A stretch of 44,592 bases of DNA. Source: Clostridiales bacterium. Lineage in GTDB: Bacteria > Bacillota > Clostridia > Lachnospirales > Lachnospiraceae. The position numbers and the translations under genes are program-made. The notes below the pieces were generated by a model. It was not told where the DNA came from, did not search any database, and saw nothing but the letters and a program-made list of their open reading frames with translations. Shown in pieces: positions 1 through 44,592 of the stretch. Position 1 is the stretch's first letter; each line of letters opens with the position of its first letter. The DNA lies in the NCBI GenBank assembly GCA_012839295.1, contig DUNO01000059.1, positions 1 to 44,592 on the forward strand. Reading direction: 5' to 3'.

Positions 1-90
1 CACTTGGCAATCATGGGATGTTAAAGGCAAGCCCAGGTGGATATAGCTCCACTCAGCTTCACCTCACAGCCTAAATCTCACACCTATACC
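1..90 (+). repeat. Structured repeat element, copy 1 (5' part outside window)
   Basis: This is the right-hand part of an element also found at 6163-6283 (minus) and 10370-10502 (plus). Visible are the end of the loop (1-5), the inner 3' arm (6-20, identical to that of copy 2), the conserved internal-loop strand TTAAAGGCAAGCC (21-33), a copy-specific outer 3' arm (about 34-63), and the tail TTCACCTCACAGCC shared almost exactly with copy 3. The 5' half must lie upstream of the window. The copy lies just past the stop of the permease gene and in the opposite orientation to it. The function is unknown to me. Confidence 0.8.
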
Positions 91-103
91 CCCCGGAATC
101 ACC

Positions 104-925
104 TTATTCCTTAACCGACCCAGAGGTTAATCCACCCACGATATATCTCTGTCCAAGCAGATACACCACAATAACCGGCAGACAAGTCAAAATAATATCC
201 GCATAAATATAATTCCAATAATTCTTATTCTTTCCAAAGAACTGATAAACCGCCATAGTCATAGGAAACAGCTTGCTGTCACTGGACAGGTACAACGGTG
301 TCAAAAAGTCATTCCATACCCCCATGAACTGCAGGATAAAACAGGTTACCAGAATCGGCTTCAATAAGGGTGTAATGATTACAAAAAACAGCTTAAGCGG
401 TCCCGCACCGTCAATTACCGCCGCCTCATCAAGCTCCACCGGAACGGAGAGAATGAAATTACGTATGGTAAAGACACAGAAGGGTATCATGGAGCTGATA
501 AATACGATCAGTATCCCTCCCCGGCTGTTGGTCAGATGGAACACGTTCAGCACCTTGATTAAGGTAACATAGTTTACAGGAAAAAATAATCCGCAGAGAA
601 TAAAGTAATATAAAAATGTATTAAGCCTGGTCCTCTTCCTGCAGATAACAAAGGCGGCCATGGCGCAGGTAACCACTGCAATGGTAGTGGAAAAACCCGC
701 ATAGAACAAGCTGTTAAAAAAGCCCCGGACTAACCTCCCCTTCTCAATTACCTCCGTATAGTTGCTGAAGAACCACTCCGTAGGCAGGGATAGCTTCATT
801 CTTGCCGCTTCACTTTTGGACTTAAAGGAATTAATCAGCACCATGTAGAAGGGAAGTATGACGGCTGCGCTGAGAAACAGGCAGACGACCTGCTTTATTA
901 TTTTATTGACCAGCTTCCTTATCAT
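104..925 (-). CDS. Carbohydrate ABC transporter permease, MalG type
   Basis: Inner-membrane permease of a CUT1-family sugar importer, 273 aa. It has about six hydrophobic segments, the first at residues 14-34. The EAA loop with the typical pattern DEAAVIDGAGPLKLFFVIITP contacts the ATPase. The ATG start overlaps the end of the upstream permease by 4 nt (ATGA type) and is preceded by GAAGGAGGTG, so the two permeases are translationally coupled. It is the last gene of an SBP-permease-permease operon. No ATPase gene is present, which is usual for CUT1 operons that share an MsmK-like ATPase encoded elsewhere. The substrate cannot be read from sequence; the neighbouring GH31 gene suggests an oligosaccharide. 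Confidence 0.93.
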   Translation of the reverse strand: MIRKLVNKIIKQVVCLFLSAAVILPFYMVLINSFKSKSEAARMKLSLPTEWFFSNYTEVIEKGRLVRGFFNSLFYAGFSTTIAVVTCAMAAFVICRKRTRLNTFLYYFILCGLFFPVNYVTLIKVLNVFHLTNSRGGILIVFISSMIPFCVFTIRNFILSVPVELDEAAVIDGAGPLKLFFVIITPLLKPILVTCFILQFMGVWNDFLTPLYLSSDSKLFPMTMAVYQFFGKNKNYWNYIYADIILTCLPVIVVYLLGQRYIVGGLTSGSVKE

Positions 926-1803
926 TGCTGCACCTCCTTCTTACCCATAAACCGGACAACAAATACCCCGATCACCAGTGTAATCAGCAGTAAAATAGTA
1001 TTCAATGCCGTGGACATACCATACTGGCCGTTGGAGTAAAGCTGATAGGAATAGGTCGTAATAACCTCTGTCGCATGTCCCGGTCCGCCGTTGGTCAATA
1101 CATAGATGATATCAAAGACCTTTAAGCCATAGGTGATGCCGAAGACAAAGTTAATCATGATGGCGCCGGACAGCATCGGCAGGGTTATGTGCCTTAGACG
1201 GCTCCAAAAACCTGCACCGTCTATCTGTGCCGCTTCATAATAGGACTGGGGTATTGTATTTAAACCGGCCAGGAAGATGGTCATAACATATCCGATACCA
1301 CGCCATGCATCCACGCCGTAAATTGATTTCCATACGTAAGAAAGGTCAGACAACCACTTTTGTTTTAAAAATCCGAGCTGTAATGCTTCTAAGCCCACAT
1401 TCAGCAAGCCAGTATTATAATTTAAAATAGACTTGAAAACCAAACCGATAATTACAAAGGGAAGGATTGCCGGTAAATAGAACAGGGTTCTGTAAATACC
1501 CTTTCCCCGGACACCCTCCTGCAGTAAAATAGCCAAAAACAACGCAGGAATTAATTTAATTACATTTGATACCACCGTAAACATCAGTGTGTTCTTAATT
1601 CCGGATACATAGTCCTTATTCGAAGTAAAAATATCGATATAGTTCTGTAGCCCGACAAATTTAACTCCCGTGTTGGCGCTGTATGCGCTCCAATCCGTAA
1701 AAGAATAAAAAGCACCCAGTAAGCTTGGTATCAGGAAGAAAACTACATATGCTATCAAGGGAATCACCAAAAACCATTGTGGGTAAATTCTTTTTTTATT
1801 CAC
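922..1803 (-). CDS. Carbohydrate ABC transporter permease, MalF type
   Basis: Partner permease of the CUT1 importer, 293 aa, with about six membrane segments (first near residues 12-32). The EAA motif is visible as YEAAQIDGAGFWSRLRHITL. The start is GTG at 1803, preceded by TGGAGGTATACT, a good ribosome site 6 nt away. The gene lies 82 nt after the binding-protein gene and overlaps the next permease by 4 nt, so all three are co-transcribed. It would form a heterodimeric channel with the MalG-type protein. The family assignment is firm; the sugar is unknown. Confidence 0.93.
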   Translation of the reverse strand: MNKKRIYPQWFLVIPLIAYVVFFLIPSLLGAFYSFTDWSAYSANTGVKFVGLQNYIDIFTSNKDYVSGIKNTLMFTVVSNVIKLIPALFLAILLQEGVRGKGIYRTLFYLPAILPFVIIGLVFKSILNYNTGLLNVGLEALQLGFLKQKWLSDLSYVWKSIYGVDAWRGIGYVMTIFLAGLNTIPQSYYEAAQIDGAGFWSRLRHITLPMLSGAIMINFVFGITYGLKVFDIIYVLTNGGPGHATEVITTYSYQLYSNGQYGMSTALNTILLLITLVIGVFVVRFMGKKEVQQ

Positions 1804-1885
1804 AGTATACCTCCATTCACTACCCTTTTCTAAAAGATAGCGCAGAGGCCATAAAACCTCTGCGCCAGCCAGTCAGTCCATTGAA

Positions 1886-3277
1886 TTAATTGCCCCAGTC
1901 AGAATCTCCTGCTGCCTTGGCAGCCTCAGCCCTGTTTGCATCCATATTCTTAAGAACATCGTTTGCTGAAATCTCTCCCAGACAGAAGGATACCATGTCA
2001 GCACCAAAATTCATCCAATATTTATTTGTATACTTTGTTGCTGTCTGCAACACGCCGATCTGCAGCTTCTCTTCAGGAATTGTAGCCATGAAAGCTTCTT
2101 CCTCCGGTAACCAGTGCTGCTTTATATTTGCATCAATGACATCCATATTGGTATATTGAGGTGAATTATCAAGTATTTCCTGAAGGCTCTCTGTTGTTGT
2201 TACAAAGGAGAAGAAAGCCTTTACCAGGTCAGGATGCTTTGTAGATGCATTTCCAAACATGGTCGGTCCGCCCGGGTTTGTCGGGAAATAGCTGTTATCG
2301 CCAAGGGGCAGCAGGAATAAGCCGAATTCATCAGAGGTTCCTGTCTCTTCCTTGATCTGCTTAATATAGCTGGAGTTAGCCATTGCCATTGCAATATTCC
2401 TGTCACCAAAATCATTTGCCATATTCGTACTGTCGGTACCAATCCAGTCTTCCCCAAAGTAGCCTAAGGTGGATAATTCCTTAAACTGCTCCAGCACCTC
2501 AAGCATCTTTGCATTGTCCGCAAAGGTAGCCGTATTCTTATTTAAACCGTCATAGAGCCCGGGAGTTGCCTCCTCATATACTCCGCCGATCTGGAAGAAG
2601 GCAAGCTGATGCTGCCATCCGTCAGCGCCGGGGATGAACCAGGGCGTGATGCCTGCTGCAGCGATTTTTCCGCATAAATCCTTAAGCTCCGTATACTTTG
2701 TCGGAACTGTCCAGCCATTTTCATCAAATAAGGTTTTGTTATACAGCATGACATATTCCGGGGAATTGTGCCATAATTGCAGGCCGTATAATTTGCCGTT
2801 ATAGGAGCAGGACGCCAGCCTTGCCGGAGGGATTACACCCGTCCATTCGGCTCCCGTAAAATCAAGACAATATTTTTCCGGGTTTACAATCTGTGATTCA
2901 ATGGCAAAGGGATCAGATTGGATCCAAAAAATATCCGTTAGGGTATCCGTTGATAATTTTGACTGTAAAATATCAGAATACTGGTCCGCAGGAATTGTCT
3001 GTAAATCCACTGTAACTCCATATTCCTCTTCAAATCTGGCTATTGTCGCATCATATCTGTTGTCCATCCAGCCCGCAGATACTAAAATGCTAAGCTCCTG
3101 TCCTGCAAAATCCGTGCTTCCTGTGTCAGGCGCCTGTGTTGCTTCCGTTCCCTGGGAAGCCGTGTCCCCGCCTGTATCCTTCGAGTCCGTGGATACATCC
3201 CCGGACTTGCCGCAACCCATAAAAAGAACTGTTGACATACCCACGCAAAGAATTAAAGCTGCAATTTTCTTAAACAT
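1886..3277 (-). CDS. Extracellular solute-binding lipoprotein of sugar ABC importer
   Basis: Family 1 solute-binding protein, 463 aa, the substrate receptor of the importer. It starts with a lipoprotein signal (MFKKIAALILCVGMSTVLF then lipobox MGC, Cys about residue 22), followed by a Ser/Thr/Asp-rich linker and a periplasmic-binding fold rich in aromatic residues suited to sugar stacking. The ATG has the ribosome site AAGGGAGGG. It is the first gene of the importer operon and is transcribed away from the sensor kinase gene. Such kinase/importer pairs usually regulate one another. Substrate is not determinable; N-terminal features and length fit the family. Confidence 0.93.
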   Translation of the reverse strand: MFKKIAALILCVGMSTVLFMGCGKSGDVSTDSKDTGGDTASQGTEATQAPDTGSTDFAGQELSILVSAGWMDNRYDATIARFEEEYGVTVDLQTIPADQYSDILQSKLSTDTLTDIFWIQSDPFAIESQIVNPEKYCLDFTGAEWTGVIPPARLASCSYNGKLYGLQLWHNSPEYVMLYNKTLFDENGWTVPTKYTELKDLCGKIAAAGITPWFIPGADGWQHQLAFFQIGGVYEEATPGLYDGLNKNTATFADNAKMLEVLEQFKELSTLGYFGEDWIGTDSTNMANDFGDRNIAMAMANSSYIKQIKEETGTSDEFGLFLLPLGDNSYFPTNPGGPTMFGNASTKHPDLVKAFFSFVTTTESLQEILDNSPQYTNMDVIDANIKQHWLPEEEAFMATIPEEKLQIGVLQTATKYTNKYWMNFGADMVSFCLGEISANDVLKNMDANRAEAAKAAGDSDWGN

Positions 3278-3333
3278 TATAACCCTCCCTTATAGTTGTC
3301 TTACCTTACCAAGACCTTTTGTTTACATCCTGA

Positions 3334-3339
3334 ATTATA
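3334..3339 (-). promoter_or_regulatory. Candidate extended -10 promoter of the importer operon
   Basis: On the minus strand the sequence reads TTTGCTATAATTC, an extended -10 (TGnTATAAT) about 57 nt before the binding-protein start. I see no convincing -35 hexamer, which fits an activator-dependent promoter, plausibly driven by the divergent AraC-type response regulator (inference). Confidence 0.5.
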
Positions 3340-3413
3340 GCAAACCTCTGATAGCACCGCTATGCACTTTTTCGTTAACTTTTTGGACTATCTTTACACT
3401 TTCCCATATTCGT

Positions 3414-3442
3414 TTGTACTTTTATTGTTCAAATGTTATAAT
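3414..3442 (+). promoter_or_regulatory. Sigma-A-type promoter of the sensor kinase/regulator operon
   Basis: TTGTAC (3414-3419), a 17-nt spacer and TATAAT (3437-3442) precede the kinase start at 3477, predicting a leader of about 28 nt. It is divergent from the importer promoter. Confidence 0.65.
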
Positions 3443-3476
3443 ATCAATATCTTAAGGAAAGGTGATTTCTTGAAAT

Positions 3477-5270
3477 ATGAGATACCATAAGCTTCAAACC
3501 AAATTCTTTTTTGCATATTTTGTACTGGTTGTACTGATCCTATTTTCTTTTAGTGTCTTTTTTTATAAATATGTGTCGGCGCAGTTGATTACAAGGGGGC
3601 TGGACTCCCTCTCCACGCTGAACACCTCCTTCGAAGACCAGATTGATTCCGTCATCGGGGATATGGATGCGGTTTCTATTAATATTAACTATAGCAGCTT
3701 GGTAAAAGAAAAACTGGACTCCTCCTTTCATTTGGACACCTCCAGAAATTCACTCAAAAGCCTGGCAAGCCTTTTTGTAACCATTAACGGCGCCGATATT
3801 AAGGTAGACCAGATGTATCTATATGATCTAAGCGGTAATGTTTTAAAGGTTGGTATAAAAAACACCACCAACCAAATAGACCGGATAGATATTACTACCC
3901 TCCCCTGGTTACAAGAAGTGATAGCATTGGACGGCAAGAAATTAGTCAGCAATGCTTATAAGTCCTCGGCTCTGTCAACCTCCTATAAATATTCGGACTA
4001 CTACATCTCCCTTTACAGAACCTTCGGGAACCAGTTCGGCACCGTAGTCGGAGCCGTTGAGACCGTAAAGCGCTGTAAGAGCATTTTTAAGACAATTACA
4101 CATTACAGCAGGACTGCCGATGATCCTGCCAGTATCTATATCTATGGCCCGGACAATACCTTAATATATCCTTATGACCTGCCTGATGAGGAAAAGAGCA
4201 CCATGTTCCACTATTACTCCTTTGCTGAAGAAAATGGAGGAACCAGGGATATTATCAATGAGGTTACCGGAAAAAAGGAATATCTCGCCTACAGCCGTTC
4301 CTCCTACACCGACTGGACCTATGTTACCGTACAGTCGGAGGACTATATCCTAAAGCCTGTTAGCCAGCTGCTGAATATTTTACTTTTATTTACCCTTGGC
4401 CTGCTGGCCGCCTCCCTGGTGGTATCCTATTATTTATCCAGGAGCCTGACAAAGCCGGTTAAGCATCTGAAGCACATTGTCCAGCGCATAGAGATTGATA
4501 CCCTGGGCAAGGAACATGCTACGGACTATCCCATGCCATATATTGAGCTGTACGAGCTGTACACGGCGTTCCAGCATATGAGTGAAAAGCTGAAGGTTTC
4601 CATGAACGAGCTGATCGATTCCAGGCAGCAGGAGCTAAAATCACGTTCCCTGGCCTTGCAGTCACAGGTAAACCCGCATTTTTACTATAATACCCTGTAT
4701 AGCATCATACTTCTTGCGGAAAATGACCAGTCAAAGGATGTAATCATGGTATGCCGAAGCCTTTCCACCATGATGCGCTATATAACGGATACCTGCCAGA
4801 CCAATGTCTGTATCCGCTCGGAGCTTGACTATGTACAAAAATACCTCTACTGTATGAAGGTACGCTACCAATCCAGCCTGAGCTATTCGATAGATGTTGA
4901 CGATACCCTTCTTGACCTTGAAGTACCCAAGCTGATCATCCAGCCCCTCGTAGAAAATGCCCTTAAATACGGAACCACCTGTGCACCCCCCTGGAATATC
5001 TCCATAACAGGGCGGCTCCATAAAACCCACTGGCAGATTGATGTCATTGATTCCGGTTCAGGCTTTACGGAGGAAGCGATACAGACCATCGCAGGGCGGA
5101 TTAAGGAAGCGGACGCAAATCCAGGAATGCCGGAAATGCAGATTAACGGGCTGGGAATTATTAATGTATACCTGCGCTGGCGGATTTTCTGCCAGGATAC
5201 CATAATATTTAACTACGGCAATACACCGGAGGGGCACGGCATCGTTTCCATTGGCCGGAAGCTGCACTGA
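3477..5270 (+). CDS. Membrane sensor histidine kinase, YesM/LytS type
   Basis: 597 aa. There is a membrane segment at residues 10-32, a large extracytoplasmic sensor region of Cache type (about 33-295), a second membrane segment (about 296-318), a HAMP region (SRSLTKPVKHLK) and a His_kinase domain with phospho-acceptor His401 in QVNPHFYYNTL. The ATPase domain has the N box LVENALKYG and DSGSGF and GLGI glycine motifs. YesM-type kinases pair with AraC-type response regulators to control nearby sugar importers, and the regulator follows in the same direction. The start ATG lies 12 nt after AAAGGTG. The ligand is likely the importer substrate or binding-protein complex (inference). Confidence 0.93.
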   Translation: MRYHKLQTKFFFAYFVLVVLILFSFSVFFYKYVSAQLITRGLDSLSTLNTSFEDQIDSVIGDMDAVSININYSSLVKEKLDSSFHLDTSRNSLKSLASLFVTINGADIKVDQMYLYDLSGNVLKVGIKNTTNQIDRIDITTLPWLQEVIALDGKKLVSNAYKSSALSTSYKYSDYYISLYRTFGNQFGTVVGAVETVKRCKSIFKTITHYSRTADDPASIYIYGPDNTLIYPYDLPDEEKSTMFHYYSFAEENGGTRDIINEVTGKKEYLAYSRSSYTDWTYVTVQSEDYILKPVSQLLNILLLFTLGLLAASLVVSYYLSRSLTKPVKHLKHIVQRIEIDTLGKEHATDYPMPYIELYELYTAFQHMSEKLKVSMNELIDSRQQELKSRSLALQSQVNPHFYYNTLYSIILLAENDQSKDVIMVCRSLSTMMRYITDTCQTNVCIRSELDYVQKYLYCMKVRYQSSLSYSIDVDDTLLDLEVPKLIIQPLVENALKYGTTCAPPWNISITGRLHKTHWQIDVIDSGSGFTEEAIQTIAGRIKEADANPGMPEMQINGLGIINVYLRWRIFCQDTIIFNYGNTPEGHGIVSIGRKLH

Positions 5271-5382
5271 GGGCTCCGGGAAACTCTTAGCCTAAGGATT
5301 TGTGAGATGGTTTTTTCCAGATGTGCGTACAAGGAAGTTTCCTGAAGTACACGAAATTGAAAGAAAAGGAGAGACAGGAGCT

Positions 5383-6132
5383 ATGAAATATACTGCTATC
5401 GTTGCAGAGGATGAGGAATTATTACTTCATGGACTGGTGAAAAGAATTGAAGGCCTGAATGTTAACTTTAAGGTGATCGGGGAAGCCCAGACCGGCCTAC
5501 AGGCTTATAAGCTGGTAAAGGAGCTTTCGCCGGACCTGGTTATCACAGATATCCGCATGCCTGAGATGGACGGCATTACCCTCCTTACAAAAATCCGGGA
5601 GAAATATCCGTCCATGGATTTTATCATCACCAGCGGCTATTCTGATTTTGAATATGCAAAGAGTGCAATCCACCTCCAGGTCAGCGAATATTTGTTAAAG
5701 CCCATTGACCCCGATGAATTAAGGGAGGCTCTTTTGAAGCTTAAGACTAAATATGAGCTGGAGCAAAGCTCCTTTAACGATATCTTTAATTCTTCTGCGG
5801 CAAACAGCACTCCCAGCCAGATAGCCTCCCTTTTGAAGGATTACCTGATCCAGAATTATAACCAGGATGTCAACCTTAACCTGATTGCAAATAACATGAA
5901 TTACAGTCCCGGGTATCTGACGAAGATTTTTTATACCTACTATGACTGCAGTCCTTCTAAATATCTGATTTCCCTCCGGATCCAGAGGGCGCAGTATCTC
6001 TTATCCCATCATCCTGATTTGACCATTCGTCAGATCGGGGAGAGCATCGGGTATAGTGATCAGGGGTATTTTAGCCGGATATTTAAGAAGCAGACGGGGT
6101 TAAGTCCGTTGGAGTATAAGGATAGAGTGTGA
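5383..6132 (+). CDS. Response regulator with AraC-type DNA-binding domain, YesN type
   Basis: 249 aa. The N-terminal receiver has the acidic patch AEDEE, phospho-acceptor Asp56 in ITDIRMPEMDG, and the conserved Lys in LLKP. The C-terminal AraC/XylS double helix-turn-helix (about residues 150-249) ends in the family signature IGYSDQGYFSRIFKKQTG then SPLEYK. An upstream in-frame codon at 5302 is possible, but the ATG at 5383 has the better site AAAGGAGAGACAGGAG and removes an unrelated 27-residue extension. It lies 112 nt after the kinase, with which it forms a two-component pair. Probable target: the divergent importer promoter and perhaps the GH31 promoter. Confidence 0.93.
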   Translation: MKYTAIVAEDEELLLHGLVKRIEGLNVNFKVIGEAQTGLQAYKLVKELSPDLVITDIRMPEMDGITLLTKIREKYPSMDFIITSGYSDFEYAKSAIHLQVSEYLLKPIDPDELREALLKLKTKYELEQSSFNDIFNSSAANSTPSQIASLLKDYLIQNYNQDVNLNLIANNMNYSPGYLTKIFYTYYDCSPSKYLISLRIQRAQYLLSHHPDLTIRQIGESIGYSDQGYFSRIFKKQTGLSPLEYKDRV

Positions 6133-6162
6133 GGATTTAGGTTGTGGGGATTTAGGTTGTGA

Positions 6163-6283
6163 AGTGAAGAAGAGAGGGGATATATTCAGATGGCTTGCCT
6201 TTAACATCCCATGATTGCCAAGTGCAGGCAATCACGGGAAGCCCGGTCTGCGCCATCTGAACATATCCCCTCTCTTCTTCACT
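6163..6283 (-). repeat. Structured repeat element, copy 2 (complete)
   Basis: The outer stem is 31 bp: 6163-6193 pairs with 6253-6283 with one mismatch, which becomes a G-U wobble if the minus strand is the RNA. The inner stem is 6205-6219 with 6227-6241, around a 7-nt loop (TGCACTT on the minus strand). Conserved single-stranded strands flank the inner stem. On the minus strand the core reads TGGCGCAGACCGGGC, then the stem, then TTAAAGGCAAGCC, nearly identical to copy 3. The outer stem sequence is unrelated to those of the other copies. Beyond it, CACAACCTAAATCC occurs twice, resembling the tail of copy 1. Confidence 0.85.
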
Positions 6284-6289
6284 GCTTTA

Positions 6290-6453
6290 GGTTGTGAATG
6301 TTTAGTGCCGTTTTTTTGCTATTGGTTTATTGTTATTGATTTGTTGTTATTGTTTGCTTTCTATTTCTTTTGTTATGTTGTCTTGTGGTGTTTATGTTGT
6401 TCTGTGATGGGTGTTTGGATGGCAAAAGAGGGATGGGGTGTATTGGGGGTGTG
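6290..6453 (-). terminator. G-poor, C/A-rich 3' region, possible Rho-utilisation stretch
   Basis: Just downstream of the URO-D gene stop, the minus strand is about 150 nt of A, C and some T with very few G (for example CAATACACCCCATCCCTC). Such C>G unstructured RNA is typical of rut sites. No intrinsic hairpin with a U tract is visible. This is inference from composition only. The rest of the 6133-6453 gap is taken by repeat copy 2. Confidence 0.35.
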
Positions 6454-7599
6454 TTATAAAAGGCCTTTTTCCTTTAATTCTCTTACATAGGTTCCTTCGA
6501 TGTCGCACCAGTTTTTCTCTGCATGATCCATTAATTTCTTGGCTTCTTCCATGGACATTGGGTTGAAGTAGAGGAAGAGTGCGTTGGTTCCGTATCTTGC
6601 GATTAGCTTGTCGAGGCGCTCCAGCCAGTCTTCGACTTCACCGGTATATACCTTTACCCAGAGGCCTTTTCCTGCTGCTACGGCTTTGTCGTATATTTGG
6701 TACCATTCCTCAATGGTGCCGTCGGGGCCATGGTCGCCGCTGGTCCATTGGAGGGCATCGATTTCTTCGATTTCCATCAGGGCATCCATGTGCTTGATCG
6801 CATCGGGACCATCCAGGTGGTAAATGATGTGGTCCAATCCCTTTGCCTGTTCTCTTAAGGAATCCTGGATGAACTCGCGGAAGTTATCCGGGGACATCAT
6901 TGCCGAGAAATCACATTGCAGCTTTACAGTCTTTCCCGGTCCCCAGATTTGGAATACGGTATAGCAGCTGGCTCCGTTTTCATCCTTTACTATGTCGTAG
7001 AAGGTGTCATAGTATTTCTGGTACAGACCTGTGACCTGTCCAATTCGGCGGGTGATCTCCTCCGGTTCGTCAATCATATCAAAAATTGTATTCTGTGCCC
7101 CCCTCATGGAAGCCAGAACGTCAATATTCTCCATGATGTCCGGGATGCCGATTAAGAAATCATCTCCTGCAAGCTCCTTTACTCTTTTGAACAGCTCTAC
7201 ATGCTGCTTAAACCATTTGTTGTCCGGGTCAAATTCCAGATCCTTATAATCCAGCCAGTCTTCCACAAACTCTTCAAACCACACCGTATCCTCATTAAAG
7301 ACAATCTCACAGCCTAAATATCCCGCCATGGAACCGGGGCCAAAATCCAGGCTTACATTGGGGAAGCTCTCCCCCATGAATTCATGGGTCTCACAAAAAT
7401 AGCGGAAGCGTTCTACGATTCTTTCTGCATCCTGGTATTTATCGTACATATCCTTTGGTCTTAACTCTTCCTCACGGGCAAGGTCACGTGCCTCCTCCTT
7501 CGTAGCCCAGACACACATCAGGGGTCTTCCCGTATTCTGCCTCTTCCAATAGCCCTCCCATTTTAACTTAGTCTCTTCCCAATTCTTTTTATACAGCAT
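6454..7599 (-). CDS. URO-D superfamily protein (uroporphyrinogen decarboxylase/methyltransferase-like)
   Basis: 381 aa. The fold family is recognised from LDFGPGSMAGYLGCEIVF near residue 85, the central region FQIWGPGKTVKLQCDFSAMM, then HLDGPDAI and LQWTSGDHGPDG with a C-terminal TIM-barrel end. The family contains haem-pathway UroD but also cobalamin-dependent methyltransferases (MtaA, CmuA type). The haem-enzyme N-terminal Arg motif is not evident, and no haem gene is nearby, so this is not a housekeeping HemE. ATG start with GGAGGAAG. It lies 90 nt after the GH31 gene on the same strand, so it is likely co-transcribed with it. Members of this group occur beside sugar importers, but I know of no established reaction. 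Family firm, function open. Confidence 0.75.
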   Translation of the reverse strand: MLYKKNWEETKLKWEGYWKRQNTGRPLMCVWATKEEARDLAREEELRPKDMYDKYQDAERIVERFRYFCETHEFMGESFPNVSLDFGPGSMAGYLGCEIVFNEDTVWFEEFVEDWLDYKDLEFDPDNKWFKQHVELFKRVKELAGDDFLIGIPDIMENIDVLASMRGAQNTIFDMIDEPEEITRRIGQVTGLYQKYYDTFYDIVKDENGASCYTVFQIWGPGKTVKLQCDFSAMMSPDNFREFIQDSLREQAKGLDHIIYHLDGPDAIKHMDALMEIEEIDALQWTSGDHGPDGTIEEWYQIYDKAVAAGKGLWVKVYTGEVEDWLERLDKLIARYGTNALFLYFNPMSMEEAKKLMDHAEKNWCDIEGTYVRELKEKGLL

Positions 7600-7689
7600 A
7601 TAGCTTCCTCCTTAATTCTTCCTATCCTTCTTAAATCAGCCTGTCAACGTCTTAACCCGCCCCTCTGACACCCGAATCTTATTTCTTCT

Positions 7690-10062
7690 CTACTTTTTGA
7701 TTATCTGTATCTCATACCTGCGCTGCTTCTTCCCCGGATAGCTTCCCTGGGGCTCTCCGGCCACCAGCCGCTGTTCCTGTTCCAGCCATTCCAGCTTTGT
7801 TATGGCATATTCGCCCTGCTCGTAGCCATAGCCGTTGCCCGCATCCTCATAGAGCTCAAATTCTGCATCCCTGCCGCAATAAACCTTAAGCAGGACCGGT
7901 GCGTCCGGTATTTCATCCACGTACTGCATTGCCTGCACCGTCGGCAATATGCTTCCTTCCTTCACGTATAGGGGTATCCTGTCAATGGGAGCTGCTGCCT
8001 GGACTGTCTGTCCGCCCCCATAATACTGTCCGGTCCAAAAATCATACCAGCCATTGCCCTCCGGCAGGTATACCTCCCTTGTCCCTGCATGATCCAGGGG
8101 CAGTGGGTCCTTCCCATAATACATCGGTGTTGTTACCGGACAGACCATGATGCTATCCCCGAAGAGGTACTGGTCGTCAATCAGTCTTGCTTTCTTATCC
8201 TGGGCATAGTCAAAGGCCAGCAGGCGGAGCATCGTCCCGTCCTCCTTCCAGACCTTTGCTGCCGTTGAATATATATAGGGTATCAGCTGATACCGGAGCT
8301 GGTTTGTTTTTATTAAGGCATCATAAAACATGGCTCCTGTCCCTTCAAACTTCCACAACTCCCTCCGAAAATCTGTACCATGGCTTCTAAATACGGGAAG
8401 AAAGCAGCCATACTGGAACCAGCGGGTAAACAGCTCGGCATAAGCGGGATCTTCATAGCCCTTCTCATATTCGCCATTCCAGAACCACTGCTTGCCCTTC
8501 TTCACAAAGAACGCCCCGATATCCAGGGTCCAATAGGGAATACCGCTGGCACAGAAATTAAGGCCTGCCACAATCTGCTTCCTTAAGGTATCCCAACTGG
8601 CGGAGATATCCCCTGACCACAGGATCGCACCATAGCGCTGCTGCCCCGTGTATCCGTTACGGGTCAGGTTAACAACCCGCTTCTTAAGGGTCGAACCCCT
8701 CTGTCCTTCATAGATTGCCCTTGCATGGTAAAGGCCATAGGAATTGGTCAGCTGGGCCGGAATATACTGGCTGCAGGTATCAAAAAATTCCTGGTACATA
8801 GTGCTGGGCTCCGGCTTACCGATATGGTTCCACTCCGGCGTAAAGGGCTCGCTGGAATCACACCACCAGGCATCCAGCCCATGGCAGAACAGGCCTTCCT
8901 CTGCCTGCTTCCAATACAGCTTCCTGCCCTCCTCCTTATATGGATCATAAATGCTGCTGGCCTGGATCAATAGCTTATGCTCTGCAAATTCCTTGTAATT
9001 ATCGCTGTCCTTACTCATATTGGGCCAAACAGATATCATAAGGTTCGCATGATTTTCATGAAGCTGCCTCATCATCCCGGCGGGATCAGCAAAGCGGGTT
9101 CTGTCAAAGGTTTTCTGCCCCCAAAGCTCTCCCTCCCAGGACCACCAGTCAAGGACGATACCGTCAAGTCCTATCTTCCTGTCCCTGTGTTCCTGTACAA
9201 TTTCGCAAATCTCCCGGGCAGTTTCATACCGCTCCTGGGACTGCATAAAGCCGAAGGCCCATTTCGGGAGCATGGAAGCTTTTCCCGTAAGCAGCCTGTA
9301 TCCATGGATTACACCGTCCAAGGAGCCGCCCTGGATAAAATAATAGTCCATTTCATAATCTGCCTCCGTATACAGATAAGAGCCATATGCAGTATCATTA
9401 AATATCATCGGGCTATAGGTATCCATCAAAATTCCGTACCCAAGGCTTGACACCAGCATGGGTATGGCAATTTTTAAATTTGCCTGGTGGAGGTACTGGG
9501 TAGTTCCCCGCAGGTTAAGGCTCCCTTCCTCCTGCTGTCCCAGACCATACAGCGCTTCATCCTCCTGCCACTCCAGATACAGCCTTGTTTTATACAGCTT
9601 CTGATCGAACACCTTAGCTGCATCCTTTACCACTTCCTTGATTCCGTCCGGGGTTACGATGCGTTCAATCTTGGTATTCTCGTCCACAACAGTACGGTAG
9701 GAATCAAATTCTTCTAAATTCCTGCTTTCATATTCACGTTCCGCTAAAAGAAGCTTCTTCCCGCTATCATAATAGCGTATGGATGCCTTTTCCCTATTTA
9801 CGGTTAAATGCAGCTTATTTGTAGATAACTTGATCTGATCCTCTGTTTCTTCATAACTCCAATCAGAAAAACTCTCCCGGAAGATAACTCCTGGCTTTTC
9901 CACTTCAGAAAAGCTCTCTCTCGATGTATAGACAATGCGGATGATTTCCGGCGTTTTTGGTTCCAGCTTCAGCATGGCATTTTCTGATTTTAAGATCAGT
10001 GCATCATTTATCCGGATCACGTCCAAAATCCTGTTATCCGGTCTTTTTACAACTTCCAGCAT
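7690..10062 (-). CDS. Glycoside hydrolase family 31 (alpha-glucosidase/alpha-xylosidase type)
   Basis: 790 aa, typical GH31 length, no signal peptide, so cytoplasmic. Order: N-terminal beta-sandwich (galactose-mutarotase-like, about 1-250), catalytic barrel, C-terminal beta domains. Landmarks are GIVLDWWSW at the barrel start, the nucleophile region WWCDSSEPF (Asp402) and the acid/base region WSGDISASWDTLRKQI (Asp485), followed by RSHGTDFRRE and LIPYIYS. The nucleophile block differs from the YicI type, so substrate (alpha-glucoside, xyloside, galactoside) is not settled. ATG with AGGAG 9 nt before. A palindromic operator candidate lies about 40 nt upstream. It probably hydrolyses the oligosaccharide imported by the neighbouring transporter. 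Confidence 0.92.
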   Translation of the reverse strand: MLEVVKRPDNRILDVIRINDALILKSENAMLKLEPKTPEIIRIVYTSRESFSEVEKPGVIFRESFSDWSYEETEDQIKLSTNKLHLTVNREKASIRYYDSGKKLLLAEREYESRNLEEFDSYRTVVDENTKIERIVTPDGIKEVVKDAAKVFDQKLYKTRLYLEWQEDEALYGLGQQEEGSLNLRGTTQYLHQANLKIAIPMLVSSLGYGILMDTYSPMIFNDTAYGSYLYTEADYEMDYYFIQGGSLDGVIHGYRLLTGKASMLPKWAFGFMQSQERYETAREICEIVQEHRDRKIGLDGIVLDWWSWEGELWGQKTFDRTRFADPAGMMRQLHENHANLMISVWPNMSKDSDNYKEFAEHKLLIQASSIYDPYKEEGRKLYWKQAEEGLFCHGLDAWWCDSSEPFTPEWNHIGKPEPSTMYQEFFDTCSQYIPAQLTNSYGLYHARAIYEGQRGSTLKKRVVNLTRNGYTGQQRYGAILWSGDISASWDTLRKQIVAGLNFCASGIPYWTLDIGAFFVKKGKQWFWNGEYEKGYEDPAYAELFTRWFQYGCFLPVFRSHGTDFRRELWKFEGTGAMFYDALIKTNQLRYQLIPYIYSTAAKVWKEDGTMLRLLAFDYAQDKKARLIDDQYLFGDSIMVCPVTTPMYYGKDPLPLDHAGTREVYLPEGNGWYDFWTGQYYGGGQTVQAAAPIDRIPLYVKEGSILPTVQAMQYVDEIPDAPVLLKVYCGRDAEFELYEDAGNGYGYEQGEYAITKLEWLEQEQRLVAGEPQGSYPGKKQRRYEIQIIKK

Positions 10063-10103
10063 GTTAACTCCTATTCCTGTGCATAATTTATGTACATATT
10101 TTT

Positions 10104-10118
10104 TTAGGTTAAACCTAA
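10104..10118. promoter_or_regulatory. Perfect 15-nt palindrome upstream of GH31, operator candidate
   Basis: TTAGGTTAAACCTAA is two 7-nt half-sites around one central base. It lies 41-56 nt before the GH31 start, where a repressor site would overlap the 5' leader or promoter. The regulator is unknown. The rest of 10119-10369 is AT-rich and holds nothing I can assign. Confidence 0.45.
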
Positions 10119-10369
10119 GGTTCCTTCAACAATTCTTCCAAAGTACCCCGGCATTGCCATTAAGTTTCTTCACTATACTAATTACCACTTTTTTTGGCTG
10201 CCATATTAAGCTTTGTATCAATTTGGCTTAACTACAGCAGCCTTATATTTTACATAACACTTTTAACAGCTCAGGTGATAAAATTTGCGGTATACCTTTT
10301 AACTTTTTCTCCCCCTGTTTATTTACATTTTTATGATTCGAACGACAAAAGTCTTTCTATAACTATCGC

Positions 10370-10502
10370 GGTGAATGCGAGTGCATATAGATGCATATGG
10401 TGCAGACCGGGCATCGCATGATTGCCTGCACTTGGTAATCATGCGATGTTAAAGGCAAGCCAGATGCATCTATATGCACTCGTATTTACCTCACAGCCTA
10501 CA
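10370..10502 (+). repeat. Structured repeat element, copy 3 (complete)
   Basis: The outer stem runs 27 bp without interruption: 10370-10396 with 10464-10490, with two G-U pairs if the plus strand is the RNA. The inner stem is 10412-10426 with 10434-10448 (15 bp, one G-U) around loop TGCACTT. The strands between the stems (10397-10411 and 10449-10463) are conserved with copy 2. The tail TTTACCTCACAGCCTA (10485-10500) matches copy 1. In the inner stem, CGC/GCG here replaces CCC/GGG of copy 2, a compensatory change. Confidence 0.87.
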
Positions 10503-10669
10503 CCTTACCCATTTGACGATCAAATCATTTTTATATCTCTATTTAGCTTATGTATATAAGTATAATGCTTATTTTAAGATAATCAATGCTAATATTCCCG
10601 AACGTAGGATAGTACATTAAAATCTTAAAATTGTATATAATACAATCGTTGTGTTTAAGATAATATTTA
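10503..10669. other. AT-rich intergenic stretch with short palindrome
   Basis: No gene seen. ATTGTAT-ATA-ATACAAT at 10630-10646 is a perfect inverted repeat about 24 nt past the stop of the minus-strand ABC permease gene. It has no U tract and cannot be assigned as a terminator with confidence. Confidence 0.4.
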
Positions 10670-12541
10670 TCACTCTCTTCTTTTTTCACTAAGCAGTTCC
10701 ATTGGTTCTAGTTTAAGATTCTGATCGATTTTGATGATGGAAATTCCTACTCCAAACAAAATAATGAATACGGTGGCGGACAGGGAAGTAACCAAAGCCA
10801 ATACTGTGTTTTCGCTCCCCACCTTAGGAGCATCCTTCGCTTTTACATCTGCTACGCTGCTATAGGATGCGTCATAATAAACCTGATTCAAATCGATTGA
10901 AATATGCCGTGATAACACTCCGCCTAAACTACACCCAAGAGTACTTCCAGCCAAAAGCAGAATCAACATTCCTGAAAGCAAAGACCTCCGGCATTTCTTT
11001 TTTTCCATACCCAGGCAGCGCTCAATAGCAGTCCGTTTTTTTTGGTTCGTAATGAATAAATGGCTGTAGAAAAGCAGGAGAAAACTAACCATGAGCAAGC
11101 CCACAACCAGAAGCACCAGGGACATATGCTTCCTGTTCTCCAGTCCGGATTTTATCTGGGAGTATCCCATGTCATAAAAAGTGATTTCCAGCTCCTCTGT
11201 ACCGTATTTCTCCCAGGCGGCTAAAAATTTCTCAATGCTTCCGTTTGGAATCTGGAAGGAAGTGGTATACCCCATCATAGGCCCATACGCTATAATATTG
11301 CGGGCATCCCGGTTCTTAATGGAATTCACAGGAACGATAATTTCATCCCCTCCCATACTATAGCTGCCCTGGTCAGCACCATAAGAAATATCATAGATGC
11401 CGACTATCGTATACTGGCTGTCTTCAAAAACAGAAAGGGTCTTACCGTTTACATCAATAAGCAGCCCTTGTCCCCCTCCACTGCCATCGGGACGAAAGAA
11501 TTGACCAGCGGTATTTTTATTGTTTGTATAATAAAGCCGTAAATGGACCATACTGCCCAAGGTAAGCGAATTATTTTCTGCAAATTTTCTCGGGACGAGG
11601 CATACCTGTTTTCCCTCTTTATATTCTTCCTCCCCGATATCCCTCCCTTCGCTGATATAAGCATCTCCATTATAAAAGGGCATCAAAAGAATTGTGGCAT
11701 TGGTACCGGTAACAGGCTGGGTATTTGCGTACATATAGAGTCCCTTTGCCGCATTCAGCAGCCTTTGCCCAATATCAGTATCATAGAACCCATCTGTCAC
11801 TTCATAGTAAGGTGAATCTTCCGCCCACTCCCTTTCCAGCGAATCCTTCATCAACATACCGTCTGGCCCGTACTGTATGGCCGCGGTCTCGCCCGGGATA
11901 TATTCCAGTGTCCGTGCCCCAGCACCTGCCTCCGCTTCATAATGTGCCCCGTGTGCCCAGGAATGAAGAATTAAAACTACGGCATAGCTTTTTTCTTTCT
12001 GGAGTGGCTTGGGATTTTGTGTATGGTGGTTACAGAACCAAAGCGATGTTCCCTCTAAAGAGGGGCTGCCAAAGAAAACTTTGTTTACCCTTACTTTAAC
12101 AGATTCGTCCGGGATACAGTCTTCCAGGGGAGAAATCTCCGCCACAACGGTTGCCAGTTCAGCATTATTTACCTTGCTCACCAATGTATAATCAGGAGCA
12201 TAAGAGCCATAGTAAGATCTTTTCTCCGGTTCATGGATGTAATCTGCCCCTTCGAAGAAAAGCAGGGAAACCGGAAGCAGTTTTGAATACACTGCTTTCT
12301 GACGCAGCTGGTAATCCTTCCGTTCAGCATCCCATCTTGTAACCTGCTGGACGGAAAAGGCCTTCTGCTCCACGGTTCCTATCGTAATGAAAGTATCCTC
12401 ATAGCTGCGGACGAGAGAGTTGTCGGTAATCCACAAGACAGCTCCCAGGGTAAGGAGCATACCGGAAGCGGCAATCAGCAGTAAAAAGGAAACACCCCTT
12501 ACCGGCATGCGTAACATCTGCTTGATACTGTTTCTAACCAT
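10670..12541 (-). CDS. ABC transporter permease, FtsX/MacB type (large)
   Basis: 623 aa. One N-terminal membrane segment (about 14-38) is followed by a long extracytoplasmic region of about 430 residues, then three C-terminal membrane segments (about 478-500, 528-552, 588-610): the FtsX/MacB topology of transporters that do mechanical work on envelope substrates instead of conducting solutes. ATG overlaps the ATPase gene by 8 nt, with CAGGAG inside that gene, so translation is coupled. It is the last gene of a permease-ATPase-permease operon. No adjacent two-component system of the BceRS kind is present. The exported or extracted substrate (peptide, lipoprotein, lantibiotic) is unknown. Confidence 0.85.
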   Translation of the reverse strand: MVRNSIKQMLRMPVRGVSFLLLIAASGMLLTLGAVLWITDNSLVRSYEDTFITIGTVEQKAFSVQQVTRWDAERKDYQLRQKAVYSKLLPVSLLFFEGADYIHEPEKRSYYGSYAPDYTLVSKVNNAELATVVAEISPLEDCIPDESVKVRVNKVFFGSPSLEGTSLWFCNHHTQNPKPLQKEKSYAVVLILHSWAHGAHYEAEAGAGARTLEYIPGETAAIQYGPDGMLMKDSLEREWAEDSPYYEVTDGFYDTDIGQRLLNAAKGLYMYANTQPVTGTNATILLMPFYNGDAYISEGRDIGEEEYKEGKQVCLVPRKFAENNSLTLGSMVHLRLYYTNNKNTAGQFFRPDGSGGGQGLLIDVNGKTLSVFEDSQYTIVGIYDISYGADQGSYSMGGDEIIVPVNSIKNRDARNIIAYGPMMGYTTSFQIPNGSIEKFLAAWEKYGTEELEITFYDMGYSQIKSGLENRKHMSLVLLVVGLLMVSFLLLFYSHLFITNQKKRTAIERCLGMEKKKCRRSLLSGMLILLLAGSTLGCSLGGVLSRHISIDLNQVYYDASYSSVADVKAKDAPKVGSENTVLALVTSLSATVFIILFGVGISIIKIDQNLKLEPMELLSEKRRE

Positions 12542-13214
12542 TCTCCTGCACCTCGATTAAAGCTCCGTCCTGCATGCACAAAATCATGTCCGTTTCATAA
12601 GCGACCTTTCGGTTATGTGTCACCACAATGACCAAATAATTTTCCCTGTGTGCCAAGTCCTTTAACAGCTTAACAATATGTACCTCATTTTTTGTATCCA
12701 GATTCCCGGTAGGCTCATCTGCCAGCAGTATGGTTCCTCCGGATGCCATTGCCCTGGCGATAGCCACTCTCTGCTGCTCCCCGCCGCTCATCATCTGCGG
12801 GTACTGTTTTAATATTTTATCTTCCAGTCCGACTTTTTTGATAAGCTGCTTTGCCTGCTCTCTAGCCTTTTTGACCGGCACCCCTTTCAAGGTCATAGGA
12901 AATGCTACATTTTCCAGTGCGGTTAAAAGCGGGAACAGATGGAAGGCTTGGTAAACTACGGACGCCTGTTCCATCCGGTATTTATCACGGTTGATGGTAC
13001 GGATATCCCTTCCTTCTATGCAGAGAGAACCGGCGGTAGGTAAATCAAGTCCTGCAAGAAGGGATAAAAACGTACTTTTTCCACTGCCGGATTCCCCTAC
13101 TATGGAATAAATCTTTCCTGTTTCAAAGGAGCAGGTTACATCCCTTAAAGCTTCTACTTTTTGGTACTTCGTCTTATAAACATACCGGACCTGTTCTGCC
13201 CGAATCATCTCCAT
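12534..13214 (-). CDS. ABC transporter ATP-binding protein, LolD/MacB type
   Basis: 226 aa cytoplasmic ATPase. Walker A GESGSGKST (about residues 38-46), Q-loop YQAFHLFPLL, signature MSGGEQQRVAIARAMA, Walker B ILLADEPTGNLD and the switch His in VVTHNRKVA are all intact. The DEPTGNLD block is typical of the LolD/FtsE/MacB group. ATG with AGGAGGG 6 nt upstream. It lies between, and serves, two FtsX-type permeases; gaps are 16 nt upstream and an 8-nt overlap downstream. Confidence 0.95.
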   Translation of the reverse strand: MEMIRAEQVRYVYKTKYQKVEALRDVTCSFETGKIYSIVGESGSGKSTFLSLLAGLDLPTAGSLCIEGRDIRTINRDKYRMEQASVVYQAFHLFPLLTALENVAFPMTLKGVPVKKAREQAKQLIKKVGLEDKILKQYPQMMSGGEQQRVAIARAMASGGTILLADEPTGNLDTKNEVHIVKLLKDLAHRENYLVIVVTHNRKVAYETDMILCMQDGALIEVQENG

Positions 13215-13230
13215 AAAATCCCTCCTGCTG

Positions 13231-14448
13231 TTACTCTGTACAAAAAAGCGCTTGCATCACACTGGTCTTTCCCATCCGCCACAGAGCGATCATACATCCC
13301 AAAAGATAACTAAACAGAAATATATTCCCCGCAGTTGCAACCACTGAAGCCTGGCGAAACAGCAGAACTGCCGCTCCCCCGCCTATGATTTCCCCTAAAA
13401 ATATCAGGCTGGCCTGTTCTATAAGAAATAATAGGAAGCATTTTCTTCTCCCGGCTCCCAATGCCCTCATAAGTGCAAATTCTTGTTGCCTGCTGCTAAT
13501 CAACAGAAAGCTTACAATATAACCAATAAAAATAACGATGATGCAAATAAGGGGGAAAATGCTTTGCAAAGTGTCAATACTTTGCCGTAATTGGCTGGCC
13601 AGTGTCCGGAATGTGGTATCCCGTACAGACAAAGCAATCCCCTGATAGGAATATTCGGCTGTGGGTGTCCTGTTAAGAAATCCAAGGGATTTCATCTCCT
13701 TCTTGAAAGCATTTAACTGTAAGGGATCTGCCACATAAAATGAGGCTGAATCAGCAGAAAACGCAATTTCCCGCCGATGAAAACTTTCCCTGACCACCTC
13801 AAAAGGAAGCAGGACATCCGGCGGCATTTGTTCCGTTGAGGAAAAGACCGCTTCCATTGCACCTACGATTTCCAGGGGCATAAGCTCCAGCGGTGAATAG
13901 TGCAGTTCTTTACGTTCATCATAGTATTGGTAAAACAGATTCAGAGTAATTGTATCTCCTATTTCCAGCTGATATTTTTCAATGATGGACGCATTTATGA
14001 TGCATACCGGCTTAGTTGAAGTAAAAAAGTCTGCCGCTCCTTCTTCCACTCTAATATCTTCCTGCGAAAGTCCGGCAATTGCAGAAACTGTATTGGCACC
14101 CACAACGGACAGATTAAGCTTTTGCTTCCAGTCATCCAAAGGAAATTCCCCCACTCCGCCTACCATTCGAACAGTAAAAGCCGGATCTTTTACCTTGGGG
14201 CTGGCCTGTAGATTCCTTACTAAATCCTCTGAAATTACAAGCCCTGTCTCTAAAGAACCATTCAGATTTGTAACCCGGCAATAGATAGGAATGATGTCCG
14301 CCAGATTTTCCAATTGTATCTTATTGATATATATATTATTAAAATACAAATCAAATAATAGGAACACAAATATACAGATACATACCGTAATAATACTCTT
14401 TGTTTTATTTCTTTTCATATTGCATTGAATTGTATGTAAATAAAACAT
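13231..14448 (-). CDS. ABC transporter permease, FtsX type (small)
   Basis: 405 aa. N-terminal membrane segment (about 14-33), extracytoplasmic region of about 250 residues, then three C-terminal membrane segments (about 293-318, 338-362, 372-395). ALMRALGAGRRKC is the conserved cytoplasmic loop that contacts the ATPase in this family. It differs in size from the 623-aa permease, so the complex would be a heterodimer. ATG with GAGGGATG. First gene of the operon; its promoter should lie in 14449-14714. Confidence 0.85.
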   Translation of the reverse strand: MFYLHTIQCNMKRNKTKSIITVCICIFVFLLFDLYFNNIYINKIQLENLADIIPIYCRVTNLNGSLETGLVISEDLVRNLQASPKVKDPAFTVRMVGGVGEFPLDDWKQKLNLSVVGANTVSAIAGLSQEDIRVEEGAADFFTSTKPVCIINASIIEKYQLEIGDTITLNLFYQYYDERKELHYSPLELMPLEIVGAMEAVFSSTEQMPPDVLLPFEVVRESFHRREIAFSADSASFYVADPLQLNAFKKEMKSLGFLNRTPTAEYSYQGIALSVRDTTFRTLASQLRQSIDTLQSIFPLICIIVIFIGYIVSFLLISSRQQEFALMRALGAGRRKCFLLFLIEQASLIFLGEIIGGGAAVLLFRQASVVATAGNIFLFSYLLGCMIALWRMGKTSVMQALFCTE

Positions 14449-14885
14449 TTATAACATCCCTCATATAAAAAATATTTATAACCCAACCTTAATTAACCAT
14501 ATTTTAACAATTGCATTGATACATTACAAGCAAATACCATCGTATTTTATCTACATATTCTGGTAAATCACACAATTGTTTATATCAAGAAAATTGACCA
14601 CAAATAATCCTTGGTATAACAGTTGCTTCTGATGCCACTGCTTTCGAGGGATTTCTCAAGAAACACAACGATTCGGCATGGATATTCCCGGAAAACTGAA
14701 GAACTATTGGCGCGCAGATATCTTAAACAGATATCTTAAACAGATATCTTAAAATAGTATACGGAAATCCAAAGATAACGGAAGAAATATGGAATAAAAC
14801 TTGGTATCCTTAATCCATAAATATAAACAATACAGCCGCTGGCAGACATAGTCTCTGTCCGGCTATCTGCCATTGGAGGTATTCT
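14449..14885. other. Divergent intergenic region between ABC operon and Gfo/Idh gene
   Basis: 437 nt. It must contain the promoters of both flanking genes. No clear consensus pair can be fixed: TTGACC at about 14595 has TATAAC after only 15 nt. A 13-nt unit repeated three times lies at 14715-14753 (separate entry). TGGCAGA and TCTGCCA form an inverted repeat just before the Gfo/Idh ribosome site. An open stretch in 14596-14690 reads protein-like, but I could not place it in any family. Confidence 0.4.
14715..14753 (+). repeat. Three tandem 13-nt repeats with GATATC palindrome
   Basis: CAGATATCTTAAA occurs three times head to tail without a gap. Each unit carries the palindrome AGATATCT. The spacing of 13 nt is near one helical turn and a quarter. 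It could be a repeated operator upstream of the Gfo/Idh gene or simple slippage expansion. Confidence 0.7.
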
Positions 14886-16019
14886 ATGAAGGATAATAAA
14901 TTTGTATTAGGAGTTGTTGGTCTTGGGGAGGGAAGGAGTATTATTTCTGCCATCCTGAACAGTGAATATTATACTCTGGGGAATATCTGTGATTTGAATG
15001 AGGAGCTTTGCAAGCTTCGCTGCGAAGAATTTCATCTGGAACGCTATACTACCAGTTATGAAGAGCTTCTAAGGGATGAAGCGATTGATATTATAGGTAT
15101 CTATACCCCGGACCAGTTTCATGCTGCCCACATCAGGCAGGCACTCTTAGCCGGAAAGCATGTTATCTGTACCAAACCGGTATTATTGGGACTTACAGAG
15201 GCAAAAGAGCTGCTGGAATGCCAGCAGAAGTCAGGCAAAAAGGTATTTATCGGCCAAAGCACACGCTTCTTTGAATCCGTTCTGCAACAAAGAAAATCAT
15301 ACGAAGCCGGTGTACTTGGCGAACTGGTGACCCTGGAGACCCATTATAAAAGTGATTCCAGATGGTTTTTAGACCGTCCCTGGAGTAAGAAGGCCGGTTT
15401 TTCCTGGATGTACAATTTCATGATTCATGCGGTAGATCTTGCTGTCTGGTATCTTCCCGATATTGAAGAGGTATTCGGCTATGGGGTCGTCAGCTCCAAT
15501 ACAAAGGAATTTGGATTAAATGTGGAGGATACCCTTACCTTTCTGGTTAAGGATAAAAGCGGCATATATGCCACTGTTGAGGGAGCTTATGCCACTCCCT
15601 GCCTGAATAAAGAGATTGAATTCCCAATTGAGTGCACCATAAGGGGAACTAAGGGTATCTCCAGAGGCGGATACAACCAATTGGTAATGTATCAAAAATC
15701 CCTAAAGGACTCCTTACCGGAGGATAAAAAATGTTATGCCCTGGATGCGGAGCCAGAGGAATTTTTTGAAGATAAAACCTATCGCTATGACGATAAGCAT
15801 CCTTATTATTTCCGGTTTGAAGGCGAGACACATCATGCCGGGGAATATCAAAACTATATCGACTACTTTGCAAAAGCCCTGCTGGCAGGCGAAACTCCTC
15901 TTCCCGACCTTAAGGAAGGAATTCATACCATTGCAATTATGGAGGCGATGGGCCGTTCCCTGCATACGGGTGCACCAGTAAAAGTTGAGCGCATATTAAG
16001 CGAATACGGTATTATTTAG
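14886..16019 (+). CDS. Gfo/Idh/MocA family oxidoreductase
   Basis: 377 aa NAD(P)-dependent sugar or sugar-derivative dehydrogenase. The N-terminal Rossmann region has VGLGEGRS in place of the usual GxGxxG nucleotide loop, then DQFHAAHIRQALLAGKH and the family motif CTKPV with the catalytic Lys. The C-terminal dimer domain includes HAVDLAVWYLP, the Hx2-3D substrate-site region. ATG with TTGGAGGT 9 nt before. Monocistronic, with a terminator at 16036-16072. Its substrate may be a keto- or amino-sugar or inositol derivative; nothing in the context decides. The nucleotide loop deviates slightly from consensus but the rest is typical. Confidence 0.88.
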   Translation: MKDNKFVLGVVGLGEGRSIISAILNSEYYTLGNICDLNEELCKLRCEEFHLERYTTSYEELLRDEAIDIIGIYTPDQFHAAHIRQALLAGKHVICTKPVLLGLTEAKELLECQQKSGKKVFIGQSTRFFESVLQQRKSYEAGVLGELVTLETHYKSDSRWFLDRPWSKKAGFSWMYNFMIHAVDLAVWYLPDIEEVFGYGVVSSNTKEFGLNVEDTLTFLVKDKSGIYATVEGAYATPCLNKEIEFPIECTIRGTKGISRGGYNQLVMYQKSLKDSLPEDKKCYALDAEPEEFFEDKTYRYDDKHPYYFRFEGETHHAGEYQNYIDYFAKALLAGETPLPDLKEGIHTIAIMEAMGRSLHTGAPVKVERILSEYGII

Positions 16020-16035
16020 CCCACCTTATATTTAT

Positions 16036-16072
16036 GGGGAAAGCAGCTCGCATACTGCTTTCCCCAGTTTTT
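16036..16072 (+). terminator. Intrinsic terminator of the Gfo/Idh gene
   Basis: GGGGAAAGCAG (from 16036) pairs with CTGCTTTCCCC, 8-nt loop, followed by AGTTTTT. Confidence 0.85.
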
Positions 16073-16085
16073 ATGTCCATGCCCG

Positions 16086-16943
16086 TCACTCCCGTCTTCT
16101 CGTTGGCAATGCTCCGACATGCTTCTTATAAATCCTATAAAAATTCGCCATATTGTGAAAGCCGGATTCCATTGCAATCTCATACATACTCATATCCGTT
16201 GTCTTCATCAGCTCATTCACCCGCTTCAGGCGTAAGCCGGTGACATAGTCCATAAAGCTTGTATCCGTGATTTTCTTAAAATAAAAGCTAAAATAATTCT
16301 CACTCATAAAGACGGACTCAGCAACCTCCTTCAGGGTAATCTTCTCCGTATAGTGGGAATTAATGTAGTGGAAGGCCTCCTCCAGCCGTTTCATATTATA
16401 CTTCTTATCCGTCAGGGTTTCTGTTGTCCTGCCCGGCTCCAGATCCTTCTGGTAATACCGGATCAGGAGGGTTAAAATCCGAAGCATATCTGCCAGGATC
16501 AGGAGCCGGTGTCCCTGCTTCTGGGCCTGGTGCTCATTGTATATTTCCTTTACCATGTGTACAATATCCGATGTAAGAAGCTCTTCCCGGTCAATTTTAT
16601 TCTTAAAATTACTTCCCCGTTCCACGAAGGGCTTCAAATAGTCATAATTTAAATTCGATACCAGCTCCGTCGAGAAGACCATTACCGTCATCAGCATCTC
16701 CTCGCTTTCGACCAGCCAGCCGTGGGGCTCCACATGATTGAATATAATCATGTCCCCGGCTTCCATCTCATATTGCCGGCCGTTTACAAAATAGCTTCCG
16801 CTGCCGCTTTCCACATAAGAAATCTCACAACAGCTATGCCAATGGAAGGAATCCCTGCAATTGTCCGCCTTTTTCAATTGAACCTGGTTAATTGCGAAAG
16901 GAAAATCCTTATCAAGTATGATATTATCCCTATAAATCAGCAT
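16086..16943 (-). CDS. AraC family transcriptional regulator with N-terminal cupin
   Basis: 285 aa. The N-terminal sugar-sensing cupin shows HWHSCCEISYV, the hairpin GSYFVNG and the EAGDMIIF strand. The C-terminal AraC/XylS helix-turn-helix pair (about 185-285) has the characteristic SENYFSFYFKKITDTSFMDY and the end region MYEIAMESGFHNMANFYRIY. It is convergent with the Gfo/Idh gene and could regulate it or an unlinked sugar pathway. ATG start with a moderately placed AAGGA. No autoregulatory site could be fixed. Confidence 0.88.
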   Translation of the reverse strand: MLIYRDNIILDKDFPFAINQVQLKKADNCRDSFHWHSCCEISYVESGSGSYFVNGRQYEMEAGDMIIFNHVEPHGWLVESEEMLMTVMVFSTELVSNLNYDYLKPFVERGSNFKNKIDREELLTSDIVHMVKEIYNEHQAQKQGHRLLILADMLRILTLLIRYYQKDLEPGRTTETLTDKKYNMKRLEEAFHYINSHYTEKITLKEVAESVFMSENYFSFYFKKITDTSFMDYVTGLRLKRVNELMKTTDMSMYEIAMESGFHNMANFYRIYKKHVGALPTRRRE

Positions 16944-16978
16944 ATAAGTGCCTTTTATCCTTCCCTTGTATATTTCCC

Positions 16979-17104
16979 TTATTCCTCCAGCAGGCGGTTT
17001 CCTTTCCTGTCAAAGCGGGGAACCCTCTGGATTAAAAACGCACTTTCCGGAGCTTTCAGATAGTTATAAACTTTCTCCGTACTGAGTCCTACGTCCCTGG
17101 CTTT
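16979..17104 (-). pseudogene. Decayed fragment of a DUF4143 AAA ATPase gene
   Basis: On the minus strand an open stretch of about 42 codons reads RDVGLSTEKVYNYLKAPESA, continuing to FLIQRVPRFDRKGNRLLEE before a stop. This is the conserved 'TVYNYLKALEDAFLI-x-RVPRFDxKG-x-LLE' block of ATP-binding proteins with a C-terminal DUF4143 domain (family recalled from memory). A stop lies directly upstream in frame and there is no start or ATPase part, so it is a relic. Such genes are often multicopy in Lachnospiraceae. Confidence 0.6.
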
Positions 17105-17161
17105 TTATGAGGTTCACGCAAAATCAAAAGAAAACACCTCCGGCAAATTGTCTTCACATAT

Positions 17162-17247
17162 TATAGAAAGAAAGTACATCTTTCTATAATCGGGTGCACG
17201 GCGCAAATACAGCGCCTTTTATGAGAAGTTAAAAAGCAATTTCTCAT
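17162..17247. other. Cluster of three adjacent hairpins with 7-nt loops
   Basis: Inverted repeats at 17162-17171/17179-17188 (10 bp), 17200-17204/17212-17216 (5 bp, then TTTT) and 17221-17230/17238-17247 (10 bp, one G-T) follow one another. All have 7-nt loops. They lie between the anchored-protein gene and the DUF4143 relic. They may be terminator or operator structures. The rest of 16944-17333 holds only the relic and AT-rich sequence. Confidence 0.6.
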
Positions 17248-17333
17248 AACTTATATTATAGCACAAATCAGATTATAAATCGATAGCTTCTATTATATCA
17301 AAAACAATTATATTATGTCGGAAGTGTTTCTTA

Positions 17334-18071
17334 TTAACTTAATTCTTTCAAATATTCCACCATCTGCTTTAAGGAGGAATCCTCCTTAAGTGCGGCGGCC
17401 AGCTTTTTGTTCACCTCTTCAATGATGGCCTTCAGCTCATCATCCTCCGAGGCTGTCTGGTTAATATACTCCGTCAGGCTGTCATCATTTTTTCCATTGC
17501 TGATCAGCAGCCCGCCGGCTTCATCCCTGCCTATGACCAGCACGCTCATTCCCGGTACCAGGGTTTCCACATTCTTCATCTTAATGTCATAGGTCGTAAA
17601 TACGATATAGGTATCCTCCGTCAAGCCGGGCTTTACAATCTCCTTGATGTTTTCATACTTCTCAATGACTTCTTTTTTTCTATTAAAAATTTCCTGGCCT
17701 TTCTTCTTGTCTGCCTTTGTCTTGGAGGTTAAAATGCTGCTATCATATTCCCCGGCCAGATCAAAATATTTATTGACCAATACGCTAATATTTGCTTCTA
17801 TAGCCGCCTGGTCCGCTTCCGCTTCTTTGCTTTCAGCTTCTGCCCCAGCCGTAGCTGCAGCTCCCTCAGCAACAGAGTATACCTCAGCCCCAGGACTTAT
17901 TTCACCATTTTCAGGGCTTATATCGCTCCCGGAGATGGCTGTATTGCCGGAGCCGGCTTCACTGCCAGGATCCTCTCCCTTGCTGCCGTTATGGTTCATA
18001 TAATACAAGCCTGTGGCTGCTAAAATAACCACGATTCCTAATCCAACCAGATATTTTCCCGCTTTTGTCAT
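17334..18071 (-). CDS. Membrane-anchored extracytoplasmic protein of unknown function
   Basis: About 245 aa from the ATG at 18071, which has AAAGGA well placed; an ATG 15 nt upstream (18086) has no good ribosome site. One N-terminal membrane segment (KYLVGLGIVVILAATGLYY) acts as an anchor. It is followed by a Gly/Ser/Ala/Glu-rich linker (about 25-85) and a folded domain with a helical start and a beta-rich part containing YIVFTTYDIKMKN and GMSVLVIGRD. I recognise the layout as common in Lachnospiraceae but know no function. It lies 58 nt after the SH3-NlpC gene on the same strand and is probably co-transcribed, suggesting a wall-associated role. Confidence 0.7.
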   Translation of the reverse strand: MTKAGKYLVGLGIVVILAATGLYYMNHNGSKGEDPGSEAGSGNTAISGSDISPENGEISPGAEVYSVAEGAAATAGAEAESKEAEADQAAIEANISVLVNKYFDLAGEYDSSILTSKTKADKKKGQEIFNRKKEVIEKYENIKEIVKPGLTEDTYIVFTTYDIKMKNVETLVPGMSVLVIGRDEAGGLLISNGKNDDSLTEYINQTASEDDELKAIIEEVNKKLAAALKEDSSLKQMVEYLKELS

Positions 18072-18129
18072 TCCTGTTCCTTTCATCTCAAGAAATACTG
18101 CCCACCGTCAAGGATACTGCCGTCCCACA

Positions 18130-19242
18130 TCAATCATTAATATAACGGGCCGCCTTATAGGGGGTTCTGTAGTTATAGCTCGTTACCCTGATACCGGTCT
18201 TCGGGCTGCTGGCACTGATTACCTTGCCGCCGCCGATATAGATTGCCACATGGTTAATCCTTCCATTCCTGGCATAGAATACCAGGTCTCCCGGGCGCAG
18301 GTCGCTTAAGGATATCCGCTTTCCGCCCACAGCCTGTGACCTGGAGGTCCTGGGAATGCTGATACCGTAATTGCGGAACACCGATTGGGTAAAGCCTGAG
18401 CAATCAGTTCCTTTGGTTAAGCTTGTCCCTCCCCAGACATAAGGATTTCCCCTAAACTGCAGCGCAAATTGTACTATGCTGTCCCTTAAGGACGAACTGC
18501 TGGAGCTGTTGTTGTTCGTCGTGTTCGAAGCAGAGCCCTGCCTGTCCTTACCGGTCTGCTCCGTATGTAGTGCCGCCTGCTCTTCCTCCAATCGCTCCTG
18601 TTCCTCTTCGATTGATACGGCCTCTTCAAATTCTGTTTTTACTTCAACATAGTCCGTTGATAAATAGCCTGTTTTATCTCCCTCATAGGCTACCTTAACC
18701 CATCCGTCCAATTCCTTTTTAACGGCATATTCATCTCCCAGCGCGAATAATGTCAAAACCTCGGAATCGGTATTAGCCTCCTTGCGTACCTTTAATGTAG
18801 TCGTATTGACTACGGCGACCCGGGTGCCAAGCTCTCCTACCAGCTTTAATGCGTCTGCCCCGGTGGTCAGGTACTCGCCCTTTATGTAGCCTGTAACTGA
18901 ACCGGATTTTACCTTGTACCAGTCACCCTTACTGCCAAGGATTGTGGCAGCTGATTTGGTGTACAGCTTCCCAAGGATCTGTCCCTCCTCACTTGCTTCG
19001 CTTCTTATATTGACATAATCCGTTACCTTCGCAAAGGCTACGTTCTGGCATTGCCTTAAATAATCACTTTCGATATAATTTTTAAAATTAAGGTTGTCCT
19101 CACCGGCACTGACATAATAATTGTTTAAGACCAGGTCAATCCCTGCAATTGGAATCTCCTCAGCCTTCACAACGGTTATCCGGCCTGCCAGCAGGCACAG
19201 CCCAAACACACAACCTGAGATAATTAAACGTTTTTTTACCAC
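18130..19242 (-). CDS. SH3 domain NlpC/P60 cell-wall endopeptidase
   Basis: About 370 aa. The GTG at 19242 sits 5 nt after GGAGG and is preferred to a TTG four codons upstream, which would overlap the ribosome site. Signal peptide (residues 1-28), two bacterial SH3 repeats (about 70-130 and 145-205: VNIRSEASEEGQILGKLY and LKVRKEANTDSEVLTLF), a Glu/Ser/Asn-rich linker, and a C-terminal NlpC/P60 domain with catalytic Cys281 in TDCSGF and His in INHVAIYIGGG. It cleaves peptidoglycan stem peptides outside the cell. The neighbouring anchored protein may be its partner. Confidence 0.92.
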   Translation of the reverse strand: MVKKRLIISGCVFGLCLLAGRITVVKAEEIPIAGIDLVLNNYYVSAGEDNLNFKNYIESDYLRQCQNVAFAKVTDYVNIRSEASEEGQILGKLYTKSAATILGSKGDWYKVKSGSVTGYIKGEYLTTGADALKLVGELGTRVAVVNTTTLKVRKEANTDSEVLTLFALGDEYAVKKELDGWVKVAYEGDKTGYLSTDYVEVKTEFEEAVSIEEEQERLEEEQAALHTEQTGKDRQGSASNTTNNNSSSSSSLRDSIVQFALQFRGNPYVWGGTSLTKGTDCSGFTQSVFRNYGISIPRTSRSQAVGGKRISLSDLRPGDLVFYARNGRINHVAIYIGGGKVISASSPKTGIRVTSYNYRTPYKAARYIND

Positions 19243-19379
19243 ATTTACCTCCAAATTACAAATATTACAAAATTATTAAATATGTTACAGAGTTGTTATA
19301 TCGTTCTATTATACAGGTTTATCGAAAAAATTCAATATAAAATGACAAGAAAAAATCAGGTAATTTTTGGCATCCCCCC

Positions 19380-20207
19380 TTAAGCCCGCTTCATTGCCAT
19401 GTAGGCTGCGGATGCCGCAACGCTTCCTCCCATCAATGCGATGATAACTATAAGTGACCGCTCCGGGGAAATATGTATCCCAAACATCATTGCTGCCAGC
19501 TTTCCCCCGGTAAAGGCCAGGATTGCCGCAACTCCGTATTTAACAAGGCAGAACCTCTCATGAACCTTTCCAAGCACAAAAAACAAATTCCTAAGGCCGA
19601 TCACTGCAAATATATTTGAAGAAAACACAATGAACGGATCCGTACTGACCGAAAAGATCGCCGGGATTGAATCAAGTGCAAATATGATATCGGTGCATTC
19701 AACCAAAGCCAGGATTACAAAAAGGGGTGTTGCATAAAGAACGCCAGCCTTCCGGACAAAGAACCTATCCCCCTCCAGCTTGTCTGTTATGCGAAACACC
19801 CTTCCAACCACTCGTATGATCCTGCTGTCCCTATAATCCGCCTCCCCTTCCTTTCGAAGCATCATCTGCACACCGCTCAGGATTAAAACCAGCCCAAATA
19901 CGGGAAGCAGCCAGCGAAAGGCGTTGACAATCCTGATCCCCAGTAAAATGAATGTCAGCCTTAGCACAAATGCTCCCGCGATTCCATAGTTTAACACCCT
20001 CCTCTGCTCCCTCCTGGTGATTCCGAAGCTTGAGAATATAAGGATGAACAAAAACAGATTATCTATACTAAGGCTTTGTTCTATAGCAAAGCCACTGATA
20101 AACTCCAGAGCCTTTGCCCTGCCAAGCATTAAAAATATCCCAATACAAAAGCATAGGGTTAAATCAAACCAAAATAAGACCCATACGAAAGCTTTTCTTC
20201 CCGACAA
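19380..20207 (-). CDS. TerC family integral membrane protein
   Basis: 275 aa with about seven to nine membrane segments. Family marks are EFISGFAIEQSLSIDNLFLF in the second segment and ECTDIIFALDSIPAIFSVS with the conserved acidic residues thought to bind metal. The reading frame is open far upstream, but the first 110 codons overlap the GH18 gene in another frame. The TTG at 20207 has GGAGG 7 nt before it and fits the family N-terminus, so I take it as the start. TerC/Alx/YkoY proteins export manganese or metallate secreted enzymes; which applies here is not visible. Confidence 0.85.
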   Translation of the reverse strand: MSGRKAFVWVLFWFDLTLCFCIGIFLMLGRAKALEFISGFAIEQSLSIDNLFLFILIFSSFGITRREQRRVLNYGIAGAFVLRLTFILLGIRIVNAFRWLLPVFGLVLILSGVQMMLRKEGEADYRDSRIIRVVGRVFRITDKLEGDRFFVRKAGVLYATPLFVILALVECTDIIFALDSIPAIFSVSTDPFIVFSSNIFAVIGLRNLFFVLGKVHERFCLVKYGVAAILAFTGGKLAAMMFGIHISPERSLIVIIALMGGSVAASAAYMAMKRA

Positions 20208-20307
20208 TGTATTTCCTCCAAGCCATGGTACTTTGTTATTCCTTAACTCTATGTATATGAAAAAACTCCTGAAATACTTCTTGCACCCAGAAAATAATTC
20301 CAGGATC

Positions 20308-21600
20308 TTACGTCTGTAAAGGCAGGTTATCATAGGTATTAACAATATATTCTGAATTAATGGAAAGCCAGGTCTGGGAATAGTAGTACATAATGTTCCA
20401 GACCGCAATGCCATATAACCCGTATTCCTTGACCAAATCCAGTATTGCCTGGACCGACCTTGCATCCTTAAACCAGACATAATGCTCTGCCCCAGCCGCA
20501 TTATAATAAAAATAGGGGGTTTGGGTGATCTCATCAAATCCGATTACGGCTCCCAGCTGCTCTGCCAAATCTATGGCGCTGGAATTGGATAGGGCGGCTC
20601 CTATGGTTTCCCCTTCAATGTATGGCAGCTCCCAATCATAAGCAATCCGGGTCAGTCCCAGCATTATTTTCTCCGGGGGAATCTGGGTGACGACAAAATC
20701 CAAATATTCCTTAAGGTAATAAGCGGTGGTCTGGTACAGCGTCTCCAGATTTCCTTCCTGCCACAGATACGTAATTAAAATAACATAGTTTGCGGCTCTT
20801 CCTATTTCCTCAAAATAAGGCTCAAAATACGCATAGCCCGCCTGGTATTTTAATGTATTCGGTGAGAGGGTGACAAAGACAATGTACCCTTCCCCGTTAA
20901 GCCGTTGGGTCACTCTCGCCACAAAATCAGCATATAGGGCCAGATCCTGCTGCATTATCTGGATGAAGGCCAGGTTCACTCCAAGATAACCCTTGTCTTC
21001 CATGATCCTTAGCATGTTATTAATCAATCTGTCCTGTATCTCCGGGTCATTCAGGATAGAATGGGTTGCCGCATAGCTCCCCCTGCCCGAATCCGTCATG
21101 GAAGACAGAAACATGATCGGTGCCACATTATATTCCAAGGCCATCCTTATAATTTCGGCATCATAGATATCCTGGATGTTTCCTGACGGATCCACCCGGT
21201 AATTCAGGATTGTTAAATAGGTTAATGATGGCAGGGTCTTCCTCAGTATATCCTCCTGGACAAATGCGCTTGTGTAGCCCATCACGTTAATACGGTCCCT
21301 CACAGCATAACTGATTACCAGTTCCTCACCCTCATAGAGATAACCCGAGTCAAAAATATCCGGGTTGTTTCTTAGCAGCTGGATTAAAGGGATTTGGTTA
21401 GCCTCTGCGATACTCTCCAGGGTATCCCCTTCCTTCACCGTATAAGTCCGTTCCGGAGGGATTATAATAAGTGCCTGACCCTCTGTCGGTATTGTATTTG
21501 CCACCAGATCATTATCCATTTCCAGTCTTTTCAACGGAATATTATATTGCCTGGCTATGTCCGCAAGGTTTTCTCCCCTCTTAAAAATATGAATGTCCAT
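20308..21600 (-). CDS. LysM-GH18 protein of spore-germination type (YaaH/SleL-like), probably non-catalytic
   Basis: 430 aa. Two LysM repeats at residues 1-48 and 50-97 (IFKRGENLADIARQYNIP and YTVKEGDTLESIAEANQIP) bind peptidoglycan glycan. The rest is a GH18 barrel as in cortex-lytic SleL/YaaH, which act on spore cortex. In that family the active strand reads roughly GVNIDFEYI, but here it reads GVNLAFIQI, so the catalytic Asp and Glu are replaced. The later barrel motif YVILITYLWQ is kept. No signal peptide, as usual for spore-coat enzymes. ATG with AAGGGG. Divergent from the duplicated-domain gene. The family is firm; enzymatic activity is doubtful. Confidence 0.85.
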   Translation of the reverse strand: MDIHIFKRGENLADIARQYNIPLKRLEMDNDLVANTIPTEGQALIIIPPERTYTVKEGDTLESIAEANQIPLIQLLRNNPDIFDSGYLYEGEELVISYAVRDRINVMGYTSAFVQEDILRKTLPSLTYLTILNYRVDPSGNIQDIYDAEIIRMALEYNVAPIMFLSSMTDSGRGSYAATHSILNDPEIQDRLINNMLRIMEDKGYLGVNLAFIQIMQQDLALYADFVARVTQRLNGEGYIVFVTLSPNTLKYQAGYAYFEPYFEEIGRAANYVILITYLWQEGNLETLYQTTAYYLKEYLDFVVTQIPPEKIMLGLTRIAYDWELPYIEGETIGAALSNSSAIDLAEQLGAVIGFDEITQTPYFYYNAAGAEHYVWFKDARSVQAILDLVKEYGLYGIAVWNIMYYYSQTWLSINSEYIVNTYDNLPLQT

Positions 21601-21753
21601 AAATACCCCTTAAGCTTTTTTATTAATATATGCTGGAATTAATAAAAGTTTAAGCAATCCGGCCCAAGTCGCTGTTTTGTTATTAAGGCTATGGAACTTC
21701 CGGCAAAACAAACATATATTATAACTAGAATGCTATAAACCAGAGGATATAAC

Positions 21754-22356
21754 ATGGATTATTATGATAATAGAAACACTCCCCAGGAAATGCCCTTACC
21801 TGTTGAGGATATCCTGGTCGCTGAAAATGCAGTAATCGAAGAGGTCATGGCCAGCAACAGAAACACGGGCTATGTACTGATATCCTATGAAGCTTTCGGC
21901 CAGGATAACCAGAGCTATGTGAGCCAGATCCGGCTGAACGTAGGAAGGGATACGGTAATCATGGATGAAAGCGGCGCCTCCCTCTCCCTTTATGATCTAA
22001 TGGAGGGGATGCGGGTGGATGCGGAATTCTCCGCTATGATGACCAGAAGCATCCCTCCCCAATCAAACGCCTTCCGGATCATCGTATTAGAAGACCTGCC
22101 CTCCGTAAATGTCACAACAGACCGGGTCGTGGGCATTGATGTGGACCATGGCTTCCTGCTTACCGGAAACCCGAATGATATGTATGACCAAATGCTGTTT
22201 ACCATCTCCGACCAGACAGTGATCTTAGACCGGGACGGGAATCCAACAGAATTAGAGGAAATCCAGCCCGGACAGCTGGTACGGGTGGAGCACGCCATCT
22301 TCCAGACCGCCAGCATCCCGCCCCAAAGCCCCGCTTATTTTATCCAGCTTTTATAA
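21754..22356 (+). CDS. Protein of unknown function with two related beta-rich domains
   Basis: 200 aa, no signal peptide or membrane segment. Two halves of about 80 residues resemble each other: each has a strand pattern with DTVIMDESG or QTVILDRDG, then a Leu-Glu-rich turn (LMEGMRVDAEF; IQPGQLVRVEH), and ends in SIPPQS followed by NAFRIIVL or PAYFIQLL. The second half also has RVVGIDVDHGFLLTG. This is an internal duplication. ATG with AGAGG. Monocistronic, with a strong terminator, and divergent from the spore-type LysM-GH18 gene, which hints at a spore or envelope role (inference only). I do not recognise a named family. Confidence 0.75.
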   Translation: MDYYDNRNTPQEMPLPVEDILVAENAVIEEVMASNRNTGYVLISYEAFGQDNQSYVSQIRLNVGRDTVIMDESGASLSLYDLMEGMRVDAEFSAMMTRSIPPQSNAFRIIVLEDLPSVNVTTDRVVGIDVDHGFLLTGNPNDMYDQMLFTISDQTVILDRDGNPTELEEIQPGQLVRVEHAIFQTASIPPQSPAYFIQLL

Positions 22357-22377
22357 CTTCCTTACCTTCAATCTATC

Positions 22378-22426
22378 AATCCCCGCTCTGCCCGTAATAA
22401 TTATGGGCGGAGCGGGGATTTTCCTT
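22378..22426 (+). terminator. Intrinsic terminator after the duplicated-domain gene
   Basis: AATCCCCGCTCTGCCC pairs with GGGCGGAGCGGGGATT around a short AT loop, followed by TTCCTT; a very stable hairpin with a modest T tract. Confidence 0.8.
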
Positions 22427-22495
22427 ATATCCGGGCTGATGATTTGTCCTACAATTCATCCTCCGGGCACCAATATTGCGACATTTTAAAACTCC

Positions 22496-22524
22496 TTGTA
22501 GAACTCTGTCGTCTGTGGTATACT
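22496..22524 (+). promoter_or_regulatory. Promoter of the uracil permease gene
   Basis: TTGTAG (22496-22501), spacer exactly 17 nt, TATACT (22519-22524). The predicted transcript starts about 25 nt before the TTG start codon, leaving no room for a PyrR-type attenuator. Confidence 0.65.
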
Positions 22525-22555
22525 TTTCAGGACAAATTCATAGGAGGGTAAAATC

Positions 22556-23839
22556 TTGGAACAGAAAAAAATCATTCAGGTGGAAGATAAGGTACCATTG
22601 AAGCTATTATTACCGCTTTCTTTACAACACATGTTTGCGATGTTTGGCGCATCCGTGTTGGTACCTATTCTTTTCAATATCAATCCATCAGTCGTACTGC
22701 TTATGAACGGTATCGGCACTCTATTATTTTTCCTTATTACGAAAGGCAAAGCACCGGCATATTTAGGCTCCAGCTTTGCTTTTCTTGCGCCTGCCGGTCT
22801 TGTTATCTCAAAATGGGGATATCCATATGCCTTAGGCGGCTTTATTGTAGTCGGTCTTGCCATGTGTATCGTTTCTGTTATCATCTACAAATTTGGTACC
22901 AAATGGATTGATGTGGTTCTTCCCGCAGCCGCAATGGGTCCGGTTGTAGCATTAATTGGTCTGGAGCTTGCAGGAACTGCTGCCAGCAACGCCGGTCTCC
23001 TCCCAGCCGAAGGTGCGGCGATTGACTTAAAAAACGTAATTGTCTTTGTTGTCACCCTGGCCTTTGCCATCTTCGGTAACGTGCTATTCCGTAAATTTTT
23101 CGCTGTTATCCCCATATTAATCGCTATCATAGCCGGCTATATCACGGCGCTGCTTACAAAGGTTGTAACTGCCCAGGCTGTAAGTGATGCCCTTCATACC
23201 AGCTTTTTCGTTATGCCTAATTTCCAGGCACCCCGCTTCAACCTGCAGGCAATCATCATGATTTTACCGGTAATTCTGGTGGTCTCCTCCGAGCATATCG
23301 GACATCAGATTGTTACCAGTAAAATTGTTGAAAAGGACTTAATCAAGGATCCCGGATTACACCGCTCCATGTTTGCGGATGGTTTTTCCACCATGCTTTC
23401 CGGTTTCGTAGGCTCAGTGCCAACTACTACATATGGTGAAAACATCGGTGTAATGGCTATGACAAAGGTTTATTCCGTACAGGTAATCGGCGGGGCAGCA
23501 ATTCTTTCTATTATCGCTTCCTTTATCGGACCGGTGACAGGCCTGATCCAGACCATCCCCGACGCAGTAATCGGCGGTATCTCCTTCCTGCTCTACGGTA
23601 TGATCGGTGCTTCCGGTATCCGTGTTATGGTTGACGGCAGGGTGGATTATGGACGCAGCCGGAACCTGACACTGACTTCCGTAGTATTTGTAACCGGCCT
23701 TTCCGGTGTTGCCGTCAACATTGGCGAGGTAACCTTAAAGGGTATGGTGCTTGCATGTATCATCGGCATGTTCTTATCCCTCCTGTTCTTTATCTTTGAT
23801 AAGTTTAACCTAACGAATGACAAGGAAGAGCAAGCTTAG
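22556..23839 (+). CDS. uraA: Uracil permease, NCS2 family
   Basis: 427 aa, about 14 membrane segments, a proton-coupled nucleobase importer. The N-terminus LLPLSLQHMFAMFGASVLVP and the substrate-site regions SSEHIGHQIVTSKIV and GFVGSVPTTTYGENIGVMA match UraA/PyrP uracil permeases and not the xanthine branch. The start is TTG at 22556 with AGGAGGG 8 nt upstream; the next internal Met would cut the first membrane helix. It stands alone between its own promoter and the terminator at 23864-23914, so uracil salvage here is not in a pyr operon. Confidence 0.92.
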   Translation: MEQKKIIQVEDKVPLKLLLPLSLQHMFAMFGASVLVPILFNINPSVVLLMNGIGTLLFFLITKGKAPAYLGSSFAFLAPAGLVISKWGYPYALGGFIVVGLAMCIVSVIIYKFGTKWIDVVLPAAAMGPVVALIGLELAGTAASNAGLLPAEGAAIDLKNVIVFVVTLAFAIFGNVLFRKFFAVIPILIAIIAGYITALLTKVVTAQAVSDALHTSFFVMPNFQAPRFNLQAIIMILPVILVVSSEHIGHQIVTSKIVEKDLIKDPGLHRSMFADGFSTMLSGFVGSVPTTTYGENIGVMAMTKVYSVQVIGGAAILSIIASFIGPVTGLIQTIPDAVIGGISFLLYGMIGASGIRVMVDGRVDYGRSRNLTLTSVVFVTGLSGVAVNIGEVTLKGMVLACIIGMFLSLLFFIFDKFNLTNDKEEQA

Positions 23840-23863
23840 TTAAAGACAAATTATAAATAAAGT

Positions 23864-23914
23864 AAGGCAACCGGTTTTGATCCTAATAATCAATCAGGCC
23901 GGTTGCCTTTTTCT
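23864..23914 (+). terminator. Intrinsic terminator of the uracil permease gene
   Basis: AAGGCAACCGG pairs with CCGGTTGCCTT, the loop contains AATAATCAATCA, followed by TTTTTCTT. Confidence 0.9.
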
Positions 23915-23977
23915 TGTACACCCGGAGGGCGGGCAATTTATTGTCAACATTTCTTTCTGGTATTTTATTAAAAAACA

Positions 23978-23986
23978 TGCTAAAAT
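23978..23986 (+). promoter_or_regulatory. Extended -10 promoter of the leader-mef transcription unit
   Basis: TGCTAAAAT is an extended -10 (TGnTAAAAT) about 33 nt before the leader peptide start; the -35 region is poor (TGGTAT). Transcription would start near 23993 and include the leader ORF and its hairpins. Confidence 0.5.
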
Positions 23987-24018
23987 GAATCGAACTTTGG
24001 TTGAAAGGAGTTTTAAAT

Positions 24019-24045
24019 ATGACCGCTTCTATGAGATTACGTTAA
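24019..24045 (+). CDS. Leader peptide MTASMRLR of the macrolide efflux gene
   Basis: An 8-residue ORF, ATG to TAA, with the strong ribosome site GAAAGGAG 8 nt before it, lying 80 nt upstream of the Mef-type transporter. The sequence is MTASMRLR. As I recall, the streptococcal mef(A) leader is the same peptide. Its end has the Arg-x-Arg pattern at which macrolide-bound ribosomes stall. Stalling on this ORF would change folding of the downstream hairpins (24046-24108) and raise expression of the pump. The peptide itself is regulatory and has no further function. The ORF and ribosome site are plainly visible; the role is known from the family. Confidence 0.8.
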   Translation: MTASMRLR

Positions 24046-24116
24046 TACCGCAGGTTTTGTTGCGGTAAGCCGTATTACAAAGCTTGCAACCACGACAAAT
24101 TTTGTAATATTGGAGG
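24046..24116 (+). promoter_or_regulatory. Putative attenuator region between leader and mef-type gene
   Basis: Hairpin 1 is TACCGCA (24046-24052) with TGCGGTA (24061-24067), beginning at the base after the leader stop. Hairpin 2 is ATTACAAA (24074-24081) with TTTGTAAT (24101-24108), ending 3 nt before the ribosome site GGAGG (24112-24116). A ribosome paused in the leader would cover the 5' arm of hairpin 1. No long T tract is seen, so control by ribosome-site access is as possible as by termination. Confidence 0.55.
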
Positions 24117-24125
24117 TTAATTTAA

Positions 24126-25343
24126 ATGAATAAAAACTGGAAAATACAGTTTATGATTATTTGGTCCGGGCAGGCCATATCCGTCCTGACCAGCTCTATC
24201 CTGCAGATGGCGTTGATCTGGCATTTATCCATCCAGACCTCTTCTGCAGCAGTTTTATCCCTGGCATCCATTGCCGGATTTTTACCTACGGCAGTTCTAG
24301 GCCTGTTTGCCGGGGCACTGGTAGACCGCTGGAACCGTAAGCTGACCATGATCGGCGCAGACCTGTTTATCGCACTGGTCAGCCTCACCCTGGCAGTCTA
24401 TGCCTTATTTGCCGAGCTGCCTGTATGGCTGGTATTAATCGTGCTATTTGTGAGAAGCATGGGGACGGCTTTCCATTCCCCTTCCCTCAGTGCCGTGACC
24501 CCTCTCCTGGTACCTGAGGACCAGCTGACGAAATGTGCGGGCTATACCCAGTCACTGCAATCCATTGGCTATATGGCCGGCACAGCCATTGCTGCTTTGC
24601 TTTATCCTGTCTGGAGCATCAGCGGGATGATCCTATTTGATGTTCTGGGCGCGGTCATTGCTTCCATCACCACGGCCCTCATACGTATCCCTGCCCCTTC
24701 ACCGCAGATGGGCTCCCAAAAAGACCGGGAACTTCACATCATTGCTGACATGAAGGAGGGCTATCAGGCTGTACAGGCCAACCGGGGGATTTTTATACTG
24801 CTTTGGATCGGTGCCCTCTTTATGTTCCTGTACTCACCGGTCAATGCCCTGTTTCCGCTGATGAGCCTGAACTATTTCGGTGGGACAACCACTGCAGCCT
24901 CCATTGCTGAAATTGCCTTTTCCGTCGGAATGCTGCTTGGCGGCATTGTACTGGGGCTGTGGGGCGGTCCAAAGAACAGGGCTTACACCATTTCCGGCGC
25001 GGTTGCCTTAATGGGGGCTGCCATCGGCGGCTCGGGCTTACTGCCGGAAGGGGGATTCTGGGTATTCGCCCTGTTTTGTGTAATGATGGGCTTGTCCGTT
25101 CCCTTTTATTCCGGACCCCAGATTGCTTTAATGCAGGAGAAGCTGGAGCCCCAATATCTAGGAAGGGCCTTCGGTCTCTATGGCAGCATCATGTCCTTTG
25201 CCATGCCTCTTGGCCTGATCTTATCCGGCCTTTTCGCAGACCGGATCGGGGTTAACTATTGGTTCGTGTTTTGCGGGGCTGCCAGTGTCCTTCTCTCGGT
25301 TCTGGCAATCAGTATAAAGAGCGTGCGTGAGATAGACCGGTAA
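24126..25343 (+). CDS. Mef-type macrolide efflux MFS transporter
   Basis: 405 aa with 12 membrane segments, proton-driven exporter in the cytoplasmic membrane. It is clearly close to Mef(A)/Mef(E): the start NWKIQFMIIWSGQAISVLTS, the block AVTPLLVPEDQLTKCAGYTQ, DVLGAVIASIT, and near the end GLSVPFYSGPQ and ADRIGVNYWF correspond to the Mef sequences I remember. The motif A-like loop is DRWNRKLTMIGADL. ATG with GGAGGT 9 nt before. No msr(D)/mel ABC-F partner follows, unlike the mobile mef elements; a terminator follows at once. It is preceded by a macrolide-type leader peptide. Substrate probably 14/15-membered macrolides; not proven by sequence. Confidence 0.87.
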   Translation: MNKNWKIQFMIIWSGQAISVLTSSILQMALIWHLSIQTSSAAVLSLASIAGFLPTAVLGLFAGALVDRWNRKLTMIGADLFIALVSLTLAVYALFAELPVWLVLIVLFVRSMGTAFHSPSLSAVTPLLVPEDQLTKCAGYTQSLQSIGYMAGTAIAALLYPVWSISGMILFDVLGAVIASITTALIRIPAPSPQMGSQKDRELHIIADMKEGYQAVQANRGIFILLWIGALFMFLYSPVNALFPLMSLNYFGGTTTAASIAEIAFSVGMLLGGIVLGLWGGPKNRAYTISGAVALMGAAIGGSGLLPEGGFWVFALFCVMMGLSVPFYSGPQIALMQEKLEPQYLGRAFGLYGSIMSFAMPLGLILSGLFADRIGVNYWFVFCGAASVLLSVLAISIKSVREIDR

Positions 25344-25367
25344 TCCTCCGGGTCTTCCCGGAATGAT

Positions 25368-25403
25368 AAAGGGTGTTGCAAGTTTTCTTTTGCAACACCC
25401 TTT
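25368..25403. terminator. Bidirectional terminator between mef-type gene and cheX
   Basis: AAAGGGTGTTGCAA (25368-25381) pairs perfectly with TTGCAACACCCTTT (25390-25403), 8-nt loop, with T-rich ends on both strands. It serves the two convergent genes. Confidence 0.88.
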
Positions 25404-25419
25404 TAGCTTTAGAGTACCA

Positions 25420-25872
25420 TCAGCCCTGGTTCAACCTGATGTCCAGGAATACAGCTCCTATGGAGGTAGAAATACAGCAGGCCGTACGCAGGGAATATTC
25501 CTTCGTGTCATCCGGCTTACGTAGTACCGGAGGCAGGATATCACAGTTCAGATCATGCCCGGCAAGCAGCGTAAGGACATTGCCGCTGATGATATTTGCA
25601 ATTTCTGAAACGGCGGAGGTCACAAAATCATCCACTGAATCCATCTCCATACCGCTCATGATATTTACCATTTCAAGGGAGGTCGTATGTGGGAAGCGGT
25701 AAATCACTTCGCCCTTAAGGTCGCCCACCACACCGATGGAAATATCCAGCTCATTCTCACACTGAAAGGATTCCGCCGGCTGAGCCGAGATATCGGACAG
25801 GTCAAGCATCATCCGAAATACATTACCGGTTGCCTTCAAAAAGGATCCATAAAGACTAGTTGTCATTGCCAT
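25420..25872 (-). CDS. CheX-like chemotaxis phosphatase
   Basis: 150 aa. The CheC/CheX/FliY-family signature helix is seen as DFVTSAVSEIANIISGNVLT, with the conserved Glu and Asn that attack CheY phosphate (E-x2-N); CheX has a single such motif, as here. It would dephosphorylate CheY-type receivers in the cytoplasm. The ATG at 25872 lies inside the end of the hemerythrin gene (17-nt overlap), with GGGGGT upstream; a second ATG two codons later is possible. No other chemotaxis gene is nearby, so it may act on a non-motility receiver. Confidence 0.8.
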   Translation of the reverse strand: MAMTTSLYGSFLKATGNVFRMMLDLSDISAQPAESFQCENELDISIGVVGDLKGEVIYRFPHTTSLEMVNIMSGMEMDSVDDFVTSAVSEIANIISGNVLTLLAGHDLNCDILPPVLRKPDDTKEYSLRTACCISTSIGAVFLDIRLNQG

Positions 25873-26290
25873 TGCCAGCTACCCCCTTTTCTATTGCATA
25901 GTCAGCAATGCGCTGATCCTCCGCCGCAACATGGTTAATCAGCCAGGCCAAAAGCTTGCCGCCAAACTGCTGCATCAGCTTCTCATCAAAGCCGCTTTTC
26001 TCATATTCGGCAGACACCTGCAGCACGAAATCCACCATATCGCTATGTATCTTTTTATGTGCTTCATAGCCGGGGTAACCGATTCTTTGCTGGTACTCCT
26101 CCTCATCACGGAAATGCTCTACCACGTATCCCTTCATAAATTCCAGGGTTTCATTAACCTGCTGCACCTTCTCATCCCAGGAAGCAGAGGAACGGAGGGT
26201 CTGCATAAAGGCATCCACCCGCTGAAATAACTCCTTATGCTGTTCATCCACGATAGAAACGCCCAGCTCATACTTGTCCTTCCAAAGCAT
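25856..26290 (-). CDS. Bacteriohemerythrin (diiron oxygen-binding protein)
   Basis: 144 aa from the ATG at 26290 (MLWKDKYELGV), which has AAAGGA 8 nt before it; an ATG 21 nt upstream is less likely. The four-helix diiron fold has all seven ligands: His18, His59, Glu63, His78, His82, His120, Asp125, in VDEQHKEL, EHFRDEE, AHKKIHSDM and INHVAAED. Such proteins bind O2 and serve sensing or delivery in anaerobes. It is the first gene of a pair with cheX and is preceded by a good promoter, suggesting an oxygen-linked taxis or signalling role (inference). Confidence 0.93.
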   Translation of the reverse strand: MLWKDKYELGVSIVDEQHKELFQRVDAFMQTLRSSASWDEKVQQVNETLEFMKGYVVEHFRDEEEYQQRIGYPGYEAHKKIHSDMVDFVLQVSAEYEKSGFDEKLMQQFGGKLLAWLINHVAAEDQRIADYAIEKGVAGNGNDN

Positions 26291-26370
26291 AATCTTTTGT
26301 CCTTTCTTCATTTAATCCCAGTACACAGTAAATTGTTCAGGTTTGCAGGGTACCAGTTGGGTTTAGGTAT

Positions 26371-26400
26371 ATTATACCAGCAAATTTTGTCGAATTTCAA
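26371..26400 (-). promoter_or_regulatory. Promoter of the hemerythrin-cheX operon
   Basis: On the minus strand TTGAAA (26400-26395), an 18-nt spacer and TATAAT (26376-26371), about 80 nt before the hemerythrin start. Confidence 0.65.
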
Positions 26401-26462
26401 GTTAAATTTTGTTAAATCTCATTCTTTATAGGAAACCGGGGGCTTTCCCGACAGGCCTGGGA

Positions 26463-28028
26463 TCAGAGCATTACCTGATCCCTGCCATTATTTTTTGCCT
26501 CGTATAATTTGGAATCTGCCCTGTGGATTATCCCCTCAACGGTTAAATCCTCCTTCGCAAAATCAAAGCAATCTGAGATCCCGCAGCTAAAGGTATAGGA
26601 AATCCCGTGGCCTTCATAGGAAACCCGGCTTCCCCTCACCGCTTCCAGGATCCGGTTGATGATTTCCCTCGTCTGCACCTTATCGGTATCCATGCTTATA
26701 AGTATAAATTCCTCACCCCCAAAGCGTCCAAAAATATCCGAAGCCCTGATCCTTGAGCTAACCAGCTCCGTAAACCCGATCAGGACCGCATCCCCGCCCT
26801 GGTGGCCATATCGGTCATTAACACGCTTAAAATGATCCAGGTCCATAATGGAAACGGAAAATATTTTTCCCTGCTCAAGGTAGTCCTTTAAAGCCTGATC
26901 CAGCCGGCTAAAAATATACCTGCGGCAAAAGATCTGGGTAAGAGGATCCCGGTTTGAGATATCCAATATCTTTTCTTCCATCACCTTCCGTTTGGATATA
27001 TCACTGATTACGGTAATGATAATCTCGCGCCCGCTGATGGTTATCGCATCGGCAGAAAACACCCCAGTCATGACCTCCCCGTCCCTTTTTAAAAATTCAA
27101 CCTCAAAATCACGGACCCTCCCGTCACGCTTAATTAAGCCGACATATTTTCCTCTTTCCTCCGGGTTCTTCCAAAACTGGATCTCCCTTGTGGTCCTTCC
27201 AATAATTTTATCGTCATCGTAGCCTAACAAGGTCATGAACTCCTTATTGACCTCCAGGATTTCCCCTTCCTTTAAACTGGTCAGCATAATCGCATTGGGG
27301 GATTCATGGAACAGCTTCAGATATTTTTCAGCCTGGCTTTTAAATTCCTCATTCAGCCGCTTGTCCAGGGACAGGAAAATACTGAAGGCTAAGGCAACAA
27401 TTAAAACCAGAAGTATGATAAGCCCCAGTTTCTCCAACCATCCTGACTGGAAATAATCAACCTCCTGCTGCCCTCCCCGTTTTATAAAAAGTTCCAGGAT
27501 TCTTGCACCGTTCAATAATGCGGACAAGGCATTGACATAAACCAGGGGCCTGGCATACCTGGTTATTGACTCTTCCCTCCTGCCAAGCATCAGGCGGAAG
27601 CCTCTTACATTTATCACAAGCCAGAAGAAGGCGATAAGGAATTTCCTGACGGCTAAATCCGGCCAAATAAAGAGGAAACAGCCATGCAGGACCGTGAAGC
27701 ACAGGAAAAACAGTATATGGCTTCTCAGGCTGGGCTTCTTACCAAAATAATATTCCAGCCCCATATATCCCAGTATGATCCCCACAGCGCCTAAAGTATT
27801 TGCCAGTCCAATGGATATCCAGTCGGGAATCAGGTTCCTGAAGGAGATAAGAATCTGCGCCGCAACCTGGAACGCAAAATTCGCAACCCAAAACACTACT
27901 CCCGGATATTTAAGGTGGCTCTGTTTCCATAAATAAAGCAAGAACAGTGTACAGCAGCTGTTAATCATTATTAATGAAAAAAATATGGTGCGCATGTCAA
28001 CCAGGTTAATCATATCAGTTATACTCAT
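26463..28028 (-). CDS. Membrane-bound PAS-GGDEF diguanylate cyclase
   Basis: 521 aa. About seven hydrophobic segments in residues 13-225 form a membrane sensor module, then a PAS domain (about 240-350: YLKLFHESPNAIMLTSL, LGYDDDKIIGRT), then GGDEF (about 360-520). The active site GGEEF (437-441) is intact, and the inhibitory I-site RASD lies exactly five residues before it, so it should make and be feedback-inhibited by cyclic di-GMP. ATG with GAGAGGTGA. It is monocistronic with a long leader (28029-28220 region). It may respond to the same oxygen or redox cues as the adjacent hemerythrin operon (inference). Confidence 0.92.
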   Translation of the reverse strand: MSITDMINLVDMRTIFFSLIMINSCCTLFLLYLWKQSHLKYPGVVFWVANFAFQVAAQILISFRNLIPDWISIGLANTLGAVGIILGYMGLEYYFGKKPSLRSHILFFLCFTVLHGCFLFIWPDLAVRKFLIAFFWLVINVRGFRLMLGRREESITRYARPLVYVNALSALLNGARILELFIKRGGQQEVDYFQSGWLEKLGLIILLVLIVALAFSIFLSLDKRLNEEFKSQAEKYLKLFHESPNAIMLTSLKEGEILEVNKEFMTLLGYDDDKIIGRTTREIQFWKNPEERGKYVGLIKRDGRVRDFEVEFLKRDGEVMTGVFSADAITISGREIIITVISDISKRKVMEEKILDISNRDPLTQIFCRRYIFSRLDQALKDYLEQGKIFSVSIMDLDHFKRVNDRYGHQGGDAVLIGFTELVSSRIRASDIFGRFGGEEFILISMDTDKVQTREIINRILEAVRGSRVSYEGHGISYTFSCGISDCFDFAKEDLTVEGIIHRADSKLYEAKNNGRDQVML

Positions 28029-28450
28029 CCGGTCACCTCTCGATTTAATATTATATACAGGTAGTACAAGCCGCGTTTGCTACGTTTGCCATACCTTTAC
28101 TGCTTTAGCATATTTTACATTTCTTTTTTCTAGAATTCAACCAAAATCGATATAAAACCCGCGATTATTCCTCCGTTTAATGGTATGTCCCTGTTCCCTC
28201 CTATTCTTTTAACCTGTACCTAATATAATAATTTTTTACTGTTTCATAAACTGCGTAACACTTTTATTTTTCTTACATATTTTTGTTAGTGTAGGTTAAA
28301 ATTTTTAAACGCCGCTAACTTAATGCCATGTTTTATATGTTTCATCCAATTTATTTGGGAACCATTGGTCCTTCAAAAAATATAATTGAGATATTAAGCC
28401 GCTGAGACAAAAGAAAAATAAGTTATCGCGAATTCATATGGGAGGTAATT
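28029..28450. other. Divergent intergenic region between GGDEF gene and feoAB
   Basis: 422 nt, AT-rich. ATTATATTAGG on the minus strand near 28220 could be a -10 for the cyclase. TTGTTAGTGTAGGTTAAAAT near 28280 is the likeliest promoter zone for feoAB. I could not identify a convincing Fur or DtxR-type box nor a cyclic-di-GMP riboswitch core. A 13-codon ORF with a poor ribosome site lies just before the cyclase. Confidence 0.35.
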
Positions 28451-28690
28451 ATGAAGGAATTCCTAATTCCGCTAAGCCGGTTGCCGGTTGGCAAAAAAGC
28501 AAGGGTTAAGACCCTCACCTCAAATGGTATCAGCCGCAGAAGGCTGCTGGATCTTGGTTTAATTTCTGAGACTGAGGTCGAAGCACTGCAAAAAAGCCCC
28601 TCCGGAGACCCGGTTGCATACCAGATCAGGGGCGCAGTTATTGCACTGCGTACGGAAGAATCCTCGAAAATCCTGGTCGAGGTTTTATAG
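28451..28690 (+). CDS. feoA: Ferrous iron transport protein A (FeoA)
   Basis: 79 aa, a small SH3-fold cytoplasmic protein that assists FeoB. Characteristic features are LSRLPVGKKARVKTL, SRRRLLDLGLISETEVEAL and the C-terminal RGAVIALRTEE strand. ATG with GGGAGGT. It lies 92 nt before feoB, with an intercistronic hairpin between them. Feo genes are usually iron-repressed; the operator is not identified here. Confidence 0.95.
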   Translation: MKEFLIPLSRLPVGKKARVKTLTSNGISRRRLLDLGLISETEVEALQKSPSGDPVAYQIRGAVIALRTEESSKILVEVL

Positions 28691-28707
28691 ACAGCATTAA
28701 AATGTAT

Positions 28708-28733
28708 CCATGGGCGCCTCTGGCTGCCCATGG
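28708..28733 (+). other. Intercistronic hairpin between feoA and feoB
   Basis: CCATGGGC (28708-28715) pairs with GCCCATGG (28726-28733), 10-nt loop, no T tract. It could stabilise or partly terminate the transcript and set the feoA:feoB ratio. Confidence 0.6.
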
Positions 28734-28782
28734 TTCATATATTCCATCCTTTTTAATTCTATAACAGGAGGTAATTAGAAAA

Positions 28783-30930
28783 ATGGGGCTGACTAGCCAA
28801 TCTACAGGAGCTGGCATTTTAGGAAATGAGCTTAAGCTGGAGCATACCTGTGAGGAAAAGGTAATAGCACTAGGCGGTAATCCCAATGTAGGAAAAAGTA
28901 CTGTATTTAACGGCCTGACAGGCATGAACCAGCACACCGGCAACTGGCCCGGCAAGACGGTGGCTAACGCCCAGGGAAAATGCCGGCACAAGGATACTGA
29001 TTTCATCCTGGTAGACATACCGGGCACCTATTCCCTTATGTCCAATTCGGAGGAGGAAGAAATTGCCCGGAATTTCATTTGCTTCGGAAACCCTGATACT
29101 ACGGTAATCGTAACGGATGCGACCTGTCTGGAACGGAACTTAAACCTGGTCCTGCAGACACTTGAAATAACACCGGAGGTAGTGGTCTGTGTCAATCTTC
29201 TGGATGAAGCAAGGAGAAAAAAAATCAGCATTAACCTGACCCAGCTGTCTGATTTGCTGGGAGTTCCGGTCATCGGAACCAGCGCGAGGAGCAACCAGGG
29301 CCTTACTGCACTGATGGACGCGGTATATGATGTTACCAACAGGACAAAAAGGAACCATCCTATGAAAATTACCTATGAGGACGCCATTGAGGAAGCAATT
29401 GCCCTGCTGGAGCCTTCCGTAAAACAGCTTCTGTCAAATAGGCTTAACAGCCGCTGGGTCACCCTAAAGCTGTTAGACGGTGATAAAACCATAATCGCTG
29501 CACTAAACAAATATTTGGAGCTCGACCTTATGTCCTCTGAAAGCATTTTATTAAAGCTGGAGGAGGCAAAAGTAAGATTGGGGGAAGCCGGCATTGACCA
29601 GGAGAACCTGGGGGACCGGATTGTGTCCCAAATCGTAAATACTGCTGAGGGCATCGCAAAGCAGGTTGTTGTTTATAGGAAGGAGGAATACAACCGGACG
29701 GACCGGAAAATCGACCGTATCCTAACCTCAAAGCTTTTTGGCATCCCCCTGATGATCGGCCTCCTTGGTGTCGTATTCTGGCTGACAATCACAGGGGCAA
29801 ATTATCCTTCCAGTATGCTTTCCAATTTTCTTTTCTGGATAGAGGGCCGCCTCACGGTATTTTGCCAATGGGCCGGGATTCCTTCCTGGGTGCACGGGCT
29901 ATTGGTTACGGGAATCTTCCGTACCCTGGCCTGGGTTGTTTCCGTCATGCTTCCGCCGATGGCCATATTCTTTCCCCTCTTTACCCTTTTGGAGGATCTG
30001 GGATATCTGCCAAGGGTGGCATTTAATTTAGATAATTATTTTAAGAAGGCATGTGCCCATGGAAAGCAGGCACTCACCATGTGTATGGGTTTTGGCTGTA
30101 ATGCTGCCGGTATTATCGGCTGCCGCATCATAGACTCTCCCAGGGAGAAGCTGATTGCAATGATCACCAATAATTTTGTACCCTGTAACGGCCGGTTTCC
30201 CACCCTCATTGCCATTATAACCATGTTCTTTGTCGGAAGCGCCACCGGAATATTCGGCTCCGTGCTGTCCGCGCTAATGCTGACCGGGGTTATCGTATTG
30301 GGCGTAATGATGACACTGCTTATCTCCAGGTTGCTGTCCAAGACCATACTAAAGGGCCTCCCCTCCTCCTTTACCCTGGAGCTTCCTCCCTATCGTAAGC
30401 CCCAGGTCGGGAAGGTCATTGTCAGGTCTATTTTTGACAGGACCCTATTCGTCCTCATGCGTGCAATCGTCGTTGCCGCACCTGCCGGAGCCATCCTCTG
30501 GCTTATGGCCAACCTCCGGGTGGGGGATCTTAGCCTGCTGTCCCATTGCGCGGCTTTTCTGGATCCCTTCGCCAGGTTGATCGGCTTGGACGGCTATATT
30601 CTTATGGCCTTCATCCTTGGCTTTCCCGCCAATGAGATTGTTGTACCCATCATTATCATGAGCTATATGGCTGCGGGGAGCATGATGGAATTAGATGACC
30701 TGACCCAGTTAAGGCAGCTTTTGGTTGCCCATGGCTGGACCTGGCTCACAGCCGTATGCACCATGCTTTTTTCCCTGATGCATTGGCCTTGCGGCACTAC
30801 CTGCCTGACCATTAAGAAGGAATCCGGTAGCTGGAAGTGGACTGCTGTTTCCTTTTTGATACCAACCCTGTCAGGTATTATTATCTGCTTTATCATCGCT
30901 AATGCGGCCCGGCTCTTTGGGTTGGTTTAA
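28783..30930 (+). CDS. feoB: Ferrous iron transporter FeoB
   Basis: 715 aa. The N-terminal G domain has G1 GGNPNVGKST (31-40), G2 GNWPGKTV, G3 DIPGTYSL and G4 NLLD; a helical spacer follows (about 200-300). The C-terminal membrane part has the Gate repeats, with the conserved Cys motif TMCMGFGCNAAGI and NFVPCNGRFP. GTP-dependent Fe(II) uptake across the cytoplasmic membrane. ATG with AGGAGGT 10 nt before. The N-terminus carries about 25 residues ahead of the G domain; no separate feoC is seen. It is the last gene of feoAB and ends at the bidirectional terminator near 31 kb. Confidence 0.96.
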   Translation: MGLTSQSTGAGILGNELKLEHTCEEKVIALGGNPNVGKSTVFNGLTGMNQHTGNWPGKTVANAQGKCRHKDTDFILVDIPGTYSLMSNSEEEEIARNFICFGNPDTTVIVTDATCLERNLNLVLQTLEITPEVVVCVNLLDEARRKKISINLTQLSDLLGVPVIGTSARSNQGLTALMDAVYDVTNRTKRNHPMKITYEDAIEEAIALLEPSVKQLLSNRLNSRWVTLKLLDGDKTIIAALNKYLELDLMSSESILLKLEEAKVRLGEAGIDQENLGDRIVSQIVNTAEGIAKQVVVYRKEEYNRTDRKIDRILTSKLFGIPLMIGLLGVVFWLTITGANYPSSMLSNFLFWIEGRLTVFCQWAGIPSWVHGLLVTGIFRTLAWVVSVMLPPMAIFFPLFTLLEDLGYLPRVAFNLDNYFKKACAHGKQALTMCMGFGCNAAGIIGCRIIDSPREKLIAMITNNFVPCNGRFPTLIAIITMFFVGSATGIFGSVLSALMLTGVIVLGVMMTLLISRLLSKTILKGLPSSFTLELPPYRKPQVGKVIVRSIFDRTLFVLMRAIVVAAPAGAILWLMANLRVGDLSLLSHCAAFLDPFARLIGLDGYILMAFILGFPANEIVVPIIIMSYMAAGSMMELDDLTQLRQLLVAHGWTWLTAVCTMLFSLMHWPCGTTCLTIKKESGSWKWTAVSFLIPTLSGIIICFIIANAARLFGLV

Positions 30931-30987
30931 TGCTATGAGCTGTGAGGTGAATTATATTGTAATCTTATAGTAAAAGAGTGTTGCAAA

Positions 30988-31050
30988 AAACCCCCATACT
31001 ATATATCGCAGAATTATCCTTTGATATCTGTGATATATGGTATGGGGTTT
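30988..31050. terminator. Bidirectional terminator between feoB and the polysaccharide operon
   Basis: A 23-bp stem (30988-31011 with 31028-31050, one bulge and two mismatches). On the minus strand it is followed by GGGGGTTTTTTGCAAC, a good T tract, so it chiefly ends the polysaccharide transcript; on the plus strand TTTTATAAT follows. Confidence 0.8.
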
Positions 31051-31169
31051 TATAATACCCTCAATGATATATAAACTTAAATCATCTGAACATGTTTCTG
31101 TACCGTTACTGCTGTAGCTATTATTAAAAGGCTATGTTTAAGAACAGTGTTGATAATTAACAGAGCCTA

Positions 31170-32225
31170 TTAAAAAAGTTTTTTTATTGTAGTATGGCCT
31201 AAAAATACCAGGGGAAGGGATTGAAATAAACTATGCCTTGCAAACATAAGCCTCTTCTTTTCCCCTTCCTTTTGGGTAAATTCTTTGGAGGACTGTTTTC
31301 CCTTATGGATTACCGGGGAGGTATCCGCTACAACCGCCCTCAGTCCTGCCTTTTTAAGGTATAGGGCCAGGTTCAGCTCTTCCCCGTACAAAAAGGTCTT
31401 TGGATATAATTGGGTATAGAATCTGAAGTACTCTTTTGTCAGCAAAAAGGCACATCCTTGTATCTGGTAGAGATCTTTTCCCTTTCTGGCGGAGCTTATT
31501 GTACCCAAGCTTCTTGCACCTGCGTTTCTGATATTTGGACTTTTTGTCTCTAGATTTTTTGAGTCTGGGCTTTTTACGCCTGGCTTTTTGGGGCCTGTAC
31601 TTTTTCGTCTGGATTTTATTATTTTTTCTCCCTCTCTCTTTACTGCGGGCCCATACTTTTCCAGTATAAGGACAGAAAGCTCATAAACTGCCTTGACAAG
31701 CTTCCAGGACGGCCCGAACAGATTTGTTTGGAAAAAGGGCAGCAATTCCTTTCGAAGGTTATCCGGCAGGCTTTTATAGAGGACATAGAGCCAGGTAAGG
31801 GCAATTGTACTGTAGGGATTCCTGGTGTTGACGGACAGGGGCTGGGGATTATGCTCCGCGTCGAGGACAGTGGGAGATATTACGCCGACCCCCTTCTCCG
31901 CCGCGGCCAGCAGCTCCTGAAAAAGTGTGGAGCCAAATACTACGTCACTGTTGCAAACAAAGCAATTCTCTGCCCCGAGGTGTTTCCTGGCATAGCGGAT
32001 GCCAGCATTGTTTCCCCTTGCAAAGCCAAGGTTCTTTTTAAGCTTTTTTAAGGTAACGTGGGGCACCTTTCTGAAATGCCGCTTCAAAAGCTCAAAGGAG
32101 CCGTCATTAGAACCATTGTCCACGACTACAATTTCATAGCCCTCCCCCTGCTGCCTTAAAGCGCTGTTGACACAGGCTATGGTCTCTTCATAATTTTTAT
32201 AATGCAGTATGATAATACTTAATTT
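31170..32225 (-). CDS. Glycosyltransferase family 2, start codon lost or atypical
   Basis: GT-A transferase of about 351 aa. The frame reads KLSIIILHYKNYEETIACVN, then IVVVDNGSNDGS, LGFARGNNAG and CNSDVVF (metal-binding DxD equivalent), and later GCAFLLTKEYF. No ATG, GTG or TTG exists upstream of the essential Asp-Asn-Gly motif until the in-frame stop at 32238. An ATG with GGGGGG just before (32241) is in another frame, so a 1-nt indel is likely, making this gene possibly inactive. A lysine/serine/proline-rich insert (31500-31625) of degenerate repeats interrupts the family fold. Last gene of the operon. Confidence 0.75.
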   Translation of the reverse strand, partial: KLSIIILHYKNYEETIACVNSALRQQGEGYEIVVVDNGSNDGSFELLKRHFRKVPHVTLKKLKKNLGFARGNNAGIRYARKHLGAENCFVCNSDVVFGSTLFQELLAAAEKGVGVISPTVLDAEHNPQPLSVNTRNPYSTIALTWLYVLYKSLPDNLRKELLPFFQTNLFGPSWKLVKAVYELSVLILEKYGPAVKREGEKIIKSRRKSTGPKKPGVKSPDSKNLETKSPNIRNAGARSLGTISSARKGKDLYQIQGCAFLLTKEYFRFYTQLYPKTFLYGEELNLALYLKKAGLRAVVADTSPVIHKGKQSSKEFTQKEGEKKRLMFARHSLFQSLPLVFLGHTTIKKLF

Positions 32226-32358
32226 GGTGCCTATAGGTCATTCCCCCCAACGGTCAGTTTTATATAACATCTCGCCTTTATTCCTTCCCTCATTCCTTAA
32301 GGGATCACTCCATAGGGTATATTTTATCTCATTTTTCTTGTATTACTTCCAGTCCCGC

Positions 32359-33900
32359 TTATTTTCTGGCTCTCAAAATCCCCATGCCCTTTTTAAATAC
32401 GGAGAGAAACAGCTCCTTCTCATATCCGTTAAATCCAAACCTCCAGAACAGGACAACATAGATTAAGACAATGGCCATGCCCTTTGCTAAAAATAAAAGG
32501 ATGCTTCCTCCCGGGAGCAGCGCTATAAGCCCTGCCGCAAGCAGGGAAGAAAGCAGGCAGCCTCCCAGCTTTCCAAAGCATTCCCTAAAGAACCGGAACA
32601 CATTGATATTCAGCTTCCGGTGATAGATTACGTTCATGGCAGCGGTCCTAAACAGATAGGCCGTACAGACGGATACCGCAGCACCCACCTCCTGGAATTC
32701 CCTGGTCAATAGGATGGATAAAAGAATATTAATTACCGCCATTACGACATAGACACCGGATTGGAGCTTAACCTTACCGGCGGCGACGACGGTGAGCCCG
32801 GCAATGTGCTGGGGAAGCTCAAAGATGCTCGGCAATATGAGAAGGAGGATACAGATATATGCCCTCTGGAAGCCGCCGCCCAGCCACAGCCCGATAAAAT
32901 CCCTCCCAACAGCCAGAAAACCAGTGTAGATCAGCCCGATCAGAAAGAGCTGGATCCGCCCCACCTTGACCATCAGCGCCAGAAGGCTCTCATCCCTGTC
33001 CGCCTTGCCGATGATCCGGGATACCCTGGGCAGGAACAGCCCGTTGATGGCGGCGGCAAAGGTGAATACGATACCCTCAATGGTGGCGGAGGCGCTGAAT
33101 ACGGATATGCTTATGGCTCCGCAATAGATTCCCAGGATGCTGGGAATGATATTGTATATAAAGCGCTGGGCGATATTAATTACCGTGGACCAAAGGGAGA
33201 ACTTAAATATTTCCGCATTGGCTTTTCCCCCTTTATAGCGGAAATTTACCCTGATACGGGTTGTCTTTTTTACAAGAAAGAATTTTATCAGGATATTTAT
33301 GGTTCCCGTCACCGCGTTCACAAAGACCAGGGTATACAGCCCGTAGCCAAGGCTCAATGCCCCGATGATAAAGCCCATATTCAATATTTTATAGAAAAGC
33401 TCAGCGGCCTTTAGCTGTGCAAATTTCTCATAGGCGGTGAGGATTCCGTTCAGGGTGCCAAAGGGAAAGGATAGGAGGCTATAGACGGAGGAAATGACGA
33501 AGATAACCTTAAGCTTATCAATTTCCACCGGGGAAAGCTCCCGGTAAATGCTCCCTATGTGAAAATATACGACAGTCAGGACGACTGCTATTAAAATATC
33601 CAGCACAAAAAACAGCTTATAGATGATACCCAGAAGGTTGTTCACTGCCTCTTCATTGTTTTCGGAGTTATAGAGGGCCAGAAAACGGGTAACCGCCGCA
33701 CCCAGCCCAAAATCCATGACAAGGATCCCAATGAGGGAGACGGAAAGGGTATAAAGGCCGTAATTACCCTGTCCCAGGCTCCGGATCATCCAGGGTGTAT
33801 AGATTAGTCCCGCCATAAGGTTGATCCCTATGGTGATATAGCCCAGTACCGCGCCTGCTTTGATCTGCCTGGTGCTTTCCGCTTCCTTGATATCGCTCAT
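32359..33900 (-). CDS. Polysaccharide flippase, Wzx/MOP superfamily
   Basis: 513 aa, 12-14 membrane segments. The N-terminal GAVLGYITIGINLMAGLIYT and SLGQGNYGLYTLSVSLIGI followed by DFGLGAAVTRFLA are typical of O-unit and capsule flippases. It would move the undecaprenyl-linked repeat unit across the membrane. ATG with GGGGGTGGG. It lies between transferases in the same operon as the EpsG-type polymerase, the usual Wzx/Wzy combination. About 130 nt separate it from the terminal GT2 gene. Confidence 0.93.
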   Translation of the reverse strand: MSDIKEAESTRQIKAGAVLGYITIGINLMAGLIYTPWMIRSLGQGNYGLYTLSVSLIGILVMDFGLGAAVTRFLALYNSENNEEAVNNLLGIIYKLFFVLDILIAVVLTVVYFHIGSIYRELSPVEIDKLKVIFVISSVYSLLSFPFGTLNGILTAYEKFAQLKAAELFYKILNMGFIIGALSLGYGLYTLVFVNAVTGTINILIKFFLVKKTTRIRVNFRYKGGKANAEIFKFSLWSTVINIAQRFIYNIIPSILGIYCGAISISVFSASATIEGIVFTFAAAINGLFLPRVSRIIGKADRDESLLALMVKVGRIQLFLIGLIYTGFLAVGRDFIGLWLGGGFQRAYICILLLILPSIFELPQHIAGLTVVAAGKVKLQSGVYVVMAVINILLSILLTREFQEVGAAVSVCTAYLFRTAAMNVIYHRKLNINVFRFFRECFGKLGGCLLSSLLAAGLIALLPGGSILLFLAKGMAIVLIYVVLFWRFGFNGYEKELFLSVFKKGMGILRARK

Positions 33901-33992
33901 AATCCCACCCCCATTGCTTTTTCAAGTAATTTGCCACGTTTTGAAGCTTTCTTTCCTGTACCTTTCTCCCGCACAGCAACCTGGCTCAGCCG

Positions 33993-35006
33993 TCACTTCC
34001 TCTTTAACAGGCTCAGCAGGCTTTTTTTCAGCCCTTTGTAATCCCCGTATTTCAGCCTTAGGAACAGGCTGGCAAACCTCCTGTAGTACCGTACAAGGGG
34101 ATGCCCCCTTCCCATAATCCGGTCGATCCTGTTCCTGAATTCCATATCCTCTATGACATAGGGAGGGTGCTTTAAGGGGAAATCCAGCTCATAGACCTCC
34201 ATATGGAATATCCTCCTGATCCCCTTCGGCAGCATTCGGATATCGGAAACGGAATGGGTAGCATTCGCCGTAATACCGATATTAGAGATCATATTCTTAG
34301 CCGGAACGATATTCAGCCTGTGGTTTAAGTGCATGCTGGTGCCAAGGACTGATTCATAATGTGCCTTTCCTGTGCGCCGGTGGCGTTTCAGGTTGTTGAT
34401 ATGGTTTTCTCCGCTTGAAAATGTGTCAATATAGCATTTTAACTGCAGGAGGTTAAAGGGATCCTTTAAAATCCCATAGCTGCCGTCCCAGGTATCCACT
34501 ACCCTCTTCCAGGATGCCCAGCCGCAGATGGAGCCGGAGGTAGTAAACAGATAATCATAGGGCGTATATTCACATATGCCCGTATTGTTCATACCGCATA
34601 TCATGTTAATTCTTTCGTCGTCCTTATATTTTTCCAGCAGTTCTTTACAGAAGGGAAAGAAGCTTAAGGAGGGAACATCATCATCCTCCAGTACAATTCC
34701 CGCCGTCTCCGTCTGGAACATCCATTTCTGGGCGATATATTCCGACGGGTCACAGCCCACATTTTCCCTTTGGAAATAGGTATGTATCTCACAGCTCCAG
34801 TCCACTTCCCTGGCAATGGCCCGGCATTTTATAATACCGTCCATATCCTCCGGCCTGTTTTTTCTGGGACCATCCTGGTACAGATACAGCTTCGTAGGCC
34901 TGACTTCCTTTATGACCTCAAATACCCTTCCAAACTGCTCCGGCCTGGCAAAAAAAATCAATAATACCGCAATGTCTATCTTAGCCTCTTTCATAATTAT
35001 ATCCAT
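33993..35006 (-). CDS. Glycosyltransferase, HlpA-like GT-A family
   Basis: 337 aa. Begins with a strand-turn typical of GT-A enzymes (IAVLLIFFARPEQFGRVFEV), has LYLYQDGPR, and a metal/nucleotide region GIVLEDDDVPS with three Asp, followed by a WASWKRVVDTWD block that I recall from proteins annotated 'hemolytic protein HlpA-like'. Despite that name, the context (between flippase and polymerase) indicates sugar transfer for a polysaccharide. The start is ATG 35006; ATG four codons later is equally possible. Donor and acceptor are unknown. Confidence 0.7.
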   Translation of the reverse strand: MDIIMKEAKIDIAVLLIFFARPEQFGRVFEVIKEVRPTKLYLYQDGPRKNRPEDMDGIIKCRAIAREVDWSCEIHTYFQRENVGCDPSEYIAQKWMFQTETAGIVLEDDDVPSLSFFPFCKELLEKYKDDERINMICGMNNTGICEYTPYDYLFTTSGSICGWASWKRVVDTWDGSYGILKDPFNLLQLKCYIDTFSSGENHINNLKRHRRTGKAHYESVLGTSMHLNHRLNIVPAKNMISNIGITANATHSVSDIRMLPKGIRRIFHMEVYELDFPLKHPPYVIEDMEFRNRIDRIMGRGHPLVRYYRRFASLFLRLKYGDYKGLKKSLLSLLKRK

Positions 35007-35131
35007 GCCCCTGCCCGCACAAAATCCATGAAATCGCTGTATGGATCTGTGCTCTCCCTCCTTCTTTCTAACCTAAATGCTCCAGCCCCGCCTCCCGCTC
35101 CCCTGCAGGCGGCGCAAGGCCTGCGGAAAAT

Positions 35132-36214
35132 TCAATAGAAGATCCATATATAAGGAACAAGGTTCCCGTCTCTTAAGGTGCGGTACAAAAAGAACAGCCC
35201 GAAAAATACAATGGAGGATAGCACCAGAAATTTTCTCGTCCTCTCACCCTCCTCCCCCTCCAGCTTCAGGGAAAGGATACGGTCCAGCAAGATGATGCTG
35301 GCGTATAGATAATAAAATGTGGGTCTTTCCGCCGTCCTTGTAAACATCCTGAATATCCAAAGCAGGATTACTGCAAAATGCATGTTCAAAAAGAACAGGT
35401 TATCCCTGTCCGCCGCCATCAGCTTCTCCCTGTAGATGATCCCTAAAAAGCCTATGACCAGGAGGATCATCAGGAAGATCCCCCCATTCCTGGTGCTTTC
35501 TATAACGTAATCATAATTCATCCAATCCGTGATCCATGCATAAATCCTTTGAAAAAACAGCCCAATAAGCCCATAGGCGGAGAGGATAACCAGGTGGTAC
35601 TTTGCCTTCCAGGGAACCCGGCCGATGAAAAAGGCCGGCAGGAAAAATAAAGCTGACTTATGCAGGAAATAGGCTGCTCCCACGAGAAGCAAAAAGGGTA
35701 TGACCTTCCTTTTTCTTGCCGCCTCATAGGCAAAGAGGCATACCGACATAGCCAGCACCTGCCGCAGGCCTGCCATGGAGAAAGCAAACAGTCCAATGGT
35801 ATAATAAAAATAGACGGCATATTTTTTATTGCTCCCATAGCGCTTAATAAAGAAAAACAGGCTCAGGCATATGAATGCGGAGGTTACAGCAAAGTAAAAG
35901 ACGGTGCTGTAATGAAGCTCCCCAATTAATTTGGTCAGGACATAAAAGCCCACCTCCAGCTGTCTGTCCAGATAAAATTGTATGCTCTTATTTGCAGAGT
36001 CCAGAAAATTATAGGCATATCTGCTATAATCCCCGGATAAGGGTGCCTTTAAGACCATAAGGAGAAAGATGGCAGAGCAGGAAAGAAAAAGCACAATATT
36101 ACTTCCCTTTCCAACCTGGTATCCGGCCGTTTCCCCTTCCCTATTTACTTGAACCAATGCTGACACAGCAAGAATTACCAGCAATAAACCGTATACAATC
36201 ATCCTATCCCCCAT
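35132..36214 (-). CDS. EpsG-type polysaccharide polymerase (Wzy-like)
   Basis: 360 aa, about ten membrane segments. The periplasmic-side motif SGDYSRYAYNFLD after the second segment and the later GLRQVLAMSVCLFAYEA (with conserved Arg) are the EpsG-family marks. It would polymerise flipped repeat units. ATG at 36214 (AAAGGG) or four codons later (GGGGGATAGG). It lies 143 nt after the GT4 gene; an inverted repeat TATCTCC...GGAGATA lies in that gap. Confidence 0.87.
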   Translation of the reverse strand: MGDRMIVYGLLLVILAVSALVQVNREGETAGYQVGKGSNIVLFLSCSAIFLLMVLKAPLSGDYSRYAYNFLDSANKSIQFYLDRQLEVGFYVLTKLIGELHYSTVFYFAVTSAFICLSLFFFIKRYGSNKKYAVYFYYTIGLFAFSMAGLRQVLAMSVCLFAYEAARKRKVIPFLLLVGAAYFLHKSALFFLPAFFIGRVPWKAKYHLVILSAYGLIGLFFQRIYAWITDWMNYDYVIESTRNGGIFLMILLVIGFLGIIYREKLMAADRDNLFFLNMHFAVILLWIFRMFTRTAERPTFYYLYASIILLDRILSLKLEGEEGERTRKFLVLSSIVFFGLFFLYRTLRDGNLVPYIWIFY

Positions 36215-36358
36215 CTGCCCTTTTAAGCGGCTTTTCTTATTTTTCCAGGGAATACCTCCCCACTTACCTTTTAAAACTGCTTTTTATACATATTTCCTCA
36301 ATATCTCCCCCTGAGATACAATATGTGGAGATAGCTTTTTGGTGTCTGTCTTATATTT

Positions 36359-37633
36359 TCAGGAAAGCAGTTCCTTATAAGTATTGATATATTCCTGACC
36401 ACAGAGCTCCTTGGAAAAATGCTCCCTTGCATAGCTGACACAATGGCGGGAATAATACTCCTTCCCCTTGCCCCTGACCTCCTTAATTCCGTGAAAAATT
36501 CCTTTTAAGCTATGATCCGTTACCAGGTATCCGCAATCCTTTCCCACCAATTCCGGCAGGGCCGTGGAGGAAAACGCTATGACCGGGGTTCCGCAGGCCA
36601 GGGCCTCAGCTACGGTCTTACCAAAGGATTCCTCCCTTGATAGGGATGCATAGACGTCACCGGCACTATAAAGACCTGCCAGGGCTTCGGTGCTGTCCGT
36701 GGCAGGTATTACCCTCACATTCACCGGTACCTTAATCCCAGGCTCCATAGTCCCCACCAGCAGGATAACGCACTCCTTTTCCGCTTTCCCCTCCCTTAGG
36801 CTCCTTTCCCGCTCTATTTCCAGGAGACGGGCCAATTTCAGGAAGCCCTTAAGGCCTTTGGCATTGCCCCAGATTGAGGCAACGGACAGGATTACGAATT
36901 TCCCCTCCAGCCCCAGCTCCTTGCGCAGGCTTTCTGTCTCCCGGGGCTTAAATACCTCCAGGTCGATCCCGTTATAAATCCGCTTGACCAAAAATGCATC
37001 CTTTAAGAAGGACTCCCTCGCCTGGGCCGTGATCCATTCCGACACCCCAACCACAGCGAGCCTCCTAAGCCTTGTAAAATATTTCTTTTTGTCCTTCCAC
37101 ATCCTGCTGCTGCAGTCAAAAAACCAGGAGGGCGGCGTATTTCTGTTATTGGGGCATTTCCTGCAGCCCTCACGCCACTGATAGCACCGGTTCACCGTAT
37201 AATGGGTGCATCTTCCGGTGTAAAACCAGCAGTCGTGGAGGATTATAAGGACAGGAATATCCTGGTCGGCAAGGTATTTTAAAAGCATATTCAGGTTCAG
37301 GTAATTCCCATGGACATTTCCAAGCTGTACAACGTCCGGTTTCTGGTCCCTGATGTAGCGGATCAGCCTCCTTGTGGCCATTCCGGAAAAATACCCCTGG
37401 AGCCCGAATATCCGGGAGCCCAGGGCATGGAGCTTCCTGTCCAATGCGGAGCCGATGACATAATACTGTGCCCGCCCTCCCGGCTTCTCGTTCCCTGTCC
37501 CAGCCTCCTGCTTTCCGTAGGCATAGGCAACAAGGCAGCTGTGCCCCTGCTGTATTAAACGGGTCTGGATCTCCTTTACTGTCCTTCCGGTACTTAGGAT
37601 ACCGTAAACCTCATTGATAAGAAGTATCTTCAT
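36359..37633 (-). CDS. Glycosyltransferase family 4
   Basis: 424 aa, GT-B fold. N-terminal MKILLINEVYG and the acceptor-side loop TGRTVKEIQTRLIQQGH; a Cys-rich middle (HDCWFYTGRCTHY, CRKCPNN) found in a group of capsule GT4 enzymes; IYNGIDLEVFKP; then the donor-site Glu-x7-Glu motif ESFGKTVAEALACGTPVIAF. Retaining transferase acting on the lipid-linked unit at the cytoplasmic face. 32 nt separate it from capF. Donor sugar not determinable. Confidence 0.9.
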   Translation of the reverse strand: MKILLINEVYGILSTGRTVKEIQTRLIQQGHSCLVAYAYGKQEAGTGNEKPGGRAQYYVIGSALDRKLHALGSRIFGLQGYFSGMATRRLIRYIRDQKPDVVQLGNVHGNYLNLNMLLKYLADQDIPVLIILHDCWFYTGRCTHYTVNRCYQWREGCRKCPNNRNTPPSWFFDCSSRMWKDKKKYFTRLRRLAVVGVSEWITAQARESFLKDAFLVKRIYNGIDLEVFKPRETESLRKELGLEGKFVILSVASIWGNAKGLKGFLKLARLLEIERERSLREGKAEKECVILLVGTMEPGIKVPVNVRVIPATDSTEALAGLYSAGDVYASLSREESFGKTVAEALACGTPVIAFSSTALPELVGKDCGYLVTDHSLKGIFHGIKEVRGKGKEYYSRHCVSYAREHFSKELCGQEYINTYKELLS

Positions 37634-37665
37634 GCCAAATTAAATTCTCCCATTCTCTATTCTCT

Positions 37666-38811
37666 TCAATATTCTTTTGCTAAAGGAGGTACTGGACAGG
37701 GGTAGGTATCCGGATGCAGTCTATCAAAGACCTCATTTGCCCAAATCAAGGTATGCAGATCCGTATCACCAATATTAATGAGATTATGGGTATATCCCGG
37801 CGGTATTTCGATAATCTGGGGCTTCTCAGCGGAAAGTACGTATTCCTCCACCTCATCAGTGCCGATTCTTCTCATCTGTATCTTGGCTTTACCCGCAATC
37901 ACAAAAAAACGTTCACATTTGCTGTTGTGATAATGCTCCCCCTTTTTTATGCCCGGCTTTGTAACATTGAGGGAAAACTGCCCCCTGCCATCAGTCCTGA
38001 AAACCTCCGTGAAGCTTCCCCTGTCATCCCTATGGCTGTCTACGGGAAGCATAAGCTGGTCCGGAGGCAGATAGCTTAAATAGGTGCTGTAGAGCTTCTT
38101 GACAAAGGGTTTCCCCAGATCGGGAATATATAATTCCTCCCTTGCCTTCTTAAAGCCCCGGAGGATATCAGCAAGCTCCCGTACGGATACAGGATAGCAA
38201 TACTCCTCCTTCAGTCTGTAATACCCATCCCCGCAGGGAGGTACCTCCTCCTTCAAATGCCTTAAAAAATCCTCTACCACATCATCTATATAGTAAAAAT
38301 TCATCACAGTATCCGGATTATGGACCTCTATCCCCCTGTTCCTGGCTATGCTGTAGCAAAAGGTTGCAACAACAGAATAGGTATAGGGTCTCGCCCATTT
38401 ACCAAAGGTATTGGTGAGGCGGTAGATAATACCTTTACTGTTATTTTTCTCTTCATGCTCCCGTAGGGCCTCTTCCGCCATGCGCTTGCTTTTAGCATAA
38501 GCCGTATCCTGCGCCGCCTGTACGGAGGAGGTATACAGGACTGGGCATTTGTTGCCATTTTCCCGTAAGAGCTCCAGCATGGTCTGAAAGAATTCATAAT
38601 TTATTTCCCTGAATTCCTCCTCCCGGGTAGGCCGGTGCACAGCGGCAAGATGATAGACAAAATCACAGTCCCTGGTATAGCTTTTTAACTCCTCCGGCGT
38701 ATTCGATTTATCATAGGTATAAATGGTATATTCTTCCTCTCCCTGGGCTCTGAGGCCGGCCAAAAGATTTTTGCCTAAAAATCCCCCGGAACCCGTTACC
38801 AATATCTTCAT
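37666..38811 (-). CDS. capF: CapF-type reductase-cupin fusion for UDP-L-FucNAc synthesis
   Basis: 381 aa from the ATG at 38811 (AGGAG 8 nt before); a GTG nine bases upstream overlaps the ribosome site. N-terminal SDR domain: ILVTGSGGFLGKNL nucleotide loop, SSVQAAQDTAYAKSK with the Tyr-x3-Lys pair. The C-terminal cupin (about 250-381) has DDRGSFTEVFRTDGRGQFS, NVTKPGIKKGEHYHNSKCER and IPPGYTHNL with the metal-binding His residues. The whole protein aligns in memory with Staphylococcus CapF (also WbjC), the third-step enzyme toward UDP-N-acetyl-L-fucosamine. Partners CapE and CapG are absent from the window. Confidence 0.88.
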   Translation of the reverse strand: MKILVTGSGGFLGKNLLAGLRAQGEEEYTIYTYDKSNTPEELKSYTRDCDFVYHLAAVHRPTREEEFREINYEFFQTMLELLRENGNKCPVLYTSSVQAAQDTAYAKSKRMAEEALREHEEKNNSKGIIYRLTNTFGKWARPYTYSVVATFCYSIARNRGIEVHNPDTVMNFYYIDDVVEDFLRHLKEEVPPCGDGYYRLKEEYCYPVSVRELADILRGFKKAREELYIPDLGKPFVKKLYSTYLSYLPPDQLMLPVDSHRDDRGSFTEVFRTDGRGQFSLNVTKPGIKKGEHYHNSKCERFFVIAGKAKIQMRRIGTDEVEEYVLSAEKPQIIEIPPGYTHNLINIGDTDLHTLIWANEVFDRLHPDTYPCPVPPLAKEY

Positions 38812-38830
38812 ACTTTTCACTCCTACCTAT

Positions 38831-40207
38831 CTATAGCCGCCAGTTGCGGCGTAAAATCCGATGAAAGCAGTCTGCCGTGGATTCCTTCCACTGACAGGTA
38901 TAGCCAGCCTTTACAAGGGAAGCCATATCCTCCCGCAAACGCTGGCGGATCTCTTCCTTTCTATGCGCCTTTATACCCAGCTTCCAGGCATTCCTCCTGT
39001 ATACTTCTATTTTATCGGGATGGCTTATGATATGTGACAGCACAGGATAAATTTCTTCCTCTTTTCCGATACAGATTGCCCCCCGGTTCTTTTTCAGATA
39101 ACGGATACCCTCATTGTCATAGGGACCCACCGCCAGCACCGCGCAGGTGGAGGCCAGGCAGTCAACAATTTTCGTAGAAAAGGAGTACCTGGTCAGCAGC
39201 CTGTTTTTTAAGTCAAAGCTCTCCACATGGAGGGCAATATCCGCCTCCCCGTATATCTGCTTCAGCTGCCCTGCGTTAACAAAGCCCTTCAAGAAGACGG
39301 ATCTTCCGTCATCTAACTCCTTCCTCTTCCTCTTTCCCGGCTTATCCCCCGTATAGATCTCCAGGGTCACCAGGACCTCTTCCCGGTTAATGGCAGCGAT
39401 GGCCCTCGCTATGGATAGGAGGGTCTTATCCCGGTTACAGTAAAGCCTTCCCCCATAGACCATCCTGATCGGCCTTGATATCCGCTTCTCCTCCAAGGCT
39501 CCGGAAAAATCCCCCCCTTTATATAGCACAGCGCTGTTTACCCCAAGGGCTTTTTTCAGCTCCTTTGCCTGCCGCTCCGATAGGGTATAGTAGATTCCAT
39601 AGAAGGCTGCATTCCTGCGGATGTCCCTCCGAAGCTGGAGCCTCCTTATCCAGTAGAGAGGGGAACCATTTATCTGCCTTAAGGAATATTCATCATCGCC
39701 GGTAAAGGCAATGACCGGCGCCCCCGTGACGGAATGCAGAAAGCGCTCCATGTACAGTATTCTTCTGGAGGAAAAGCGCAGGCTGAAGATTACATCCGGC
39801 TTAAAATCCTCCAGAAAATCCATCAGCATGCCCTCCTCCCACCTGACCCTGAGCCAGGCGGCGTCCCGGAGCAGCCGGAATAGCCCTCCAAATACCGGTT
39901 TCATCCCCTTCCTTATCCAGGAATATTTCCCCGGGATGGGATCAGGGGAAGTGCGGGAAGTGCGTCCCGCCCTGTCGCAGTCCTGGTTGACAAACCACCG
40001 GCCGCAGTCCTTTCCTCCCACCAGCTTTTCTAAGACCATCCAGTCCGTGATCTGGAAATATTCCCTGCAGCAGGGATTATCCGGCATCCCGGAGGCCAGG
40101 TATAAATTGGCCAGACGGCCGTCAAAATTTTCAAACCAGTTGGTCATCACATTGTTTGGATAGATTTTGTCATTCCATACCTCCTCTGTAAGGACCAAAA
40201 GTCTCAT
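38831..40207 (-). CDS. Glycosyltransferase, GT-B fold (GT4-like)
   Basis: 458 aa. The second half has GT-B donor-domain features: RMVYGGRLYCNRDKTLLSIARA, VFLKGFVNAGQLKQIYGEAD and SFSTKIVDCLASTCAVLAVGP. The first half begins MRLLVLTEEVWNDKIYPNN and contains DVIFSLRFSSRRILYMER. It is more divergent from known families than the other transferases in the locus. ATG overlaps the stop of the preceding GT2 by 4 nt, so translation is coupled. 19 nt separate it from capF. Substrates are unknown. Confidence 0.75.
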   Translation of the reverse strand: MRLLVLTEEVWNDKIYPNNVMTNWFENFDGRLANLYLASGMPDNPCCREYFQITDWMVLEKLVGGKDCGRWFVNQDCDRAGRTSRTSPDPIPGKYSWIRKGMKPVFGGLFRLLRDAAWLRVRWEEGMLMDFLEDFKPDVIFSLRFSSRRILYMERFLHSVTGAPVIAFTGDDEYSLRQINGSPLYWIRRLQLRRDIRRNAAFYGIYYTLSERQAKELKKALGVNSAVLYKGGDFSGALEEKRISRPIRMVYGGRLYCNRDKTLLSIARAIAAINREEVLVTLEIYTGDKPGKRKRKELDDGRSVFLKGFVNAGQLKQIYGEADIALHVESFDLKNRLLTRYSFSTKIVDCLASTCAVLAVGPYDNEGIRYLKKNRGAICIGKEEEIYPVLSHIISHPDKIEVYRRNAWKLGIKAHRKEEIRQRLREDMASLVKAGYTCQWKESTADCFHRILRRNWRL

Positions 40208-41211
40208 CTTAACCTCTTTTCTGCATTCTTTAAGGCTTCATACCATCTTTTTAACGGGAAGCCTGCCCGGTTAGCAATCAGGGCACAAGCATCGGGGAAC
40301 TGGTAAAAAGCGGTGAACATAAGCTTATATTTAAGAGGTGTCACCTCATTGTACAGCACTTTAAAATAGACAAGCCCGTACTGCCACAGCAGCTCCTCCA
40401 TATCATTGGTGTTCTTCGGATCCCTTTTACAGCTAAAGTAAAAGAGCATCAGGTTAAGGCACAGGTATTCGTAGGAATACTCATAAAGCTCCCTGTCCTT
40501 ATCCTCAAAGAAAAGAATCCTCTCCTGCAAAACCTCATAAAAATCCGTTGGCTTATAATGATTTTCCTTCCTGGTGGTGCTGACGGGATTCTGGTAATAG
40601 TAATAAAGGGGCTTCTTTGTAACAACAACCTGCCCGGAGCGGTACAGCAGCTTATAGATCAGTGCCTCATCCTCATAATTGAAATGGTCGCTGACCGGAA
40701 AGGCCAATCCGTCAAAGAGCTCCCTCTTGTACAGCTTCCCCACTACTCCCGATTTCACCCTCCTGCTTAATATTGCTTCCTTCCCGGAATACACCGCGGA
40801 TTTCCCCTTCATGGATATCCCCTCAAAATCCCCGCCGCTTCCCCTGTATAAGCCACAGGCTGCCAGCTGTGCCCGGTGCTTCCTGCACAGGGACAGGAGA
40901 TAGCCTATGAAATGCCTGTGCAGAAAATCATCGCTGTCCAGGAAGGCAACATATTCCCCCCTCGCATGCCGGAGTCCCGTATTTCTTGCACTGGATATTC
41001 CGCCATTCTCCTGGTGTATTACCCTGACCCGTCCATCCATCCTGGCAAGATTGTCACAGATGCCGGGGCTTTTATCAGTGGAACCGTCATCAACCAGAAT
41101 AATCTCAATATTTTTGTAGGACTGCCCAATAACACTTTGGGCGCAGTGCCACAGGTACTTTTCCGTCTGGTAGACCGGTATTACCACACTTACAAGGCTG
41201 CTTTCATTCAC
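40204..41211 (-). CDS. Glycosyltransferase family 2
   Basis: 335 aa, GT-A fold. Textbook N-terminus: VSVVIPVYQTEKYL, IILVDDGSTDKSPGIC, ENGGISSARNTGL and the metal-binding FLDSDDFL. The C-terminal half (DHFNYEDEALIYKLLYR) carries the catalytic-base region ED. The start is GTG with GGAGGG 9 nt before. Inverting transferase of the kind that extends capsule units. Ends overlapping the next gene by 4 nt. Confidence 0.93.
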   Translation of the reverse strand: MNESSLVSVVIPVYQTEKYLWHCAQSVIGQSYKNIEIILVDDGSTDKSPGICDNLARMDGRVRVIHQENGGISSARNTGLRHARGEYVAFLDSDDFLHRHFIGYLLSLCRKHRAQLAACGLYRGSGGDFEGISMKGKSAVYSGKEAILSRRVKSGVVGKLYKRELFDGLAFPVSDHFNYEDEALIYKLLYRSGQVVVTKKPLYYYYQNPVSTTRKENHYKPTDFYEVLQERILFFEDKDRELYEYSYEYLCLNLMLFYFSCKRDPKNTNDMEELLWQYGLVYFKVLYNEVTPLKYKLMFTAFYQFPDACALIANRAGFPLKRWYEALKNAEKRLR

Positions 41212-41297
41212 TTTGCAATTCCCTCCATTCGCTTTCCTTATACTTTTTAAGTCCTCTGCCTTCCTATTTTTCTTCTTAATCTTCCTGCTTTGCTCCT

Positions 41298-42689
41298 TTA
41301 CTTCCCCAGTATCCTGCTTCCAAGCTCACCATCTTTCACAATCAGCTGGTATTTTCCGCTGGCCGCACGGTCTATGGTCTCTGTGAAGTGCAGCCTGAAT
41401 ACGGTTTCTTCACCCAGGAATTGTTTCATTGCACTATATATGATTTTGCTGCTTATCTCTTCCCGGGCAGGCTCCGTTAGTATGCATAGAATATCCAGGG
41501 AGCCATCCTTTCTTTGCCTAAACTGCATTTGACTTACGGTATCCGACAGCTGACTGACCAGTACGGATAACTGGACCTGGCTGAGCCTTCCCTTCCCCGT
41601 CTCAAGGAATTCGGCTTCCCGCCCTGCAATACCCTTAATGACAGGATGGACACTTCCACAGGGGCAGGTCATGCCTTCCTCCAGCATAACCATATCCCCA
41701 ATATCGTACCGGATCAGTGGAGTACCATAGGTATCAAAGCCTGTAACCAGCAGCTTTATTCCAGCTTCCGTCGGTATATGCTCAAACACCCCTGTATCAA
41801 TGGCTTCATGATAGGAGCCCTGGCTGCACTGGATGATGAAGGGGGCTCCTTCATTGGAAGCATACTGGTCTGACAGGGGACAGCCAAATACCCTCTCAAT
41901 GGTTTCCCTATGGTAGGGAAGGACTGTTTCCGAGGTGGTAAAGACTGCCTTTGGCCTAAAGTCCGGTGTGATATTGTTTTCCTCCATGTATTTGGCAATG
42001 ATATAGATTGCCGAGACAAAGCCGTCAATGGCCTGGGGTTTAAACCGGTTTAAATCCCTGACATAGAAGGGGAGGTTTTCCTGCGTCAGGTGGTAGGTGG
42101 AATACAGACGCTGCCTTAGGGGATAATTATTTCGCCAGAATACCTGGCTTTTCAGAGCATCCCCCAGGATCCTCTTCCCGAAAAACCTGGCTGCTTTCAT
42201 CTTATTATTGCGAAAACCAAAGGTAAGCTTATAGGCATCCAGGTACGCCATCCTCTGCTGCACATCCCTGGGCCTTTTTCTTACCACCAGGGGGATACCT
42301 CCGGTTCCTCCCGTAGAAAAGCGGAGGCTCCTGCCCCTGGGAATGGTATAGATTCTGTCAAGGTTCTCCTTTAGCATAGCCTTGCTGAGTATTGGAAGCT
42401 TACCGATATCCTCCACGGATCTGATCTCCTGGAGGGGGATATCCCGGTAAAATTCCCGGTAAAAGGGGCTGCCTGTGGCTGCATACCTAAGGAGCCGCAG
42501 GAACCTTTTGTTTTGTATCCTCTTCTCTTTCTCAAGGTTATCATGCTTATTTTCGGAAAACAGCTTAAGGTATCTTTTATAAACGCCTGAATAACGGCTG
42601 GCATAAAGCACCAGACCGTACAGGCTGATTGCCACATCCTGCAAAAAGACCGGCAGACGGTAATAGATTCCTAAGATAATCCGGCCCAT
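41298..42689 (-). CDS. CapK/PaaK-like adenylate-forming protein
   Basis: 463 aa, ANL (phenylacetate-CoA ligase) superfamily. Phosphate loop RFSTGGTGGIPLVVRK, central DQYASNEGAPFIIQC (A5 region) and RYDIGDMVMLEEG (A7/A8), followed by CPCGSVHP, a Cys-containing metal site as in PaaK. Homologues called CapK are found in capsule loci and are thought to activate an acyl group for sugar decoration; the reaction is not established. ATG with AAAGGAGG 6 nt before, in a tandemly repeated leader (42696-42747). Suggests the polymer carries an acyl or aminoacyl substituent (inference). Confidence 0.85.
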   Translation of the reverse strand: MGRIILGIYYRLPVFLQDVAISLYGLVLYASRYSGVYKRYLKLFSENKHDNLEKEKRIQNKRFLRLLRYAATGSPFYREFYRDIPLQEIRSVEDIGKLPILSKAMLKENLDRIYTIPRGRSLRFSTGGTGGIPLVVRKRPRDVQQRMAYLDAYKLTFGFRNNKMKAARFFGKRILGDALKSQVFWRNNYPLRQRLYSTYHLTQENLPFYVRDLNRFKPQAIDGFVSAIYIIAKYMEENNITPDFRPKAVFTTSETVLPYHRETIERVFGCPLSDQYASNEGAPFIIQCSQGSYHEAIDTGVFEHIPTEAGIKLLVTGFDTYGTPLIRYDIGDMVMLEEGMTCPCGSVHPVIKGIAGREAEFLETGKGRLSQVQLSVLVSQLSDTVSQMQFRQRKDGSLDILCILTEPAREEISSKIIYSAMKQFLGEETVFRLHFTETIDRAASGKYQLIVKDGELGSRILGK

Positions 42690-42695
42690 GGCAAG

Positions 42696-42747
42696 CCTCC
42701 TTTCTTTCTAGGAGGCTTTGGCCTCCTTTCTTTCTGGGAGGCTTTGG
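42696..42747. repeat. Two 26-nt tandem repeats containing the CapK-like ribosome site
   Basis: CCTCCTTTCTTTCT followed by A or G and GGAGGCTTTGG occurs twice head to tail (42696-42721, 42722-42747; one base differs). On the minus strand each unit brings a copy of AGAAAGGAGG, and GGAGG-CCAAA-GCCTCC forms a hairpin that would pair the Shine-Dalgarno sequence. Confidence 0.8.
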
Positions 42748-42751
42748 CCTC

Positions 42752-43858
42752 CTACAGACCCATCGTAAGCAGCAGGGTATTATTTATTTTGCTTACCTCG
42801 AATTTCTCCTTGCACAACAGGTAAGAGCAGTCTCCCATGGAAGTCCTGAGTTCTTTATTCCGGACCAGCAGCTCCAGCTTCCCAGCCAAAGCCCCCACGT
42901 CCCCCGGCGGGACAAGAAAGCCGTTATAGCCCTCCACTACCGTATCCCTGCACCCCGGGGCATCCGTAGTTATGATTGCCCTTCCGGCAGCCATTGCCTC
43001 CACAATGCTGCGCCCATTTCCCTCATGGTAGGAAGGCAGCACAAAGATGGAGCACTCCTTAAGGTAGGGCCTGACATCCTCTGCATGACCGCAGTAGGTA
43101 ACCGCTCCTTCCTCCAGCAGGGCAAACAGCTCTTCCTCCCGGATCGCCTCCTTATGTTCATCAAAGCCCCCCACAAGCAGGAAGGGCACCTCCGGGTATT
43201 TCTTTTTCACAAGCAGGGCCGCTTCAAAATATTCCCTGACGCCCTTGCCCTGCACCAGCCTGGCCGTCATGCAGACGCAGGGCTCCTCCGGCAGGGGAAG
43301 CCTCATAAAATGCTCCATATTCACTCCCGAGCCATTGACCAGGACAGCCTTCTCCTCCCTTACTACCTTCCATTTGCCCAGCCTTTTGATATCGTCCCGG
43401 TTCATAAAGAAGCAGGCCTTGCTAAAGTGGAGTATGAATTTATAACAAAGGCAGAGCAGACAGCGAAGAACGAAATCCTTTCCGCTTTTGGAATAGAAAG
43501 CGGTCTCCAGCCCGGTAATAAAGGAATAAATCCTTTTTACGCCCAGAATCACCGCAGCACTCCCTCCGAATACTATGGGCTTCGCCATATAAAAAAAACA
43601 AAGATCCGGCTTAACCAGCCATAACAGCTTTATATAGCGCAAAAACATAGCCAGATTCTCCAGTATCCCCGTCCCGGTCCTGCTTCCTCCCACGGTCTCA
43701 TAGGCTGCTCCCAGGGCTGCCAGGGCTTCTTCCATTTCCTCCTTAGGCTCTACTGAAATACAGGTTACACGGTGTCCCCTTCCTACCATTTCCCGGATCA
43801 GATCCCTGCGGAAGTTCAGAAGGGAGGGGCCGTAGCTCGCTCCTATGACAATCTTCAC
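42752..43858 (-). CDS. Glycosyltransferase family 4 (PglA-like)
   Basis: 368 aa, GT-B. N-terminal SYGPSLLNFRRDLIREMVGRG, membrane-associating stretch with FFYMAKPIVFGGSAA and YSFITGLETAF, the NGSGVNMEHF turn, TARLVQGKGVREYFEAALL, and donor motif SYHEGNGRSIVEAMAAGRAI with the E-x7-E pair. This layout resembles PglA/WcfI-type transferases that add GalNAc or related amino sugars early in repeat-unit assembly (inference). GTG start overlapping the preceding gene by 4 nt, with GGAGGAGGGG. May act first after the initiating phosphoglycosyl transferase, which is not in the window. Confidence 0.9.
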   Translation of the reverse strand: MKIVIGASYGPSLLNFRRDLIREMVGRGHRVTCISVEPKEEMEEALAALGAAYETVGGSRTGTGILENLAMFLRYIKLLWLVKPDLCFFYMAKPIVFGGSAAVILGVKRIYSFITGLETAFYSKSGKDFVLRCLLCLCYKFILHFSKACFFMNRDDIKRLGKWKVVREEKAVLVNGSGVNMEHFMRLPLPEEPCVCMTARLVQGKGVREYFEAALLVKKKYPEVPFLLVGGFDEHKEAIREEELFALLEEGAVTYCGHAEDVRPYLKECSIFVLPSYHEGNGRSIVEAMAAGRAIITTDAPGCRDTVVEGYNGFLVPPGDVGALAGKLELLVRNKELRTSMGDCSYLLCKEKFEVSKINNTLLLTMGL

Positions 43859-44550
43859 AGGTCTTCCCCCTCCTCCACGTTCATCAACACTCTGGTCCAG
43901 TCGAACCCGCAGTTAAACAGATAATCCAATACGGACAAATTGTACTCAAAGCCGTCCCAGAGCTGCGGATAAGGAAATGGGCTGTAATCCGTATAGGTAA
44001 GGCGGATTCCCCGTTTTTCAAAGTTCTCCCTGCTCTGGTAACCGGCGGCACCAAGTCCTGAATAATATTCATCCGCCCCTAAGCGGGAACAGATATCCAG
44101 GATCCGTTCCTCCTTTTTCGTGGTAATATTCAGCTCGGAGGCTTTCACAATAGGCGTCCGGATGCCAAACCCGGAGAGGATGAACCGGTTAATCGTCATA
44201 TTCATATCCGCCAGATCATAGTAATCCGTCAGCAAAAGCTCCCTTACCAGCGGGAATATTTCCTGGAAATGCGGACTTTTCTGGTAATTAACCGCCAGAA
44301 GGTTCAAATGCTTCTCCCTCCAGTTCAGCTCATCCCTGGTACGTACCTGGTTGATGCTGTCCTTAAAATGATACTTAAGAGGTATGGTAAGCCTCTTCTT
44401 CCCCTGGGGTGTCTTGATATAATTCCTGTGATGCATATTATCATTGGAAAATTGGACATCATCCAAATAAACAAATAGGTCAGCCTTGGAAATCTTATAA
44501 AAGTATCCTAAATATGGGATATAGTCCGGCTGATGAATAGCAATTCTCAT
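43855..44550 (-). CDS. WbqC-like family protein
   Basis: 231 aa from ATG 44550 (MRIAIHQPDYIPYLGYFYK); a GTG seven codons upstream opens the frame further but fits the family less well. WbqC proteins are found in O-antigen and capsule loci, with conserved N-terminal IHQPxYxPxxGYF and the motif YLDDVQFSNDNMHHRN; later SGLGAAGY and LSVLDYLFNCG. The biochemical role is not established; possibly an amino-sugar acyl or aminotransfer step. First gene of the operon visible here; upstream genes are cut by the window edge. Confidence 0.87.
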   Translation of the reverse strand: MRIAIHQPDYIPYLGYFYKISKADLFVYLDDVQFSNDNMHHRNYIKTPQGKKRLTIPLKYHFKDSINQVRTRDELNWREKHLNLLAVNYQKSPHFQEIFPLVRELLLTDYYDLADMNMTINRFILSGFGIRTPIVKASELNITTKKEERILDICSRLGADEYYSGLGAAGYQSRENFEKRGIRLTYTDYSPFPYPQLWDGFEYNLSVLDYLFNCGFDWTRVLMNVEEGEDL

Positions 44551-44592
44551 ACTTATACCCGCGCCTTTCACTTTTTGATGACCTATTCAAAA

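Follow-up and report, generated by a model that had tools for sequence, protein, structure and literature searches.

Integron attC sites carry conserved recombination boxes at the base of a hairpin, and IS200/IS605-type and REP elements, which are moved as single-stranded DNA, insert to our knowledge without target duplication. Structured MITEs are also already known: the available parts of two reports describe such elements and their effects on the cleavage and stability of messages (PMC10969869, PMC3049150). The repeat analysed here offers more than 100 natural variants in which both stems are paired and two loop strands are almost fixed, whereas the transposon ends are not.

We analysed the whole of a 44,592-nucleotide contig (the window), for which the original prediction had described a hairpin with a covarying stem in three copies. 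The reading we prefer, with confidence slightly better than even, is a MITE of the Herbinix group, about 180–200 bp long, that carries a folded module, putatively an RNA with a candidate binding loop. The MITE part of this reading is well supported. Terminal repeats of type GATTYGAGYGTCAAAAGTC enclose a long palindromic stem, which leads to a conserved asymmetric internal loop (5′ GGCGCAGACCGG, 3′ RAAGGCAAGYCC) and on to a variable hairpin. A DDE-type transposase supplied in trans, and either lost or unrecognised, would have mobilized the element. The module itself would act as an RNA of the GCAGACC strand, in which the arms form a rigid stem and the internal loop provides the binding or active site for a partner.

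A short element with terminal repeats and many copies

The hairpin at 10370-10502 is the interior of a larger element, whose terminal inverted repeats are degenerate and whose target duplication is 8 bp long (Table 1). The original prediction was right about the hairpin but missed this enclosing transposon-like unit, with its terminal inverted repeats and target duplications. A covariance-model match places the hairpin of copy 3 at 10365-10502 on the plus strand, and the other two copies also lie where they had been reported, one of them partial at the contig start and the other at 6151-6288 on the minus strand. The remaining 34 kb had been described as free of copies, which agrees with a model search of both strands that gave only two complete copies among the matches listed.

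Table 1 Coordinates of the element and its copies in the window
Feature	Position	Strand	Basis or remark
Copy 3, complete element, 192 bp	10335-10526	+	Terminal repeats and flanking duplication
Copy 3, left target-site duplication ATTTTTAT	10327-10334	.	Comparison of ends and duplication
Copy 3, right target-site duplication ATTTTTAT	10527-10534	.	Comparison of ends and duplication
Copy 3, left terminal inverted repeat GATTCGAACGACAAAAGTC	10335-10353	+	
Copy 3, right terminal inverted repeat	10508-10526	-	Degenerate
Copy 3, outer stem 5′ arm	10370-10396	+	Fold and covariation
Copy 3, outer stem 3′ arm	10464-10490	+	Fold and covariation
Copy 3, conserved loop 5′ strand GGTGCAGACCGGGC	10399-10412	+	Final bases within inner stem
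Copy 3, conserved loop 3′ strand GTTAAAGGCAAGCC	10448-10461	+	
Copy 3, inner hairpin, 17 bp, 7-nt loop	10410-10450	+	Fold
Copy 2, hairpin part	6151-6288	-	Terminal repeats unrecognisable
Copy 2, conserved loop 5′ strand GGCGCAGACCGGGC	6241-6254	-	
Copy 2, conserved loop 3′ strand GTTAAAGGCAAGCC	6192-6205	-	
Copy 1, right half only	1-90	+	Contig start falls inside hairpin loop
Copy 1, conserved 3′ loop strand	20-33	+	

Some copies carry a tandemly repeated unit, CTCACARCCTAAAYC, next to the right arm (window 6105-6165; L042; L033), and in copy 2 a similar motif is also found to the left. A solitary terminal-repeat-like sequence, GATTCGGGTGTCAGAGGGG, lies between two genes at 7660-7678 on the minus strand of the window and is perhaps a remnant.

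Several features are those of a MITE. The element has terminal inverted repeats; target-site duplications are present, in a minority of copies only; and at 192 bp it is too short for an internal transposase gene while occurring in at least 64 places. The only listed open reading frame of the window that overlaps copy 3 encodes 75 amino acids and starts outside the element. Duplications of at least 7 bp flank 4 of 56 own-genome copies of the main type (0.2 expected), and duplications of at least 6 bp were found elsewhere in 2 of 39 and 5 of 28 copies (0.3 expected each), which differs from the duplication-free insertion of the IS200/IS605-type or REP kind. In relatives, the hairpin is flanked by good, near-perfect terminal repeats (GATTCGAGYGTCAAAAGTC and variants), whereas those of the own genome are degenerate, and some of the copies in relatives show target duplications of 6–8 bp.

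The three copies reported for the window understate the repeat, which is genome-wide. The genome to which the window belongs (6.36 Mb, 82 contigs) gave at least 47 matches in a DNA search (40 of 116 candidates scored) and at least 132 matches on either strand with a covariance model built from 45 copies (150 of 2182 candidates scored). Tallied from the latter, and with one strand counted, the genome holds at least 64 near-full-length places and at least about 19 partial copies at or adjoining contig ends. Position 1 of the window and the ends of about 18 other own-genome contigs fall inside the hairpin. With so many contigs of the draft starting or stopping there, the hairpin breaks short-read assembly, and copies are undercounted.

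Some relatives carry the repeat too. Genus-wide, a DNA search matched 4 of 34 genomes, the own genome counted in, with 33 matches in G029, four in G026 and one in G030. Scanning named genomes for a sequence pattern yielded 66 stretches, of which 59 were kept as relatives: 36, 11 and 5 in the three Herbinix MAGs bin.8, bin.7 and STD2_240, and 7 in the Bacillota MAG CTSoil_066. The other seven (L114, L132, L133, L157, L161, L165, L172) were judged chance matches and dropped. The genus would be Herbinix, judging by sequences that same-genus loci share with Herbinix records. In a survey of 397 genomes, with 8 candidates scored per genome, the model matched at least two (the own genome and G203); a pattern survey matched the own genome alone and missed G203. 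A single pattern match among viral contigs resembles GC-rich coding sequence and was taken for chance.

Alone, with at most two mismatches, the terminal repeat matched in 24 of 34 genus genomes (353 times in G024, 145 in G007 and 58 in G005), many low counts being at the control level of 0 to 3. Elements consisting of ends only, with the core absent, also occur (for example L189, L190, L194, L198, L202); in L198, L202 and L055 the whole hairpin is gone and the two ends remain. Terminal repeats stand in a row in L185 (1-289) and L205, as if elements had inserted into one another.

Searches for PF01609, PF00872 and PF01610 in 5 to 7 genomes revealed no autonomous element with the same ends. PF01609 had no match over the cut-off in 5 genomes, whereas PF00872 was present in 4 of 7 and PF01610 in 2 of 7. 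Of the 14 PF00872 or PF01610 loci (12 without G0xx fragments), the 9 that were checked had no surrounding terminal-repeat pair, and three of these had single weak end matches only. A long terminal-repeat pair (L289) was considered as an autonomous element and rejected; it encloses host-type genes and no recognised transposase.

The same type of end is also found around other cores. Elements of 270-310 bp in G024, G004 and G005 contain an unrelated structured core (core B). They share with the repeat studied here the terminal-repeat type, the target duplications, a long structured palindrome and a one-sided orientation (for example L269-L273 and the G024 copies), and differ in their core sequence and in their larger size. 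Core B is strongly conserved (GAAGTCGTTGGTACTTAG ... GTACTTCATCCAAGC) in L208 (4515-4755, minus strand), L269-L273 and L289-L318. In G005 and G007, elements of about 217-350 bp have a GACCGGC / AAGGCAA-like loop inside a larger, branched core (L274, L275, L276, L277, L279, L281), and the 64-nt core may descend from these fuller, branched forms. A relaxed Rfam search of ten such relatives gave no convincing match, one match having an E value of 4.4.

One end type with at least two unrelated structured cores suggests a route by which new non-coding RNAs could spread. It is a doubtful but more far-reaching proposal that the core represents a new class of mobile-element RNA, used in trans by a protein such as a transposase, nuclease or replication factor. 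The 64-nt core would then be a trimmed version of the branched cores of 255–350 bp in sister species, core B would be another RNA on the same ends, and the lineage would carry several functional RNAs kept by chromosomes.

Covariation of the stems and the better-folding strand

Both complete hairpins in the window fold far better than dinucleotide shuffles of their sequence, with z scores of -10.3 for copy 3 and -12.9 for copy 2, and in neither case were any of 200 shuffles as good. The outer arms of the two copies are largely different in sequence and still paired, and the swap of C-G for G-C in the inner stem, on which the original prediction had relied, is present in the sequence. Pairing statistics in an alignment of 45 distinct copies (three of 48 were left out, two cut or odd at the left end and one divergent) confirmed the covarying stem. 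What had been claimed for the inner stem stands, but the outer stem of about 27 bp had been understated, as it covaries more than the inner one.

In this alignment 98.4% of cells hold a standard pair, compared with 25–42% when partners were slid along as a control, and both sides have changed in 26 of 50 pairs. Doubly changed cells numbered 192 against a shuffled mean of 47.1, and none of 500 shuffles reached the observed value on any of five covariation measures. This alignment also supplied the structure being tested, and the shuffles ignore the relatedness of the copies. The shuffles exclude chance as the source of the pairing. Among 124 copies with scorable arms (10 of 134 candidates were dropped for poor arm scores, as chance matches or as nested), pairing was 97.9% when an arm was matched with its own partner, 90.8% when the partner was taken from the nearest copy of different sequence and 60.9% for a randomly chosen copy. 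At all 22 counted positions of the outer stem, two or more Watson-Crick types were seen, each in at least three copies.

The strand chosen in the original prediction is backed by an excess of G-U pairs and by fold energy. In reconstructed trees, single changes off Watson-Crick pairing in the outer stem, read on the GCAGACC strand, gave 90 G-U, 29 A-C and 24 other states. This strand is the better RNA fold in 122 of 124 copies, with a mean advantage of 10.9 kcal/mol, and the better-folded one in 117 of 124 when the inner hairpin is taken alone. A backwards-reading control, in which the figure was 121 of 124 and so hardly differed from that of the test, is uninformative because G-U pairs survive reversal. 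Singleton pair states, counted once per position, comprised 14 G-U and 16 A-C, which speaks against reading the strand as RNA. On these sequence comparisons, RNA is favoured over single-stranded DNA as the form of the folded module.

The arms might also stay complementary without selection and without an RNA role, in a DNA-level palindrome where template switching or hairpin repair at replication transfers each mutation from the arm in which it arose to the opposite one. According to the available part of one report, RNA hairpins can arise and be maintained through template switching (PMC8794818). The reconstructed trees contain 475 double Watson-Crick changes, of which 342 are of the transversion type, against 24 single transversion mismatches; so high a share of transversions suits templated correction of the arms, which is a live rival for the arm pairing. 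As an explanation of the element we consider it rather unlikely: it leaves unexplained both the near-invariant loop strands and the excess of G-U over A-C. Furthermore, the double changes show no clustering within the arm (75 adjacent pairs versus 73 expected, and 115 versus 113), and tandem G-A mismatches beside the loop persist in a second core subtype; both observations argue that correction does not account for everything. The fold as such probably has a function, as the MITE reading with a functional module would have it, and the family provides a natural test between folds kept by selection on the molecule and folds kept by copying between arms.

Loop conservation, orientation and neighbouring genes

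Conservation is concentrated in the internal loop. When 56 main-type copies of the own genome are compared in pairs, mean identity is 0.98 and 0.997 in the inner internal-loop strands, which had been called conserved from the window copies. It is 0.86 for the inner hairpin, 0.73 and 0.71 for the two arms of the outer stem, 0.55 at the left and 0.34 at the right element end, and about 0.3 in the flanks. Both loop halves were exact in 56 of 60 own-genome copies, a count that 60 of the 64 near-full-length places entered, after an extraction that allowed at most one mismatch per searched loop motif. Four MAGs contain the loop as well, and a diverged copy in a genome from a different genus shows GCGAAGACCGG and GGGCGAGTCC at this place. 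As the MAG copies were found by an exact loop pattern, the conservation of the loop is argued from the own genome.

The loop appears to have been kept after insertion, since it hardly varies even though, in most own-genome copies, no target duplication is detectable and the right end is near-random. The caveats are that degenerate ends may have been a feature of the active ancestor already, that the end finder may miss duplications and that the extraction tolerated one mismatch per loop motif. Copy 3, which combines a perfect duplication with mismatched ends, shows that degenerate ends are no proof of age. The internal loop is probably a binding site, and as a defined feature it offers a handle for finding the partner.

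The copies are mostly intergenic: 97 have two assignable neighbours, 14 more lie in predicted open reading frames and 2 at edges. Relative to these neighbours, the folded strand is antisense to both in 54 of the 97 copies, sense to both in 13, and between divergent genes in 17 and convergent genes in 13. This antisense excess does not favour expression from neighbouring genes.

The bias extends well beyond the adjacent genes. In 20-kb windows around 43 own-genome copies, the opposite strand carries 66–77% of genes in each 2-kb bin up to a distance of 10 kb, and the majority of far genes is on the opposite strand for 33 of the 43; bins beyond 10 kb contain few genes and have no such bias (0 to 0.54). 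The folded strand has a negative GC skew around 34 of 45 copies in the own genome, 25 of 31 in bin.8, and 7 of 10 in bin.7, 5 of 7 in CTSoil_066 and 1 of 1 in STD2_240, the last three each non-significant alone. Core-B elements of G024 have the same one-sided orientation (17 of 20). The bias most simply follows replication direction, as it does not decay over 10 kb, and being common to core B it points to the insertion process, not the core; insertion at replication forks could be its origin. Orientation set by the neighbouring gene was set aside because there is no decay within 10 kb, although replication and transcription are not fully separable, and orientation set by the core is weakened by the equal one-sidedness of core B.

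An orientation that tracks replication would also suit a hairpin recognised as single-stranded DNA, in which the GCAGACC strand is bound by a transposition or replication protein, in the manner of IS200/IS605 ends, REP or attC. The G-U excess would fit too, as G-T is the best tolerated mismatch in DNA. However, terminal repeats together with target duplications indicate DDE transposition of double-stranded DNA, the lagging-template strand would be the complement of the better-folding one, and elements with the same ends and no core exist, so that the core is dispensable for mobility. We regard single-stranded DNA recognition as quite improbable.

The intergenic location would be expected of a third alternative, an mRNA hairpin like ERIC, Correia or REP that lies beside genes and alters message decay or termination; the available parts of two reports describe message effects of such elements (PMC10969869, PMC3049150). 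Among own-genome copies with a minus-strand right neighbour (L231-L268), the stop codon lies -30 to +50 nt from the right end in 27 of 29, counting open reading frames of at least 100 aa and approximate ends set at fixed offsets. The left end is near the stop of a plus-strand left neighbour in 1 of 10. However, the transcribed strand would mostly be the complement of the folded one, which folds less well because A-C mismatches take the place of its G-U pairs, and we think an mRNA role unlikely. An RNA module read from the GCAGACC strand and carried by a MITE remains our preferred reading.

Comparison with described repeats

The original prediction knew of no family with this sequence, and the repeat reaches the threshold of no Rfam family. 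There were no matches in the window at the gathering threshold, and in a relaxed search of 901 bases around copy 3 the best was RF00125, on the opposite strand, with 30.8 bits against a threshold of 80. The original prediction was to be rejected on finding an Rfam match, or copies across the genome that lack covariation, and the searches produced neither. A match to a known MITE, which was sought through the literature only, was likewise not found. We found no published description of the repeat in the literature covered, which includes a minority of subscription journals and preprints.

Correia (NEMIS) and ERIC elements resemble it in being short, dispersed, structured and largely intergenic, and the available parts of the reports attribute message effects to them (PMC10969869, PMC3049150). 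They occur in other hosts, and their descriptions, with which the repeat was compared as far as available, contain no report of a conserved two-strand loop between fully covarying stems. Pneumococcal BOX and RUP are, according to the available part of one report, also MITE-like and tightly folded, with mutually paired ends and many copies (PMC3049150). BOX, unlike the repeat, is modular and tied by its ends to ISSpn2, whereas our searches found no transposase for the repeat. Finally, replication-oriented insertion sequences differ in having known transposases that bind the sliding clamp, and share with the repeat an orientation that tracks replication direction, as described in the available part of the report (PMC5371812).
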